DNA of 49,598 nucleotides from Pseudooceanicola sp. (lineage in GTDB: Bacteria; Pseudomonadota; Alphaproteobacteria; Rhodobacterales; Rhodobacteraceae): assembly GCA_002709085.1 (NCBI GenBank), contig PAPR01000032.1, positions 1-49,598 on the forward strand, in the 5' to 3' direction. Of this stretch, positions 1 through 49,598 are shown piece after piece; the stretch's first letter is position 1, and each line of letters starts with the position of its first letter. The notes beneath the pieces are model-generated. The model ran no database searches. It saw only the letters and a program-made list of their open reading frames with translations, and had not been told where the DNA came from. The position numbers and the translations under genes are program-made.

Positions 1-1
1 C

Positions 2-2026
2 CGCCTGTTGGCCGTGCTGGAGACGATGGACAACGGCAAGCCGATCCGCGAAAGCCGCGACATCGACATCCCGCTGGTGGCACGGCATTTCTATTATCAC
101 GCCGGGCTGGCCCAACTGATGGAGAGCGAGGCACCGGGGATGGAGCCGCATGGCGTTTGCGGTCAGGTGATCCCGTGGAACTTCCCCCTCTTGATGCTGG
201 CGTGGAAGGTCGCGCCCGCAATTGCCGCGGGAAATACGGTGGTGCTGAAACCGGCGGAGTACACATCGCTGACGGCGCTGTGTTTCGCCGATATCTGCCG
301 GCAGGCGGGCATGCCGCCGGGGGTCGTGAACATCGTCACGGGGGATGGTCGGGTCGGCGAGATGATCGTCGGGCACGAGGGTGTCGACAAGGTCGCCTTT
401 ACCGGCTCGACCGAGGTGGGCCGCCGCATTCGCGAAGCGACCGCCGGGCAAGGCAAGGCGTTGACCTTGGAGCTGGGCGGCAAGGGGCCATACGTCGTCT
501 TTGACGATGCCGATCTCGACAGCGCGGTCGAGGGGCTGGTCGATGCGATCTGGTTCAATCAGGGTCAGGTTTGCTGTGCCGGATCGCGTCTCCTGGTGCA
601 GGAAGGCGTCGCGGAGCGGTTCCACGACAAGCTGAAGGCCCGCATGGACACGCTGCGCATGGGCGCGCCGCTGGACAAATCCATCGATGTCGGCGCGATC
701 GTCGATCCCGTGCAGCTAGAGACGATCCGCGAGATGGTTGACGCGTCCGGCGGCGAGGTTCATCGCGCCGCCTGTCCCGTGCCGGAGGGGTGTTTCTATC
801 CGCCGACGCTGATCACCGGCCTCGCGCCTTCGGATCGGTTGATGCAGGAGGAGGTCTTTGGCCCCGTCCTGGTGTCCTGCACCTTCCGCACGCCGGACGA
901 GGCGGTTCAACTGGCCAACAACACGCGCTACGGGCTGGCGGCGTCGGTCTGGACCGAAAACCTGAACCTTGCGCTTGGTGTCGCGCCCCGGCTCGTCGCG
1001 GGCGTCGTCTGGGTCAACGGCACCAACATGTTCGACGCGGCCGCCGGGTTCGGTGGGACGCGGGAAAGCGGGTTCGGTCGCGAAGGCGGATGGGAAGGGC
1101 TGGCCGCCTATTTGCGCCACTCGGGCAAGGGCAAAGCATTGCAACCTGTCGCCGCGATGCCGGGCAAGCCCGATCAACCGAGCGGTGGGGCGCTGGACCG
1201 GACGGCCAAGAACTACGTCGGGGGCAAGCAGGCCCGCCCGGACGGCGGCTATTCCCGCGCTGTTTATAACGCGAAGGGGGCTTTGCTGGGCCATGTCGGC
1301 ATCGGCAATCGCAAGGATATTCGCAACGCGGTCGAAGCCGCGCAGGGGGCTAAGGGTTGGTCTGGTACCACGGGGCATTCGCGGGCGCAGATCCTGTTCT
1401 ACGCCGCTGAGAACCTTGAGGCGCGCGCGGATGAGTTCGCGGCACGGATCGACGCGATGACAGGTGGGAAATCTGGCAAGTCCGAGGTCGCGGAGAGCGT
1501 CGCGCGCCTCTTCACCTACGGCGCATGGGCGGACAAGTACGCGGGCGATCTGCGCTCGGTCCCGATCCGCGGCATGGCGCTGGCGGTACGCGAACCGGTC
1601 GGCGTTATCGGGGTGCTTTGCCCGGATGAAGTGCCTTTGCTGGGCCTCATCTCAGCCATGGCACCGGCGATCGCCATGGGCAATCGGGTGATTCTGGTGC
1701 CCTCGGGACCCTACCCGCTGGCGGCGACGGATTTCTATCAGGTGCTGGAGACCTCGGACCTGCCGGGCGGCGTGGTCAATATCGTGACGGGCGCGCATGG
1801 CGAGTTGGCTAGCACGCTCGCGGCGCATCTCGACGTCGACGCGGTGTGGAGCTTTTCCTCCACCGACCTGTCGCAAGAGATCGAAGCGCGGAGCGCGGGC
1901 AACCTGAAACGGACATGGGTGAACAATGCGATGGCGCGGGACTGGTCGGGTGCCGCGGGCGAAGGGCGCGCGTTTCTCGATCAGGCAACCGAGGTCAAGA
2001 CGGTCTGGGTCCCTTACGGCGAATAG
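2..2026 (+). CDS. Two-domain aldehyde dehydrogenase (5' end outside window)
   Basis: Oxidises an aldehyde with NAD(P)+; the substrate cannot be told from sequence. The frame is open to the window edge, so the N-terminus is missing. Two ALDH-like halves are fused. Counting from the TTG at position 8, the first half (about 1-395) has the PWNFP cofactor segment, the general-base Glu in LELGGK (about 155) and the nucleophile in GQVCCAG (Cys about 189). The second half (about 400-672) repeats the early ALDH fold (a KNYVGGK start, later PGGVVNIVTG) but ends without a GQxC nucleophile, so it is probably structural. This architecture, about 780 residues when complete, is familiar in Rhodobacteraceae, often near deoC, but the upstream neighbour is not visible here. 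Confidence 0.9.
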   Translation, partial: RLLAVLETMDNGKPIRESRDIDIPLVARHFYYHAGLAQLMESEAPGMEPHGVCGQVIPWNFPLLMLAWKVAPAIAAGNTVVLKPAEYTSLTALCFADICRQAGMPPGVVNIVTGDGRVGEMIVGHEGVDKVAFTGSTEVGRRIREATAGQGKALTLELGGKGPYVVFDDADLDSAVEGLVDAIWFNQGQVCCAGSRLLVQEGVAERFHDKLKARMDTLRMGAPLDKSIDVGAIVDPVQLETIREMVDASGGEVHRAACPVPEGCFYPPTLITGLAPSDRLMQEEVFGPVLVSCTFRTPDEAVQLANNTRYGLAASVWTENLNLALGVAPRLVAGVVWVNGTNMFDAAAGFGGTRESGFGREGGWEGLAAYLRHSGKGKALQPVAAMPGKPDQPSGGALDRTAKNYVGGKQARPDGGYSRAVYNAKGALLGHVGIGNRKDIRNAVEAAQGAKGWSGTTGHSRAQILFYAAENLEARADEFAARIDAMTGGKSGKSEVAESVARLFTYGAWADKYAGDLRSVPIRGMALAVREPVGVIGVLCPDEVPLLGLISAMAPAIAMGNRVILVPSGPYPLAATDFYQVLETSDLPGGVVNIVTGAHGELASTLAAHLDVDAVWSFSSTDLSQEIEARSAGNLKRTWVNNAMARDWSGAAGEGRAFLDQATEVKTVWVPYGE

Positions 2027-2082
2027 GTTGGGGGCGTGCCACGACCTGGACACACGGATTGCGGGCCTGCGTGAGAATAAGC

Positions 2083-2100
2083 CGACGTCATGAGACGTCG
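2083..2100. other. Short perfect hairpin after the ALDH gene
   Basis: A 7-bp perfect inverted repeat, CGACGTC with loop ATGA, lies about 60 bp after the aldehyde dehydrogenase stop. No T-tract follows on either strand, so it does not fit an intrinsic terminator. It could be a protein-binding palindrome or a 3' RNA-stabilising stem. Confidence 0.3.
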
Positions 2101-2219
2101 TAGACAAAGGGGGCACCCCTGACCTCAAGTCTGAACGCCCCTAGGCCACCATGCCGGGTGACGCGATGGACAGCCTCGCGAAGCCGCCCTAGGCTGAGCG
2201 TTGAACAGGGAGAACCAAG

Positions 2220-2825
2220 ATGAAACTGTACTATACGACCACGTCACCCTTCGCTCGCAAGGTGCTGGCGGTGGTTCACGAATCCGGGCTGCTCGACAAG
2301 ATAGAGCTGGCGCCCATGACGCCCTCTCTCAGCGCGCCCGATCCGAGGCTCACCGCCAGCAATCCGCTAGGTAAAATTCCGACCCTGGTGCGCGATGACG
2401 GACCGGCGATTTATGACAGCCGGGTGATCACACGTTACCTCGACCATATCGCAGGTGGCACCCTCTATCCCGAAGCGCGAATCTGGGACGTGCTCACGCT
2501 GGAAGCAACGGCCGACGGCGCGATAGAGGCGGCCGTTTTGATGATCTACGAAGCACGGGTGCGGGCACCCGAGATGGTCTCCGAGGAGTGGGTCGAAGCC
2601 CAGTCCGCCAAGGCGATGCGGTCGGTGCAGGCTGTCAACGATCGCTGGATGGGCCATTTGGCAGGACCGCTCGACGCCGGACAGATCGCCATTGGCTGCG
2701 CGCTCGGCTATCTTGATTTTCGCTTTGACGACCGGGGCTGGCGAAACTCATGCCCCGACCTTTCGCGGTGGTACGAGGGATTCGCAGCCCGCCCGTCGAT
2801 GCTCGCGACCGTGCCAAAAGTCTGA
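2220..2825 (+). CDS. Glutathione S-transferase family protein
   Basis: A 201-residue soluble GST-fold protein that probably conjugates or reduces substrates with glutathione in the cytoplasm. The N-terminal thioredoxin-like half shows the YYTTTSPFARK start and the cis-proline segment KIPTLV. It also has the glutathione-contact YDSR before an all-helical C-terminal half. Length is normal for bacterial GSTs. The ATG follows a GGGAGAACCAAG ribosome-binding region. It stands alone between the aldehyde dehydrogenase and a convergent outer-membrane protein gene. The subclass and substrate are not determinable. Confidence 0.88.
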   Translation: MKLYYTTTSPFARKVLAVVHESGLLDKIELAPMTPSLSAPDPRLTASNPLGKIPTLVRDDGPAIYDSRVITRYLDHIAGGTLYPEARIWDVLTLEATADGAIEAAVLMIYEARVRAPEMVSEEWVEAQSAKAMRSVQAVNDRWMGHLAGPLDAGQIAIGCALGYLDFRFDDRGWRNSCPDLSRWYEGFAARPSMLATVPKV

Positions 2826-2888
2826 TCGATCCATTGCAGCGTTCAGTCGTGTGGGTGGTGGCGCGCCGCGATCAGCGCTGCGCCGCCC

Positions 2889-3563
2889 TCAGAAGCTGAA
2901 GCCGACGCCGACGTTCACCGCATTGGTGACAATCCGGGTGTTCAAGGTGCCCCCACCGGCGAGGTCGGCCGTATTTTCCGACCATGTGAACTGGTATTCA
3001 CCGAAAACTGACCAATCTTCGTTGATGGCGTATTTTGCACCGGCGGAAAGACGCACCGCGGGTCCCGTGACCTGATATCCAAAGGTTCGGTTAGTGCCTT
3101 CGGTGACATCCACATGGGGCATCGCGATCCCGACGCCGCCGCTGACATAGGGGGTGACGCGTTCGCCCCACATGCCCGGCCAGCGCCGTGAGACGTTGGC
3201 GGTGATGATGTTCAGCCCGTCGGTGAATTCCAATCGCGAAAAGCCCGCAGGCATGTCACCAGCCGGCGCATAGGCTTTCTCGTGGCTGAATTCGAGACCA
3301 AAGCCGATGTTGCTGGGCTGCCACCAAGTCGCCCGTGCGCCATAATAGGCTGGCAACTCAAAGCTTTTGCCTTCCCAGCCGATGAGGTTGTTGAACGGTG
3401 TGCTCCCCGAGGAGGCGCCGCGCGTCCCGGTTACCCGGCTATGGGGCGAGGTCTGGTAGCCGGTGTAGAAATTCAGCTCCACCTCCGCCAGTGCGGGTTG
3501 CGCCGCCAAGGCTGCCGTGCTGAGAACGGCGGCGGGAAAGAGTGTCTTAAAGAACTTGGACAT
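2889..3563 (-). CDS. Outer-membrane beta-barrel protein
   Basis: A 224-residue exported protein. The N-terminus is a typical Sec signal peptide (MSKFFKTLFPAAVLSTAALA, cleavage likely after AQPALA near residue 26). The mature part alternates short amphipathic strands with turns and ends in an aromatic residue (GVGFSF), as outer-membrane barrels do. It resembles small OmpW/Omp25-like eight-stranded barrels. It is transcribed away from petA. Its function is unknown; a structural or porin-like envelope role is inferred. Confidence 0.75.
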   Translation of the reverse strand: MSKFFKTLFPAAVLSTAALAAQPALAEVELNFYTGYQTSPHSRVTGTRGASSGSTPFNNLIGWEGKSFELPAYYGARATWWQPSNIGFGLEFSHEKAYAPAGDMPAGFSRLEFTDGLNIITANVSRRWPGMWGERVTPYVSGGVGIAMPHVDVTEGTNRTFGYQVTGPAVRLSAGAKYAINEDWSVFGEYQFTWSENTADLAGGGTLNTRIVTNAVNVGVGFSF

Positions 3564-3612
3564 TTAGCGGGCTCACGATTACAGATAACGAGGCATGGGA
3601 CTGATCGGTTCT

Positions 3613-3625
3613 TACATGCAATGTA
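3613..3625. promoter_or_regulatory. Palindrome in the omp-petA divergent region
   Basis: The sequence TACAT-GCA-ATGTA is a perfect 5-bp inverted repeat with a 3-bp spacer. It lies 50 bp upstream of the outer-membrane protein start and 178 bp upstream of petA. The form suits a dimeric repressor operator, but no regulator can be named. One short palindrome can occur by chance. Confidence 0.25.
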
Positions 3626-3802
3626 GGCACATTCAGGCGAAGCTCAAGCGCGACAGATGATCACCCCCCGCCGGTCAAACGCCATTGTATGCTGGACGAG
3701 GCGAAAAACCGCCGTTAAACACCGCCTCGGACCGGCAGAGCCATCGCGCTCGGCCCCAAGATTCATATCTGGCCGCCAGGGCCAAAGGATGGAGCAAACC
3801 TC

Positions 3803-4375
3803 GTGTCCCACGCAGACGATCACGAAGGCACCCGGAGGGATTTCCTCTACTACGCCACCGCAGGCGCGGGTGTTGTCGCTACAGGCGCCGCTGTCTGGCC
3901 GCTTGTGAACCAGATGAACCCTTCGGCGGATGTCGCGGCGCTTGCCTCCATCCGCGTGGACGTGTCCGGCATCGAGCCGGGGACGCAGCTGACGGTCAAG
4001 TTCCTCGGCAAGCCGGTGTTCATCCGCCGCCGCACCCCGGACGAGATCGAAGCGGCCAAGGCCGTGGACGTCAGCGCCCTGCCCGACCCCGAGGCGCGCA
4101 ACGCCAACCTCGACGAAGGCATTCCGGCAACCGACGACAACCGCGCCTTGCAGCCCGAGGGCGAGGCCTCTGAGGAATGGCTGGTCATGATGGGTGTCTG
4201 CACCCACCTCGGCTGCGTTCCGCTGGGCAATGGCGCCGGTGACTTTGGCGGGTGGTTCTGCCCCTGCCACGGGTCGCACTACGACACCGCAGGCCGCATC
4301 CGCAAAGGCCCTGCACCAGAAAACCTGCCCGTCCCCGTTGCCCGCTTTGAGGGCACAGAGATCGTTCTGGGCTGA
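3803..4375 (+). CDS. petA: Ubiquinol-cytochrome c reductase Rieske iron-sulfur subunit
   Basis: Carries the [2Fe-2S] cluster of the cytochrome bc1 complex and passes electrons from ubiquinol to cytochrome c1. The 190-residue protein has a twin-arginine region (TRRDF, about 10-14) and one N-terminal membrane anchor (about 15-35). The cluster ligands are Cys133 and His135 in CTHLGC, and Cys153 and His156 in CPCHGSH; Cys138 and Cys155 form the usual disulfide. Translation starts at GTG. It is the first gene of petABC, 11 bp before petB. Confidence 0.98.
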
Positions 4376-4386
4376 GGGAGGTAACA

Positions 4387-5706
4387 ATGTCCGGTATTCC
4401 GCACGACACATACGAACCGAAGTCCTCGGGCGCAAAGTGGCTTCATTCCCGCCTGCCCGTCATCGGCCTTCTGTACGACACCCTGATGATTCCGACGCCG
4501 AAAAACCTGAACTGGTGGTGGATCTGGGGTATCGTCCTGACCTTTTGCCTGGCGCTGCAGATCGTCACCGGGATCATCCTGGTGATGCATTACACGCCGC
4601 ATGTTGATCTGGCCTTTGCCAGCATCGAACACATCATGCGCGATGTACGGGGTGGGCATTTCCTGCGCTACCTGCATTCCAACGGCGCGTCACTGTTCTT
4701 CTTTGCCGTCTATATCCATATGTTCCGCGGGTTGTTCTACGGGTCCTACAAGGCCCCGCGTGAGATCACCTGGATCATCGGCATGATCATCTACCTGTTG
4801 ATGATGGCGACCGGCTTCATGGGCTACGTTTTGCCCTGGGGGCAGATGTCCTTCTGGGGGGCGACCGTGATCACCGGGCTGTTCGGGGCAATCCCGTTCA
4901 TCGGGGAATCGCTGCAGACCTTCCTGCTGGGCGGCCCCGCGGTGGACAACGCCACGCTGAACCGCTTCTTCTCGCTGCACTACCTGTTGCCCTTCGTCAT
5001 CGCGGGTCTCGTGGTCGTGCACATCTGGGCCTTCCATTCGACCGGCAACAACAACCCCACGGGTGTTGACGTGCGCAAGGGCTCCAAGGAAGAGGCCGAG
5101 AAGGACACCCTGCCGTTCTGGCCCTACTTCGTGATGAAGGACCTCTTTGCGCTGGCCGTGATCCTCGTCGTCTTCTTTGCGATCGTCGGGTTCATGCCGA
5201 ACTTCCTCGGCCACCCGGACAACTACATCGAGGCGAACGCGCTTGCGACACCGGCGCATATCGTGCCCGAATGGTACTACCTGCCATTCTACGCGATCCT
5301 GCGGGCCTTCACCTCGGATGTCTGGGTCGTGATGGCACTGAACTGGATCACCGGGGGCATCATCGACGCCAAGTTCTTTGGCGTGCTGGCGATGTTCGGG
5401 GCGATTGCCGTGATGGCGCTGACCCCCTGGCTCGACACCTCCACCGTGCGCTCGGGCAGGTTCCGCCCGATGTTCAAGTGGTGGTACGCGCTGCTGGTCA
5501 TCGACTTCATCGTGCTGATGTGGGCTGGCGCCATGCCGGCAGAGCCACCGTACTCGACCATATCGCTGATCGGTGCGACCTACTGGTTCGCCTACTTCCT
5601 CGTGATCCTGCCACTGCTTGGTGTGATCGAGAAACCCCTGGCCCAGCCTGCGACCATTGAAGACGACTTCAATGCGCACTACGGCCCCAAGACGCCCGCA
5701 GAATAA
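4387..5706 (+). CDS. petB: Cytochrome b of the bc1 complex
   Basis: The 439-residue integral membrane subunit that binds two b hemes and forms the quinol-oxidation and quinone-reduction sites. It shows eight or so membrane helices and the quinol-site motif [11 protein letters not shown]. The heme-ligand histidines lie in the second and fourth helices (for example LHSNGAS and [11 protein letters not shown]). Length matches the Rhodobacter family. A GGGAGG ribosome-binding site lies just before the ATG, and petC follows by 15 bp. Confidence 0.98.
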
Positions 5707-5721
5707 GGAAGGACAGAGATC

Positions 5722-6516
5722 ATGTTCCGCAAGTTCACTCTCTCTGCCCTTGCAGCACTGGCCATGACGGTCGGTGCGGCACATGCGGCAAGCGAAGAAG
5801 GCCATGTCGAAGACGTGGACTTCTCTTTCGAAGGGCCGTTCGGGGCCTTCGACCAGATGCAGCTTCAGCGCGGTCTTCAGGTCTACACCGAGGTCTGCGC
5901 CGCCTGTCACGGGCTGCGCTACGTGCCGATCCGGACCCTTGCCGACGAAGGCGGTCCGCATCTGCCCGAAGATCAGGTCCGCGCCTATGCGGCCCAGAAC
6001 TTCGAAACCTTCGACCCCGAGCTGGATGATTTCCGGGCGGCAACCCCGTCGGATCACTTCCCCGCCTCGAACGACGCCAACGCGCCGGACCTGTCGCTGA
6101 TGGCCAAGGCGCGCGCTGGCTTCCACGGCCCCTATGGTCTGGGGATCAACCAGTTCGTCAACGGCATCGGCGGCCCGGAATACATCGTCAGCCTGCTGGC
6201 CGGCTATACTGGCGAGACCAAGGAAGAGGCCGGTACCACGTTCTACGGCAACACCGCCTTTCCGGGTGGCTGGATCGCGATGCCCCCGCCGCTGGTGGGC
6301 GATGACGTGACCTATGCCGATGGCCACGAGGCCGATGTGCACCACGAGGCCGAAGACCTCGCCGCCTTCCTCATGTGGGCAGCAGAGCCGCATATGATGG
6401 CGCGCAAGCATGCGGGCTTCGTGGCGGTGCTGTTCCTGACGCTGCTGGCCGTGTTGCTCTACCTCACGAACAAGCGTCTCTGGGCCCCCCACAAGCGGCG
6501 CAACCACGAAGCCTGA
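5722..6516 (+). CDS. petC: Cytochrome c1 of the bc1 complex
   Basis: Periplasmic c-type heme subunit (264 residues) that receives electrons from the Rieske protein. A cleavable signal peptide ends near AHAA (about 23). Heme attaches at CAACH (Cys59, Cys62, His63), and the Met ligand is likely in [10 protein letters not shown]. One C-terminal transmembrane anchor (about 234-252) is followed by a basic tail ([11 protein letters not shown]). It is the last gene of the operon, followed at once by a strong intrinsic terminator. Confidence 0.98.
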
Positions 6517-6540
6517 AGGCGCTTCGTTTGACATTTTTGA

Positions 6541-6567
6541 AACCCCGCCCTCACCGGCGGGGTTTTT
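6541..6567 (+). terminator. Intrinsic terminator of petABC
   Basis: A CCCCGCC / GGCGGGG stem, extended by AA/TT pairs, with a 6-nt loop is followed by a run of five T. It begins 25 bp after the petC stop and matches a Rho-independent terminator. Confidence 0.93.
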
Positions 6568-6745
6568 ATGTTCACTGAACGGCGACGCCTGATCGCGCCT
6601 GCGTCTGCTACGCGCCGAAGCCGACGTCAGGGACGGCACCCGTGTCGTCCGTTCGCGCATTCCGCGAGTCACTCGGAACGGCGCAATTGCACCTGCAAGT
6701 GGGATCGGGTAGGCCAGCCAAGACGTTAAGTGAAAGGCTGCCGCG

Positions 6746-7849
6746 ATGTCCCTCAACAGCTTTGGTCATCTGTTCCGGGTCACCACCTGGGGCGAAAGTC
6801 ACGGCCCCGCGCTTGGCGCGACCGTCGATGGTTGCCCCCCCGGCGTGGCGATTGACGAGGCCATGATTCAGACTTGGCTGGATCAGCGCAAACCCGGTCA
6901 GAACAAATACACCACGCAGCGCCAGGAGGCCGACCAGGTCGAGATCCTCTCGGGCGTGTTCGAAGGGCGCACCACCGGCACCCCGGTGCAACTGATGATC
7001 CGCAACACCGACCAGCGCTCCAAGGACTATTCCGAGATCGCCGAGAAGTTTCGCCCCGGTCACGCCGACATCACCTATTGGCAGAAGTACGGGATCCGGG
7101 ATTATCGCGGCGGCGGGCGTTCCTCTGCCCGCGAAACGGCCGCCCGTGTCGCTGCCGGAGGGCTGGCCCGCGCCGCTCTGCGCCATCTCGCGCCCGAGGT
7201 GTCGATCACCGGCTACATGGTTCAGATGGGCCCGCACAAGATCGACCGCGAACGGTTCGACGCGGATGAGATCGCCCGGAACCCGTTCTGGGTACCCGAT
7301 GCGGTGGCTGCAGGTGACTGGGCGACCTACCTCGACGGCTTGCGCAAATCGGGCAACTCGGTCGGTGCCATCATCGAAGTGGTCGCGCAGGGCGTACCTG
7401 CGGGTCTCGGCGCGCCGGTCTATGGCAAGCTCGACACAGACCTTGCCGCTGCGATGATGTCGATCAACGCCGTCAAGGGCGTTGAGATCGGCGAAGGTAT
7501 GGGGGCCGCCGAATTGACAGGCGAGGCGAACGCCGACGAAATCTTCATGGGGAATGACGGCCAGCCGGTCTATTCCTCGAACCACGCGGGCGGTATTCTG
7601 GGCGGGATTTCGACCGGCCAGGAGGTCGTCGTGCGCTTCGCGGTCAAGCCAACGTCCTCCATCCTCAAACCCCGCCAGACCATCACCAAGTCCGGCGAAG
7701 CCACCGAGATCATCACCAAGGGACGCCACGATCCCTGCGTCGGGATCCGCGCGGTCCCTGTGGGCGAAGCGATGATGGCCTGCGTGATCCTAGATCACCT
7801 GCTGTTGCATCGCGGCCAGATTGCGGACGCTGGGGGGCGGATCGGCTAA
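6746..7849 (+). CDS. aroC: Chorismate synthase
   Basis: Catalyses the last step of the shikimate pathway, 5-enolpyruvylshikimate-3-phosphate to chorismate, using reduced FMN. The 367-residue length is standard. Signature segments are visible: [18 protein letters not shown] (about 14-31), the [11 protein letters not shown] block (about 122-132) and the C-terminal [17 protein letters not shown]. The ATG at 6746 begins [20 protein letters not shown], the family's usual start. The stop lies just before an AEC permease start. Confidence 0.97.
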
Positions 7850-7853
7850 GGCC

Positions 7854-8801
7854 GTGTTCGACATCCTTTCCATTACGTTACCGATCTTTTCGATCATACT
7901 CGTCGGCTACGTCGTCGTCCGTTTCGGCCCGCTGACGTCGGGCCACATGCGCGCGCTTGGCGAGTTCACCATGCTGGTGTCCCTGCCCTGCGCCTTGTTT
8001 CACGCCGTGGCGACGCGCAGTTTTGGCGAGGTGGTGAACCCCTCTTACCTGATCACGCTGGCCCTGGCCGGGCTGGCCTCCCAGGCGACGATATGGACTG
8101 TTGTGCGGTTCCAGAATGTCGGGCCAATGCGCCGCGCCCTGGGGGTTCTGTCCGCGGCCACACCGAACACCGCATTTCTCGGCTATCCGATATTTTTGCT
8201 GGTCATTCCAGAGCATGCCGGCCCGGTCGTCGCGATGAACCTGCTGATCGAAAACCTGTTGTTGACGCCGATTGGCCTTTTGCTGATCGGACGCGCCGAC
8301 AGCCAGGGCCAGGCGATTTCACAGGGGCGGTTGTTTTTGCGAACGATTTTGTCGGTCCTGCGTCGACCCTTGATCATAGGCCTGCTGCTGGGGTTCGCGG
8401 TTCTGGTGCTGGGCGTGTCACCGCCAGAAGAATTGACACGGTTCACCGCATTATTGGGACAGGCTGCGGCGCCAGTGGCCCTTGTGGTGATCGGAGGATC
8501 CCTCGTCGGATTGAACCTCAGGGGCGATTTGTCCCTCGCCGCCCAGATCGCAGCTGTTAAGATGATCGTGCATCCGGCGATGGTAGCCTTGGTGCTGTCG
8601 GGCCTCGCGATCATCGGATTGCCGCATCTTGATCGCGAACTCGTGGTTGGCGCGCTATTGACCGCCAGCCTGCCAATGTTCGCGTCCTTTATCCTTTTCG
8701 GGCAGGAGGCAGGACACGAAGGCCTGGCCTCTCTGGCGGTGATGATCTCGACCTGCCTGTCATTCGCGACGATCAATCTGGCGCTGCTGATCCTGCTGTA
8801 G
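7854..8801 (+). CDS. AEC family transporter
   Basis: A 315-residue integral membrane protein of the auxin-efflux-carrier family, which exports small organic anions; the substrate is unknown. About ten hydrophobic segments are visible. The start VFDILSITLPIFSIILVGY is the typical first helix with its PIF motif. I chose GTG 7854, 4 bp after the aroC stop, because the longer reading from TTG 7821 adds only low-complexity residues overlapping aroC. It is probably cotranscribed with aroC. Confidence 0.85.
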   Translation: MFDILSITLPIFSIILVGYVVVRFGPLTSGHMRALGEFTMLVSLPCALFHAVATRSFGEVVNPSYLITLALAGLASQATIWTVVRFQNVGPMRRALGVLSAATPNTAFLGYPIFLLVIPEHAGPVVAMNLLIENLLLTPIGLLLIGRADSQGQAISQGRLFLRTILSVLRRPLIIGLLLGFAVLVLGVSPPEELTRFTALLGQAAAPVALVVIGGSLVGLNLRGDLSLAAQIAAVKMIVHPAMVALVLSGLAIIGLPHLDRELVVGALLTASLPMFASFILFGQEAGHEGLASLAVMISTCLSFATINLALLILL

Positions 8802-8863
8802 ATTGACCGAATCTTTACCTGAGCGTGGCAGTTTGGCGCTGTCAGCCATGGGAGGAACTGCGG

Positions 8864-9124
8864 ATGCATGATGCAAGTGACCTGAGGGAGGTGCGCTCTA
8901 CCGGGCGAGTCGTCTTTCTTACGGTCGTGATCGGCGCGGTTGCTCTCATCGGGGAATGGGGGCTGAAGCTCTTTCCACTCTCCTTGATGTACAGCCTCGC
9001 GCCGCCGCCTTCAGAGCTTGCCCTCCCGGCCCCGGTGGCGGTCTCCCGATTGCCACGAATGGTCAGGCCGCCGCCCCGGACCGCCGGTACGGGCGATAGG
9101 GAGGGCGGCGAAGAGCAAACCTGA
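8864..9124 (+). CDS. Small single-span membrane protein, unknown function
   Basis: An 86-residue protein starting at an ATG 8 bp after a perfect GGAGG, which supports this start over upstream codons. Residues about 15-45 form one hydrophobic membrane segment (VVFLTVVIGAVALIGEWGL). The tail is rich in Pro and Arg (residues about 46-86). I recognise no family. It may be a small inner-membrane protein with a disordered periplasmic or cytoplasmic tail. It stands between the AEC permease and a convergent DMT exporter. Confidence 0.55.
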   Translation: MHDASDLREVRSTGRVVFLTVVIGAVALIGEWGLKLFPLSLMYSLAPPPSELALPAPVAVSRLPRMVRPPPRTAGTGDREGGEEQT

Positions 9125-9198
9125 ACAGGTCTCAGAGAGGCGCCTGCCACCCAACAGGCGCAGCTCGCAATGAAGACCCTTGGCAAGACGCGGGACCG

Positions 9199-10089
9199 TC
9201 AGACCTTTGCCGGTATCGGTGCCGTGGGTTCTTGCTTGGACAGTTGAACGGCCAGAATGCCAAAGGCAATGATGGCCGCCCCAACGAGGTCCAGCAGGCT
9301 CACTGCCTCACCCAGCACAATGGCCGCGATAATGACACCGAAGAACGGGTTGAGGAAATGAAACGTCGCCGCCCGGATCGCACCGATCTGATTGACGAGG
9401 ACGAACCACGTCAGGGTTGCGAGAAAACCGGGCACGATCGTGGCATAGGTAAAGGCCAGCACCAACTCGGTCGTCCAATTGACCTCCCAGCTCTCAAAGG
9501 CCAGCGCCACGACAGACAGGACCGCGCTTCCGACCAGCATCTGCAGCCCGACGATCATCAACAGGTTGCCGCCCCCACTTGCGCCGCGAACGGCCAGGGT
9601 AGCAACCGTCAGCGCCAGCGTCCCGACGATACAGGCAAGGATTCCGACGTAGTCCGCGCCGCCGGTCAATCGGCTGCCCATGATCAGCACGACGCCCCCG
9701 ATCCCCATAAGCAGGCCGAGGATTGCCAGCGGTCGCAACCTGTCGCCCAGGAAAACCCAGCCAGCCAGACCGACGAAAAGCGGCATGGCAGCGGCAATGA
9801 TCGCAGCCAGTGAGGCCTCGATCGTCTGCATGGCGTAAAAGAAGAAGCCGAGGTAGAGGGCGTTCTGGCAAACGCCGAAAATGAAGGTTGATCGCCATTG
9901 GACCCGCGACAACTTCCACGTCTGGCCGAAGGCCCGGGCGATGAAGATGCCCAAGAGGCCCGAAAACAGAAAGCGGACTGCCAGCGCCGTTATCGGAGGC
10001 GCGTCCAGGACGATCATCCGCGCCGACGTAAAGGCCGAGGACCACATCAGCGCGAAAGCCAGTCCCAACCCGATTGCACGCAGATCCAT
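9199..10089 (-). CDS. EamA/DMT superfamily exporter
   Basis: A 296-residue inner-membrane protein with ten predicted helices in two EamA repeats (about 5-135 and 150-285). The start MDLRAIGLGLAFALMWSSAF and second-repeat LVNQIGAIRAATFHFLNPFF are typical of drug/metabolite transporters. It probably exports amino acids or other small metabolites; the substrate is unresolved. It is monocistronic and ends convergently with the small membrane protein gene. Confidence 0.88.
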   Translation of the reverse strand: MDLRAIGLGLAFALMWSSAFTSARMIVLDAPPITALAVRFLFSGLLGIFIARAFGQTWKLSRVQWRSTFIFGVCQNALYLGFFFYAMQTIEASLAAIIAAAMPLFVGLAGWVFLGDRLRPLAILGLLMGIGGVVLIMGSRLTGGADYVGILACIVGTLALTVATLAVRGASGGGNLLMIVGLQMLVGSAVLSVVALAFESWEVNWTTELVLAFTYATIVPGFLATLTWFVLVNQIGAIRAATFHFLNPFFGVIIAAIVLGEAVSLLDLVGAAIIAFGILAVQLSKQEPTAPIPAKV

Positions 10090-10199
10090 TGTCGTCTCCT
10101 GTCAGCCCCGGCGAAAACCGGAAAGGGCCGCCACTCCGGGCGACCCTTTCGAAATTCAGGACCGGGGGCAACCCCGCAACGGTCCCGCATGGCACAAAC

Positions 10200-10487
10200 T
10201 CAGGCGTTCACGCTGTCCTTGAGAGCTTTCGCAATCGTGACCTTGACCACCTTGTCGGCCTCTTTCTTGATTTGCTCATTGGTGGCGGGGTTGCGCACCA
10301 TCCGCTCGGGACGCTCACGGCAATAAAATTTGCCCACGCCGGGGATCGCGACCGCGCCGCCACCGGCGACTTCGTTGGTGATCACATTGGCCAACGCGTC
10401 GAGCGCCGCACTGGCCGCTTTCTTGTCGGTATCCATTTCTTCGGCCAGAGCAGCCACCAGCTGGGTCTTTGTCATCGGTTTTGCCAT
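10200..10487 (-). CDS. hup: HU-family DNA-binding protein
   Basis: A small basic nucleoid protein (95 residues) that bends and compacts DNA as a dimer. The N-terminus MAKPMTKTQLVAALAEEMDT forms the dimerising helices. The DNA-binding arm follows GVGKFYCRERPERMVRNP, a variant of the HU/IHF signature. A GGAGACC ribosome-binding site precedes the ATG. It lies downstream of amn with its own candidate promoter in the 129-bp gap. Confidence 0.93.
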   Translation of the reverse strand: MAKPMTKTQLVAALAEEMDTDKKAASAALDALANVITNEVAGGGAVAIPGVGKFYCRERPERMVRNPATNEQIKKEADKVVKVTIAKALKDSVNA

Positions 10488-10534
10488 TTCTGGTCTCCTT
10501 GAGTGTGCCCGATCAGTTGGGCTTGATGTTGCGA

Positions 10535-10563
10535 ATTTAACCGGATGTAGTGGGGCGGCACAA
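10535..10563 (-). promoter_or_regulatory. Candidate promoter of the HU gene
   Basis: On the minus strand, TTGTGC (10558-10563) and TTAAAT (10535-10540) are separated by exactly 17 bp, close to the sigma-70 consensus. They lie about 50 bp upstream of the HU start codon. Confidence 0.5.
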
Positions 10564-10616
10564 GAAATTGTAAGGACGTTTACCCCAATAAATGCAGGTT
10601 TTTCGCGAATTCCGGA

Positions 10617-12080
10617 TCAAAGGAACGCCGTTTCGTCGAAAGAGCGCAGTTTCCGGCTGTGAATCCGCGCCAGGGGCATCTCGCGCAGCATTTCCATGGC
10701 GCGAATCCCTATCATCAGATGGCGCGACACCTGGGTCTTGTAAAAGTCGCTGGCCATGCCGGGCAATTTCAGTTCCCCATGCAGAGGCTTGTCCGACACG
10801 CAGAGTAAGGTGCCGTAGGGTACGCGAAACCGGAATCCGTTTGCCGCGATCGTCGCGCTTTCCATGTCCAGCGCGACCGCGCGGGATTGCGACAAGCGTT
10901 GCACGGGGCCCGATGTTTCGCGCAATTCCCAGTTCCGGTTATCGAGGCTCGCGACGGTCCCGGTGCGCATGATCCGCTTCAGATCGTAGCCCTCCAGCTG
11001 GGTCTCGGCCTCTACCGCGTCTTCCAGCGCAATCTGGATTTCGGCGAGCGCGGGAATAGGCACCCAGGCGGGCAGGTCGTCATCCAGCACCTTGTCCTCG
11101 CGCAGATAGGCATGGGCGAGGACGAAATCCCCGAGGGACTGCGAACTGCGCAGACCCGCGCAATGGCCGACCATGATCCAGGCGTGCGGACGCAGGACCG
11201 CGATATGGTCCGTCGCGGTCTTGGCGTTGGAGGGGCCGACACCGATGTTGACCAGCGTGATCCCCGCACCGCCCGCGCGTTTCAAATGATAGGTCGGCAT
11301 CTGCGGCATCCGCGGCGAGGCGGGCAGATCGCCCAGTGGATCGGTGATCTCGGCATTGCCGGTGGAGACGAAAGACGTGTAGCCGCTGGACTTGTCAGCC
11401 AGCATCCGGCGCGCATAGCTTTCAAATTCGCTGACGTAGAACTGATAGTTGGTAAAGAGGACATGGTTCTGGAAATGCCGTGGGTCCGTCGCGGTGTAAT
11501 GCGCCAGACGCGCCAGCGAATAGTCGATCCGTTGCGCGGTGAACGGGGCCAGTGGCGCGGCCTCGCCCGGTTGGGTGACATGGGTGCCGTTGACAATATG
11601 ATCGTTGGTGGTGTTCAGATCCGGCACATCGAACACGTCACGCAGCGCAAAATCCGCCGCGCCCTCCTGCGGGATCGTGATGTCGTCATTTCCAGCCACG
11701 GCGAAATGAACCGGCATCGGCGTTGAGGACAGACCGACCGTGATCGGCGCGTCGTGGTTGCCAATCAACAGGTCCAACTGCTGTTCGAGATAATTCGCGA
11801 ACATGTCGGGCCGCGTGATCGTCGTCGCATAGGTACCGGGTGCCGGCACGTACCCAAAGGAGAGGCGACTATCCACCTTTGAAAAGCTGATCGTGGTGAT
11901 CCGTACTTCGGGATAATAGGCACGCACACGCCCCTCAGGGCGACCGTCGCGCATGGCCCTGTTGAACTCGGTCTGCAAAAAAATCGTCGCTTGGTCATAG
12001 AGCGCAATCAATCGCGCCACGGCGGCACGTGCATCCCGAAAGTCTTCGGGCGCCGGGGCGTCGGGGGTCAGGATCGTCAT
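10617..12080 (-). CDS. amn: AMP nucleosidase
   Basis: Hydrolyses AMP to adenine and ribose-5-phosphate in purine salvage. The 487-residue protein has the usual N-terminal regulatory domain (about 1-180). A nucleoside-phosphorylase-like catalytic domain follows (about 220-470), including NIGVGPSNAKTATDHIAVLRPHAW and the purine-site region ALDMESATIAANGFRFRVPYGTLL. Length agrees with the family. It follows the adenosine-kinase-like gene on the same strand by 75 bp, so the two salvage enzymes are probably linked. Confidence 0.95.
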   Translation of the reverse strand: MTILTPDAPAPEDFRDARAAVARLIALYDQATIFLQTEFNRAMRDGRPEGRVRAYYPEVRITTISFSKVDSRLSFGYVPAPGTYATTITRPDMFANYLEQQLDLLIGNHDAPITVGLSSTPMPVHFAVAGNDDITIPQEGAADFALRDVFDVPDLNTTNDHIVNGTHVTQPGEAAPLAPFTAQRIDYSLARLAHYTATDPRHFQNHVLFTNYQFYVSEFESYARRMLADKSSGYTSFVSTGNAEITDPLGDLPASPRMPQMPTYHLKRAGGAGITLVNIGVGPSNAKTATDHIAVLRPHAWIMVGHCAGLRSSQSLGDFVLAHAYLREDKVLDDDLPAWVPIPALAEIQIALEDAVEAETQLEGYDLKRIMRTGTVASLDNRNWELRETSGPVQRLSQSRAVALDMESATIAANGFRFRVPYGTLLCVSDKPLHGELKLPGMASDFYKTQVSRHLMIGIRAMEMLREMPLARIHSRKLRSFDETAFL

Positions 12081-12155
12081 GGGCTACTCCGCTCGTTTTC
12101 CCAACTGTGCGGCAGATCGCGCAGAACGCAAGGGGTCCCGCGCCGTCAAACGCCG

Positions 12156-13139
12156 TTAAATAAGGCCCTCGCTGGCGAAAAGCGTCTTCAGATCGGCCTC
12201 AGGCCGCGCGCCAAAGTGCGAAATCACTTCGGCCGCCGCGACGCACCCCATGCGACCAGAGCGCGAAAGGTCCGCGCCGGTCGCCAGACCGTAAAGGAAC
12301 CCCGAAGCAAAGAGGTCCCCCGCCCCGGTCGCATCGACCGGCGTGACTTCGCGCACCGAAACATTGGCCCGCTCGTGGCCCTTCATGATCACCACGTCCT
12401 TGCCGGAGCGCGTGCAGACGATCAGCCCGCTGTCGCCAGCAGCGAGGTCCAGCGCCTCGGTCAGGTCTTCGGTCTGATAGAGAGACTTCCACTCGTGTTC
12501 ATTGCCGATGACGTAGTCCAGCTCCTTCACCAGCTTGCGGAAATCGTCGCGATGGCGATCAACGCAGAACGGGTCTGACAGGGCAATTCCGGCCATGCCC
12601 CCGGCGGACCGCGTCAGACGGGCGGCGGTCTCGAAGGCCTGCTTTCCCTTGTCCTTGTCATAGAGGTAGCCCTCAAGAAACAGGATTCGCGCCTGATTGC
12701 AGACATCTTCGGGGACGTCGTCCGGCCCGACTTCGGAAGAAATGCCGAGGTAGGTGTTCATCGACCTCTCACCGTCCGGGCTGACAAAGATCATGGAGCG
12801 CGAGGACGGCAGATCGCCCCCTGCCACGGGGTCGTTCGGACAGTCCGTCCCCGCAGCGCGGGTTTCCTCGACATAGGCGCGACCGATCTCGTCGTCGCAG
12901 ACCTTGCCGATAAACGCCGCCTTCAGCCCCAGGTTGCCGACGCCCGCCACAGTATTCGCCACGGACCCGCCGGGAATACGGCGATGCTCGCCCATGGCCG
13001 CGAACAACATGTCCGAGCGGTCCTTTTCAATCAGTTGCATGATGCCTTTTTGAATGGCCATCTCGGTGAGGAAATCATCCTCGACCGGGGCGATCATATC
13101 CATCACGGCGTTGCCGATACCGATTACGTCATATTTCAC
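12156..13139 (-). CDS. PfkB family kinase, probable adenosine kinase
   Basis: A 327-residue ribokinase-fold sugar/nucleoside kinase. The N-terminal substrate region GIGNAVMDMIAPVEDDF and glycine-rich GGSVANTVAGVGNLG are typical of adenosine-kinase-like members. The anion-hole/catalytic motif is DATGAGDLFASGFLYG (about 270-285). The start is GTG, overlapping the nth stop by 4 bp (GTGA), so translational coupling is likely. Placement upstream of amn fits adenosine/AMP salvage. Other PfkB substrates cannot be excluded. Confidence 0.87.
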   Translation of the reverse strand: MKYDVIGIGNAVMDMIAPVEDDFLTEMAIQKGIMQLIEKDRSDMLFAAMGEHRRIPGGSVANTVAGVGNLGLKAAFIGKVCDDEIGRAYVEETRAAGTDCPNDPVAGGDLPSSRSMIFVSPDGERSMNTYLGISSEVGPDDVPEDVCNQARILFLEGYLYDKDKGKQAFETAARLTRSAGGMAGIALSDPFCVDRHRDDFRKLVKELDYVIGNEHEWKSLYQTEDLTEALDLAAGDSGLIVCTRSGKDVVIMKGHERANVSVREVTPVDATGAGDLFASGFLYGLATGADLSRSGRMGCVAAAEVISHFGARPEADLKTLFASEGLI

Positions 13140-13780
13140 AGGGTCTTGTCCTCATATTCGCATAGGTCGCGGATCAGGCAGGCCGCGCATTTGGGTTTAC
13201 GGGCGACGCAAGTGTAGCGCCCGTGAAGGATCAGCCAGTGGTGGGCGTGATGCTGGTATTCGGCGGGAATGTTGTCCTCGATAGCGCGTTCGACCGCGTC
13301 GACATCCTTGCCCGGCGCGATGCCCGTACGATTGCCAACGCGAAAGATATGGGTATCGACCGCCTGCGCCGGATGGTGCCACCACATGTTCAGCACCACG
13401 TTCGCCGTCTTGCGCCCGACCCCCGGCAGAGATTGCAGCGCAGCGCGGGAGGACGGGACTTCGCCATCATAAAGGTCGACGAGAATGCGCGACATCTTGA
13501 TGACGTTCTTCGCCTTTTGGCGGAACAGCCCGATCGTCTTGATGTGCTCGGTCAGCCCTTCTTCTCCGAGGGCCAGCATCTGTTCCGGCGTGTCCGCGAT
13601 TTTGAACAGCGCGCGCGTGGCCTTGTTGACCCCGGCATCGGTGGCCTGTGCAGAGAGAGCGACCGCAACGACCAGCGTATAGACGTTGACGTGCTCCAGC
13701 TCTCCTTTGGGTTCAGGTTCGGCGCCGTGAAAGCGGGCGAATATCTCTTTGAGGACTGGATAGGGCAGTTGCTTGGCCAT
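13136..13780 (-). CDS. nth: Endonuclease III
   Basis: Base-excision-repair glycosylase/AP lyase removing oxidised pyrimidines. The 214-residue protein has the helix-hairpin-helix LPGVGRKTANVVL with catalytic Lys124 and the catalytic Asp142 in VDTHIFRVGNR. The C-terminal [4Fe-4S] loop has Cys191, Cys198, Cys201 and Cys207 (spacing 6-2-5). The internal ATG at 13780 (MAKQLPYPVL) gives the family length; an upstream ATG would add 40 unrelated residues. It is divergent from the MGMT-type repair gene and coupled to the kinase downstream. Confidence 0.96.
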   Translation of the reverse strand: MAKQLPYPVLKEIFARFHGAEPEPKGELEHVNVYTLVVAVALSAQATDAGVNKATRALFKIADTPEQMLALGEEGLTEHIKTIGLFRQKAKNVIKMSRILVDLYDGEVPSSRAALQSLPGVGRKTANVVLNMWWHHPAQAVDTHIFRVGNRTGIAPGKDVDAVERAIEDNIPAEYQHHAHHWLILHGRYTCVARKPKCAACLIRDLCEYEDKTL

Positions 13781-13898
13781 GGCGGCGGTTATTGCCTGTA
13801 AACCGAGGTCGGGCAAGCGGATCGGCCCGTTTTCGCATGATCCGGGTCGCGGGACGTCGCCGTGGCGCGTAGAATGGATGGAAAGAGGACCCCTCGCC

Positions 13899-14768
13899 AT
13901 GCTTCAGACCGAGACCGAACAGGGCTATCACTACCACGTCATACGTCGCGCCATCGAGATGATCGACGCGGCCGATGGTCCGCTGTCCCTGGACGAGCTT
14001 GCCGCGCAGATGGGGATGAGCGCGGCGCATTTCCAGCGGATTTTCTCGGCCTGGGTCGGCGTCAGTCCGAAACGGTTTCAACAATACCTCGCGCTCGGCC
14101 ACGCCAAGGCCCTGCTGACAGAACGGTTCTCGACCCTGGAGGCCGCCGCGGGCGCAGGCCTGTCGGGCAGCGGTCGGTTGCATGATCTCTTCCTGAGATG
14201 GGAGGCAATGAGCCCCGGCGAATTTGCCAAAGGCGGCAAGGGGCTGCGTCTGCGTTACGGCTGGCTGCCCTCGCCATTTGGCGAAGCCCTCGTGATGGGC
14301 ACGGATCGCGGCCTTTGCGGTATCGGCTTTGTGGAAGAGATGGGGCGCGGCCCGGTCTGGGACGACCTCACCGGTCGCTGGCCCGAAGCGACCCTAGTCG
14401 AGGATGCGGGAGGTCTACGCCCATGGGCGGAGGCCGCGTTCGGCCAGCGGGGCGAGTCGCGTCTGCATATCCTCGGCGCCCCGTTCCAGATCAAGGTCTG
14501 GGAGGCCTTGCTGCGAATTCCGTCGGGCCATGTCACAACCTACGGCGAAATTGCCAAATCAATCGGCGCGCCCAAGGCGGTTCGCGCCGTGGGCACCGCC
14601 GTAGGACGCAATCCTGTCGGATGGCTGATCCCCTGTCACCGCGCGATCCGCGCGACCGGCGGACTGGGTGGATACCACTGGGGCCTGCCGGTAAAACGCG
14701 CGATGCTGGCCTGGGAAGCGGCGCGCGCCGACCCCGAAATGGCCCCTCGCGCGGAAATCGCAAAATAG
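13899..14768 (+). CDS. AraC-type regulator/methylated-DNA-protein cysteine methyltransferase
   Basis: Repairs O6-alkylguanine by transferring the alkyl group to a cysteine, with a DNA-binding regulatory domain. The 289-residue protein has an AraC-like helix-turn-helix region (about 15-115). A methyltransferase domain (about 190-280) carries the acceptor Cys246 in IPCHR. The Ada N-terminal zinc/phosphotriester domain is absent, so this is a shortened Ada-like form. ATG 13899 follows an AAGAGGA ribosome-binding site. It is divergent from nth, pairing two DNA-repair genes. Confidence 0.9.
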   Translation: MLQTETEQGYHYHVIRRAIEMIDAADGPLSLDELAAQMGMSAAHFQRIFSAWVGVSPKRFQQYLALGHAKALLTERFSTLEAAAGAGLSGSGRLHDLFLRWEAMSPGEFAKGGKGLRLRYGWLPSPFGEALVMGTDRGLCGIGFVEEMGRGPVWDDLTGRWPEATLVEDAGGLRPWAEAAFGQRGESRLHILGAPFQIKVWEALLRIPSGHVTTYGEIAKSIGAPKAVRAVGTAVGRNPVGWLIPCHRAIRATGGLGGYHWGLPVKRAMLAWEAARADPEMAPRAEIAK

Positions 14769-14870
14769 GCGACACTTTGCCGGGAACTTTTCTGCGCCCT
14801 TATGTGTTTGACTATGTCGCGGAGCTGCGTGCTTCTGCGCATTCATATGTATGATCTTTCGAGGCCCTTG

Positions 14871-15545
14871 ATGACCCAATCCCAAATCGCCCCTACTCGC
14901 ACCGCCACGTTCCGGCGCCCCATGCTGGCCTTTTCGGCCACTGCCCTGCTGCTGGCCACGGCCTGCGCCGAAGTGAACGATGGTCGCCAGAATACCCGCG
15001 AAGGGCTTGCCGGCGGTGCCGCGCTGGGCGCGGTGGCCGGTGCCATCATCGGCAAGGATTCCAAGGAAGGCGCGATTGTCGGTGCCGCGGTCGGCGCGCT
15101 CGCAGGGGCTGCCTATGGCGAATACCTCGACAAGCAGGAAGCCGCGCTGCGCAACCAGTTGGGCAGCAACGTCCAGATCATTAACACCGGTGATCGGCTG
15201 ATCGTCATCATGCCACAGGACATCCTGTTCGCGACCGACAGCGCGACATTGCGCCCGGACCTCACGTCCGATCTTGTGGCGGTTGCGCGCAGCCTAAACC
15301 AGTTCCCGCGCTCGACCGTTCAGGTCGTCGGCCATACGGACAACACCGGTGCCGCTGCGTATAACCAGCAGCTTTCGGCACGCCGGGCCAATTCGGTTGC
15401 AGGCATCCTGATAAACAACGGCGTCTCTTCGGGTCGTGTTCAGGCCTTTGGTCGCGGCGAAGATCAGCCGCGCGCATCCAACCTCACCGCAGATGGCCGC
15501 CAGCAGAACCGTCGGGTCGAGATTGTGATCCTGCCAACACGCTGA
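14871..15545 (+). CDS. OmpA-family lipoprotein with glycine-zipper segment
   Basis: A 224-residue outer-membrane lipoprotein that probably tethers the outer membrane to peptidoglycan. A long n-region leads to a lipobox (LLATAC, Cys about 28). A glycine/alanine zipper follows (GGAALGAVAGAIIG and GAAVGALAGAAYG). The C-terminal OmpA domain (about 115-224) carries VVGHTDNTG and the LSARRANSV peptidoglycan-binding motif. The start at ATG 14871 follows GAGG. A strong terminator lies 25 bp after the stop. Confidence 0.92.
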   Translation: MTQSQIAPTRTATFRRPMLAFSATALLLATACAEVNDGRQNTREGLAGGAALGAVAGAIIGKDSKEGAIVGAAVGALAGAAYGEYLDKQEAALRNQLGSNVQIINTGDRLIVIMPQDILFATDSATLRPDLTSDLVAVARSLNQFPRSTVQVVGHTDNTGAAAYNQQLSARRANSVAGILINNGVSSGRVQAFGRGEDQPRASNLTADGRQQNRRVEIVILPTR

Positions 15546-15570
15546 TCTCTTTCAGCGAAGACATCAAATG

Positions 15571-15603
15571 CGCCCCGCCTGGTTCTGCCAGGCGGGGCGT
15601 TTT
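15571..15603 (+). terminator. Intrinsic terminator after ompA-like gene
   Basis: A 12-bp perfect stem (CGCCCCGCCTGG / CCAGGCGGGGCG) with a 5-nt loop is followed by TTTT. It ends the OmpA-family transcription unit. Confidence 0.93.
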
Positions 15604-15696
15604 CGTCTGGACAACCTAATCAGATCGCAAAGCCAAACGTTTACAGCTAAGGTAGCGCTGGATCGACCACGCAACCCCACTGCTCTTTGTCCCGGC

Positions 15697-16542
15697 CTAT
15701 CGACCCGGAATATCGCTGCGGATAGTATGGGCGCCATGCCAGCCGTCGATAGTCTCCATCGCCTCTTCTGCGGTCTCGACAAACCGGAAGAGGTCCAGAT
15801 CCTCGGGCGCGATGGTGCCGGCCTCGGCCAGTGCCTCCCAGTTGATGATCTTCTCCCAGAACTCGCGCCCGAAGAGAAGGAAAGGCACCCTCTCCATCCG
15901 GCCGGTCTGGATCAGGGTCAGGGCCTCGAATGTCTCGTCCAGCGTACCGAAGCCGCCGGGAAAGACGCAGACCGCCCGCGCGCGCATCAGGAAGTGCATC
16001 TTGCGGATCGCGAAATAGTGGAAGTTAAAGCAAAGGTCCGGCGTCACCCATTCGTTCGGCGCCTGTTCGTGCGGCAGGACGATGTTCAACCCGATGGACT
16101 GACCGCCTGCGTCGTCGGCGCCTCGATTGCCCGCCTCCATCACCCCGGGGCCGCCGCCAGTGACGATCACCCACTCTCGTCCGTAGGATTTAAGCGATCG
16201 TCCGGTGATCTCGCGGGCAAAGCTGCGCGCTTCATCGTAGTATTTGGTCAACTCCGCGAGCGTCTTGGTCCTTGCGGTCGATTTCTTGGCCGGTTCGGGG
16301 ATTCGTGCGCCACCGAATAGGACCACCGTGGATTCAATTCCGCGTTCGTCCATGACCATCTGGGGTTTGAGCAGTTCGAGTTGCAACCGAACCGGGCGCA
16401 ATTCCTCGCGACACAGAAAATCGTCGTCGGCAAAGGCCAGCCGGTAGGCCGGGGCACGGGTCTGGGGGGTGTCGGGCACCTCATCCGCGGTGCGAATATC
16501 GGAATGGGCGTCGCGAAACGGCGACTGGCGGTCTTCGGTCAT
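15697..16542 (-). CDS. LOG-family (TIGR00730) nucleotide phosphoribohydrolase-like protein
   Basis: A 281-residue Rossmann-fold protein of the family once annotated lysine decarboxylase. Characterised members hydrolyse nucleoside 5'-monophosphates, including cytokinin precursors. The diagnostic motifs are GGGPGVMEA (129-137) and PGGFGTLDE (195-203). The N-terminus (about 1-60) is an extension seen in the longer bacterial subgroup. It is divergent from dapD. The physiological substrate is unknown. Confidence 0.88.
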
Positions 16543-16689
16543 GACTGTCCTTGCTGCCTTGGAGTGAAGTGCAATCTAGCTCTGCGGCTCGGGATAGACC
16601 AGCCGCGCGCCGAACCGATTGCGCCGGGTCACGGATTGGTGTCTAACCGCCCCCGATCTCGCCCCGACGCGCCCCGGAAAGGAAACCAC

Positions 16690-17517
16690 ATGTCCAACGC
16701 CCAGCTTGAAACCGCCATCGACGCCGCCTGGGAGGCGCGCGATCAGATCACCTCCGCGACCACCGGCGAAACCCGCGACGCGATCGAGGACACGCTGAAC
16801 GCGCTGGACAGTGGCGCGCTGCGGGTGGCAGAGCCCGGCGCGGATGGCAATTGGCAGGTGAACCAATGGGCCAAGAAGGCTGTCCTACTGGGCTTTCGCA
16901 TCAAGGATATGGAGCAGCAATCCGGCGGTCCGCAGGGCGGCGGCTGGTGGGACAAGGTCGACAGCAAGTTCGCCGGTTGGGGCGATAACCAGTGGAAGGC
17001 CGCCGGATTCCGCGCCGTGCCGAACTGCATTGTGCGCAAATCGGCCTTCATCGCAAAGAACGTCGTGTTGATGCCCTCCTTCGTGAACCTCGGCGCCTAT
17101 GTCGATGAGGGCACCATGGTCGACACCTGGGCAACCGTGGGGTCCTGCGCGCAGATCGGCAAGGGCGTGCACCTCTCGGGCGGTGTCGGCATCGGCGGCG
17201 TGCTGGAGCCGATGCAGGCCAATCCGACGATCATCGAGGATAACTGCTTTATCGGCGCGCGCTCCGAAGTGGTCGAGGGCGTGATCGTGCGCGAAGGCTC
17301 CGTCCTCGGGATGGGCGTCTTCATCGGTCAGTCGACCAAGATCGTGAACCGCGAAACCGGTGAGGTCTTTTACGGTGAGGTCCCGCCCTATTCGGTGGTG
17401 GTCTCCGGCTCTCTGCCGTCCACGAATGGCGTGAATCTCTACTGCGCGGTGATCGTGAAAACGGTGGACGCCAGAACCCGCTCCAAGACCGGGATCAACG
17501 AGTTGCTGCGCGACTGA
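16690..17517 (+). CDS. dapD: Tetrahydrodipicolinate N-succinyltransferase
   Basis: Succinylates tetrahydrodipicolinate in the lysine/diaminopimelate pathway, feeding dapE about 1.6 kb downstream. The 275-residue length is standard. The N-terminal helical domain is followed by a left-handed beta-helix of hexapeptide repeats (about 105-235, for example [15 protein letters not shown]). The start [20 protein letters not shown] follows GGAAACC. An open frame runs upstream but is the shadow of the divergent LOG gene. Confidence 0.97.
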
Positions 17518-17521
17518 GCTA

Positions 17522-17551
17522 TTGCGTCCCTTGCCAAAGCGGGGGACGCAA
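17522..17551 (+). terminator. Hairpin after dapD
   Basis: TTGCGTCCC and GGGACGCAA form a 9-bp perfect stem with a 12-nt loop, 4 bp past the dapD stop. The position suits a transcription end, but only AAGTTG follows, so it may be a weak terminator or a 3'-protecting stem. Confidence 0.45.
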
Positions 17552-17626
17552 AAGTTGCCCTATAGCAACAAATCCGCCCAGACCCTCATCTTTCCAAGGT
17601 TTTTTCCCGGTCTTACGACCCGGGAG

Positions 17627-17652
17627 GGAACCGCACCCCTGCTCCGTGGGTT
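17627..17652 (+). promoter_or_regulatory. Possible ECF-type promoter upstream of glsB-like gene
   Basis: GGAAC (17627-17631) and GGTT (17649-17652) are spaced by 17 bp about 40 bp upstream of the GlsB-like gene. This resembles the alphaproteobacterial general-stress promoter form GGAAC-N16/17-CGTT, but the second box is imperfect. Confidence 0.22.
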
Positions 17653-17689
17653 GGTTGACCAAATCAACATTTAACGGACGGAGAGACCC

Positions 17690-17941
17690 ATGGAAGGACT
17701 AGGATGGATCGCAGCGATCATCGTCGGCGCGCTGGCTGGCTGGATCGCGGAAAAGATTATGAAATCCGATCACGGACTGCTGACCAACATTATCCTCGGG
17801 ATTCTCGGGGCTGTCATACTGAACTTTATCCTGATGGCCGTCATCGGATCGACCCTCGGCGGGTGGATCGGTCAGTTGATCATCGGCATCATCGGCGCCT
17901 GCCTGTTGATCGCCGCCTATCGGATGATCCGCCGGGCCTAA
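17690..17941 (+). CDS. GlsB/YeaQ/YmgE family stress-response membrane protein
   Basis: An 83-residue inner-membrane protein made of three glycine-rich hydrophobic helices (start MEGLGWIAAIIVGALAGWIA, then IILGILGAVILNFILM). This is the classic transglycosylase-associated/GlsB fold. Members are induced by envelope or general stress; their molecular function is unclear. A GGACGGAGAG ribosome-binding site precedes the ATG. It ends convergently with the rhodanese gene at a shared terminator. Confidence 0.9.
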   Translation: MEGLGWIAAIIVGALAGWIAEKIMKSDHGLLTNIILGILGAVILNFILMAVIGSTLGGWIGQLIIGIIGACLLIAAYRMIRRA

Positions 17942-18012
17942 AGTCTTAGGTCAGGGGTGGCGGGCAGGCTCACGTCGCGCCCGCCCCACCCAAGCACATG
18001 ATTTCAAATTTG

Positions 18013-18045
18013 AAACCGGTCAGGCCCAGCCTGGCCGGTTTTACG
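18013..18045. terminator. Bidirectional terminator between glsB-like and rhodanese genes
   Basis: A 13-bp stem (AAACCGGTCAGGC / GCCTGGCCGGTTT, one G-U pair) with a CCA loop has T-rich sequence on the plus-strand exit. On the minus strand the stem exits into TTTCAAATTT. It sits between convergent genes, and its right edge touches the rhodanese stop. Confidence 0.8.
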
Positions 18046-18433
18046 CTTTTTCTGGCTTGTCGCCGACCGGCCCACCAGCCTTTTTCCACGCGCTGAAGCC
18101 GTCGTTGATGTGCCAGACGTTTTCCAACCCCATCTCCTGCGCCGCGCGCGCCGAAAGGGCAGAGCGCCAACCGGAGGCACAGTAAAACACGAACCTGTCG
18201 CCGCTTTGGAACTGCGGTTTCGCATAGGGGCTTTCGGGGTCGATCCAGAATTCCAGCATGCCGCGCGGGCAGTGAAAGGCGCCGGGGATCATTCCGTCCC
18301 GCTCCAATTCGCGGGGATCGCGCAGATCGACAAAGGTGACGCCTTCCTGGCTGTGCAGGGCCATCATGTCGGACGCCGCCGCATGGCTGACGATCTCATT
18401 GGCCTCGGCCACCATATCCTTGATACGTTTCAT
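18041..18433 (-). CDS. Rhodanese-like sulfurtransferase
   Basis: A 130-residue single-domain rhodanese carrying persulfide sulfur on an active-site cysteine. The active loop is CASGWRS (about residues 96-102), preceded by FVFYC. The CH2A-like DLRDPREL is near the N-terminus. ATG 18433 (MKRIKDMVAEANEIV) has GGAGG 7 bp upstream; the longer open frame lacks support. The sulfur acceptor is unknown. Confidence 0.88.
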   Translation of the reverse strand: MKRIKDMVAEANEIVSHAAASDMMALHSQEGVTFVDLRDPRELERDGMIPGAFHCPRGMLEFWIDPESPYAKPQFQSGDRFVFYCASGWRSALSARAAQEMGLENVWHINDGFSAWKKAGGPVGDKPEKA

Positions 18434-18652
18434 ATCTGCCTCCTTATTGTGATTTCTCGCCAACTGCGGCGTTTGTCGGTGATGTGCAAGGGCTATGCTG
18501 TTGAGAGCAATCCTAACGCAGGTTTTCGCAGAAGGGAATTTGACCGACGCGACGTGGCACCCTTTACTCCGCCCCCTATTTCTGAGAGCGATGCGCGCCA
18601 TATCACCACGCCGCCACTATCACACCATCATTGCAGAGACGAGGATCGTCAC

Positions 18653-19003
18653 GTGTCGAGGGAAAACAAGGGGCCAAGCCGGCAAAAGGTCTTCACGCTG
18701 CTGGTCGAAGTCGGACGCTCTGCCGGGGATGGCCTGCCAAAGCAGAGCACCGGTGCCGCGCTGATGTGCTATGCCAGCGGCGTGGACGAGGCCGAAGCGG
18801 TGCGCGAAACGGTCGCGATCCTCAAACAGGCCGAAATGTCGCCTCTGGATGTCTCGGGCTACGGCACGCTGGAGGAACGGCTGGCCGAAGGTCACGACAT
18901 CCCGGACGAAGAGCGCGCCCTGATGAGCCGCGCGCTGGATGAAAACGCCGTGATCGTTGCGCAGGTCACACCGTTTTATGACGAGGCCAAGCGGCAGAAT
19001 TGA
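18653..19003 (+). CDS. Conserved hypothetical protein
   Basis: A 116-residue soluble acidic protein. GTG 18653 has GAGGA 8 bp upstream; the open frame further upstream overlaps the divergent rhodanese gene and is unlikely to be translated. The pattern (KVFTLLVEVGRSAGDGLP, then VDEAEAVRETVAILKQAEMS) suggests an alpha/beta fold with no membrane segment. I do not recognise a domain. It lies upstream of dapE by 86 bp on the same strand. Confidence 0.7.
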   Translation: MSRENKGPSRQKVFTLLVEVGRSAGDGLPKQSTGAALMCYASGVDEAEAVRETVAILKQAEMSPLDVSGYGTLEERLAEGHDIPDEERALMSRALDENAVIVAQVTPFYDEAKRQN

Positions 19004-19089
19004 TGCCGCCGTCCTGTCGCCAACGCTCTCGGTTTGCGCTTGGCCCCTGTTCGGTCTAGCCAGTTGCCAACGCTTGACCGGAGACCTTC

Positions 19090-20232
19090 ATGACCATCGA
19101 CCCCGTTGCCCTGACCGCCGATTTGATCCGCTGCCCCTCGGTGACGCCCGCCGAAGGCGGCGCGCTGCGGCTACTGGAGGATCTGCTCAGCTCTGCCGGG
19201 TTCGAATGTACACGGGTGGATCGCAACGGCACCCCGAACCTCTACGCCAGGTGGGGCCGACGCGGCGCGAACCGCTCCTTCGGGTTCAACGGCCATACCG
19301 ATGTCGTCCCTGTCGGGGATGAGGCCGCCTGGTCCGTGCCGCCCTTTGATGCCGTTCAAAAGGACGGGATCCTCTGGGGGCGTGGCGCGGTGGACATGAA
19401 ATCCGGGGTCGCCGCCTTTGCCGCCGCTGCCGTGGATTTCGTCACGCAGACGCCGCCCGACGGGGCGGTGATCCTCGCCATCACCGGAGACGAAGAGGGC
19501 GAGGCGACGGACGGCACGCGCGCGCTTCTCGACTGGATGCAGGCTGAGGGCGAGGCGATGACCGATTGCCTCGTCGGGGAACCGACCTGCCCCGAAACGA
19601 TGGGCGAGATGATGAAGATCGGGCGGCGCGGCTCGATGACCGCCTATTTCGAGGTGACGGGCCAGCAGGGCCACGCCGCCTATCCGCATCGCGCCAAGAA
19701 CCCCGTGCCCGCGATTGCACGGCTGATGGATCGCCTCGCCAGTCACGAGCTGGACAAGGGGACCGCGCATTTCGATGCCACAACACTTTCGGTCGTGACG
19801 ATCGACACCGGCAATCCGGCGAACAACGTAATCCCGGCGAGCAGCCGCGCCACGGTCAACATTCGGTTCTCCGATGTCCACTCCGGCGAAAGCCTGTCCG
19901 AATGGCTACGCAGCGAGGCCGAGGCGGTCGCCAAGGCGTTCGATCTGGCCATCGCGGTGCGGATCAAGATTTCGGGCGAAAGCTTTGTCACCCCGCCCGG
20001 CCCGCTATCGGACGTGGTCGCGCGTGCGGTCAAAGCCGAGACCGGCATCGACCCGGAGCTTTCGACCTCGGGCGGCACCTCCGACGCGCGTTTCGTCAAG
20101 GATCACTGCCCGGTGGTGGAATTCGGTTTGGTGGGCAAGACGATGCACGCGGTCGATGAGCACGTCGAGGTGGCGCAGATCCATCAGCTCAAGGCCGTTT
20201 ATAGCCGCATCCTGAAAGACTATTTCGCCTGA
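19090..20232 (+). CDS. dapE: Succinyl-diaminopimelate desuccinylase
   Basis: Zinc-dependent M20 hydrolase releasing LL-diaminopimelate from its succinyl form. The 380-residue protein has the metal ligands and catalytic residues His69 and Asp71 (GHTDVVP), Asp102 ([10 protein letters not shown]) and Glu135-Glu136 (TGDEEG). A late metal histidine is in GKTMHAVDE. The dimerisation domain spans about 180-290. The stop overlaps the next ATG (TGATG), so the two genes are coupled. It completes the succinylase branch begun by dapD. Confidence 0.97.
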
Positions 20233-20798
20233 TGCGTCGCCGTCTGGTGGTGATGGTCAAGGCGCCGCGCCCCGGTCGGGTAAAAACCCGTTTGGGCCGT
20301 CAGATCGGCATGGTTCCGGCCGCCTGGTGGATGCGTCACCAGACGACCCGGCTGCTACGACGCCTGCGCGACCCGAGGTGGGACATCTGGCTGGCGGTTG
20401 CCCCCGACATAAGTCTGCGCGACGCGGCATGGCCCGCCGACCTGCCCCGTGTGCCGCAGGGGCCAGGGGATCTGGGCGATCGGATGGGGCGGCTGCTGCG
20501 TGACCTGCCATCGGGACCGGTCTGCATCATCGGGTCGGACATTCCGGGGATCACACGGCAGCATATCGCGCGCGCCTTCGGTGCGCTGGGCCCCGCCGAG
20601 GCGGTCTTTGGTCCCGCGCCGGACGGCGGGTTCTGGCTGGTTGGGATGAAGCGCCTCGGCCCGCCTCCCGCGACCTTGTTTCGCGATGTGCGATGGTCCA
20701 GCGAACATGCCCTGAGTGACACGCTTGCTACCCTGCCGGGGCTGCGCGTCGCGATGGTCGATGAGCTGAACGATGTGGACGAAGCGTCGGACCTGTGA
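20232..20798 (+). CDS. DUF2064 glycosyltransferase-A-fold protein
   Basis: A 188-residue protein of the DUF2064/TIGR04282 group, related to nucleotide-sugar transferase folds. It opens with the nucleotide-binding MVKAPRPGRVKTRLGRQIG, continues with IIGSDIPGI (a DXD-like site, about 98-106) and has GPAPDGGFWLVGM (about 128-140). Some relatives act in arsenosugar synthesis, but no arsenic gene is nearby, so the role is open. It overlaps the dapE stop by one base. Confidence 0.85.
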   Translation: MRRRLVVMVKAPRPGRVKTRLGRQIGMVPAAWWMRHQTTRLLRRLRDPRWDIWLAVAPDISLRDAAWPADLPRVPQGPGDLGDRMGRLLRDLPSGPVCIIGSDIPGITRQHIARAFGALGPAEAVFGPAPDGGFWLVGMKRLGPPPATLFRDVRWSSEHALSDTLATLPGLRVAMVDELNDVDEASDL

Positions 20799-20879
20799 CG
20801 AGGGTGACGCCCCGCCCCGGCGCAACCGCACACGGCTTTTCGATGTGACGGCGCGCGCGCCGCATGATACGCGACGGGC

Positions 20880-23165
20880 ATGAGCAACATCCCCTCCAAG
20901 GAGGAGATCCTCAAATGGATCTCCGAAAACCCCACCCTCGGCGCGAAGCGTGACATCGCCAAGGCGTTCGGCATCAAGGGTGCGGCCCGCATCGACCTCA
21001 AGCGTGCCCTGCGCGAACTGGAGGACGAGGGCCATCTGGAAAAACGCAAGAAGACCTATCGCGATCCCGACCGTCTGCCGCCCGTCTCGGTTCTACAAGT
21101 CAACGGTCCCGGCAAGGACGGCGATCTGACCGCGCGCCCGCTGGAATGGCAGGGCGAGACGGCAGAGCCGGTGGTACATCTGGTGCCGCGCGCCTCGGAC
21201 CCGGCGCTTGGCACAGGGGACCGAATCCTCGCCCGCGTCACGTTGATCGAGGGCGGGACGGATTACGAGGGTCGCCTGATCCGTCGCATCGGGCACAATC
21301 CCAAGCGGATCCTCGGCATCTATCGCGCCGGGGCGGAGGGCGGCCGCCTCGTGCCCATCGACAAGGGCGCCGATCTGGAATGGATGGTGCCGCCCGGTGC
21401 CGCGCAGGGCGCCAAGGACGGTGAGCTGGTCGAGGCCGAGCAGGCCGGGCCGAAGTCCCGCATGGGTCTGCCCAAGGCGCGCATCATCGACCGTCTGGGC
21501 GACCCCTCTGCGCCGAAGGCCGTGTCCTTGATCGCGATCCGTCAGCACGGCATCCCCGACGCCTTCCCCGATGAGGTGATCGAGGAGGCCGACCGCGCCA
21601 AGCCCGCCGGGCTGAAAGGCCGCGAGGACCTGCGTGACCTGCCCTTCGTGACGATCGACCCTTCGGACGCGCGCGATCACGACGACGCCTGTTACGCGCA
21701 TTCCGATGAGGACCCCAAGAACCCCGGCGGTCATGTCCTTTGGGTCGCGATTGCCGATGTCGCCCATTACGTGCGTCCCGGCAGTGAACTGGACCGCGAA
21801 GCGCGCAAGCGAGGGAATTCGACCTACTTCCCGGATCGCGTCGTGCCGATGCTGCCCGACCGCCTCTCGGGCGATCTGTGTTCGCTACATGAGGGCGTGG
21901 CGCGCCCCTCTATCGCCCTGCGGATGCGCCTTGATTCCGAAGGCACTAAGATCGGGCACAGCTTTCATCGCGCGATGATCCGATCCGTCGCCTCGCTGCA
22001 TTACGAAGAGGCGCAGCAGGCCATGGATGGCACACCGTCAGAGCGCGCCGCGCCCCTGCTGGACGACGTCATCAAACCGCTCTTCGCCGCCTACGAGGCG
22101 CTGAAACACGCGCGCTCGGTCCGCCAGCCGCTGGACCTCGACCTGCCGGAGCGCAAGATCGAACTCTCGGACGCCGGCGAAGTGGCGTCGGTCAAGTTCC
22201 GCGACCGGCTGGACGCGCACAAGCTGGTCGAGGAATTCATGGTCCTCGCCAATGTCGCCGCCGCCGAGACGCTGGTGGCCAGGAAATCCCCACTGCTGTT
22301 CCGCGTGCACGAGGAACCGCCCGTCGAGAAGCTGGAGAGCCTGCGCGACACCGCGCAATCCGCCGGGTTCACGCTGGCCAAGGGGCAGGTCATCCTGACG
22401 CGGCACCTCAACGCGCTGCTCAACGCCGCCGCGGGCAGCGATCATGCGGAACTGATCAACATGTCGACCCTGCGGTCGATGACGCAGGCCTATTACACGC
22501 CGAAGAACTTCGGCCATTTCGGTCTGGCGCTGAAGAATTACGCGCATTTCACCTCACCCATCCGGCGCTATTCGGACCTGATCGTGCACCGCTCTCTCGT
22601 CGCGGCGCATGGCTGGGGCGACGACGGGCTGACTGGCGATCAGATCGACGAATTGGACGCCGTCGCGGGCCATATCTCGGAGACCGAGCGACGCTCGATG
22701 ACCGCAGAGCGCGACACCACGGACCGCTACCTCGCCGCCTATCTGTCCGAACGGGTGGGCGGTGAGTTTTCCGGGCGCATCAGCGGCGTCGCACGCTTCG
22801 GCGCGTTTGTGCGGCTGGACGAGACCGGGGCGGATGGGCTGATCCCGATCCGCTCGCTCGGCGCGGAATATTTTCATTTCGACAAGGAGGGCGCGACCTT
22901 GATGGGGTCCGACTCCGGGCGCATCATCCAGCCGGGTCTGCGGGTCACGGTCAAGCTCTCCGAAGCGGTGCCGGTAACGGGCGGCTTGCTGCTGGAACTG
23001 CTGTCGATCGACGGTGAGGCGGTCGAGCCTGTCGCCCCGAACGGGCGGCGGCGCCACGGTGGCGGCGGGCGTGGCCGGCCCGGTGGCGGACCCAAGCGCA
23101 AGCTGGTGAAGGCCAAACGCAAGAGCGACAAGGTCAAGCGCAAGGTCAAACGGCAGGGACGTTAA
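20880..23165 (+). CDS. rnr: Ribonuclease R
   Basis: Processive 3'-5' exoribonuclease degrading structured RNA. The 761-residue protein has an N-terminal helix-turn-helix-like domain (about 1-60) and cold-shock domains (about 65-230). The RNB catalytic domain has its Asp cluster in DPSDARDHDDA (about 259-269). An S1 domain follows (about 640-715), then a Lys/Arg-rich tail (about 725-761). Length matches RNase R rather than RNase II. It converges with yaaA across 21 bp. Confidence 0.97.
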   Translation: MSNIPSKEEILKWISENPTLGAKRDIAKAFGIKGAARIDLKRALRELEDEGHLEKRKKTYRDPDRLPPVSVLQVNGPGKDGDLTARPLEWQGETAEPVVHLVPRASDPALGTGDRILARVTLIEGGTDYEGRLIRRIGHNPKRILGIYRAGAEGGRLVPIDKGADLEWMVPPGAAQGAKDGELVEAEQAGPKSRMGLPKARIIDRLGDPSAPKAVSLIAIRQHGIPDAFPDEVIEEADRAKPAGLKGREDLRDLPFVTIDPSDARDHDDACYAHSDEDPKNPGGHVLWVAIADVAHYVRPGSELDREARKRGNSTYFPDRVVPMLPDRLSGDLCSLHEGVARPSIALRMRLDSEGTKIGHSFHRAMIRSVASLHYEEAQQAMDGTPSERAAPLLDDVIKPLFAAYEALKHARSVRQPLDLDLPERKIELSDAGEVASVKFRDRLDAHKLVEEFMVLANVAAAETLVARKSPLLFRVHEEPPVEKLESLRDTAQSAGFTLAKGQVILTRHLNALLNAAAGSDHAELINMSTLRSMTQAYYTPKNFGHFGLALKNYAHFTSPIRRYSDLIVHRSLVAAHGWGDDGLTGDQIDELDAVAGHISETERRSMTAERDTTDRYLAAYLSERVGGEFSGRISGVARFGAFVRLDETGADGLIPIRSLGAEYFHFDKEGATLMGSDSGRIIQPGLRVTVKLSEAVPVTGGLLLELLSIDGEAVEPVAPNGRRRHGGGGRGRPGGGPKRKLVKAKRKSDKVKRKVKRQGR

Positions 23166-23186
23166 AGCGGATCGCTCAGCCTGATG

Positions 23187-23957
23187 TCACTTTTCGTAAG
23201 GTCGTACTAAGACGGGTGCATCAGGGCTAGAGGCCTCCGCATCATAGGCGTAGCCGCCAAGGTCGAAATCCTTGATCCCCTCGGGGTCGGTGATCCGCCG
23301 CGTGACGATGAAACGCGCCATGCTGCCGCGCGCCTTCTTGGCAAAGAAGGACACCATCTTGGGCTTGCCGTCCTTGTCCTCCAGAAACGACGGGGTGATG
23401 ACGCGCAGGCCTAGTGATTTGACCGCGACCGCGCCGAAATACTCCTGGCTCGCGCAATTGATCAGCGTGTCGGTGCCGACCTTTTCCGCCTGTTCCTTCA
23501 ACGCCTTGGCGGGTGCATCGCCCCAATAGTCGTAAAGGTTCGCGCCCCGCCGCGTCTTGAGCCGCGTGCCCATTTCCAGACGATAGGGCTGTATCCCGTC
23601 AAGCGGGCGCAACACCCCGTAAAGGCCCGACAGGATCCGCAGGTGATCCTGCGCCCAGTCCCACTCATCGGGATCAAGGCTCGCGGCATCGAGTCCGGTG
23701 TAGGTATCCCCGGCAAAGGCCAGCGCGGCAGGGCGCAACACGTCATCGCCCGGCGCGTCGACGTAATCGCGGTATCGATCCCGATTCAACCGCGCCAGAT
23801 CGTCCGAGAGGTCCATCAGCCCCTTGATCTCGCTCAGCGTGCGGCCCCGCATCGTGCGGGTCAGGCTGGCGGCTTCGGTCAGGAAATCGGGCGAGGTCAT
23901 CGCGACATCGCGCGCGGACCAGTCGAGCCGTTTGGCAGGGGAAATCACGATCAACAT
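23187..23957 (-). CDS. yaaA: Peroxide stress protein YaaA
   Basis: A 256-residue cytoplasmic protein of the DUF328/UPF0246 family, which limits iron-driven oxidative damage in E. coli. The start MLIVISPAKRLDW and inner segments LSGLYGVLRPLDGIQPYRLEM and NCASQEYFGAV are diagnostic. It directly follows recQ on the same strand with 9 bp between, so both may be one unit. Full-length. Confidence 0.95.
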   Translation of the reverse strand: MLIVISPAKRLDWSARDVAMTSPDFLTEAASLTRTMRGRTLSEIKGLMDLSDDLARLNRDRYRDYVDAPGDDVLRPAALAFAGDTYTGLDAASLDPDEWDWAQDHLRILSGLYGVLRPLDGIQPYRLEMGTRLKTRRGANLYDYWGDAPAKALKEQAEKVGTDTLINCASQEYFGAVAVKSLGLRVITPSFLEDKDGKPKMVSFFAKKARGSMARFIVTRRITDPEGIKDFDLGGYAYDAEASSPDAPVLVRPYEK

Positions 23958-23966
23958 GCGCTGTCC

Positions 23967-26009
23967 TTAGCCCGTCGCGGCGATCACGTCCAGAAAGGCC
24001 GCGCCGAAGCGTTCGGCCCGGCGATCCCCGAGAATGCGTTCCAGCGCGGCGGCATCGCGGGGCTTGTATTCGACCACCTTGGAGATCTGCGTGGTCGAAC
24101 AGGACAGCGGCTTTTCCGTACCGTCCGCGCCGCGATGCAAATTACCCTGCGCCGCCATCAGCTGATCATAAAGCGCGCCCGTCTCCCGCCCCGCGAGCTT
24201 CATCCGCTTGGGGTGCATCTCTTCGCTCGTGCCAGTGATGACCGACAGGAAGGTCGCGCCATAGGTGTCGAGCTTCTTGGCGCCGACGCCGCTGATCCCG
24301 GCCATGGCGTCCAGCGTGTCGGGTCGGGTCTCCGCCATCTCGATGAGGGTGCGGTCGTTAAAGATGATATAGGCCGGCACGCCCTGCGTCTCGGCCAGCT
24401 CGCGCCGCTTGGCCTTGAGCGCGGAAAGCAGCGGCTCGTCCTCTTCGTTGATCAGCGTTTTCACGGCGGGGCGGCGCGCCTTGGCGGCGGTGATGGAATC
24501 GCGGCGCAGGCGGATCGTGTCCTCACCCCGCAGGATCGGGCGCGCGCCTGCGGTCATGGTCAGCGCGCCGTGCCGGTCGGGGTTGGGCCGGATCAGATCA
24601 TGGCCCATCATCTGGCGAAAGATCGCCTGCCATTCCCCCCGCTTGAGGTCCCGCCCCACGCCAAACGTCGGCAGGTCCTCATGTCCGCGCGCCTTGACCT
24701 TTTCCGTCGGATTGCCGGTCAGGATGTCGATCAGATGCCCCGCGCCAAACCACTCATCCGTGCGCAGGATGGCCGACAGCGCCTTGCGCACGGCTTCGGT
24801 CCCGTCAAACACCTCGGCCGGGCGATCACAGAGGTCGCATTTACCGCAACTGATCCCCGTCTCACCGAAATAGCCCAGCAGGGTAGCACGGCGACACTCC
24901 AAGGCCTCGGCCAACCCCAGCAGCGCGTTGAGCCGCCCGTGATCGGCCATGCGACGTTCCGGCGGGGCCAGCCCCTCATCTATCTGCGAGCGGCGCAGGC
25001 GAATATCGTCCGGGCCGAACAGCGTCAGCGTCTCGGCGGGCGCGCCATCCCGCCCGGCGCGGCCGATCTCCTGATAATAGGCCTCGATCGACTTGGGCAG
25101 ATCGGCATGGGCGACCCACCTGATATCCGGCTTGTCGACCCCCATGCCAAAGGCGACAGTGGCGACGACGATCAGCCCGTCCTCCTGTTGGAAGCGGGTC
25201 TCGGCGGTGCGACGCAGGTCGGCCTCCATCCCGCCGTGATAATGGATCGCGGCGTGCCCCGCCTCGGTCAGCGCCTTGGCGAGCGCTTCGGTCTTGGCGC
25301 GGGTGCCACAATAGACGATGCCGGACTGCCCCTTGCGCGCCGCGGCAAAGTCGAGGATCTGGCGTCGCGGCTGATCCTTGGCGGCAAAGGCGAGATGGAT
25401 GTTGGGCCGGTCGAAGCCGTGCAGGAACTGCTCGGGCTGGCGATCCGCGAACAGCCGTTGGACAATCTCATCGCGGGTTTCGGCATCGGCGGTGGCGGTA
25501 AAGGCGGCGACGGGCACGTCCAGCGCGGCGCGCAACTCTCCGATCCGCAGGTAGTCGGGGCGAAAATCATGGCCCCACTGGCTGACGCAATGCGCCTCAT
25601 CCACCGCGATCATCGACACGTTCATCCGGCGCAGCATATCCTGTGCCCCGGCAGAGGCCAGCCGTTCCGGCGCAAGATAAAGCAGCTTCAACGTGCCGCT
25701 GGTAATGGCAGCCCAGACCGCTTCGGTCTCTTCTTCGGTGTTGCCCGAGGTCAGCGCGCCGGCGTCGACCCCGGCGGCCCTGAGCGCGCGCACCTGATCC
25801 CGCATCAGCGCGATCAGTGGCGAGATCACCACCGTCACCCCGGCCCGCATCAGCGCAGGCAATTGAAAGCACAGGGATTTCCCGCCCCCCGTCGGCATGA
25901 TCGCCAGCACGTCGCGTCCGGCGGCGACCGCCTCGACGATCTCCTCCTGACCGGGTCGAAAGGCATCAAAGCCGAATATATCGCGCAAAAGCGTGGCGGA
26001 ATCGGCCAT
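23967..26009 (-). CDS. recQ: ATP-dependent DNA helicase RecQ
   Basis: 3'-5' DNA helicase in recombination and replication-fork repair. The 680-residue protein shows Walker A GGGKS (41-45) and DEAH (137-140). The RecQ-Ct zinc site uses Cys residues around CRRATLLGYFGETGISCGKC. A C-terminal HRDC domain (about 520-600, VPAYIIFNDRTLIEMAETRP) is present. It is complete and near the family's usual size. An 806-codon open frame opposite it is only its shadow. Confidence 0.97.
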   Translation of the reverse strand: MADSATLLRDIFGFDAFRPGQEEIVEAVAAGRDVLAIMPTGGGKSLCFQLPALMRAGVTVVISPLIALMRDQVRALRAAGVDAGALTSGNTEEETEAVWAAITSGTLKLLYLAPERLASAGAQDMLRRMNVSMIAVDEAHCVSQWGHDFRPDYLRIGELRAALDVPVAAFTATADAETRDEIVQRLFADRQPEQFLHGFDRPNIHLAFAAKDQPRRQILDFAAARKGQSGIVYCGTRAKTEALAKALTEAGHAAIHYHGGMEADLRRTAETRFQQEDGLIVVATVAFGMGVDKPDIRWVAHADLPKSIEAYYQEIGRAGRDGAPAETLTLFGPDDIRLRRSQIDEGLAPPERRMADHGRLNALLGLAEALECRRATLLGYFGETGISCGKCDLCDRPAEVFDGTEAVRKALSAILRTDEWFGAGHLIDILTGNPTEKVKARGHEDLPTFGVGRDLKRGEWQAIFRQMMGHDLIRPNPDRHGALTMTAGARPILRGEDTIRLRRDSITAAKARRPAVKTLINEEDEPLLSALKAKRRELAETQGVPAYIIFNDRTLIEMAETRPDTLDAMAGISGVGAKKLDTYGATFLSVITGTSEEMHPKRMKLAGRETGALYDQLMAAQGNLHRGADGTEKPLSCSTTQISKVVEYKPRDAAALERILGDRRAERFGAAFLDVIAATG

Positions 26010-26196
26010 CTGACCCCCTATTTGTCCGGTCGACTGCTCTCAGTTGGCCCTGCGGCCAGTTAAGGTTCAGTAAACCAAAATCTGGGGGGCAGGTTCAAGG
26101 CACCACATCGTCTTGCGCGGCATAAATCCCCGACGCCGCCCTCCCGCTTCATCTCGTCAAAAATACTCACGGCGGACCGCTGCCGCAACGACGCGC

Positions 26197-26484
26197 TCAG
26201 TAAAAGGCGGCGGCGTTATTGGCGAGGATGACCCGCAGCGCGTAGATACCCACCAGCACAACCAGCGGCGCGAGGTCGAGCCCGCCCATGGAGGGCAGGA
26301 TGCGCCGGATCGGGCCGTACATCGGTTCGAGGATGCGGTTCAGACCGTACCAGATTTGCGCCACGAACTGCTGGCGCACATTCAGAACCTGGAAAGAAAT
26401 CAGCCAGCTCATGATCACATGAGCGATGACGAAGAACCAGACGATGTCGAGGATGAGCATCAGGATCTGGAAAAGCGACTGCAT
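26197..26484 (-). CDS. YggT family membrane protein
   Basis: A 95-residue inner-membrane protein with two hydrophobic stretches (about 5-30 and 65-90) and the central RILEPMYGPIRRILP motif of YggT proteins. Relatives are linked to cell division and osmotic or potassium stress, but the mechanism is unknown. It is divergent from the thioesterase gene. Confidence 0.9.
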   Translation of the reverse strand: MQSLFQILMLILDIVWFFVIAHVIMSWLISFQVLNVRQQFVAQIWYGLNRILEPMYGPIRRILPSMGGLDLAPLVVLVGIYALRVILANNAAAFY

Positions 26485-26624
26485 GTTGGGCTCCGGACTA
26501 GGGTTCGCTCTACCTAGGCATGGGCGCGCAAAAGGGCAAGTGCGACGACGTGGTCGCCGTGACGCAGGGTCTCGATTGACCTTTGCAGCCCCGCGCGAAA
26601 TGTGGCGGAACAGGAGGTCACCCG

Positions 26625-27161
26625 ATGTACCCTTTCATCCGGCTCGCCAAAGAATTGCTCAAGTTCCGCAAGGCCCCGAGGCTGGGCATGTGGGACGTCC
26701 ATGTCTCGCATCACCGCATCTGGCCCTGGGATCTGGACATGCTGATGGAGCTGAACAACGGTCGGACACTGTCGATCTTTGACCTCGGGCGCATCCCCTT
26801 TGCGATGCGGGCCGGGCTGTTCAAGGCATTGCGGTCGCGCAAGTGGTCGCTGTCGGTGGCCGGCAGCGTGGTGCGGTATCGCAAGCGTCTGACCAACCTG
26901 CAGAGGATCGAGATGCAGTCGCGCCTCCTCGGGTGGGACGCGCGGTTCATCTACCTTGAGCAGTCCATGTGGACGGCGGATGGCGCTTGCGCCAATCACG
27001 GCATCTTCCGCACCGCGCTGGTCAGCAACCGGCGGATGGTGCCCACGGCGGACATCGTGGCCGAGATGGGCCTGACGGACTCCTCGCGCCACCTGCCTGA
27101 CTGGGTGGCCGAGATGTTCGCCGCCGATGATCGCCGCCCCTGGCCGCCCGAGCGGGTCTGA
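26625..27161 (+). CDS. Acyl-CoA thioesterase-like (hotdog, THEM6-type) protein
   Basis: A 178-residue protein of the 4HBT_2 hotdog group. The pattern DVHVSHHRIWPWDLDMLMEL then NNGRTLSIFDLGR (about 45-60) corresponds to the hotdog helix where the catalytic acid often sits. The central strand is YLEQSMWTADGACANHGIF. It probably hydrolyses an acyl-CoA or binds acyl groups. ATG 26625 is preceded by AGGAGG at 8 bp. No linked fatty-acid gene is adjacent. Confidence 0.8.
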   Translation: MYPFIRLAKELLKFRKAPRLGMWDVHVSHHRIWPWDLDMLMELNNGRTLSIFDLGRIPFAMRAGLFKALRSRKWSLSVAGSVVRYRKRLTNLQRIEMQSRLLGWDARFIYLEQSMWTADGACANHGIFRTALVSNRRMVPTADIVAEMGLTDSSRHLPDWVAEMFAADDRRPWPPERV

Positions 27162-27271
27162 CGTCCTGCGCCATCGGCGATCCGCGACTCTGATCCCGAA
27201 GTTTCCAAGGAATTCCTTGCCCCACCCTGCCATTCCGGCTCATATCCCTGAAAGCAGGGGTGGGATGATCG

Positions 27272-28621
27272 ATGCGCAAACGTATCTGGGGCTGGTTCTT
27301 TTTCGATTGGGCCAGTCAGCCGTACAACACGCTTCTCATCACCTTTATCTTTGCGCCCTATGTCAAGGAATTGATCGGTGACGGGGCGCGCGCGCAAACG
27401 GCCTGGGGGTTCGGCATCGGATTGGCGGGATTTCTGATCGCCATCCTCGCCCCGGTGCTCGGCGCGATCTCGGATGTTTCGGGGAACCGGATACGCTGGA
27501 TCTGGGGGTTCTCGGGGCTCTACGTGATTGGTTCCGCCATGCTGTGGTTCGCCGCGCCGGGTGAATTCAACCTTTACCAGACGCTGTTCTTTTTCGGCAT
27601 CGGCATGATCGGGATGGAGTTCGCGACGATCTTCACCAACTCCATGCTCCCCGACCTTGGCACCAAGGAGGAGATCGGCCGCATTTCGGGCAACGGCTGG
27701 GCCTTTGGCTACCTCGGCGGGCTGATCGCGCTGGTCCTCATGCTGGTGCTCTTTGCCGAGGACGCGGAGACGGGCAAGACCTTGATCGGCATCGACCCTG
27801 TTTTCGGCCTGAACGCAGCGGAACGGGAAGGGACACGTTTCGTCGGGCCGCTCACCGCGCTTTGGTACGCGGTCTTCATGATTCCGTTCTTTGTCTTTGT
27901 CCGCGATCCCAAACCGGTTGCGCGGCCCGACGGCGCGGTTGGCGAGGCACTCTCCGGTTTGCGCAGGACCTTACGCAACCTGCCCCGCACGCCGTCGCTG
28001 TTTGCCTATCTCACCTCGTCCATGTTCTACCGTGACGCGCTGAACGGGATGTATGTCTTTGGCGGCATCTATGCCTCGGGCGTTCTGGATTGGTCCGTCG
28101 TCTTCATCGGCGTCTTTGGGATCGTGGCGATCATTGCCGGGGCTATCTTTGCGGTGATCGGGGGGCGGATGGATGCGCGCTTTGGTCCCAAACCGGTCAT
28201 TTCGGTCAGCATTCTCGTGCTGACCTTCGTGGCGGTCTCGATCGTCTTTGTCTCGCGTGACGCGGTCTACGGTCTGCCCGTGGCCGACGGGTCCATGTTG
28301 CCGGACATCACCTTCTTTGTCTTTGGCGCGCTGATCGGGGCGGCGGGGGGCGTCATTCAGTCCGCCAGCCGAACGATGATGGTGCGCCAGGCCAATCCAG
28401 AGCGTATGGCCGAAGCCTTTGGCCTCTACGCTCTGGCCGGCAAGGCGACCTCCTTTCTCGCGCCCACCCTGATCGGAATCGCGACCGCAATCAGCGGAAG
28501 CCAGCAAATCGGCGTATCCCCTTTGATCTTCCTCTTTCTCATCGGGCTGATCCTGCTACGTTACGTCAAACCCCAAGGAGACAGCCCCACATGGTCCGCA
28601 CCGCCCCCGCCATTGCACTGA
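27272..28621 (+). CDS. MFS transporter, UMF1/Atg22-like
   Basis: A 449-residue permease with about 12 membrane helices. The opening MRKRIWGWFFFDWASQPYNT and QSASRTMMVRQANPERMAEA are typical of the UMF1/Atg22 branch, some members of which export amino acids. The substrate is not determinable. Its last 31 bp overlap the start of mepA, suggesting co-translation. Confidence 0.88.
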   Translation: MRKRIWGWFFFDWASQPYNTLLITFIFAPYVKELIGDGARAQTAWGFGIGLAGFLIAILAPVLGAISDVSGNRIRWIWGFSGLYVIGSAMLWFAAPGEFNLYQTLFFFGIGMIGMEFATIFTNSMLPDLGTKEEIGRISGNGWAFGYLGGLIALVLMLVLFAEDAETGKTLIGIDPVFGLNAAEREGTRFVGPLTALWYAVFMIPFFVFVRDPKPVARPDGAVGEALSGLRRTLRNLPRTPSLFAYLTSSMFYRDALNGMYVFGGIYASGVLDWSVVFIGVFGIVAIIAGAIFAVIGGRMDARFGPKPVISVSILVLTFVAVSIVFVSRDAVYGLPVADGSMLPDITFFVFGALIGAAGGVIQSASRTMMVRQANPERMAEAFGLYALAGKATSFLAPTLIGIATAISGSQQIGVSPLIFLFLIGLILLRYVKPQGDSPTWSAPPPPLH

Positions 28622-29520
28622 CGCTACTGACGCTCCTGCTCAGCGCCTGTGGCGACGATGATCGCGCCGGCCCAGCGACGCGCGTGTCCTCGCAGCAGAC
28701 GATACCGGCCGATATGCGCGGCAAGGAAGCGCGGCAGTTCTTTGGCGCCGCCAAGGTCGGCACCCAGAACAGGGCGAAACCTTTTGGCGGCTACGCGAAG
28801 GGATGTCAGGACGGTTCGGTGCAATTGCCTGAAACCGGGGAAACCTGGCAAGCGATGCGGCTGTCGCGTAACCGGAACTGGGGCCAGCCGGAGCTGATCG
28901 ATTATCTCAAGGACCTAAGCCGGAAGGCCGCCCAACAACCCGGTTGGAAGGGCCTATACATCGGCGACATTTCACAGCCGCGCGGCGGGCCGATGACCTC
29001 GGGGCATGCCTCGCATCAGGTGGGACTGGACGCCGATATCTGGATGCTGCCGCCGAAACGGCTGAACCTGTCGCGCAGCGAACGCGAGAGCCTGTCCTCG
29101 ATCTCCATGCGCCGGGCCAAGGGCGCCTACGTCAACAGCGACTGGACCCCGCAGCATCACGCGGTGCTGAAGGCTGCAGCCAGCGATCCCCGCGTGGCCC
29201 GTATCTTTTTGTTTCCCGGAGCCAAGGTGCAGATGTGCAAGGATGAGACCGGCGATCGGTCCTACCTGCGCAAGATTCGTCCCTGGTACGGGCATCACTA
29301 TCATTTCCACGTCCGCCTGAACTGTCCAAGCGGGGCCAAGGGCTGCGTTGCGCAGAATCCGCCGCCCGCCGGTGATGGTTGCGCGGAGGCCGAACAATGG
29401 GTCCGCAACATCCTTAACCCACCAAAGCCCGACCCGGACGCCCCCAAACCGAAACCACGTCGTCAGTTGACGATGGCAGATCTGCCCGGTCAATGCGTCT
29501 CCGTTCTGCAGTCGCGATAG
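28591..29520 (+). CDS. mepA: Penicillin-insensitive murein endopeptidase (lipoprotein form)
   Basis: Zinc D-alanyl-DAP endopeptidase cutting peptidoglycan cross-links. The 309-residue protein has a lipoprotein signal (LLLSAC, Cys20). The LAS metallopeptidase site lies in PMTSGHASHQVGLDADIWM (His139, Asp147 or Asp149), with HHYHFHVRL near 250. A proline-rich region follows (about 275-295). Start MVRTAPAIAL overlaps the upstream permease gene. It is longer than E. coli MepA because of the tail. Confidence 0.93.
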   Translation: MVRTAPAIALTLLTLLLSACGDDDRAGPATRVSSQQTIPADMRGKEARQFFGAAKVGTQNRAKPFGGYAKGCQDGSVQLPETGETWQAMRLSRNRNWGQPELIDYLKDLSRKAAQQPGWKGLYIGDISQPRGGPMTSGHASHQVGLDADIWMLPPKRLNLSRSERESLSSISMRRAKGAYVNSDWTPQHHAVLKAAASDPRVARIFLFPGAKVQMCKDETGDRSYLRKIRPWYGHHYHFHVRLNCPSGAKGCVAQNPPPAGDGCAEAEQWVRNILNPPKPDPDAPKPKPRRQLTMADLPGQCVSVLQSR

Positions 29521-30398
29521 CTCTCGCCATCTCCATCGTCGGACTGGCCGCCAGCTTTGCTCAGGCGGACGGCGACGCGATGGTGATTGTGCCAGCCTCT
29601 GACCCGCGCGTCGGCGGGCTCTCGGGGCTTGAAGTCACGCCGGATGGGGCGTCTTTCACCGCGATCAGTGACCGGGGATATCTGCTGACCGGCCAGTTCG
29701 AGCGGACTAATGGTGTGCTGAATACGATCAGCATCACCGGCATCCGTGACCTGCCCGGCCCCGGTGGCGGACGGCCTGCGCCGGGCAAGGCGGGCCGTGA
29801 CTCCGAAGGGTTGAGCATAACGTCGGACGGCCGGCTCTACATCTCATTCGAGGGCAATCATCGGCTGACACGCTATCGTCCCGATGGCGCTGTGATCGAC
29901 GAAATCGCCCTGCCCCAGCCGGATGGCCTGGTCGACAACAACGGGTTCGAAGCGCTCGCCCTCGACCATCTGGACCGCCCGGTCGTCATCCAGGAAGGCG
30001 CGGCGCGCCCGCCCACGACCTCGGCCATCTACCGGCTGGAGGGCGGCGAGTGGCGCGAGATCGCCTACCTTCAGCGCAACAGCAGCTTCCTGCCCGTGGG
30101 CGCAGATTTTGGACCCGATGGCGCGCTTTACCTGTTGGAGCGCAAGGTGTCCTTCACCGGGTTTCATTCCCGCATCCGCCGGTTGGACCTCACGGCCGAC
30201 GGCACTGCCGCTGGCACAATCGAGGGCGATATCGTCGGGCAACCCGCCACGACTTACGGCAATCTCGAAGGGCTGTCAGTTTGGACCGACGCCGAGGGTG
30301 CGTTGCGCGCGACCATGGTGGCGGACGACAATTTCCTGCCGTTCATGCCTGGCGGCATGGTCGAGATAGGTCTGGACAACGCGTCCAACGGCATGTAA
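29493..30398 (+). CDS. Phytase-like domain esterase/beta-propeller protein, exported
   Basis: A 301-residue secreted protein with a clean signal peptide (MRLRSAVAIALAISIVGLA, cut after AQA near 26) and an esterase-like-activity-of-phytase domain over the rest. Repeats such as GLSGLEVTPDGASFTAISDRG and NNGFEALALD show propeller blades. The target is unknown; phosphodiester or calcium binding is typical of relatives. It begins 28 bp inside mepA in another frame, so coupled translation is likely. Confidence 0.83.
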   Translation: MRLRSAVAIALAISIVGLAASFAQADGDAMVIVPASDPRVGGLSGLEVTPDGASFTAISDRGYLLTGQFERTNGVLNTISITGIRDLPGPGGGRPAPGKAGRDSEGLSITSDGRLYISFEGNHRLTRYRPDGAVIDEIALPQPDGLVDNNGFEALALDHLDRPVVIQEGAARPPTTSAIYRLEGGEWREIAYLQRNSSFLPVGADFGPDGALYLLERKVSFTGFHSRIRRLDLTADGTAAGTIEGDIVGQPATTYGNLEGLSVWTDAEGALRATMVADDNFLPFMPGGMVEIGLDNASNGM

Positions 30399-30409
30399 CC
30401 GCCAAAACC

Positions 30410-30461
30410 GCGCCATGCTGGCGCACAAGTCTCCGCCACCTTGTCTAAAAAACGGATTCAG
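30410..30461 (+). promoter_or_regulatory. Candidate preQ1-I riboswitch upstream of yhhQ
   Basis: A GCGCCA/TGGCGC hairpin (30410-30424) abuts a small H-type pseudoknot. P1 is ACAAG (30425-30429) with CTTGT (30440-30444), closing a 10-nt loop. In the loop TCCG (30432-30435) can pair with CGGA (30453-30456) as P2. C30436 sits where the preQ1-pairing cytosine is expected. The connector CTAAAAAA (30445-30452) is A-rich as in the preQ1-I class. The P2 strand CGGA holds the GGA ribosome-binding site 7 nt before the ATG. The downstream gene encodes a queuosine-precursor transporter, a known target of this class. No database match was possible. Confidence 0.6.
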
Positions 30462-30463
30462 AT

Positions 30464-31084
30464 ATGACCCGCATTCTTCCCGGCGTGATTGCCATGGCCG
30501 CCGTCGTGGTGGCCTCTAACATCCTCGTCCAGTTCCTGTTCGGCCAATGGCTGACGTGGGGGGCGTTCACCTATCCCATCGCCTTTCTCGTCACCGACGT
30601 GATGAACCGCGTCTACGGCGTCAGCGCAGCCCGGCGTGTCGTTCTGACCGGTTTCGCCGTCGGAGTGGCCTGTTCCCTGATCGGAACCCAGATCATGGGC
30701 GAGTTCGGCCCGCTCGTCACCCTGCGGATCGCGGTCGGGTCGGGCCTGGCGTTCCTGATGGCGCAACTGCTTGACGTCGCGATTTTCGACCGGCTCAGGT
30801 CCGGCGCGTGGTGGCGGGCGCCGCTGGCCTCGACACTGATCGGATCGTCGCTGGACACGCTGGTGTTCTTTACTGTCGCCTTCTCCTCCGCCCTTGTTTT
30901 TCTGGAGCCGGGCAATGATGTGAGCTGGGCTAACGAAGTGCTCCCGCTGCTGGGGCTCGGGCCTGCGGCCCCGCTCTGGGTCTCGCTCGCGCTGGCCGAC
31001 TGGATGGTTAAATTGACCCTCGCACTGGTCGCTCTAGTACCGTTTCGCGTGGTCGTCAGAAAACTTTCACCAAACCTTGCGTGA
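30464..31084 (+). CDS. yhhQ: Queuosine-precursor transporter (VUT/YhhQ family)
   Basis: A 206-residue inner-membrane protein of the COG1738 family; E. coli YhhQ imports preQ0/preQ1. Six hydrophobic segments are visible. The family motif FPIAFLVTDVMN-like segment reads YPIAFLVTDVMNRVYG (about 37-52). The SLDTLVFFTVAF segment is in the second half. The 65-bp leader can fold as a preQ1-I-like pseudoknot, which would control translation by queuosine precursor level. Confidence 0.9.
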   Translation: MTRILPGVIAMAAVVVASNILVQFLFGQWLTWGAFTYPIAFLVTDVMNRVYGVSAARRVVLTGFAVGVACSLIGTQIMGEFGPLVTLRIAVGSGLAFLMAQLLDVAIFDRLRSGAWWRAPLASTLIGSSLDTLVFFTVAFSSALVFLEPGNDVSWANEVLPLLGLGPAAPLWVSLALADWMVKLTLALVALVPFRVVVRKLSPNLA

Positions 31085-31090
31085 ATTGTT

Positions 31091-31096
31091 TTGACA
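31091..31096 (+). promoter_or_regulatory. Consensus -35 element after yhhQ
   Basis: A perfect TTGACA lies 7 bp past the yhhQ stop. No good -10 hexamer is seen 16-18 bp downstream, so a promoter for the small element that follows is possible but not secured. Confidence 0.3.
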
Positions 31097-31153
31097 GACA
31101 CGAAATATGTGGCACGTTGGAGTCATCGGAAACAGATGAAAGGAGGTGCTCTA

Positions 31154-31210
31154 GTGTCTATTGGGAAATTGGAGAGAGGTGTCGGAACAGTTTGGGGAGA
31201 AACCACCTGA
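31154..31210 (+). CDS. Possible 18-residue small ORF
   Basis: A GTG-initiated frame of 18 codons (MSIGKLERGVGTVWGETT) has a perfect AGGAGG ribosome-binding site (31141-31146) at a 7-nt spacing, in an otherwise gene-free gap between yhhQ and arfB. The AGGAGGTG can pair with CACCTCCT at 31262-31269, which would hide the ribosome-binding site. It could be a leader peptide, a small protein, or an accident inside a structured RNA. Confidence 0.4.
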   Translation: MSIGKLERGVGTVWGETT

Positions 31211-31279
31211 GGCAGCCCTCGGGGACGTTTTTGACCAGATTGGTGGCAGCCTAACCGGCCCCACCTCCTAGCCTCGAGG

Positions 31280-31310
31280 GGGCTATCCGATCCGATCGGA
31301 TAGCCCTTTT
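31280..31310 (+). terminator. Strong intrinsic terminator before arfB
   Basis: GGGCTATCCGAT and ATCGGATAGCCC form a 12-bp perfect stem with a CCG loop, followed by TTTT. It would end transcripts coming from yhhQ or from the small element 5' of it. Confidence 0.93.
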
Positions 31311-31394
31311 CCGTTGCCGGGTGCGAGGCGAGGTTCGCCTTTGTCATCGCCGGATTTGGATATACGTAATGCGCAGAGACCGACGGACAGGCCC

Positions 31395-31808
31395 ATGCTG
31401 CACATCACCGATCAGATCATCATTCAGGACTGGGAATTAACCGAACAGTTCACTCGCGCTTCTGGCCCCGGCGGGCAGAACGTCAACAAGGTTTCCTCTG
31501 CTGTCGAGCTCCGGTTCGAGGCCGACCGCTCCCCCTCCTTGCCCGACCCGGTGAAGCGCCGCCTGCGGCGGTTAGCGGGGCGCCGCTGGACCAAGGAAGG
31601 CGCGGTGGTGATCCAGGTCTCCGAAGAGCGCAGCCAGGCGCGCAACCGTGAGATCGCCCGCGACCGCCTGACCGCCCTGATCAAGTCCGCGCTGACCGCA
31701 CCGAAACGCCGCGTGCCGACGAAAGTGTCAAAGAACCAGAAGCGCAAGCGGGTCGAGGCGAAAAAGGCGCGCGCAGAGGTCAAGGAAGGACGCGGCTGGG
31801 AACGATAG
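31395..31808 (+). CDS. arfB: Alternative ribosome-rescue factor ArfB
   Basis: Peptidyl-tRNA hydrolase that frees ribosomes stalled without a stop codon. The 137-residue protein has the release-factor GGQ motif in SGPGGQNVNK (GGQ 26-28) and a basic C-terminal tail (KRKRVEAKKARAEVKEGRGW) that enters the empty mRNA channel. ATG 31395 follows GGACAG. It lacks the stop-codon recognition domain, as expected. It is isolated by a terminator upstream and an island downstream. Confidence 0.95.
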   Translation: MLHITDQIIIQDWELTEQFTRASGPGGQNVNKVSSAVELRFEADRSPSLPDPVKRRLRRLAGRRWTKEGAVVIQVSEERSQARNREIARDRLTALIKSALTAPKRRVPTKVSKNQKRKRVEAKKARAEVKEGRGWER

Positions 31809-31867
31809 GTCTGTCCGCGTGAGCGCAGTCGGTGCGCCACGGGGTCGAAATCAAAACGACACGTCGT

Positions 31868-31897
31868 CCCGCATCTCAGCTCTATCGCGGGTCTTTT
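31868..31897 (+). terminator. Weak terminator after arfB
   Basis: CCCGC (31868-31872) and GCGGG (31887-31891) enclose a 14-nt loop, followed by TCTTTTT. The stem is short but is correctly placed 60 bp past the arfB stop. Confidence 0.4.
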
Positions 31898-32111
31898 TCG
31901 TGGCCGAGCCCTCGCAGTGACGAGGCGACGAGGGAGCAGTTCCCGGCCGACCCCGTTACAAGATCAGGACCGAGGCCTGCCGAGTGATCGTCCCATTCCA
32001 CCGTTGACTCGACGCGCAGAAAACGACTAGGTCTTTAGAAAATGAGACATTTCATATGCGCAATTTGGCCGTGTTTTCAGATGGTTTCAGGGCAAAAATC
32101 TATGTCCAACT
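31898..32111. other. Island edge, no gene seen
   Basis: No supported gene. Composition turns clearly AT-richer from about 32030, where the foreign-looking island begins. AAATG-AGA-CATTT at about 32039-32051 is a minor palindrome. No attachment site or tRNA was found. Confidence 0.5.
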
Positions 32112-32486
32112 ATGGTCAGGACTCATAACCAAACGATCGCGCTTGCAACGAGCAAGCGAACCCATGGCGTCGAGTATTCGTCAATGTCGTTAAACGAACA
32201 AGGCTTATTGAACGCGTTGAATGCTAAACGAGTGCATATCGCCACGATGCTAATGCTTTACACATCCGATGCATTTTGTCGCCCTAATAGAAATTACTCT
32301 ATGCATGAAATCGCAGACCAGCAAAAGAGTTGGATCGAACTCTACAAAAATTATGGATACAACATCGAGACCTTTTTAGACCTCGATGAATTGACTGTCG
32401 CGGCGGCTAAAACAGAAGAAATCATTGAGTCCCCGTTCATGTCGCCCGCATTACATTCTGGTGGCCCCCTTCGGTTCAGTGTGTAA
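32112..32486 (+). CDS. Hypothetical protein, lower GC
   Basis: A 124-residue frame with codon use clearly AT-richer than the core genes. No domain is recognised. It looks soluble and helical, with RVHIATMLMLYTSDAF in the middle and an acidic stretch LDLDELTVAAAKTEEIIE. No convincing ribosome-binding site precedes ATG 32112; an internal ATG at 32184 (MSLNEQGLLNALNAKRVH) is an alternative start. Its position before the acyl-CoA genes suggests it came with the island. Confidence 0.45.
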   Translation: MVRTHNQTIALATSKRTHGVEYSSMSLNEQGLLNALNAKRVHIATMLMLYTSDAFCRPNRNYSMHEIADQQKSWIELYKNYGYNIETFLDLDELTVAAAKTEEIIESPFMSPALHSGGPLRFSV

Positions 32487-32586
32487 TCAGAAGAAAGAAT
32501 GCTCCCACATAATTGCGTGATCGACACGCGCGAAGGGCAAGCCGGCATTGACGCTCGCTACTCTTCGCCATTTCCCGATCATTTAA

Positions 32587-32613
32587 TTGAAAAACTAGCT
32601 AGTCCGCTATAAT
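32587..32613 (+). promoter_or_regulatory. Candidate promoter of the acyl-CoA dehydrogenase operon
   Basis: TTGAAA (32587-32592) is followed after a short 15-bp spacer by a perfect TATAAT (32608-32613), 21 bp before the start codon. The perfect -10 box is rare elsewhere in this window. Confidence 0.45.
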
Positions 32614-32634
32614 ACTTACTTCGAGGATAAAATC

Positions 32635-33822
32635 ATGAGTCTAGAAAACGACGACCTTCAGATGAGCATCGGAAATGACTACCCGGAACTTCGGGAAGGC
32701 GTTCGCAAGCTTGCGTCCAATTTTCCTGACGAATACTGGCGAGATCTTGACAAGGCTGAGGCCTATCCCGACGCTTTTGTCAAAGAGATGGGCGACAGTG
32801 GATATCTTTCATCCCTCATTCCGGAAGAATATGGTGGTCTTGGACTGCCATTCAGAGCGGCGCAGCTAACGCTCGAAACTGTTCACGAAGAGGGATGCAA
32901 TGCGGGTGCCTGTATCGCTCAGATGTACACAATGGGGACGGTCCTAAAACACGGAAACGAAGATCAGAAACAACGTTACCTTCCAAAGATTGCGACCGGC
33001 GAATTGCGGTTGCAGGCGTTTGGTGTGACCGAACCGGGAGCCGGGTCCGAAACGCTCAAACTTAAAACGCGTGCGACCCGGCAAGGCGACAAGTATCTGA
33101 TTAATGGTCAAAAGATCTGGACGTCACGTGTAGCTCATTCGGATTTGATGCTTTTGTTGGCTCGAACGACTCCGCTTGACGAGATAAAACACCGCAAGCA
33201 CGGACTTTCGGTATTTCTGCTCGATATCAGGCGCGGCTTGCGCGACGGCACGATAGTGATCAAACCAATCGATATTATGACAAACCATTTAACCTACGAG
33301 GTCTTCTTCAACGACGCGGTGGTCCCGGTTGAAGACCTCATTGGCGAAGAGGGTGAGGGTTTCTCCTATATCCTCTCAAGTATGAATGCCGAACGGACGC
33401 TCGCCGGCGGGTTGATTATCGGCTCCGGTAAATGGCTGATGAAAAAGGCGGTCGAATACGCCAAGGAAAGAGTTGTATTCGGTGTCCCTATCGCAAAAAA
33501 TCAGGGGATCCAGTTTCCGATCGCGAATGCCTATGCCGAACTTGATGCGGCTGACCTCATGTGTCGGCGCGCTGCTGCAATGCTCGATGCGGGCATCCCC
33601 TGTGGGTATGAGGTGAATGCCAGCAAACATTTGGCGGCCGAGTTCGCCTGGAACGCGGCCGACGTTTGTATGCAGACTTACGGCGGCTTTGGGGTAGCGC
33701 GCGAATTTGACGTTGAGCGTGTCTGGCGTGAAGTGCGCCACTTCAGGACTGCGCCAATTTCGACCAATTTAATCCTTGCCTACATTGGGCAGCACAAGCT
33801 GGGCATGCCAAAATCCTACTAA
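32635..33822 (+). CDS. Acyl-CoA dehydrogenase
   Basis: FAD enzyme introducing the alpha,beta double bond into an acyl-CoA. The 395-residue protein has the flavin motif GVTEPGAGSE (130-139) and the C-terminal YGGFGVAREFDVERVWREV (349-367). The usual C-terminal catalytic Glu (IYEGT) is replaced by APIST (373-377). Glu253 in MNAERTLAGG aligns with the helix-G base of isovaleryl-CoA and long-chain dehydrogenases. Base composition is AT-richer than the core. GAGG precedes the ATG. The substrate is unknown. Confidence 0.92.
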   Translation: MSLENDDLQMSIGNDYPELREGVRKLASNFPDEYWRDLDKAEAYPDAFVKEMGDSGYLSSLIPEEYGGLGLPFRAAQLTLETVHEEGCNAGACIAQMYTMGTVLKHGNEDQKQRYLPKIATGELRLQAFGVTEPGAGSETLKLKTRATRQGDKYLINGQKIWTSRVAHSDLMLLLARTTPLDEIKHRKHGLSVFLLDIRRGLRDGTIVIKPIDIMTNHLTYEVFFNDAVVPVEDLIGEEGEGFSYILSSMNAERTLAGGLIIGSGKWLMKKAVEYAKERVVFGVPIAKNQGIQFPIANAYAELDAADLMCRRAAAMLDAGIPCGYEVNASKHLAAEFAWNAADVCMQTYGGFGVAREFDVERVWREVRHFRTAPISTNLILAYIGQHKLGMPKSY

Positions 33823-33850
33823 GTCCATGTCAAACTCAGGAGATAAAATT

Positions 33851-34645
33851 TTGACGCAAGAATACGAAACCATAATCGTCGAGAAACGCGACGATGGCCT
33901 GATGATCGTGACTTTCAATAGGCCAGAAGTTTACAATGCGATGAATACCGCAATGATGCGCGAATTGGGCGACGTTTTCGCCCCGATGGTTCAGCGTCCA
34001 GGCGATGTTCGATGCGTTATTCTGACAGGTGCGGGCGAAAAAGCGTTTTGTTCCGGGGGGGACTTAAAACAGCGCAATTCCATGAACGACGACCAATGGT
34101 TTGACCAGCACTTGGATGCGCAACGGGCTATATTCTCGATGGCGGATTGCCCGGTCCCAATCATTTGCGCGGTTAACGGCGTCGCCTTCGCGGGCGGGTT
34201 GGAAATGACGCTAAGCTGCGACTTCACCTATTGCGCGCCGCATGCCCGGTTTGCAATTACTGAGGTCAGTCGGGGAATTATGCCGGGTGGCGGCGGCGTT
34301 TCGGTCCTACCAAATGTGATCGGCGAGCGGCGCGCGAAAGAGATGGTCTTAGCGGCGCGCCCGATTGATGCAGAGAAAGCTCTTGAATGGGGATTGGTTA
34401 ATAAAATCTGCGCCGAAGGGAAGCTCATGGAAGAGGTAATGGAGGTTGCCGAAGCGATCTGTGCCAATGCGCCACTTTCTGTGAAGCAGGCCAAAAAGGC
34501 AATGACGATAGCCCGTGATGTCGATCGAAAGACATCTCATCGATTTGCACTGGAAGCTTATCATCGGTTGATTTTGTCCGAAGACAGAGTTGAGGGGATG
34601 CTTGCCTTTAACGAAAAGCGCACGCCGGTCTTTAAGGGTCGGTAA
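33851..34645 (+). CDS. Enoyl-CoA hydratase/isomerase family protein
   Basis: Crotonase-fold enzyme, 264 residues, probably hydrating the product of the upstream dehydrogenase. The oxyanion-hole segments CSGGDLKQR and GVAFAGGLEM are present. Both hydratase glutamates are in place (Glu118 and Glu138, before GIMPGGGG). TTG 33851 is chosen because AGGAG lies 8 bp before it; ATG 33827 has no ribosome-binding site. It sits 28 bp after the dehydrogenase, sharing its low GC. Confidence 0.9.
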   Translation: MTQEYETIIVEKRDDGLMIVTFNRPEVYNAMNTAMMRELGDVFAPMVQRPGDVRCVILTGAGEKAFCSGGDLKQRNSMNDDQWFDQHLDAQRAIFSMADCPVPIICAVNGVAFAGGLEMTLSCDFTYCAPHARFAITEVSRGIMPGGGGVSVLPNVIGERRAKEMVLAARPIDAEKALEWGLVNKICAEGKLMEEVMEVAEAICANAPLSVKQAKKAMTIARDVDRKTSHRFALEAYHRLILSEDRVEGMLAFNEKRTPVFKGR

Positions 34646-34798
34646 CGCATCAAGTGGGGTCGTTTTAGCTATTCGGACAGGTTTGCAGTTTTTCTACTTG
34701 GCTGGACCATATGTCCGTCGTCATATGAAATGGAAATCAAAACGGCTTGAGTTCCGGAGTCTCTGGTTCGTTTGCGTGATTGATTATGTCGCCAATTT
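34646..34798. other. Gap between the island genes and the IS scar
   Basis: About 150 bp of AT-rich sequence with no recognisable gene, terminator or repeat. It separates the hydratase gene from the first transposase fragment. Confidence 0.4.
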
Positions 34799-34995
34799 CT
34801 AATGTTGCAAGCGGGGTTGGCGGATTGTTATCTTCTTGATCTTCTCCCTTTCTCGTAGGATGGCTTTATCGGGCCGGATTAGGCTGCAGCAGGGTGACGT
34901 TGTTCAAGCTCTCATGGTGACGCCGGTTGTTGTAATAATCGACAAAGGCCCCAACCTGGCGTTCGAGATCGCCGGGCAGATAGTAGGTCTCCAGC
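34799..34995 (-). pseudogene. IS3-family transposase C-terminal fragment
   Basis: Minus-strand remnant of an integrase-type transposase. The readable part LETYYLPGDLERQ, DYYNNRRHHESLNN is the typical end of the catalytic core. After a frameshift the family tail ILREREKIKKITIRQPRLQH runs to a stop at 34799. The N-terminal and DDE catalytic parts are missing, so it is inactive. Its right side is cut by the next element. Confidence 0.75.
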
Positions 34996-35367
34996 TGACC
35001 TGCCACGGGATTTTCCCTCCACCGTCGATGAGAGTCCGGCCCAACCTGAGGACGGACAATGAAGCGAACGAGATTCCCGGACGAGCAGATCATCGGCATC
35101 TTGCTGTACGAGACCATGTTCCGCGACCTCGCCCACGCACGTGTCGCGATCGCCGCCTGGGCTGCCGATTACAATACCGAGCGACCGCACTCGGCCTTTG
35201 GCTACCAGACCCCGGTCGACTACGCGCGGAACCTGACCACCGAAATCGCCCGCCCCGCTGCGCAACATGAAAGCGCCGCGCGCCGGGCGATTGCCCAACC
35301 TGCGCCAACCGGCGCAAATACAAACCGGGCTCAAATCGCGGCGGGATGAAAATTCAGTGGCAGGTCA
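34996..35367 (+). mobile_element. Internally deleted IS3-family element with intact ends
   Basis: A 372-bp non-autonomous element bounded by matching terminal inverted repeats: TGACCTGCCAC at the left and GTGGCAGGTCA at the right. The match continues over about 22 bp with a few mismatches. Inside, one frame (35059-35349) joins the first 15 codons of orfA (MKRTRFPDEQIIGIL) directly to the end of orfB (MFRDLAHARVAIAAWAADYN, then ERPHSAFGYQTPVDYA). The whole catalytic core is deleted. It resembles a MITE-like derivative that only a related transposase could move. Confidence 0.72.
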
Positions 35368-35368
35368 G

Positions 35369-35446
35369 GGAGACTGGGGTGTCCACGACCGCGGCCAGGC
35401 ATTCCCGGCTGAAGTCATCGATGACGCAGAGCACAAATTGTGCTCT
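35369..35446 (-). pseudogene. IS3-family orfB fragment, inverted copy
   Basis: A minus-strand scrap reading FVLCVIDDFSRECLAAVVDT, the first DDE aspartate region of the same IS type whose end is in the neighbouring plus-strand element. It runs out at the element's terminal repeat, so the deleted element lies next to, or in, an inverted copy of its own family. Confidence 0.65.
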
Positions 35447-35684
35447 GGTGGATCTCAAAGTGACCCACTGCCAGCCTCCATCAGGGCTTGATCGAACGAC
35501 GAATCCGGCCTATACGCCGCCAGTCCGGGGCGTCAGCCGAGCGGACCCTTTGCCTGTACCCCTGCCCCGGTTGCTTCACCGGATTACAGACCGGGCAAAG
35601 ATAAAAAAGACAGTGACCTGACCTCTGGCGGGCTGCGCAAGCGGGACCCGGTAAGAAGACCAGAGCTATGAGGTGGCAATCATA
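35447..35684. other. Gap between IS scar and rplS
   Basis: No gene supported. Short frames here have no recognisable content. The region should hold the rplS promoter, but no clear -35/-10 pair was found. Confidence 0.4.
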
Positions 35685-35701
35685 TCGTGGGAAAACCACG
35701 A
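35685..35701 (+). promoter_or_regulatory. Hairpin in the rplS leader
   Basis: TCGTGG and CCACGA form a 6-bp stem with a GAAAA loop, ending 6 bp before the AAGGAG ribosome-binding site of rplS. It could tune L19 translation, but the pairing may also be fortuitous. Confidence 0.3.
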
Positions 35702-35719
35702 GTTATAAGGAGACCAGCG

Positions 35720-36103
35720 ATGGACGTTATCGCACAGATCGAGGCGGAACAGATTGCCGCCCTGGGAAAGACCATTCCCGATTTCAAGGCGGGTGACACC
35801 ATCCGCGTCGGTTACAAAGTGACCGAAGGTACGCGGACCCGTGTGCAGAACTACGAAGGCGTGTGCATTTCGCGCAAGAACGGGGCGGGAATCGCCGGGT
35901 CGTTCACCGTGCGCAAGATCTCCTTCGGTGAGGGCGTGGAGCGTGTGTTCCCCCTCTATTCCACGAATATCGAGAGCATCGAAGTCGTCCGTCGCGGTCG
36001 CGTGCGGCGTGCAAAACTCTACTATCTGCGCTCGCGTCGCGGTAAATCCGCCCGTATCGCCGAAGTCACCAACTACAAGCCCAAAGCCGGCGCCGAAGCA
36101 TAA
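35720..36103 (+). CDS. rplS: 50S ribosomal protein L19
   Basis: Ribosomal large-subunit protein at the 30S-50S interface. The 127-residue protein starts [20 protein letters not shown]. It holds the typical [20 protein letters not shown] and [18 protein letters not shown] segments. ATG 35720 follows AAGGAG. It precedes rpmE by 11 bp in one operon; the upstream side is an IS scar instead of the trmD/rimM genes commonly found next to it. Confidence 0.98.
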
Positions 36104-36114
36104 GGACGAAAGAG

Positions 36115-36336
36115 ATGAAAAGCGAAATCCATCCCGACTACCATTTCATCGACGTCAAGATGACCGATGGCACGATCGTCAAGATGCGCTCCACCTGGGG
36201 TGCCGAGGGCGACACGCTCTCGCTGGACATCGACCCGTCAGTTCACCCGGCTTGGACCGGTGGCTCGTCGCGCCTGCTGGATGCCGGCGGCCGTGTCTCG
36301 AAGTTCAAGAACAAGTACGCTGGTCTGGGTTTTTAA
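36115..36336 (+). CDS. rpmE: 50S ribosomal protein L31
   Basis: A 73-residue ribosomal protein bridging the subunits. The start [19 protein letters not shown] and the tail [13 protein letters not shown] are typical. No CxxC zinc pair is present, so it is the zinc-independent form. It is followed by an intrinsic terminator. Confidence 0.97.
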
Positions 36337-36357
36337 GCCCGAGGCGTCAACAGTCAG

Positions 36358-36385
36358 AACGCCGCCCAGCTGGGCGGCGTTTTTC
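36358..36385 (+). terminator. Terminator of rplS-rpmE
   Basis: AACGCCGCCCAG and CTGGGCGGCGTT form a 12-bp continuous palindrome followed by TTTT, 21 bp after rpmE. Confidence 0.92.
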
Positions 36386-36500
36386 ATCAACGCAAAGCGG
36401 CATAGGCAGCGCGATTTACCTTCCACTTGCGGATGACGTTGCAAATCCGCCCAAATCCTGCCCACCTTATAGGCGGCCGGTCGATCCCTTATTCATCCGA

Positions 36501-36523
36501 GGCCGCCGCGTAGGCGGCCTTTT
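36501..36523 (+). terminator. Second terminator-like hairpin
   Basis: GGCCGCC and GGCGGCC with a 5-nt loop are followed by TTTT. It has the form of an intrinsic terminator, but no gene ends immediately upstream. It may be a back-up of the rpmE terminator or the end of a lost gene or small RNA. Confidence 0.65.
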
Positions 36524-37085
36524 CGTTACGCAGCTTCCTTTCGCGGCGCCTCAACACATCTGAGGACGTGAACATGAGGAAACCCATTATTTTCACCGCA
36601 GATCGAACGACTGGTTAACGCCACCTCGGGCATTACTCTGGCTCGCTATCGACGCGCCTGCGGCTTCAGGACAGTCACGAGCTTTTTGCCCTTTCGGCAG
36701 AGTCTCAGGCGCTTACCGACAATGGCCACGATCCCATGAAGGTCTGCCGCAACCTGCTCAAGATCGCGCTGGACTACCTCGCAGTCGGAATCCATCCGTA
36801 GCGAAGCACCATTTGCCTGCAATCTCATCCCCCGCCCTGGTCGAACTGTTGATGCCCTATCTCAAACTCTTTGCCGTTAAGACGCGTTGGGAAAAGGTCC
36901 TTCAGGAGCTTATCGCTTCAATCAGGGAGCGGAGCGCGCATCTGGCCCAGGACGAGGGCTATGGCGGCATTCACGACCACTTTAGGGGCGGTTCCACGGC
37001 CGTTCATGCAACTTTTCTATGGTCAAATGGATCGACGCAGCCACATGAAACGTTAGAGTCGAAACGTGTGAAGAGTGGGGGCAAT
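36524..37085. other. Gene-poor region with possible coding relics before ctaG
   Basis: No intact recognised gene. A plus-strand tail of 60 codons (36619-36801, ending QALTDNGHDPMKVCRNLL then DYLAVGIHP) looks protein-like but has no start. A second open stretch (36813-37085, ISSPALVELLMPYLKLFAV) runs in frame into ctaG but does not resemble CtaG. Both may be remnants of disrupted genes. Confidence 0.35.
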
Positions 37086-37802
37086 GTGTTCAACGACGAC
37101 TGGAGCAGAGTGTATTGCGGGCCCGCGCCAGACCCTTCCGAATTATGGGTGAGCTGGAATTTTGACCCAATGCTCCTCACGGCGCTGGGACTTTTGGCCT
37201 TTGCCATCGGTCGTGAGCGTAACGGCGCGCTGGCGCTGGTGGTTCTGGTGGTTGCCTTCGTGTCACCTCTTTGCGCGCTCTCCTCGGCGCTGTTTTCTGC
37301 CCGTGTCGTGCATCACATCCTTCTGGTCGCCGTCGCCGCCCCGCTGATCGCAAGCGTCTGGCCGACGCGGCGACCCGGGTCTGCGGTTTTCGCCTTTGTG
37401 ATTTCGACGGCCGTGCTCTGGGCATGGCATGCGCCGATTGCCTACGATCTCGCGCTCGGTCACGTTGGGGTATACTGGGTGATGCAACTGAGCCTTCTGG
37501 GCACGGCGGTATGGTTCTGGCGTGAGATCTTCGCACCGGGGCGCCCTGCGGTCGAGGCAATCTCACTGATCGTGGCGGCTTTCGCGCAGATGGGGATGCT
37601 GGGCGCGATCCTGACCTTTGCGCCGGGCTCGCTCTATGCGGCTCACATTCTCGCGCCATACACTTGGGGGCTAACGCCGTTGCAGGACCAGCAGCTTGGC
37701 GGATTGCTCATGTGGGTACCGGCTGGGATACCCTACGCCGTGCTCGTCATCGGCCTCGCGCGCCGCAACTGGACGGCGCTGAGGGGGGCCACCGCCACAT
37801 GA
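37086..37802 (+). CDS. ctaG: Cytochrome c oxidase assembly factor CtaG (caa3-type)
   Basis: A 238-residue membrane protein of the Caa3_CtaG family, needed for assembly of the copper-containing oxidase centre. About seven hydrophobic segments, the YCGPAPDPSELWVSWNFDP start and His-bearing helices (RVVHHILLVAVAAPL, AWHAPIAYDLALGHVG) fit the family. GTG 37086 is chosen over longer frames that add an unrelated 91 residues. It overlaps the next ATG by 4 bp (ATGA). Confidence 0.85.
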   Translation: MFNDDWSRVYCGPAPDPSELWVSWNFDPMLLTALGLLAFAIGRERNGALALVVLVVAFVSPLCALSSALFSARVVHHILLVAVAAPLIASVWPTRRPGSAVFAFVISTAVLWAWHAPIAYDLALGHVGVYWVMQLSLLGTAVWFWREIFAPGRPAVEAISLIVAAFAQMGMLGAILTFAPGSLYAAHILAPYTWGLTPLQDQQLGGLLMWVPAGIPYAVLVIGLARRNWTALRGATAT

Positions 37803-38308
37803 GCGACTGGATCCCTGGCCTGACAGCGCTGTTCAAGAGCGCTCACATCGCGGCGTTATTGCTGTGGTGCGGCGGATTGCTCGCCCTGCCTTTGATGCTG
37901 TCGCGCCATGACCCAGCTATCACGCCCGACGACTATCGACGCATTCGCAGGGCGACCCACACCACATATGCCATCGTCGTCACACCCGCGGCGGTCGTCG
38001 CCGTCGTGGCCGGGACCTGGCTGATCTTCTTGCGTGAGGTTTTTGTTCCGTGGTTCTATGCCAAACTTGTCTTCGTAGGTTTGTTGGCCGCTGCACATGC
38101 CTGGGTCGGCCATCAAGTCGTGCAAGTGGCGGAAAAGCCCGACAGTCACCACGTCGCGCCCGTTATCCTGACGATTGCGGCGGCCTTCCTGCCGATACTC
38201 ACGATCCTGTTTCTGGTGCTGGGCAAGCCCGATCTGGGCGGGATCGGCCTGCCCGACTGGTTGCTCAGCCCTCGAAACGGTCAGTTACCCTTTGATGTGC
38301 CCAAATGA
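37799..38308 (+). CDS. CopD-like membrane protein
   Basis: A 169-residue protein with four hydrophobic helices. His residues occur in SAHIAALLLWCGGLLALPL and AAAHAWVGHQVV. It resembles the CopD domain and HemJ-like proteins, associated with copper or heme handling. It is translationally coupled to ctaG and part of the oxidase cluster. Its last 28 bp overlap the 3' end of the opposing DUF2231 gene. Confidence 0.72.
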   Translation: MSDWIPGLTALFKSAHIAALLLWCGGLLALPLMLSRHDPAITPDDYRRIRRATHTTYAIVVTPAAVVAVVAGTWLIFLREVFVPWFYAKLVFVGLLAAAHAWVGHQVVQVAEKPDSHHVAPVILTIAAAFLPILTILFLVLGKPDLGGIGLPDWLLSPRNGQLPFDVPK

Positions 38309-38796
38309 TAATCGAACACCAGCTTGCCCCCATGCCATCCCGTGAACCCCACCATCAACGCACCGAGCGCCGAGAGAAGGATGCCGTAGGGCAGAACCGC
38401 CTCCTCATAGCCATAAAGCCGATGCCCCCAATTCGCGCCCAGCACCGACAGCAGGGTCACGGCGATAATGGCATGCGTCCAGGCGGCCGCGCGGGCGCGG
38501 ATGCCCCGGACGAGCAGCAGTTCGGCCGTCCCGGAAAATCCCGCGAGCATACCGAAAAGGAAACCAGTTCCCGCAGCCCACAGCGCCGCACGCGCCCAGA
38601 AGGTATCGCCGGTCCACCAGTACAGCAGATCCGCCCCCAGCAGGCAGAAGGACAGCGCCACGGGAAAAGCCACGCTCATCGCGTGGATCGGATGGCCGTT
38701 CACCGCGATGCGGGTTTCGGTCTGCTCGTATCCGGGGGCCTGGGCAATCGGGTCGATCAGCCGGTCTCCGGTTTGCTCCGTTTGGTCGTCGCTCAT
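38281..38796 (-). CDS. DUF2231 membrane protein
   Basis: A 171-residue protein with four membrane helices (about 40-165) and the DUF2231 opening NGHPIHAMSVAFPVALSF. Conserved histidines (HPIH, THAIIAV, GWHGG) suggest cofactor or metal binding. It lies inside the oxidase cluster but on the other strand, overlapping the upstream gene's end and the downstream gene's start. Function is unknown. Confidence 0.82.
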   Translation of the reverse strand: MSDDQTEQTGDRLIDPIAQAPGYEQTETRIAVNGHPIHAMSVAFPVALSFCLLGADLLYWWTGDTFWARAALWAAGTGFLFGMLAGFSGTAELLLVRGIRARAAAWTHAIIAVTLLSVLGANWGHRLYGYEEAVLPYGILLSALGALMVGFTGWHGGKLVFDYHLGTSKGN

Positions 38797-39519
38797 CTTG
38801 GCAGGGGCCTCCGGATCGTTTGTGCAGGACTAACGTGCGGTTTGCTGATTGGTTGCAGCGGCGAAACTTCGGTGGTCGATCCGGCGGGTCCGGCAGCACG
38901 GACCATCGCCACGCTCTGGTGGGTGATGCTGGCGGGGGCCGCCGCGATCCTCGCGCTGGTCCTGGGGCTGCTGCTGGCGGCTTTCCGGCGCAGGGGCACC
39001 GCTTCTGACGAGGCCGCGGGCGTGAAGGTCTGGATCATCGGGCTGGGTTTCGTGTTTTCGATGTCGGTCCTCGCGGCACTCACGGTCTATGGTCTGTTCG
39101 CCGGTCAGCGGCTGATGCCTGGCGCCGGGGCCGGAGTCGAGGCCGGTGTCGGGACCAGAGTCGGGGCCGATGTGGTGAGCGTCAGTGCCGAGGCCCGGCA
39201 GTGGAGCTGGCGCTTTGCCTACGACGACCGGCCAGACCATATCACCGATGACGTTTTACATATCCCGGCGGGTCGGCCCGTGGACGTGGCCATCACCACG
39301 ACCGATGTTGTGCATAGTTTCTGGGTACCGCGCCTTGCCGGCAAGTTGGACGCCATCCCCGGTCACGTCAACACCCTGAGGATAGAGGCCGACACGCCCG
39401 GCACCTACCAAGGCCTCACCGCCGAATACAATGGTCCCGGTTATCGCGCGCATGTCTTCACGGTCGAGGCGCACGACGCACAATCCTGGGACGCCTTCGT
39501 CGCAGGTGATCGCCAATGA
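38782..39519 (+). CDS. Heme-copper oxidase subunit II lacking CuA, quinol-oxidase type
   Basis: About 245 residues: a lipoprotein-like signal (LLIGC, Cys about 25), two membrane helices and a cupredoxin domain. The CuA loop is degenerate. Where Cys-x-Glu-x-Cys, His and Met are expected, GLTAEYNGPGYRAHVF is found, leaving only the Glu and the earlier His (VVHSFWVP). So it cannot bind CuA and probably serves a quinol oxidase. No ATG or GTG fits; TTG 38782 is the best start, overlapping the divergent DUF2231 start by 15 bp. It overlaps the next gene by 4 bp. Confidence 0.82.
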   Translation: MVVAHLGRGLRIVCAGLTCGLLIGCSGETSVVDPAGPAARTIATLWWVMLAGAAAILALVLGLLLAAFRRRGTASDEAAGVKVWIIGLGFVFSMSVLAALTVYGLFAGQRLMPGAGAGVEAGVGTRVGADVVSVSAEARQWSWRFAYDDRPDHITDDVLHIPAGRPVDVAITTTDVVHSFWVPRLAGKLDAIPGHVNTLRIEADTPGTYQGLTAEYNGPGYRAHVFTVEAHDAQSWDAFVAGDRQ

Positions 39520-41999
39520 CCGCCCTGCGCCGCCATCGCAAGCTTAGCGCCATCTGGTCCTCAGAGCCGGGCTTCAGGGGCTGGTTCAGCAGTGTGAACC
39601 ATTCCGATCTGGGTCGAATGTTTCTTGTCACCGCCTTCTTCTTTTTTCTCGTGGGTGGCGTGCTGGCGATGCTGATCCGGGCGCAACTGGCGACGCCGCA
39701 TTCCGCCTTTGCAGACGCTGGGGCGTTTGCCCAGTTCTTCACGATGCACGGCACCATCATGATGTTTCTCTTCGCCATTCCCACCTTCGAGGGGCTGGCG
39801 ATCTACCTCTTGCCCAAGATGCTGGGGACCCGCGACCTCGCCTTTCCCCGACTCACCGCATACGGCTACTGGTGCTATGCTTTCGGAGGCTCGATGCTGC
39901 TGGTCGCGCTGGTGTTCGGCATCGCCCCCGACGGCGGCTGGTTCATGTATCCGCCCCTTACAGGTCCGCTCCATTCGCCGGGGATCAACACCGATTTCTG
40001 GCTGATCGGGATCACCTTCGTCGAGATCTCGGCGATCTGCGCGGCGGTCGAGCTTTGCGTGTCGATCCTGAAATACCGCGCGCCGGGCATGTCGCTCGAC
40101 AAGATGCCGATCTTTGCCTGGTACGCGCTGGTCACGGCACTCATGATCCTCACGGGCTTCCCCCCGCTGATCCTTGGCTCGGTTCTGCTCGAACTCGAAC
40201 GCGCCTTTGGCCTGCCGTTCTTTCAGGCTGACCTCGGGGGCGACAGCCTGCTTTGGCAGCACCTCTTCTGGCTTTTTGGCCACCCTGAGGTCTACATCAT
40301 CTTCCTGCCCGCTGCCGGAGTCATATCGACCATCATCCCGGTGATGGCACGCACGACGCTGCTTGGCTATGGCTGGATCGTGGCTTCGGCAGTGGCGCTT
40401 GCCTTCCTGAGCTTCGGGCTCTGGGTGCACCACATGTTCACCACCGGCATTCCGCTGATGGGGCTGGCCTTCTTCTCTGCCGCTTCGACGCTGGTGGCGG
40501 TGCCGACGGGGGTGCAGGTCTTTGCCTGGATCGGCACGCTGTGGAAGGGCCGCCCCGAGATGCATTTGCCGATGCTGCACATCTTTGGGTTCTTCTTCAC
40601 CTTCGTGATCGGCGGGCTGACCGGGGTGATGGTGGCTGTTGTGCCCTTTGACTGGCAGGCGCATGACACCGCCTTCATCACTGCGCATCTGCACTATGTC
40701 CTGTTCGGCGGCTTTGTCTTTCCGATCCTTGCGGGCATCTATTACTGGCTGCCGCTGGTCAGTGGTCGCAAACGCTTTTTCCGGCTGGGCGAAGTGGCCT
40801 TTGCGCTGATCTTCCTCGGCTTTCACGGCACGTTTCTGGCGATGCACTGGGTCGGCCTGATGGGTCAGCGGCGCCGGATAGAGACCTATGACGCCGAAAC
40901 AGGCTGGGGGGCGATCAATCTGATCTCTTCCATCAGCAGTTTCATCATGGCGATCGGGCTGGCGATGGTCCTGATTGATGTCCTGATCCACGCTTTTGTC
41001 GCGGTCCGCGGCGGACGCAACCCGTGGAAGGCAGGCACGCTGGAATGGGCCAGCATGTCGCCGCCCCCGGCCTATAACTTTGCCAGCTTGCCGCATGTCA
41101 CCTCGCGCGATGCCTTTCACGGCGATCCCGGGCTGGCAAATCGGCTGGCCAAGGGAGAGGGCTATCTCGGGGATCCTCAGAGTGCCCGGCGAGAGACGCT
41201 GACCGTCGATATCGCCACAGGCGACCCGGATTTCATGGTGATCTATCCGGGCAATACCCGATTGCCGATCCTGATGGCTGCGGTGACCGGGCTGTTCTTC
41301 CTGTCGATCCTGATCAAGCTTTACTGGCTGACGCCACTGGCGCTGGCAGGGGTGGCCGCACTGGCGCTGGTCTGGGTCTGGCGGCTGGGCGCGCGGACGG
41401 ATGCCGGACCACAGGATGCGGGCAGAGGTGTGACGCTGGCGCTGGCTGGCGAGACCGAGAAATCGCCGGGCTGGTGGGGCTCTGTCTTTCTACTGGTGGC
41501 GAATGCGACGTTCTTTGGCTCCCTGCTCTTCGGCTACGCTTTTCTCTGGACGGTTGCCCCCGGCTGGCCGCCGCAGGACTGGCTGGCCCCCTCTCTGGTC
41601 GAACTCGGCATCGGTGGCGCGGCGGCTCTGACGAGTGCTCTTGCCATGCGCCTGGCCATACGCGGCAACCGACACCGTGCGCGGCCCCTGCCGGGTCTGG
41701 CCTTCGCGCTCACCGCGACCCTCGTCACGGCGGTGACCTTTGCGATGCTGCTCTCCCGCGTGCCCCCGCCGGATGGCCACGCCTATGCGGCGACCCTCTT
41801 TGTGCTGGGCAGCTACGCGCTGTGTCACGCCCTCATCGCCGGCTTGATGCTGGCCTTCGCCATTGCGCGCGCCCGGCGTGGATATACCTCACCCGCCCGA
41901 CAAGCAGAATTCCACATCGTCTCGCTTTGGACCGATTATCTGGCCGTCATAGCCACCTTGAGCCTGCTCGCCGCTCATCTGCCAGGGTTTCTGGCGTGA
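39516..41999 (+). CDS. Fused heme-copper oxidase subunit I-III
   Basis: An 827-residue catalytic protein reducing O2 to water. Residues 1-540 are subunit I. Heme and copper ligands are present: His in TMHGTIMMFL, HPEVY with VHHMFTTG for CuB, and AHLHYVLFGG for the two hemes. The D-channel Asp (TRDLAFPR) and HPEVY Glu are kept, but the K-channel lysine of PTGVK is Gln334 (AVPTGVQVFAW). Residues about 600-827 form a subunit III-like domain. ATGA overlap with the CuA-less subunit II, and GTGA with the next gene. Confidence 0.93.
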   Translation: MTALRRHRKLSAIWSSEPGFRGWFSSVNHSDLGRMFLVTAFFFFLVGGVLAMLIRAQLATPHSAFADAGAFAQFFTMHGTIMMFLFAIPTFEGLAIYLLPKMLGTRDLAFPRLTAYGYWCYAFGGSMLLVALVFGIAPDGGWFMYPPLTGPLHSPGINTDFWLIGITFVEISAICAAVELCVSILKYRAPGMSLDKMPIFAWYALVTALMILTGFPPLILGSVLLELERAFGLPFFQADLGGDSLLWQHLFWLFGHPEVYIIFLPAAGVISTIIPVMARTTLLGYGWIVASAVALAFLSFGLWVHHMFTTGIPLMGLAFFSAASTLVAVPTGVQVFAWIGTLWKGRPEMHLPMLHIFGFFFTFVIGGLTGVMVAVVPFDWQAHDTAFITAHLHYVLFGGFVFPILAGIYYWLPLVSGRKRFFRLGEVAFALIFLGFHGTFLAMHWVGLMGQRRRIETYDAETGWGAINLISSISSFIMAIGLAMVLIDVLIHAFVAVRGGRNPWKAGTLEWASMSPPPAYNFASLPHVTSRDAFHGDPGLANRLAKGEGYLGDPQSARRETLTVDIATGDPDFMVIYPGNTRLPILMAAVTGLFFLSILIKLYWLTPLALAGVAALALVWVWRLGARTDAGPQDAGRGVTLALAGETEKSPGWWGSVFLLVANATFFGSLLFGYAFLWTVAPGWPPQDWLAPSLVELGIGGAAALTSALAMRLAIRGNRHRARPLPGLAFALTATLVTAVTFAMLLSRVPPPDGHAYAATLFVLGSYALCHALIAGLMLAFAIARARRGYTSPARQAEFHIVSLWTDYLAVIATLSLLAAHLPGFLA

Positions 42000-42328
42000 A
42001 GGACGTCCTGCGCATCCTCCTCGCCCCACTTCTATGGCTCGCCAGTTTCAGTGCCACCTACGGGCTGCACGGAATCGGCTGCGCGTTGGGTTGGCCGGAG
42101 ATTGCCCTGTGGGGAGCCTCTGTATTTCGCGTTGCACTGCTCACGGCTTGGCTGGTTGCCATACTCATCCAGGTTGCCATACTGATCGTGCTACACTCAG
42201 ACCGGTTCCGCGCGGCGTCGGCGTTCACGCAATGGGCGAGCCTTGCCACCGCCTGGGTCGGGCTGGTTGCGGTCCTCTGGACAGTGTACCCGGTGGCCGT
42301 GATCACAGCTTGTGGCGGGAACGGCTGA
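41996..42328 (+). CDS. Small three-helix membrane protein, possible oxidase subunit
   Basis: A 110-residue protein with three hydrophobic helices (LLAPLLWLASFSATYGLHG, FRVALLTAWLVAILIQVAIL, ATAWVGLVAVLWTVYPVAV). GTG 41996 overlaps the oxidase stop by 4 bp (GTGA), so it is coupled. By position it could be a subunit IV-like accessory. No family recognised. Confidence 0.7.
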   Translation: MKDVLRILLAPLLWLASFSATYGLHGIGCALGWPEIALWGASVFRVALLTAWLVAILIQVAILIVLHSDRFRAASAFTQWASLATAWVGLVAVLWTVYPVAVITACGGNG

Positions 42329-42439
42329 CGCCTCGGGCTATTTGCCCTGCGCTGACGATCCATTGGACTGACTGCGTCGCCCTTGCGCCGTTGACGCCCT
42401 CGGCGTATTGAGCGCTGACAGCGAAGGACGGGGGATCCA

Positions 42440-43537
42440 ATGGGGTTCAAGATGGGGATCGTGGGCCTGCCGAACGTCGGCAAATCCACACTTTTCAATG
42501 CACTGACCAAGACGGCAGCAGCGCAGGCGGCAAACTTTCCGTTCTGCACGATTGAGCCGAATGTCGGAGAGGTCGCCGTGCCGGATGCGCGTCTGGACAC
42601 GCTGGCGGCCATCGGCAAATCGAAGGAAATCATCCCGACCCGCATGACCTTTGTCGATATCGCCGGACTTGTGAAAGGCGCCTCAAAGGGCGAGGGGCTC
42701 GGCAATCAGTTTTTGGCAAATATCCGTGAGACAGATGCCATCGCACATGTGCTGCGCTGCTTCGAGGATGGCGATGTCACCCATGTCGAGGGGCGCGTCG
42801 ATCCGGTGGCCGACGCGGAAACCATCGAGACCGAGCTGATGCTGGCTGATCTCGACTCCATCGAGAAACGGCGCGCCAACCTGGTGCGCAAGCTGAAGGG
42901 CAACGACAAGGAAGCCCAGCAGCAGGACCGTTTGCTGGCCGACGCCCAAACGATGCTGGAGGATGGCAAGCCCGCGCGCCTGGTCGAAGTTGACGCCGAG
43001 GATCGCAAAGCCTGGCGCATGCTGCAATTGCTGACGAGCAAACCGGTTCTTTACGTCTGCAACGTCGCCGAGGATGAAAGCGTGACCGGGAACGCCCATT
43101 CGGCAGCCGTCGCCGACATGGCCGCGGCGCAGGGCAATTCGCATGTCGTTATCTCTGCCCGCATCGAGGAAGAGATCAGCCAGCTCGAGCCGGAAGAGGC
43201 CGAGATGTTTCTCACAGAGATGGGGCTGGAAGAGCCGGGCCTCGACCGGCTGATCCGAGCGGGTTACGCTTTGCTCCACCTTGAGACCTACTTCACCGTC
43301 GGACCAAAGGAGGCCCGCGCCTGGACCATCCGCCAGGGCACTGCCGCGCCCCAGGCCGCCGGTGTCATCCACGGCGACTTTGAAAAAGGCTTCATCCGGG
43401 CCGAGACCGTCGCCTACGACGATTATGTCGCCTGCCAGGGCGAAACGGGTGCGCGAGACGCAGGCAAACTACGCGCGGAAGGCAAGAGCTACATCGTGAA
43501 GGATGGCGATGTCCTGCACTTCTTGTTCAGCGGCTGA
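42440..43537 (+). CDS. ychF: Ribosome-binding ATPase YchF
   Basis: A 365-residue Obg-family P-loop protein, an ATPase that binds ribosomes and dampens oxidative-stress responses. Walker A is GLPNVGKST (9-17). The switch region [20 protein letters not shown] follows, then a coiled-coil (about 130-200) and a C-terminal TGS domain ([20 protein letters not shown]). Full length, with GGACGGGGGATCC before the ATG. It is unrelated to the oxidase genes upstream. Confidence 0.97.
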
Positions 43538-43557
43538 GGCCGAGTAACCGTGGACAA

Positions 43558-43830
43558 TCACCCGGAAGCGATCAATATGCTGCGAGGTCCCCCCACGCGG
43601 TATAGCTGGCGTCCAATTTTGTCATAGCGCGCTTCTATACCTCTGAATTCATTGGGTTTTGAAACGTAGTTTTCGACCGGATGCTGCCACTTGCAGGCCT
43701 CTCTCTCGTAGTCGCGCTGTTTGCGATTGGCTTTCGACGGGATCACGGTCGCCGCACCGCGTGCATCAAGGTTTTGGAGGAGCCAATCTGCATCCAACGC
43801 CGTCCACCAGCAGTGAAACGAACGATACAC
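43558..43830 (-). pseudogene. IS5-family transposase remnant
   Basis: A 90-codon minus-strand fragment whose core matches IS5-type transposase C-termini: ADWLLQNLDARGAATVIPSK, KANRKQRDYEREACKWQHPV and NEFRGIEARYDK. The N-terminal half and catalytic DDE residues are absent and no paired terminal repeats were found. It is a dead scar between ychF and the SDR gene. Confidence 0.75.
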
Positions 43831-43974
43831 CCCTGATCAGCGGTGCGACGCGCTTCATGTTGCGCGCTCTTCCCCGCAGCAGGAGGTAGAGCGACGCGCG
43901 CTAAGGCATCTCAGTGGAACAATGAGAAAAATGAGCCGTTCCTTTATAGAACAGCGTGAGAAATGGAGGGCGAT
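43831..43974. other. SDR upstream region
   Basis: No gene. It probably holds the SDR promoter, but no convincing hexamers were found. GGAGG at 43966 is the ribosome-binding site fixing the SDR start. Confidence 0.4.
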
Positions 43975-44739
43975 ATGACACGTTTGAAAAATAAGAGAGC
44001 AATCATCACCGGCGGCGCCGGTGGGATTGGCTCGGAAACCGCCAAGCTTTTCCTTCAGGAAGGAGCCCATGTTGCGTTGGTCGATCTGGATCAAGTTGCG
44101 CTGGATGAGGCCGCTGAGTGGCTCTCGGAATACGGCAAGGTCGTAACCATTGCCGCCGACGTGAGCGACGAAGCGGATGTAGAGCGCTATGTTCAGGAGG
44201 TGAAAAACGAGCTGGGCGGGATCGACGTTTTCTTTAATAACGCTGGTATCGAAGGCACCGTTGCACCGCTGACCGAACAGAAGGTGGAAGACTTTGACAA
44301 GGTCATGGCGGTGAACGTTCGGGGTATGTTTCTGGGGCTGAAGCACGTGATGAAAGCCATGGAAGGCGCTGGAGGCAGTATTATCAATACCTCCTCCGTG
44401 GCGGGCTTGTCTGCCGGTCCTGGTTTAGCACCCTATGTCGCGTCCAAACACGCGGTCGTAGGTTTGACACGCAACGCATCTGCCGAAGGCGCAGGACAAG
44501 GAATTCGGGTAAATTCGGTGCATCCGGCTCCGGTCAATACACGCATGATGCGCTCTATCGAAAAGGGCAGCAATCCGCAGAACGCCGAGGCAGCTAAAGA
44601 GGAGTATGAAAGCCACGTGCCGCTTGGCCGATACGGTGAGCCCGAGGACGTCGCGCGGTTGGTGTTATTCTTGGCCTCAGACGAGGCGAGCTTTATCACA
44701 GGTGCGCAGTATGTTGTCGATGGCGGCATGACGACCTGA
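43975..44739 (+). CDS. Short-chain dehydrogenase/reductase
   Basis: NAD(P)-dependent oxidoreductase of 254 residues. The cofactor motif GGAGGIGSE is near the start (about 13-21), with NNAGIEGT in the middle. The catalytic Ser is in NTSSVAGLSA and the Tyr/Lys pair in YVASKH. An acidic residue after beta-2 (LVDLDQ) suggests NAD preference. ATG 43975 has GGAGG 5 bp upstream. It is flanked on both sides by IS5-family scars, hinting at acquisition. The substrate is unknown. Confidence 0.92.
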   Translation: MTRLKNKRAIITGGAGGIGSETAKLFLQEGAHVALVDLDQVALDEAAEWLSEYGKVVTIAADVSDEADVERYVQEVKNELGGIDVFFNNAGIEGTVAPLTEQKVEDFDKVMAVNVRGMFLGLKHVMKAMEGAGGSIINTSSVAGLSAGPGLAPYVASKHAVVGLTRNASAEGAGQGIRVNSVHPAPVNTRMMRSIEKGSNPQNAEAAKEEYESHVPLGRYGEPEDVARLVLFLASDEASFITGAQYVVDGGMTT

Positions 44740-45019
44740 AGAAAGCGCCGGGTCGGGAGGTGGCCAAGCGAAGCTGTCTTTGATGTGTAACGAAGTTCTC
44801 AGGCAGATAAGCGCGCGTCGCCCCCACCAGCGAGGGTGAGCAATTCTAGGAACAACGCCATGTTGATTCCGGCGTTCAAAACCAAGGAGCCAAAAGTGTC
44901 CTGCATGGTAGGGTACCACGCCGGATTTTCATAGCACTCCATCCGGCGGCCCCGGCTGCGAAACAGAGGTGGTCGCGGGGTTTTGGACTCGATGTTTAGG
45001 TGGCTCGCATGAAGAAAGT
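44740..45019. other. Gap between SDR and IS5-type element
   Basis: About 280 bp with no supported gene, repeat or terminator. Short open frames here have no recognisable content. Confidence 0.4.
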
Positions 45020-45616
45020 GGCGTTGTTGCGCAATTCCCGCCTGAGGCGTGACTGTCCCTTACCCTGCTGAGGTTATGCCACGCGGATGATCTCGGCGGT
45101 GCCGAGGGCGTTCAAGCGGTTCATGAGAGCGATGCGAATGTGGATTTCGGCGGTCTGGCCGGCCGGGTCTCTCGCCATGATGCGTTCACCAAATGCCTTG
45201 AGGCAGCGCATTCGCTGCCCGGCAATGGTTTGCTTGTAAACCATGAGACGGTTCGTCTCGATCCGGCTGCGGGCGTGGTATCCGGTCCAACCCTTCCACC
45301 GGCCAGCCGCAGCAGGCCCGCCACCATGCCAGTGGTCTGGCGCAAGGGAAGCTTGAACAACACTTTGATCGACAGGCAGAACTGGATGGCTACGTCAGAA
45401 AACACCGCCGGAGGTCCAGACCACCCGTCACGCGGCGCACGCCAGGTCATTTCCTTGTCGACTCAGATCAGCAGGGCCCCGGCTTGCGCAGCGCGGCGTT
45501 ATAGCTGGACCAATTCGTCGTGCGATAGCCGGCGGGGGACGGTTCGCTCATACTGCCGTCTAACCGCATGGATTCGCTTTGTGAACCGTCAGACGTCAGA
45601 GTTCTGCAACAACGCC
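45020..45616 (-). mobile_element. Decayed, internally deleted IS5-family element
   Basis: About 597 bp bounded by perfect 11-bp inverted repeats (GGCGTTGTTGC at 45020-45030, GCAACAACGCC at 45606-45616). The minus-strand transposase is broken. The N-terminal part (YRTTNWSSYNAALRK, later KEMTWRAPRDG, KVLFKLPLRQTTGMVAGLL) carries a frameshift and an in-frame TGA where a Trp is usual. The middle catalytic core is missing, and the C-terminal tail (MARDPAGQTAEIHIR, GTAEIIRVA) ends near 45075. No target duplication is seen. Confidence 0.72.
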
Positions 45617-45683
45617 CAGTGAATCCCTACAGAGATTTGTGCAACAAAGGCGCGCTGGTGTACCCTCCTTTGGAGAACCGGTA

Positions 45684-45697
45684 TTGATTCAGGTCAA
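45684..45697. promoter_or_regulatory. FNR box upstream of the fnr-type gene
   Basis: TTGATTCAGGTCAA matches TTGAT-N4-ATCAA at nine of ten positions. It lies 90 bp upstream of the Fnr-type regulator start, suiting autoregulation. An identical 14-mer is at 47040-47053. Confidence 0.72.
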
Positions 45698-45786
45698 CCT
45701 GACCTAATACTCCCGTTATCTATTTGTTTCCGCGGCCTGTGAGTTTTATCTTAATGATAATTAATCAATAGGATGAGGAGAAGAGT

Positions 45787-46509
45787 ATGCGCAGGGACAT
45801 TCACAGTGCCGATGTCCCGATACTTTGTCGCGCTTGCGAAGCGCGGCACAAGGGAGTGTGCGGCGCGCTCGATGCGCAGGAGCTTTTGCGGCTGGGACGC
45901 ACCAGCAGCAGGCATGAGTATGACGCCGGCACAACTCTTGTTGCCGCCGGGGAACGTGCCGAGCATTGCTCAAATATCCTCAGCGGCGTCGTAAAGCTTT
46001 CGAAGATTTTACCGGACGGGCGCCAACAGGTTGTCGAGTTGCAATTTGCGCCGGATTTCCTGGGTCGACCCTTCGGCGAAGAAAGCGAAGTTCTGGTCGA
46101 GGCAGCGACAGATGTGCGGCTTTGCTCCTTTCCACGGGACATGCTTGAAACGATGATGACAGGGTCGTCCGCACTTGAGAACCGGATGCATCGCCAGGCT
46201 TTGCGTCAGCTTGACGATGCGCGCGACTGGATGATGACGCTGGGCCGCAAGAGCGCGGGCGAGAAGGTGGCATCATTTCTGCTGATGCTCGCGCGCGATG
46301 TAAGGCCTCAGGAAAATGGGTATTCTACCTCTTTCGATCTTCCGCTCGGCCGCTCCGACATTGCCGATTTCCTTGGCCTCACTGTCGAAACCGTGAGTCG
46401 CCAGCTGACGAAACTGCGAAAGGAGGGTGTCATAGAAATCGAGAAGACTCGGCAAGTCGAGGTTGCTGACATGAAACGACTGGAAGCCGCTGCCGCAAGT
46501 GCCAGTTAG
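45787..46509 (+). CDS. Fnr/FnrN-type oxygen-sensing transcriptional regulator
   Basis: A 240-residue Crp/Fnr-family activator that senses O2 with a [4Fe-4S] cluster. The N-terminal cysteines are Cys14, Cys17 and Cys25 (C-x2-C-x7-C, as in FnrN/FnrL) with Cys113 as fourth ligand. The cyclic-nucleotide-type barrel covers about 40-130. The helix-turn-helix (about 185-215) has Glu201, Ser204 and Arg205, the signature for reading TTGA half sites. GGATGAGGAG precedes the ATG. It overlaps the hemerythrin gene's stop by 4 bp (convergent). Confidence 0.93.
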   Translation: MRRDIHSADVPILCRACEARHKGVCGALDAQELLRLGRTSSRHEYDAGTTLVAAGERAEHCSNILSGVVKLSKILPDGRQQVVELQFAPDFLGRPFGEESEVLVEAATDVRLCSFPRDMLETMMTGSSALENRMHRQALRQLDDARDWMMTLGRKSAGEKVASFLLMLARDVRPQENGYSTSFDLPLGRSDIADFLGLTVETVSRQLTKLRKEGVIEIEKTRQVEVADMKRLEAAAASAS

Positions 46510-46973
46510 CTGTAAGGTTCTCCAGCCCGGCAATAGAGCGGCAAGATGATGTCCCGATCGAAAGCTGAGTGCCGCATGAGCGGTTGAAACAGGCCGCGTA
46601 TGAGATAGCCCAGGCGCTCCGCGTCCGCGTGTCGCGGCGACCTGGCGAAATGCGTTACAGCTTCTGCAACCACTGAGGCGTGTTCCTCATCTTCCACATG
46701 CTCCGCTCTCAGTCGGGCAACCGTCGGGCCCAGTGTCCTGTCCCACTTCAATATTATCGGGAAGACATACGCCTCTTCCAGATCCTGGCATGTCCGGAGG
46801 GTCGGATAAAGCGCGTCGGCCAGCGTCGTTGCCGCCAGCGTATCGATCCGGTCGGGCAGCTGGTCCGCCAGTAGTTCCAGGCGGTGGCAGATCTGCTCCT
46901 GTTTTGAGATCAAGACCTCGTAATGCTGCGCAGAGCCGATGCGTTCGGGTATGTTGTGGTTGGGCATTCGCAT
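46506..46973 (-). CDS. Hemerythrin-like HHE domain protein
   Basis: A 155-residue helical protein with the spaced His/Glu pattern of cation-binding HHE proteins (AQHYEVL, LEEAYVFPIILKW, RAEHVEDEEHAS, MRHSAFDRDIILPLY). It would bind a di-iron centre for O2, NO or iron-stress handling. It lies beside the Fnr-type gene, convergent, and shares the 47040 FNR box region with the ccoI gene. Its start is near 46973; an ATG two codons later is also possible. Confidence 0.8.
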   Translation of the reverse strand: MRMPNHNIPERIGSAQHYEVLISKQEQICHRLELLADQLPDRIDTLAATTLADALYPTLRTCQDLEEAYVFPIILKWDRTLGPTVARLRAEHVEDEEHASVVAEAVTHFARSPRHADAERLGYLIRGLFQPLMRHSAFDRDIILPLYCRAGEPYS

Positions 46974-47039
46974 CCGATCGCTTCCTCAGACATGATTGCC
47001 TGCGACAACTTCACACTAGCTTATTAATCCTCTGAGAAA

Positions 47040-47053
47040 TTGATTCAGGTCAA
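47040..47053. promoter_or_regulatory. FNR box between hemerythrin and ccoI genes
   Basis: The same 14-mer TTGATTCAGGTCAA as at 45684. It lies 67 bp before the hemerythrin-like start and 56 bp before the copper-ATPase start, so it could control both divergent transcripts. Confidence 0.72.
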
Positions 47054-47108
47054 GAAATGACGGCGGCGCGGCCCTAGGGGTCGATAAATACTAGTCCGGG
47101 TCTCTCTT

Positions 47109-49307
47109 GTGATTGCCTCTTCCACCATCATTCCAACGCGGTCCAAAACGGTCACTTTGTCGGTGCCGACCATCCGGTGCGGGGCCTGCATTGCGACGAT
47201 TGAGCGTAACCTTGCGGAACTTGCGGACGTGCAAAGCGCCCGTGCCAACCTGACCCTGCGACGTGTCCAGCTCCAGCTCGCCGAGCGGAGCGATACCGTG
47301 CTGGAGACCGTCCTGAAGCGCCTCGCCGAGGTCGGTCATCCGGCAACCGCGATCGACGCGACCGAGCTGGAGAACGAGCAGCGGGACGAGGCCGACACCG
47401 CCCTCCTCCGGGCGGTCGCTGTCGCCGGGTTCGGGGCGATGAACGTGATGCTTTTGTCGGTGTCGGTCTGGGCGGGGGCCGAGGGCGCGATGCGGCACGG
47501 CTTTCACTGGATCTCGGCGCTGATCACGGTTCCTGTGGTGGCCTATTCGGGTCGCTTCTTCTTTGCCTCGGCCTGGTCTGCATTGCGTTCGGCGCGGATG
47601 AACATGGACGTCCCCATCGCCCTGGCGCTGATCCTGGCACTGGCGCTGAGCCTTGTGGAGACGTTGCGGGGGGCAGAGCATGTGTTCTTTGACGCCGTTG
47701 TCACGCTGACCTTCTTTCTCCTGATCGGACGCTATCTGGATCACCGGATGCGCGGCAAGGCGCGAAACGCGCTGACGGTCCTGTCCAAGCTGGTGGTCAA
47801 GGATGCGTTGCGCGTTTTACCTGACGGGCAGACACTTGTGGTCGCCGCCGCCGAAATCACGCCGGGCATGGTCCTGCGCATCCCGGCGGGTGAACGGATG
47901 CCTGTGGACGTCAGGATCCTGTCGGGCGCCACGGACCTGGACCGATCCATCGTCTCCGGGGAAGCCGACGCCGTAGCCGCCACGGCCGGTGACGAAATCG
48001 AGGCCGGTGCGCTGAACCTGACCGGGCCGGTCGAGGCCGTCGCGCTCCGGCCCGTGCAGGAGTCATTCATCGCGGACATGACGCGGATGCTGGGCTCGGC
48101 TGAAACCGGGCGCGGGCGCCATGTCAGGATCGCCGACCGGATTGCGCGCGTCTACGCCCCGATGATCCATCTCGTGGCCGGTGCGACATTCCTCGGCTGG
48201 TATCTGGCCACCGGCGATTGGCTGACGTCGGCCTTTGTAGCGATCAGCGTGCTTATCATCACCTGTCCCTGCGCGATGTCCCTGGCGGTTCCGGTCGCTC
48301 ATGTCGTGGCTGCGGGTCGCCTGATGCGCGATGGGATCATGATGAAAGACGGCTCTGCGCTGGAACGCCTAGCGCAGATTGATTGCGCGACTTTCGACAA
48401 GACGGGCACCCTTACGCAGGGGGGCGAGGTGCGACAAATGCCCGAGACCCTCGCCGAAGGGCCGATGTCTGTGCTGGCCGAACTCGCCGGCTCCTCCCGC
48501 CATCCGGCTGCCCTTGCGATCGCGAAGGGGTTGCCGCAGCGGTTCGGCCACCTTCATTCCGTGACCGAGGTTCCCGGCCACGGGATCGAAGGAGGGCTGC
48601 CGGACGGGCGCCGCGCAAGGCTTGGCCGTGCGTCCTGGGTGGGCGATGTCACCGCCGATCGCGTCGAAGGGTCGGGTCCCGCCTTTGGCCTTGAGGGCGC
48701 GCCAATGTCGCGCATCGCGCTGAGCGAAACGCTGCGAAGCGACGCCCGGAGCGCCCTCAGCGAGCTGACCCACCTGGGTATCGCCACGGAGATCCTCTCG
48801 GGCGACGACGAAGAGCGCGTAGCCCTCGTCGCCGACCGCCTCGGGGGGATCGACTACCGCCACGGTCTGACCCCGGCCCAGAAGGTCGCACGCCTGGAAA
48901 CGCTGGAGGCGGAGGGCCATCGGGTTCTTATGGTCGGTGACGGGCTGAACGATACCCCGGCCCTGGCCGCGGCCTACGTGTCGATGTCCCCGGCCAGTGC
49001 GACCGATGCCGGCAGGGCCGCCGCCGATTTCGTCTTTTTGCGCGACAGCCTTGCGGCGGTGCCGAACGCGCTAGGGCTGGCACGGCGAACCGCAAGGATC
49101 GTTCGGCAGAACTTCGGCCTCGCCGTCCTTTACAATGCCGTGGCGATCCCGATTGCGATCGCCGGGCATGTCACACCGTTGATGGCTGCCATCGCGATGT
49201 CGCTGAGTTCCATTCTCGTGGTGGCCAATTCCCTCCGGCTGAACGGAACCCCCCTTCCTCGTCCCCGCCTTTTGACATGGCGCGACTCCGAAAAGGCCCA
49301 GGTATGA
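47109..49307 (+). CDS. ccoI: Copper-translocating P-type ATPase, CcoI/FixI type
   Basis: Copper exporter supplying the cbb3 oxidase during maturation. The 732-residue protein has an N-terminal metal domain with CxxC (Cys24, Cys27), and membrane helices including CPC (Cys386 and Cys388). The phosphorylation site is DKTGT (Asp430), with HP (RHPAALA) and the hinge GDGLNDTPAL. The context with ccoS identifies it as CcoI rather than a general CopA. The start is GTG. The stop overlaps ccoS (ATGA). Confidence 0.92.
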   Translation: MIASSTIIPTRSKTVTLSVPTIRCGACIATIERNLAELADVQSARANLTLRRVQLQLAERSDTVLETVLKRLAEVGHPATAIDATELENEQRDEADTALLRAVAVAGFGAMNVMLLSVSVWAGAEGAMRHGFHWISALITVPVVAYSGRFFFASAWSALRSARMNMDVPIALALILALALSLVETLRGAEHVFFDAVVTLTFFLLIGRYLDHRMRGKARNALTVLSKLVVKDALRVLPDGQTLVVAAAEITPGMVLRIPAGERMPVDVRILSGATDLDRSIVSGEADAVAATAGDEIEAGALNLTGPVEAVALRPVQESFIADMTRMLGSAETGRGRHVRIADRIARVYAPMIHLVAGATFLGWYLATGDWLTSAFVAISVLIITCPCAMSLAVPVAHVVAAGRLMRDGIMMKDGSALERLAQIDCATFDKTGTLTQGGEVRQMPETLAEGPMSVLAELAGSSRHPAALAIAKGLPQRFGHLHSVTEVPGHGIEGGLPDGRRARLGRASWVGDVTADRVEGSGPAFGLEGAPMSRIALSETLRSDARSALSELTHLGIATEILSGDDEERVALVADRLGGIDYRHGLTPAQKVARLETLEAEGHRVLMVGDGLNDTPALAAAYVSMSPASATDAGRAAADFVFLRDSLAAVPNALGLARRTARIVRQNFGLAVLYNAVAIPIAIAGHVTPLMAAIAMSLSSILVVANSLRLNGTPLPRPRLLTWRDSEKAQV

Positions 49308-49498
49308 ACATTCTCTTACTTCTCATCCCGATCTCTTTGGCAATGGGCGCGGTCGGGGTTGCTGCCTTCCTGTGGAGCCTCCGCACCGACCAGTATCAGG
49401 ACCTTTCGGGTGACGCCGAGCGTGTCCTGCACGCGGCGGATCACCCGATCACCCCAAGACGCAGACCGACACAGAATTTACAGGAGAGCGGACAGTGA
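49304..49498 (+). CDS. ccoS: cbb3-type oxidase assembly protein CcoS
   Basis: A 64-residue single-span membrane protein of the FixS/CcoS family, required for cofactor insertion into the cbb3 oxidase. One N-terminal helix (MNILLLLIPISLAMGAVGVA) is followed by FLWSLRTDQYQDLSGDAERVL, the family core. ATG overlaps the ccoI stop (ATGA). Confidence 0.92.
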   Translation: MNILLLLIPISLAMGAVGVAAFLWSLRTDQYQDLSGDAERVLHAADHPITPRRRPTQNLQESGQ

Positions 49499-49598
49499 TT
49501 TCGACATTCACAAGCGGCGAACGTCAAGGCGCGCTTATCATCGCCGGCGCCGTGATGCTCTTCGGGCTGATCATGGCTGTGGCGGGTCACGCGGACCC
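49495..49598 (+). CDS. Start of a membrane protein, possibly CcoN (cut by window end)
   Basis: Only the first 34 codons are inside the window. GTG 49495 overlaps the ccoS stop (GTGA). One hydrophobic helix follows (LIIAGAVMLFGLIMAVAG). By operon logic it may begin the cbb3 catalytic subunit or another assembly protein, but too little is visible to decide. Confidence 0.4.
   Translation, partial: MISTFTSGERQGALIIAGAVMLFGLIMAVAGHAD

Follow-up and report, generated by a model that had tools for sequence, protein, structure and literature searches.

The leader of a yhhQ-type gene in Pseudooceanicola sp. very probably contains a translational-OFF class-I preQ1 riboswitch, in a variant specific to the Rhodobacteraceae that has a type II-like ligand pocket and carries the Shine-Dalgarno (SD) sequence within helix P2. 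This conclusion draws on the comparison of leader sequences across the family. In the window, that is, the whole stretch of DNA analyzed here (49,598 nucleotides), the element comprises the following parts, listed with the gene that it would regulate.

30410..30424, + strand: P0, a 5' hairpin GCGCCA-TGC-TGGCGC (arms 30410-30415 and 30419-30424), flush (0 nt) with the 5-bp P1
30425..30429, + strand: P1 5' strand ACAAG, with compensatory changes in relatives; G30429 is the pocket-floor G, equivalent to Tte G5
30430..30439, + strand: hairpin loop TCTCCGCCAC, which holds the P2 5' strand TCCG at 30432-30435
30440..30444, + strand: P1 3' strand CTTGT, partner of ACAAG at 30425-30429
30445..30452, + strand: A-rich connector L3, CTAAAAAA; A30452 is equivalent to Tte A29
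30453..30456, + strand: P2 3' strand CGGA with the SD motif GGA, partner of TCCG at 30432-30435
30464..31084, + strand: yhhQ-type queuosine precursor transporter gene (206 aa, assigned by family match), the predicted target

Helix P1 (ACAAG/CTTGT), the 10-nt loop, helix P2 (TCCG/CGGA) and the A-rich connector are found base for base at 30410-30463 as the original prediction had them, and so is the SD motif GGA inside the P2 strand CGGA, 7 nt before the ATG at 30464. The ligand-pairing cytosine, described there as central, is in fact the last base of the loop, C30439, and corresponds in position to C15 of Tte and C17 of Bsu. The protein encoded at 30464..31084 scores 92.3 bits against TIGR00697 (cut-off 50.95) and stays below the cut-off of PRK11212, which places it in the YhhQ family. 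The predicted fold shows the H-type pseudoknot, with P1, P2 and an A-rich L3, that characterizes preQ1 class-I; as befits this class, it precedes a gene predicted to serve in queuosine synthesis or uptake, here a member of the YhhQ family.

A generic preQ1-I-like shape arises on average at 1.0 site per strand in 49.6 kb of first-order Markov sequence, a rate that falls to 0.025 when an SD and a start codon are also required after the shape; the window holds one generic site on each strand. Since the shape alone is close to the level expected by chance, the case must rest on comparison among relatives.

From 475 loci encoding a relative, the best 80 YhhQ loci were picked by protein similarity alone. 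A template consisting of T(N7-10)C, the P1 3' strand, an A-run and CGG, composed after the leaders had been inspected, matched upstream of the gene in all 80, although one locus (L058) has a degenerate copy only. We also built a covariance model, R1, from 58 relatives, leaving out the window copy and the sequences with a long L3; altogether, 23 of 81 rows were dropped from this model and from the corresponding alignment, A2, for odd length, degeneracy or near-identity. R1 matches at E<=0.01 in 127 of 149 family genomes, yhhQ being present in 142 genomes, and a match adjoins 122 of the 142 family yhhQ genes, 4-49 nt before the first matched yhhQ codon. Among the 150 R1 matches listed, the best 120 all lie beside yhhQ and later ones mostly do not. 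The window copy (E 5e-8) is the sole match at E<=0.01 in its own genome, which is 77% complete. The 20 yhhQ genes without an adjacent R1 match include four whose leaders carry diverged copies (L083, L087, L090 and L096), P1 having changed to GAAG/CTTC in two of these; inspection of the leaders revealed no recognizable copy in 15 of the 142 genes, and one more gene lies at a contig end.

We considered a wider range within the Alphaproteobacteria and rejected it. At E<=1e-4, R1 matches in 8 of 289 alphaproteobacterial genomes; 4 of these are Rhodobacteraceae, and in the remaining 4 (G154, G328, G346 and G353) the match is not beside a yhhQ. Furthermore, the motif is absent from 20 of 20 leaders inspected among the 55 yhhQ-bearing genomes of other alphaproteobacterial families, these 20 being mostly the best protein matches. 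By its conservation across the sampled leaders, the predicted element is above chance.

The original prediction named covariation in P1 and P2 across orthologous leaders as one of its tests. Compensatory changes are indeed found, and are clearer in P1 than in P2. A2 aligns 58 sequences, of which 44 are distinct; standard pairs fill 98.0% of its pair cells, versus 7-48% when partners are slid. Two-sided changes occur in three of the eight pairs, namely two P1 pairs and the outer P2 pair, where shuffles average 0.6 and only 1 in 500 reaches as high a value; additional pair types give no significant signal, since 44 of 500 shuffles score as high. Sliding the partners by +1 gives more double-change cells than the true register (7 versus 5) and more pair types (5 versus 3), but leaves only 44% of cells paired.

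A larger core set comprises 125 leaders, of which 124 were parsed, giving 81 distinct cores; L058 was dropped, as the anchor failed to parse it. In these 81 cores, the outermost pair of the 4-bp P1 is C-G in 74, G-C in 5, A-U in 1 and a mismatch in 1. The pair second from the loop is A-U in 76 and U-A in 5, and the third pair is A-U in 70, G-U in 10 and G-C in 1. The pair adjoining the loop is G-C in all cores, but this pair served as anchor. The outer P2 pair is U-A in 41 cores, C-G in 8, U-G in 4, G-U in 1 and A-U in 1, and a non-standard combination in 26. None of the three inner P2 pairs varies, so they give no evidence of covariation.

The lengths of P1 and L3 are also associated. Where a fifth Watson-Crick P1 pair (A-U, G-C or C-G) is present, the L3 tail is long (at least 8) in 10 of 14 distinct cores, and where it is absent, in 2 of 67, the tail being short in the other 65 (Fisher p 3e-8, ignoring kinship and with a length cut of 8 chosen after inspection of the data). 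This is what an H-type pseudoknot needs, as L3 must span the longer P1. When mapped on a tree of YhhQ from 81 loci, long tails require 7 changes of state; the coupling is not significant once kinship is accounted for, because only 2 independent changes, neither of them against the expected direction, fall on well-supported branches.

The bases predicted to form the ligand pocket were assigned by position match to the Tte and Bsu sequences, with Tte numbers counted from the Tte sequence, and their roles were taken from the account of class-I pocket bases in a 2024 review (PMC11625349). In this scheme U30430, C30431, G30435 and C30439 are equivalent to U6, C7, G11 and C15, the pair G30429-C30440 to G5-C16, and A30452 and C30453 to A29 and C30. 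The cytosine before the P1 3' strand, which is the specificity base (Tte C15, Can C17), is C in all 81 rows of alignment A1 and forms part of the template matched by all 80 protein-selected loci. All 58 rows of A2 carry the same G5, T6 and C16 and the same A ahead of CGG. A further template combining pocket bases with pairing was matched by 119 of 125 family leaders and by 0 of 20 leaders from other families. This invariance is partly by construction, because the templates were composed after seeing the leaders and contain those bases; the pocket template is also narrow, since it finds Bsu but misses Tte and the E. coli leader. Judged by these position matches, the element conserves the preQ1-contacting bases known from solved class-I aptamers. 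A second match to the pocket template lies in the window around 41019 (- strand), likely by chance.

An upstream hairpin had been mentioned in the original prediction as a possible lineage feature. Wider sampling supports this well: in 108 of 124 family leaders, a fully paired hairpin (at least 4 bp, score at least 12) ends within 0-2 nt of the 4-bp P1. In 72% of the 124 leaders, a strong hairpin abuts the 4-bp P1 without a gap; between offsets -30 and -5 the figure is 2-14%, and one base further in it is 6%. The frequencies at offsets -1, -2 and -3 are also high (72, 59 and 38%), partly owing to sub-stems and to cases with a 5-bp P1, and 14-28% of leaders have a strong hairpin at offsets +9 to +11, within the core. 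We counted 82 distinct P0 stems, in which each of the first eight positions is filled by several kinds of pair; in the 4-bp class, 59 of 71 distinct stems are flush with P1. Compared with shuffles of each single leader, the signal is weaker: P0 reaches p<0.05 in only 29 of 81 cases and p<0.2 in 65 of 81, the window copy having p 0.005. Across the predicted helices, compensatory changes are present in P1, in the outer P2 pair and, most strongly, in P0.

In 107 distinct leaders, a set from which we left out those that lacked a strong P0, had little upstream sequence or repeated an upstream stretch, TTG-type boxes are most frequent 34-36 nt upstream of P0 and TA boxes 11-12 nt upstream of it. These promoter-like boxes suggest that the mRNA begins close to P0. 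A search of the region around the window copy found no sigma-70 consensus promoter, and for this reason we infer a 5'-terminal P0 there rather than reading it from a promoter. In six leaders (L019, L036, L057, L081, L103 and L114), the base between P0 and P1 is pairable in either helix, and from their sequences P0 and P1 could swap a pair.

The element shares traits with two of the described types. Like type II (Tte, Bsu), it is an H-type pseudoknot with a loop ending in AC; the 10-nt loop reads UC...AAC in Tte and UC...(N)AC here, and equivalents of G5-C16, C7, G11, A29 and C30 are present. P1, however, has 5-6 bp in type II and usually 4 bp in the Rhodobacteraceae (5 bp in the window copy). 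Also unlike type II, P2 has up to four Watson-Crick pairs that include the SD motif GGA, a P0 hairpin is set against P1, and the target gene is yhhQ. With type III, represented by E. coli yhhQ (PDB 8fza), it has in common the yhhQ target, the AC loop end, a pyrimidine-rich loop and an SD in P2. Type III as described has UU after P1 and an AAGG tail, whereas the window has UC and CGGA; the first two loop bases of the 81 distinct cores are UC in 60, UG in 10, UU in 9 and UA in 2, and the tail is CGGA or CGGG in most relatives, so that neither hallmark of type III is seen in the window copy. Loop length is 10 nt in 61 of the 81 distinct cores, as in Tte, in contrast to 9 nt in E. coli type III by our own reading. 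The two bases before the P1 3' strand are AC in 73 of 81 distinct cores, the window copy included (as in type II), and CC in 8; the UC of type I is not seen, although the template allowed only AC and CC. The predicted subtype is a mixed one, combining the AC of types II and III, UC in place of UU, a Tte-like 10-nt loop and a type III-like capture of the SD.

That COG1738/YhhQ genes are preQ1-I targets, as assumed in the original prediction, has a precedent in E. coli: type III preQ1-I riboswitches regulate yhhQ there, a crystal structure exists, and the type is described as almost exclusively gammaproteobacterial (PMC10622847). According to Zallot et al. 2017 (PMC5372724), different bacteria control yhhQ by preQ1 riboswitches of various classes. 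A 2013 survey whose genomes include 15 Rhodobacterales places preQ1 riboswitches largely in the Firmicutes and adds one or two lineages of Proteobacteria (PMC3766115). We found no description of this Rhodobacteraceae yhhQ-leader element in the open-access literature; the original survey defining the three subtypes may already include Rhodobacteraceae sequences.

Rfam represents the class by RF00522 (PreQ1). The search with this model that the original prediction proposed returned no match to the window at the gathering threshold or at E<=10, and none to 10 relatives; its sole match in the genome, at 16.2 bits, lies elsewhere. As a control, the E. coli yhhQ leader was likewise missed, so the failure is not informative; that the model detects neither the Rhodobacteraceae variant nor the E. 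coli leader suggests that RF00522 under-reports the class. Folded without pseudoknots, the leader is unremarkable (z -1.24), a shorter piece favoring P2-like pairing and a longer piece P0 and P1.

The distribution of queuosine genes was surveyed in 61 family genomes, including that of the window. QueA is found in 60 and Tgt in 60, Tgt missing only from the 77%-complete assembly that contains the window. QueF exceeds its cut-off in 11 of 61; QueC does so in 26, with more than 110 bits in 7 and partial matches of about 22-38 bits in the others. The genome of the window has QueA but gave no match to QueF or to QueC. According to Zallot et al. 2017 (PMC5372724), preQ1 is the one precursor that can still be salvaged when QueF is lacking. 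As QueA is kept while QueF and QueC are scarce, preQ1 import looks essential for queuosine, and most of the sampled Rhodobacteraceae appear, from their gene content, to be obligate preQ1 salvagers.

Several other readings of the leader may be weighed against these data. A pseudoknot shape arising by chance would be expected roughly once on each strand of a random sequence with the same composition; we reject this explanation, whose probability is negligible, as R1 matches stand beside 122 of the 142 orthologous genes. A conserved RNA structure could also set yhhQ translation without any small ligand, either as a protein-bound operator or as a constitutive pseudoknot masking the SD, and neither conservation nor covariation is enough to show that a ligand is bound. 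We nonetheless consider this very unlikely: the conserved unpaired bases coincide with those that contact the ligand in class I, and the family of the downstream gene imports that very ligand.

Only slightly more credible, and still improbable, is that the same pseudoknot and mechanism serve a different 7-deazaguanine, preQ0 or queuine. Substrates may differ between YhhQ subfamilies (PMC5372724), the Tte type II aptamer is reported to prefer preQ1 over preQ0 only 17-fold (PMC10622847), and the loop departs from the three consensus types described in PMC11625349. Yet preQ1 aptamers have the same ligand-contact bases. QueF is lacking in most of the 61 genomes, which should thus be unable to use preQ0, and retention of QueA should make queuine unneeded. 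The element might, finally, simply be the gammaproteobacterial type III yhhQ riboswitch, inherited or transferred, given the same gene, the AC loop end, the pyrimidine-rich loop and the SD in P2. The window copy lacks the UU and AAGG hallmarks (UC here and in 60 of 81 cores; its tail is CGGA), 61 of the 81 cores have a 10-nt loop, type III is described as almost exclusively gammaproteobacterial (PMC10622847), and none of the 20 leaders from other alphaproteobacterial families carries the motif. We hold this origin to be unlikely, if less so than the preceding readings; it overlaps with the explanation we favor, so that the probabilities given to the different readings do not sum to one.

The translational-OFF preQ1 riboswitch therefore remains our preferred reading. 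It has a gene of the YhhQ family downstream and a predicted pseudoknot kept before orthologues with compensatory changes, in agreement with the preQ1-I-type riboswitch first proposed. Sequence comparison shows P0 set against a short P1, and a P1 loop and 3' tail that can form the SD-holding P2. In the mechanism we envisage, preQ1 at high levels would pair with C30439, sit between P1 and P2 and lock the pseudoknot; the SD would then be hidden and the preQ1 importer would not be made. At low levels, P2 would open and the importer would be translated. P0, probably at the 5' end of the mRNA, would stack on P1 and offset its shortness. A preQ1-sensing OFF switch on the importer would constitute a natural feedback.

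We may further hypothesize, with a confidence somewhat above even, that the element represents a fourth class-I subtype, specific to the Rhodobacteraceae, in which a 5'-terminal P0 docks directly onto a 4-bp P1 and takes the place of its lower half; 5' end, aptamer and SD would then make up one continuous stack of about 45 nt. Such a switch would serve as the apparent feedback on an importer that is often the sole supply of preQ1. The favored reading would add a riboswitch to most sampled genomes of a large, mainly aquatic family where RF00522 reports none at yhhQ, and it points to control of a queuosine salvage gene where de novo preQ1 synthesis is mostly missing. The very short P1 with its natural 5' hairpin would also offer a system for studies of class-I aptamer folding.

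Sequence analysis downstream of yhhQ reveals other possible elements. A putative RNA at 31130-31307 matches RF01867 (Caulobacter sRNA CC2171) below the gathering score (33.2 bits, E 1.2e-5), and 8 of 10 relatives scanned have a match at the corresponding place (E 4.7e-5 to 0.24). It contains GAAAGGAGGTG near its start, which we take to be complementary to the 3' end of 16S rRNA, and CCACCTCC further on; a stem followed by TTTT can be seen by eye at 31280-31310 and was not flagged computationally. At 31154-31210, and at the same place in L002-L081, a start codon after the SD-like sequence of this RNA opens a short frame in 73 of 81 loci, with exactly 18 codons in 62 of 81. Variation is about equal at its three codon positions (0.23/0.28/0.23), and the enrichment of synonymous changes is only mild (0.356 versus 0.275), so that the case for a small protein is weak; an sRNA and a tiny protein are both possible. 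Further downstream, the frame 31314-31808 contains the motif SGPGGQNVNK, presumably typical of ArfB-type ribosome-rescue factors.
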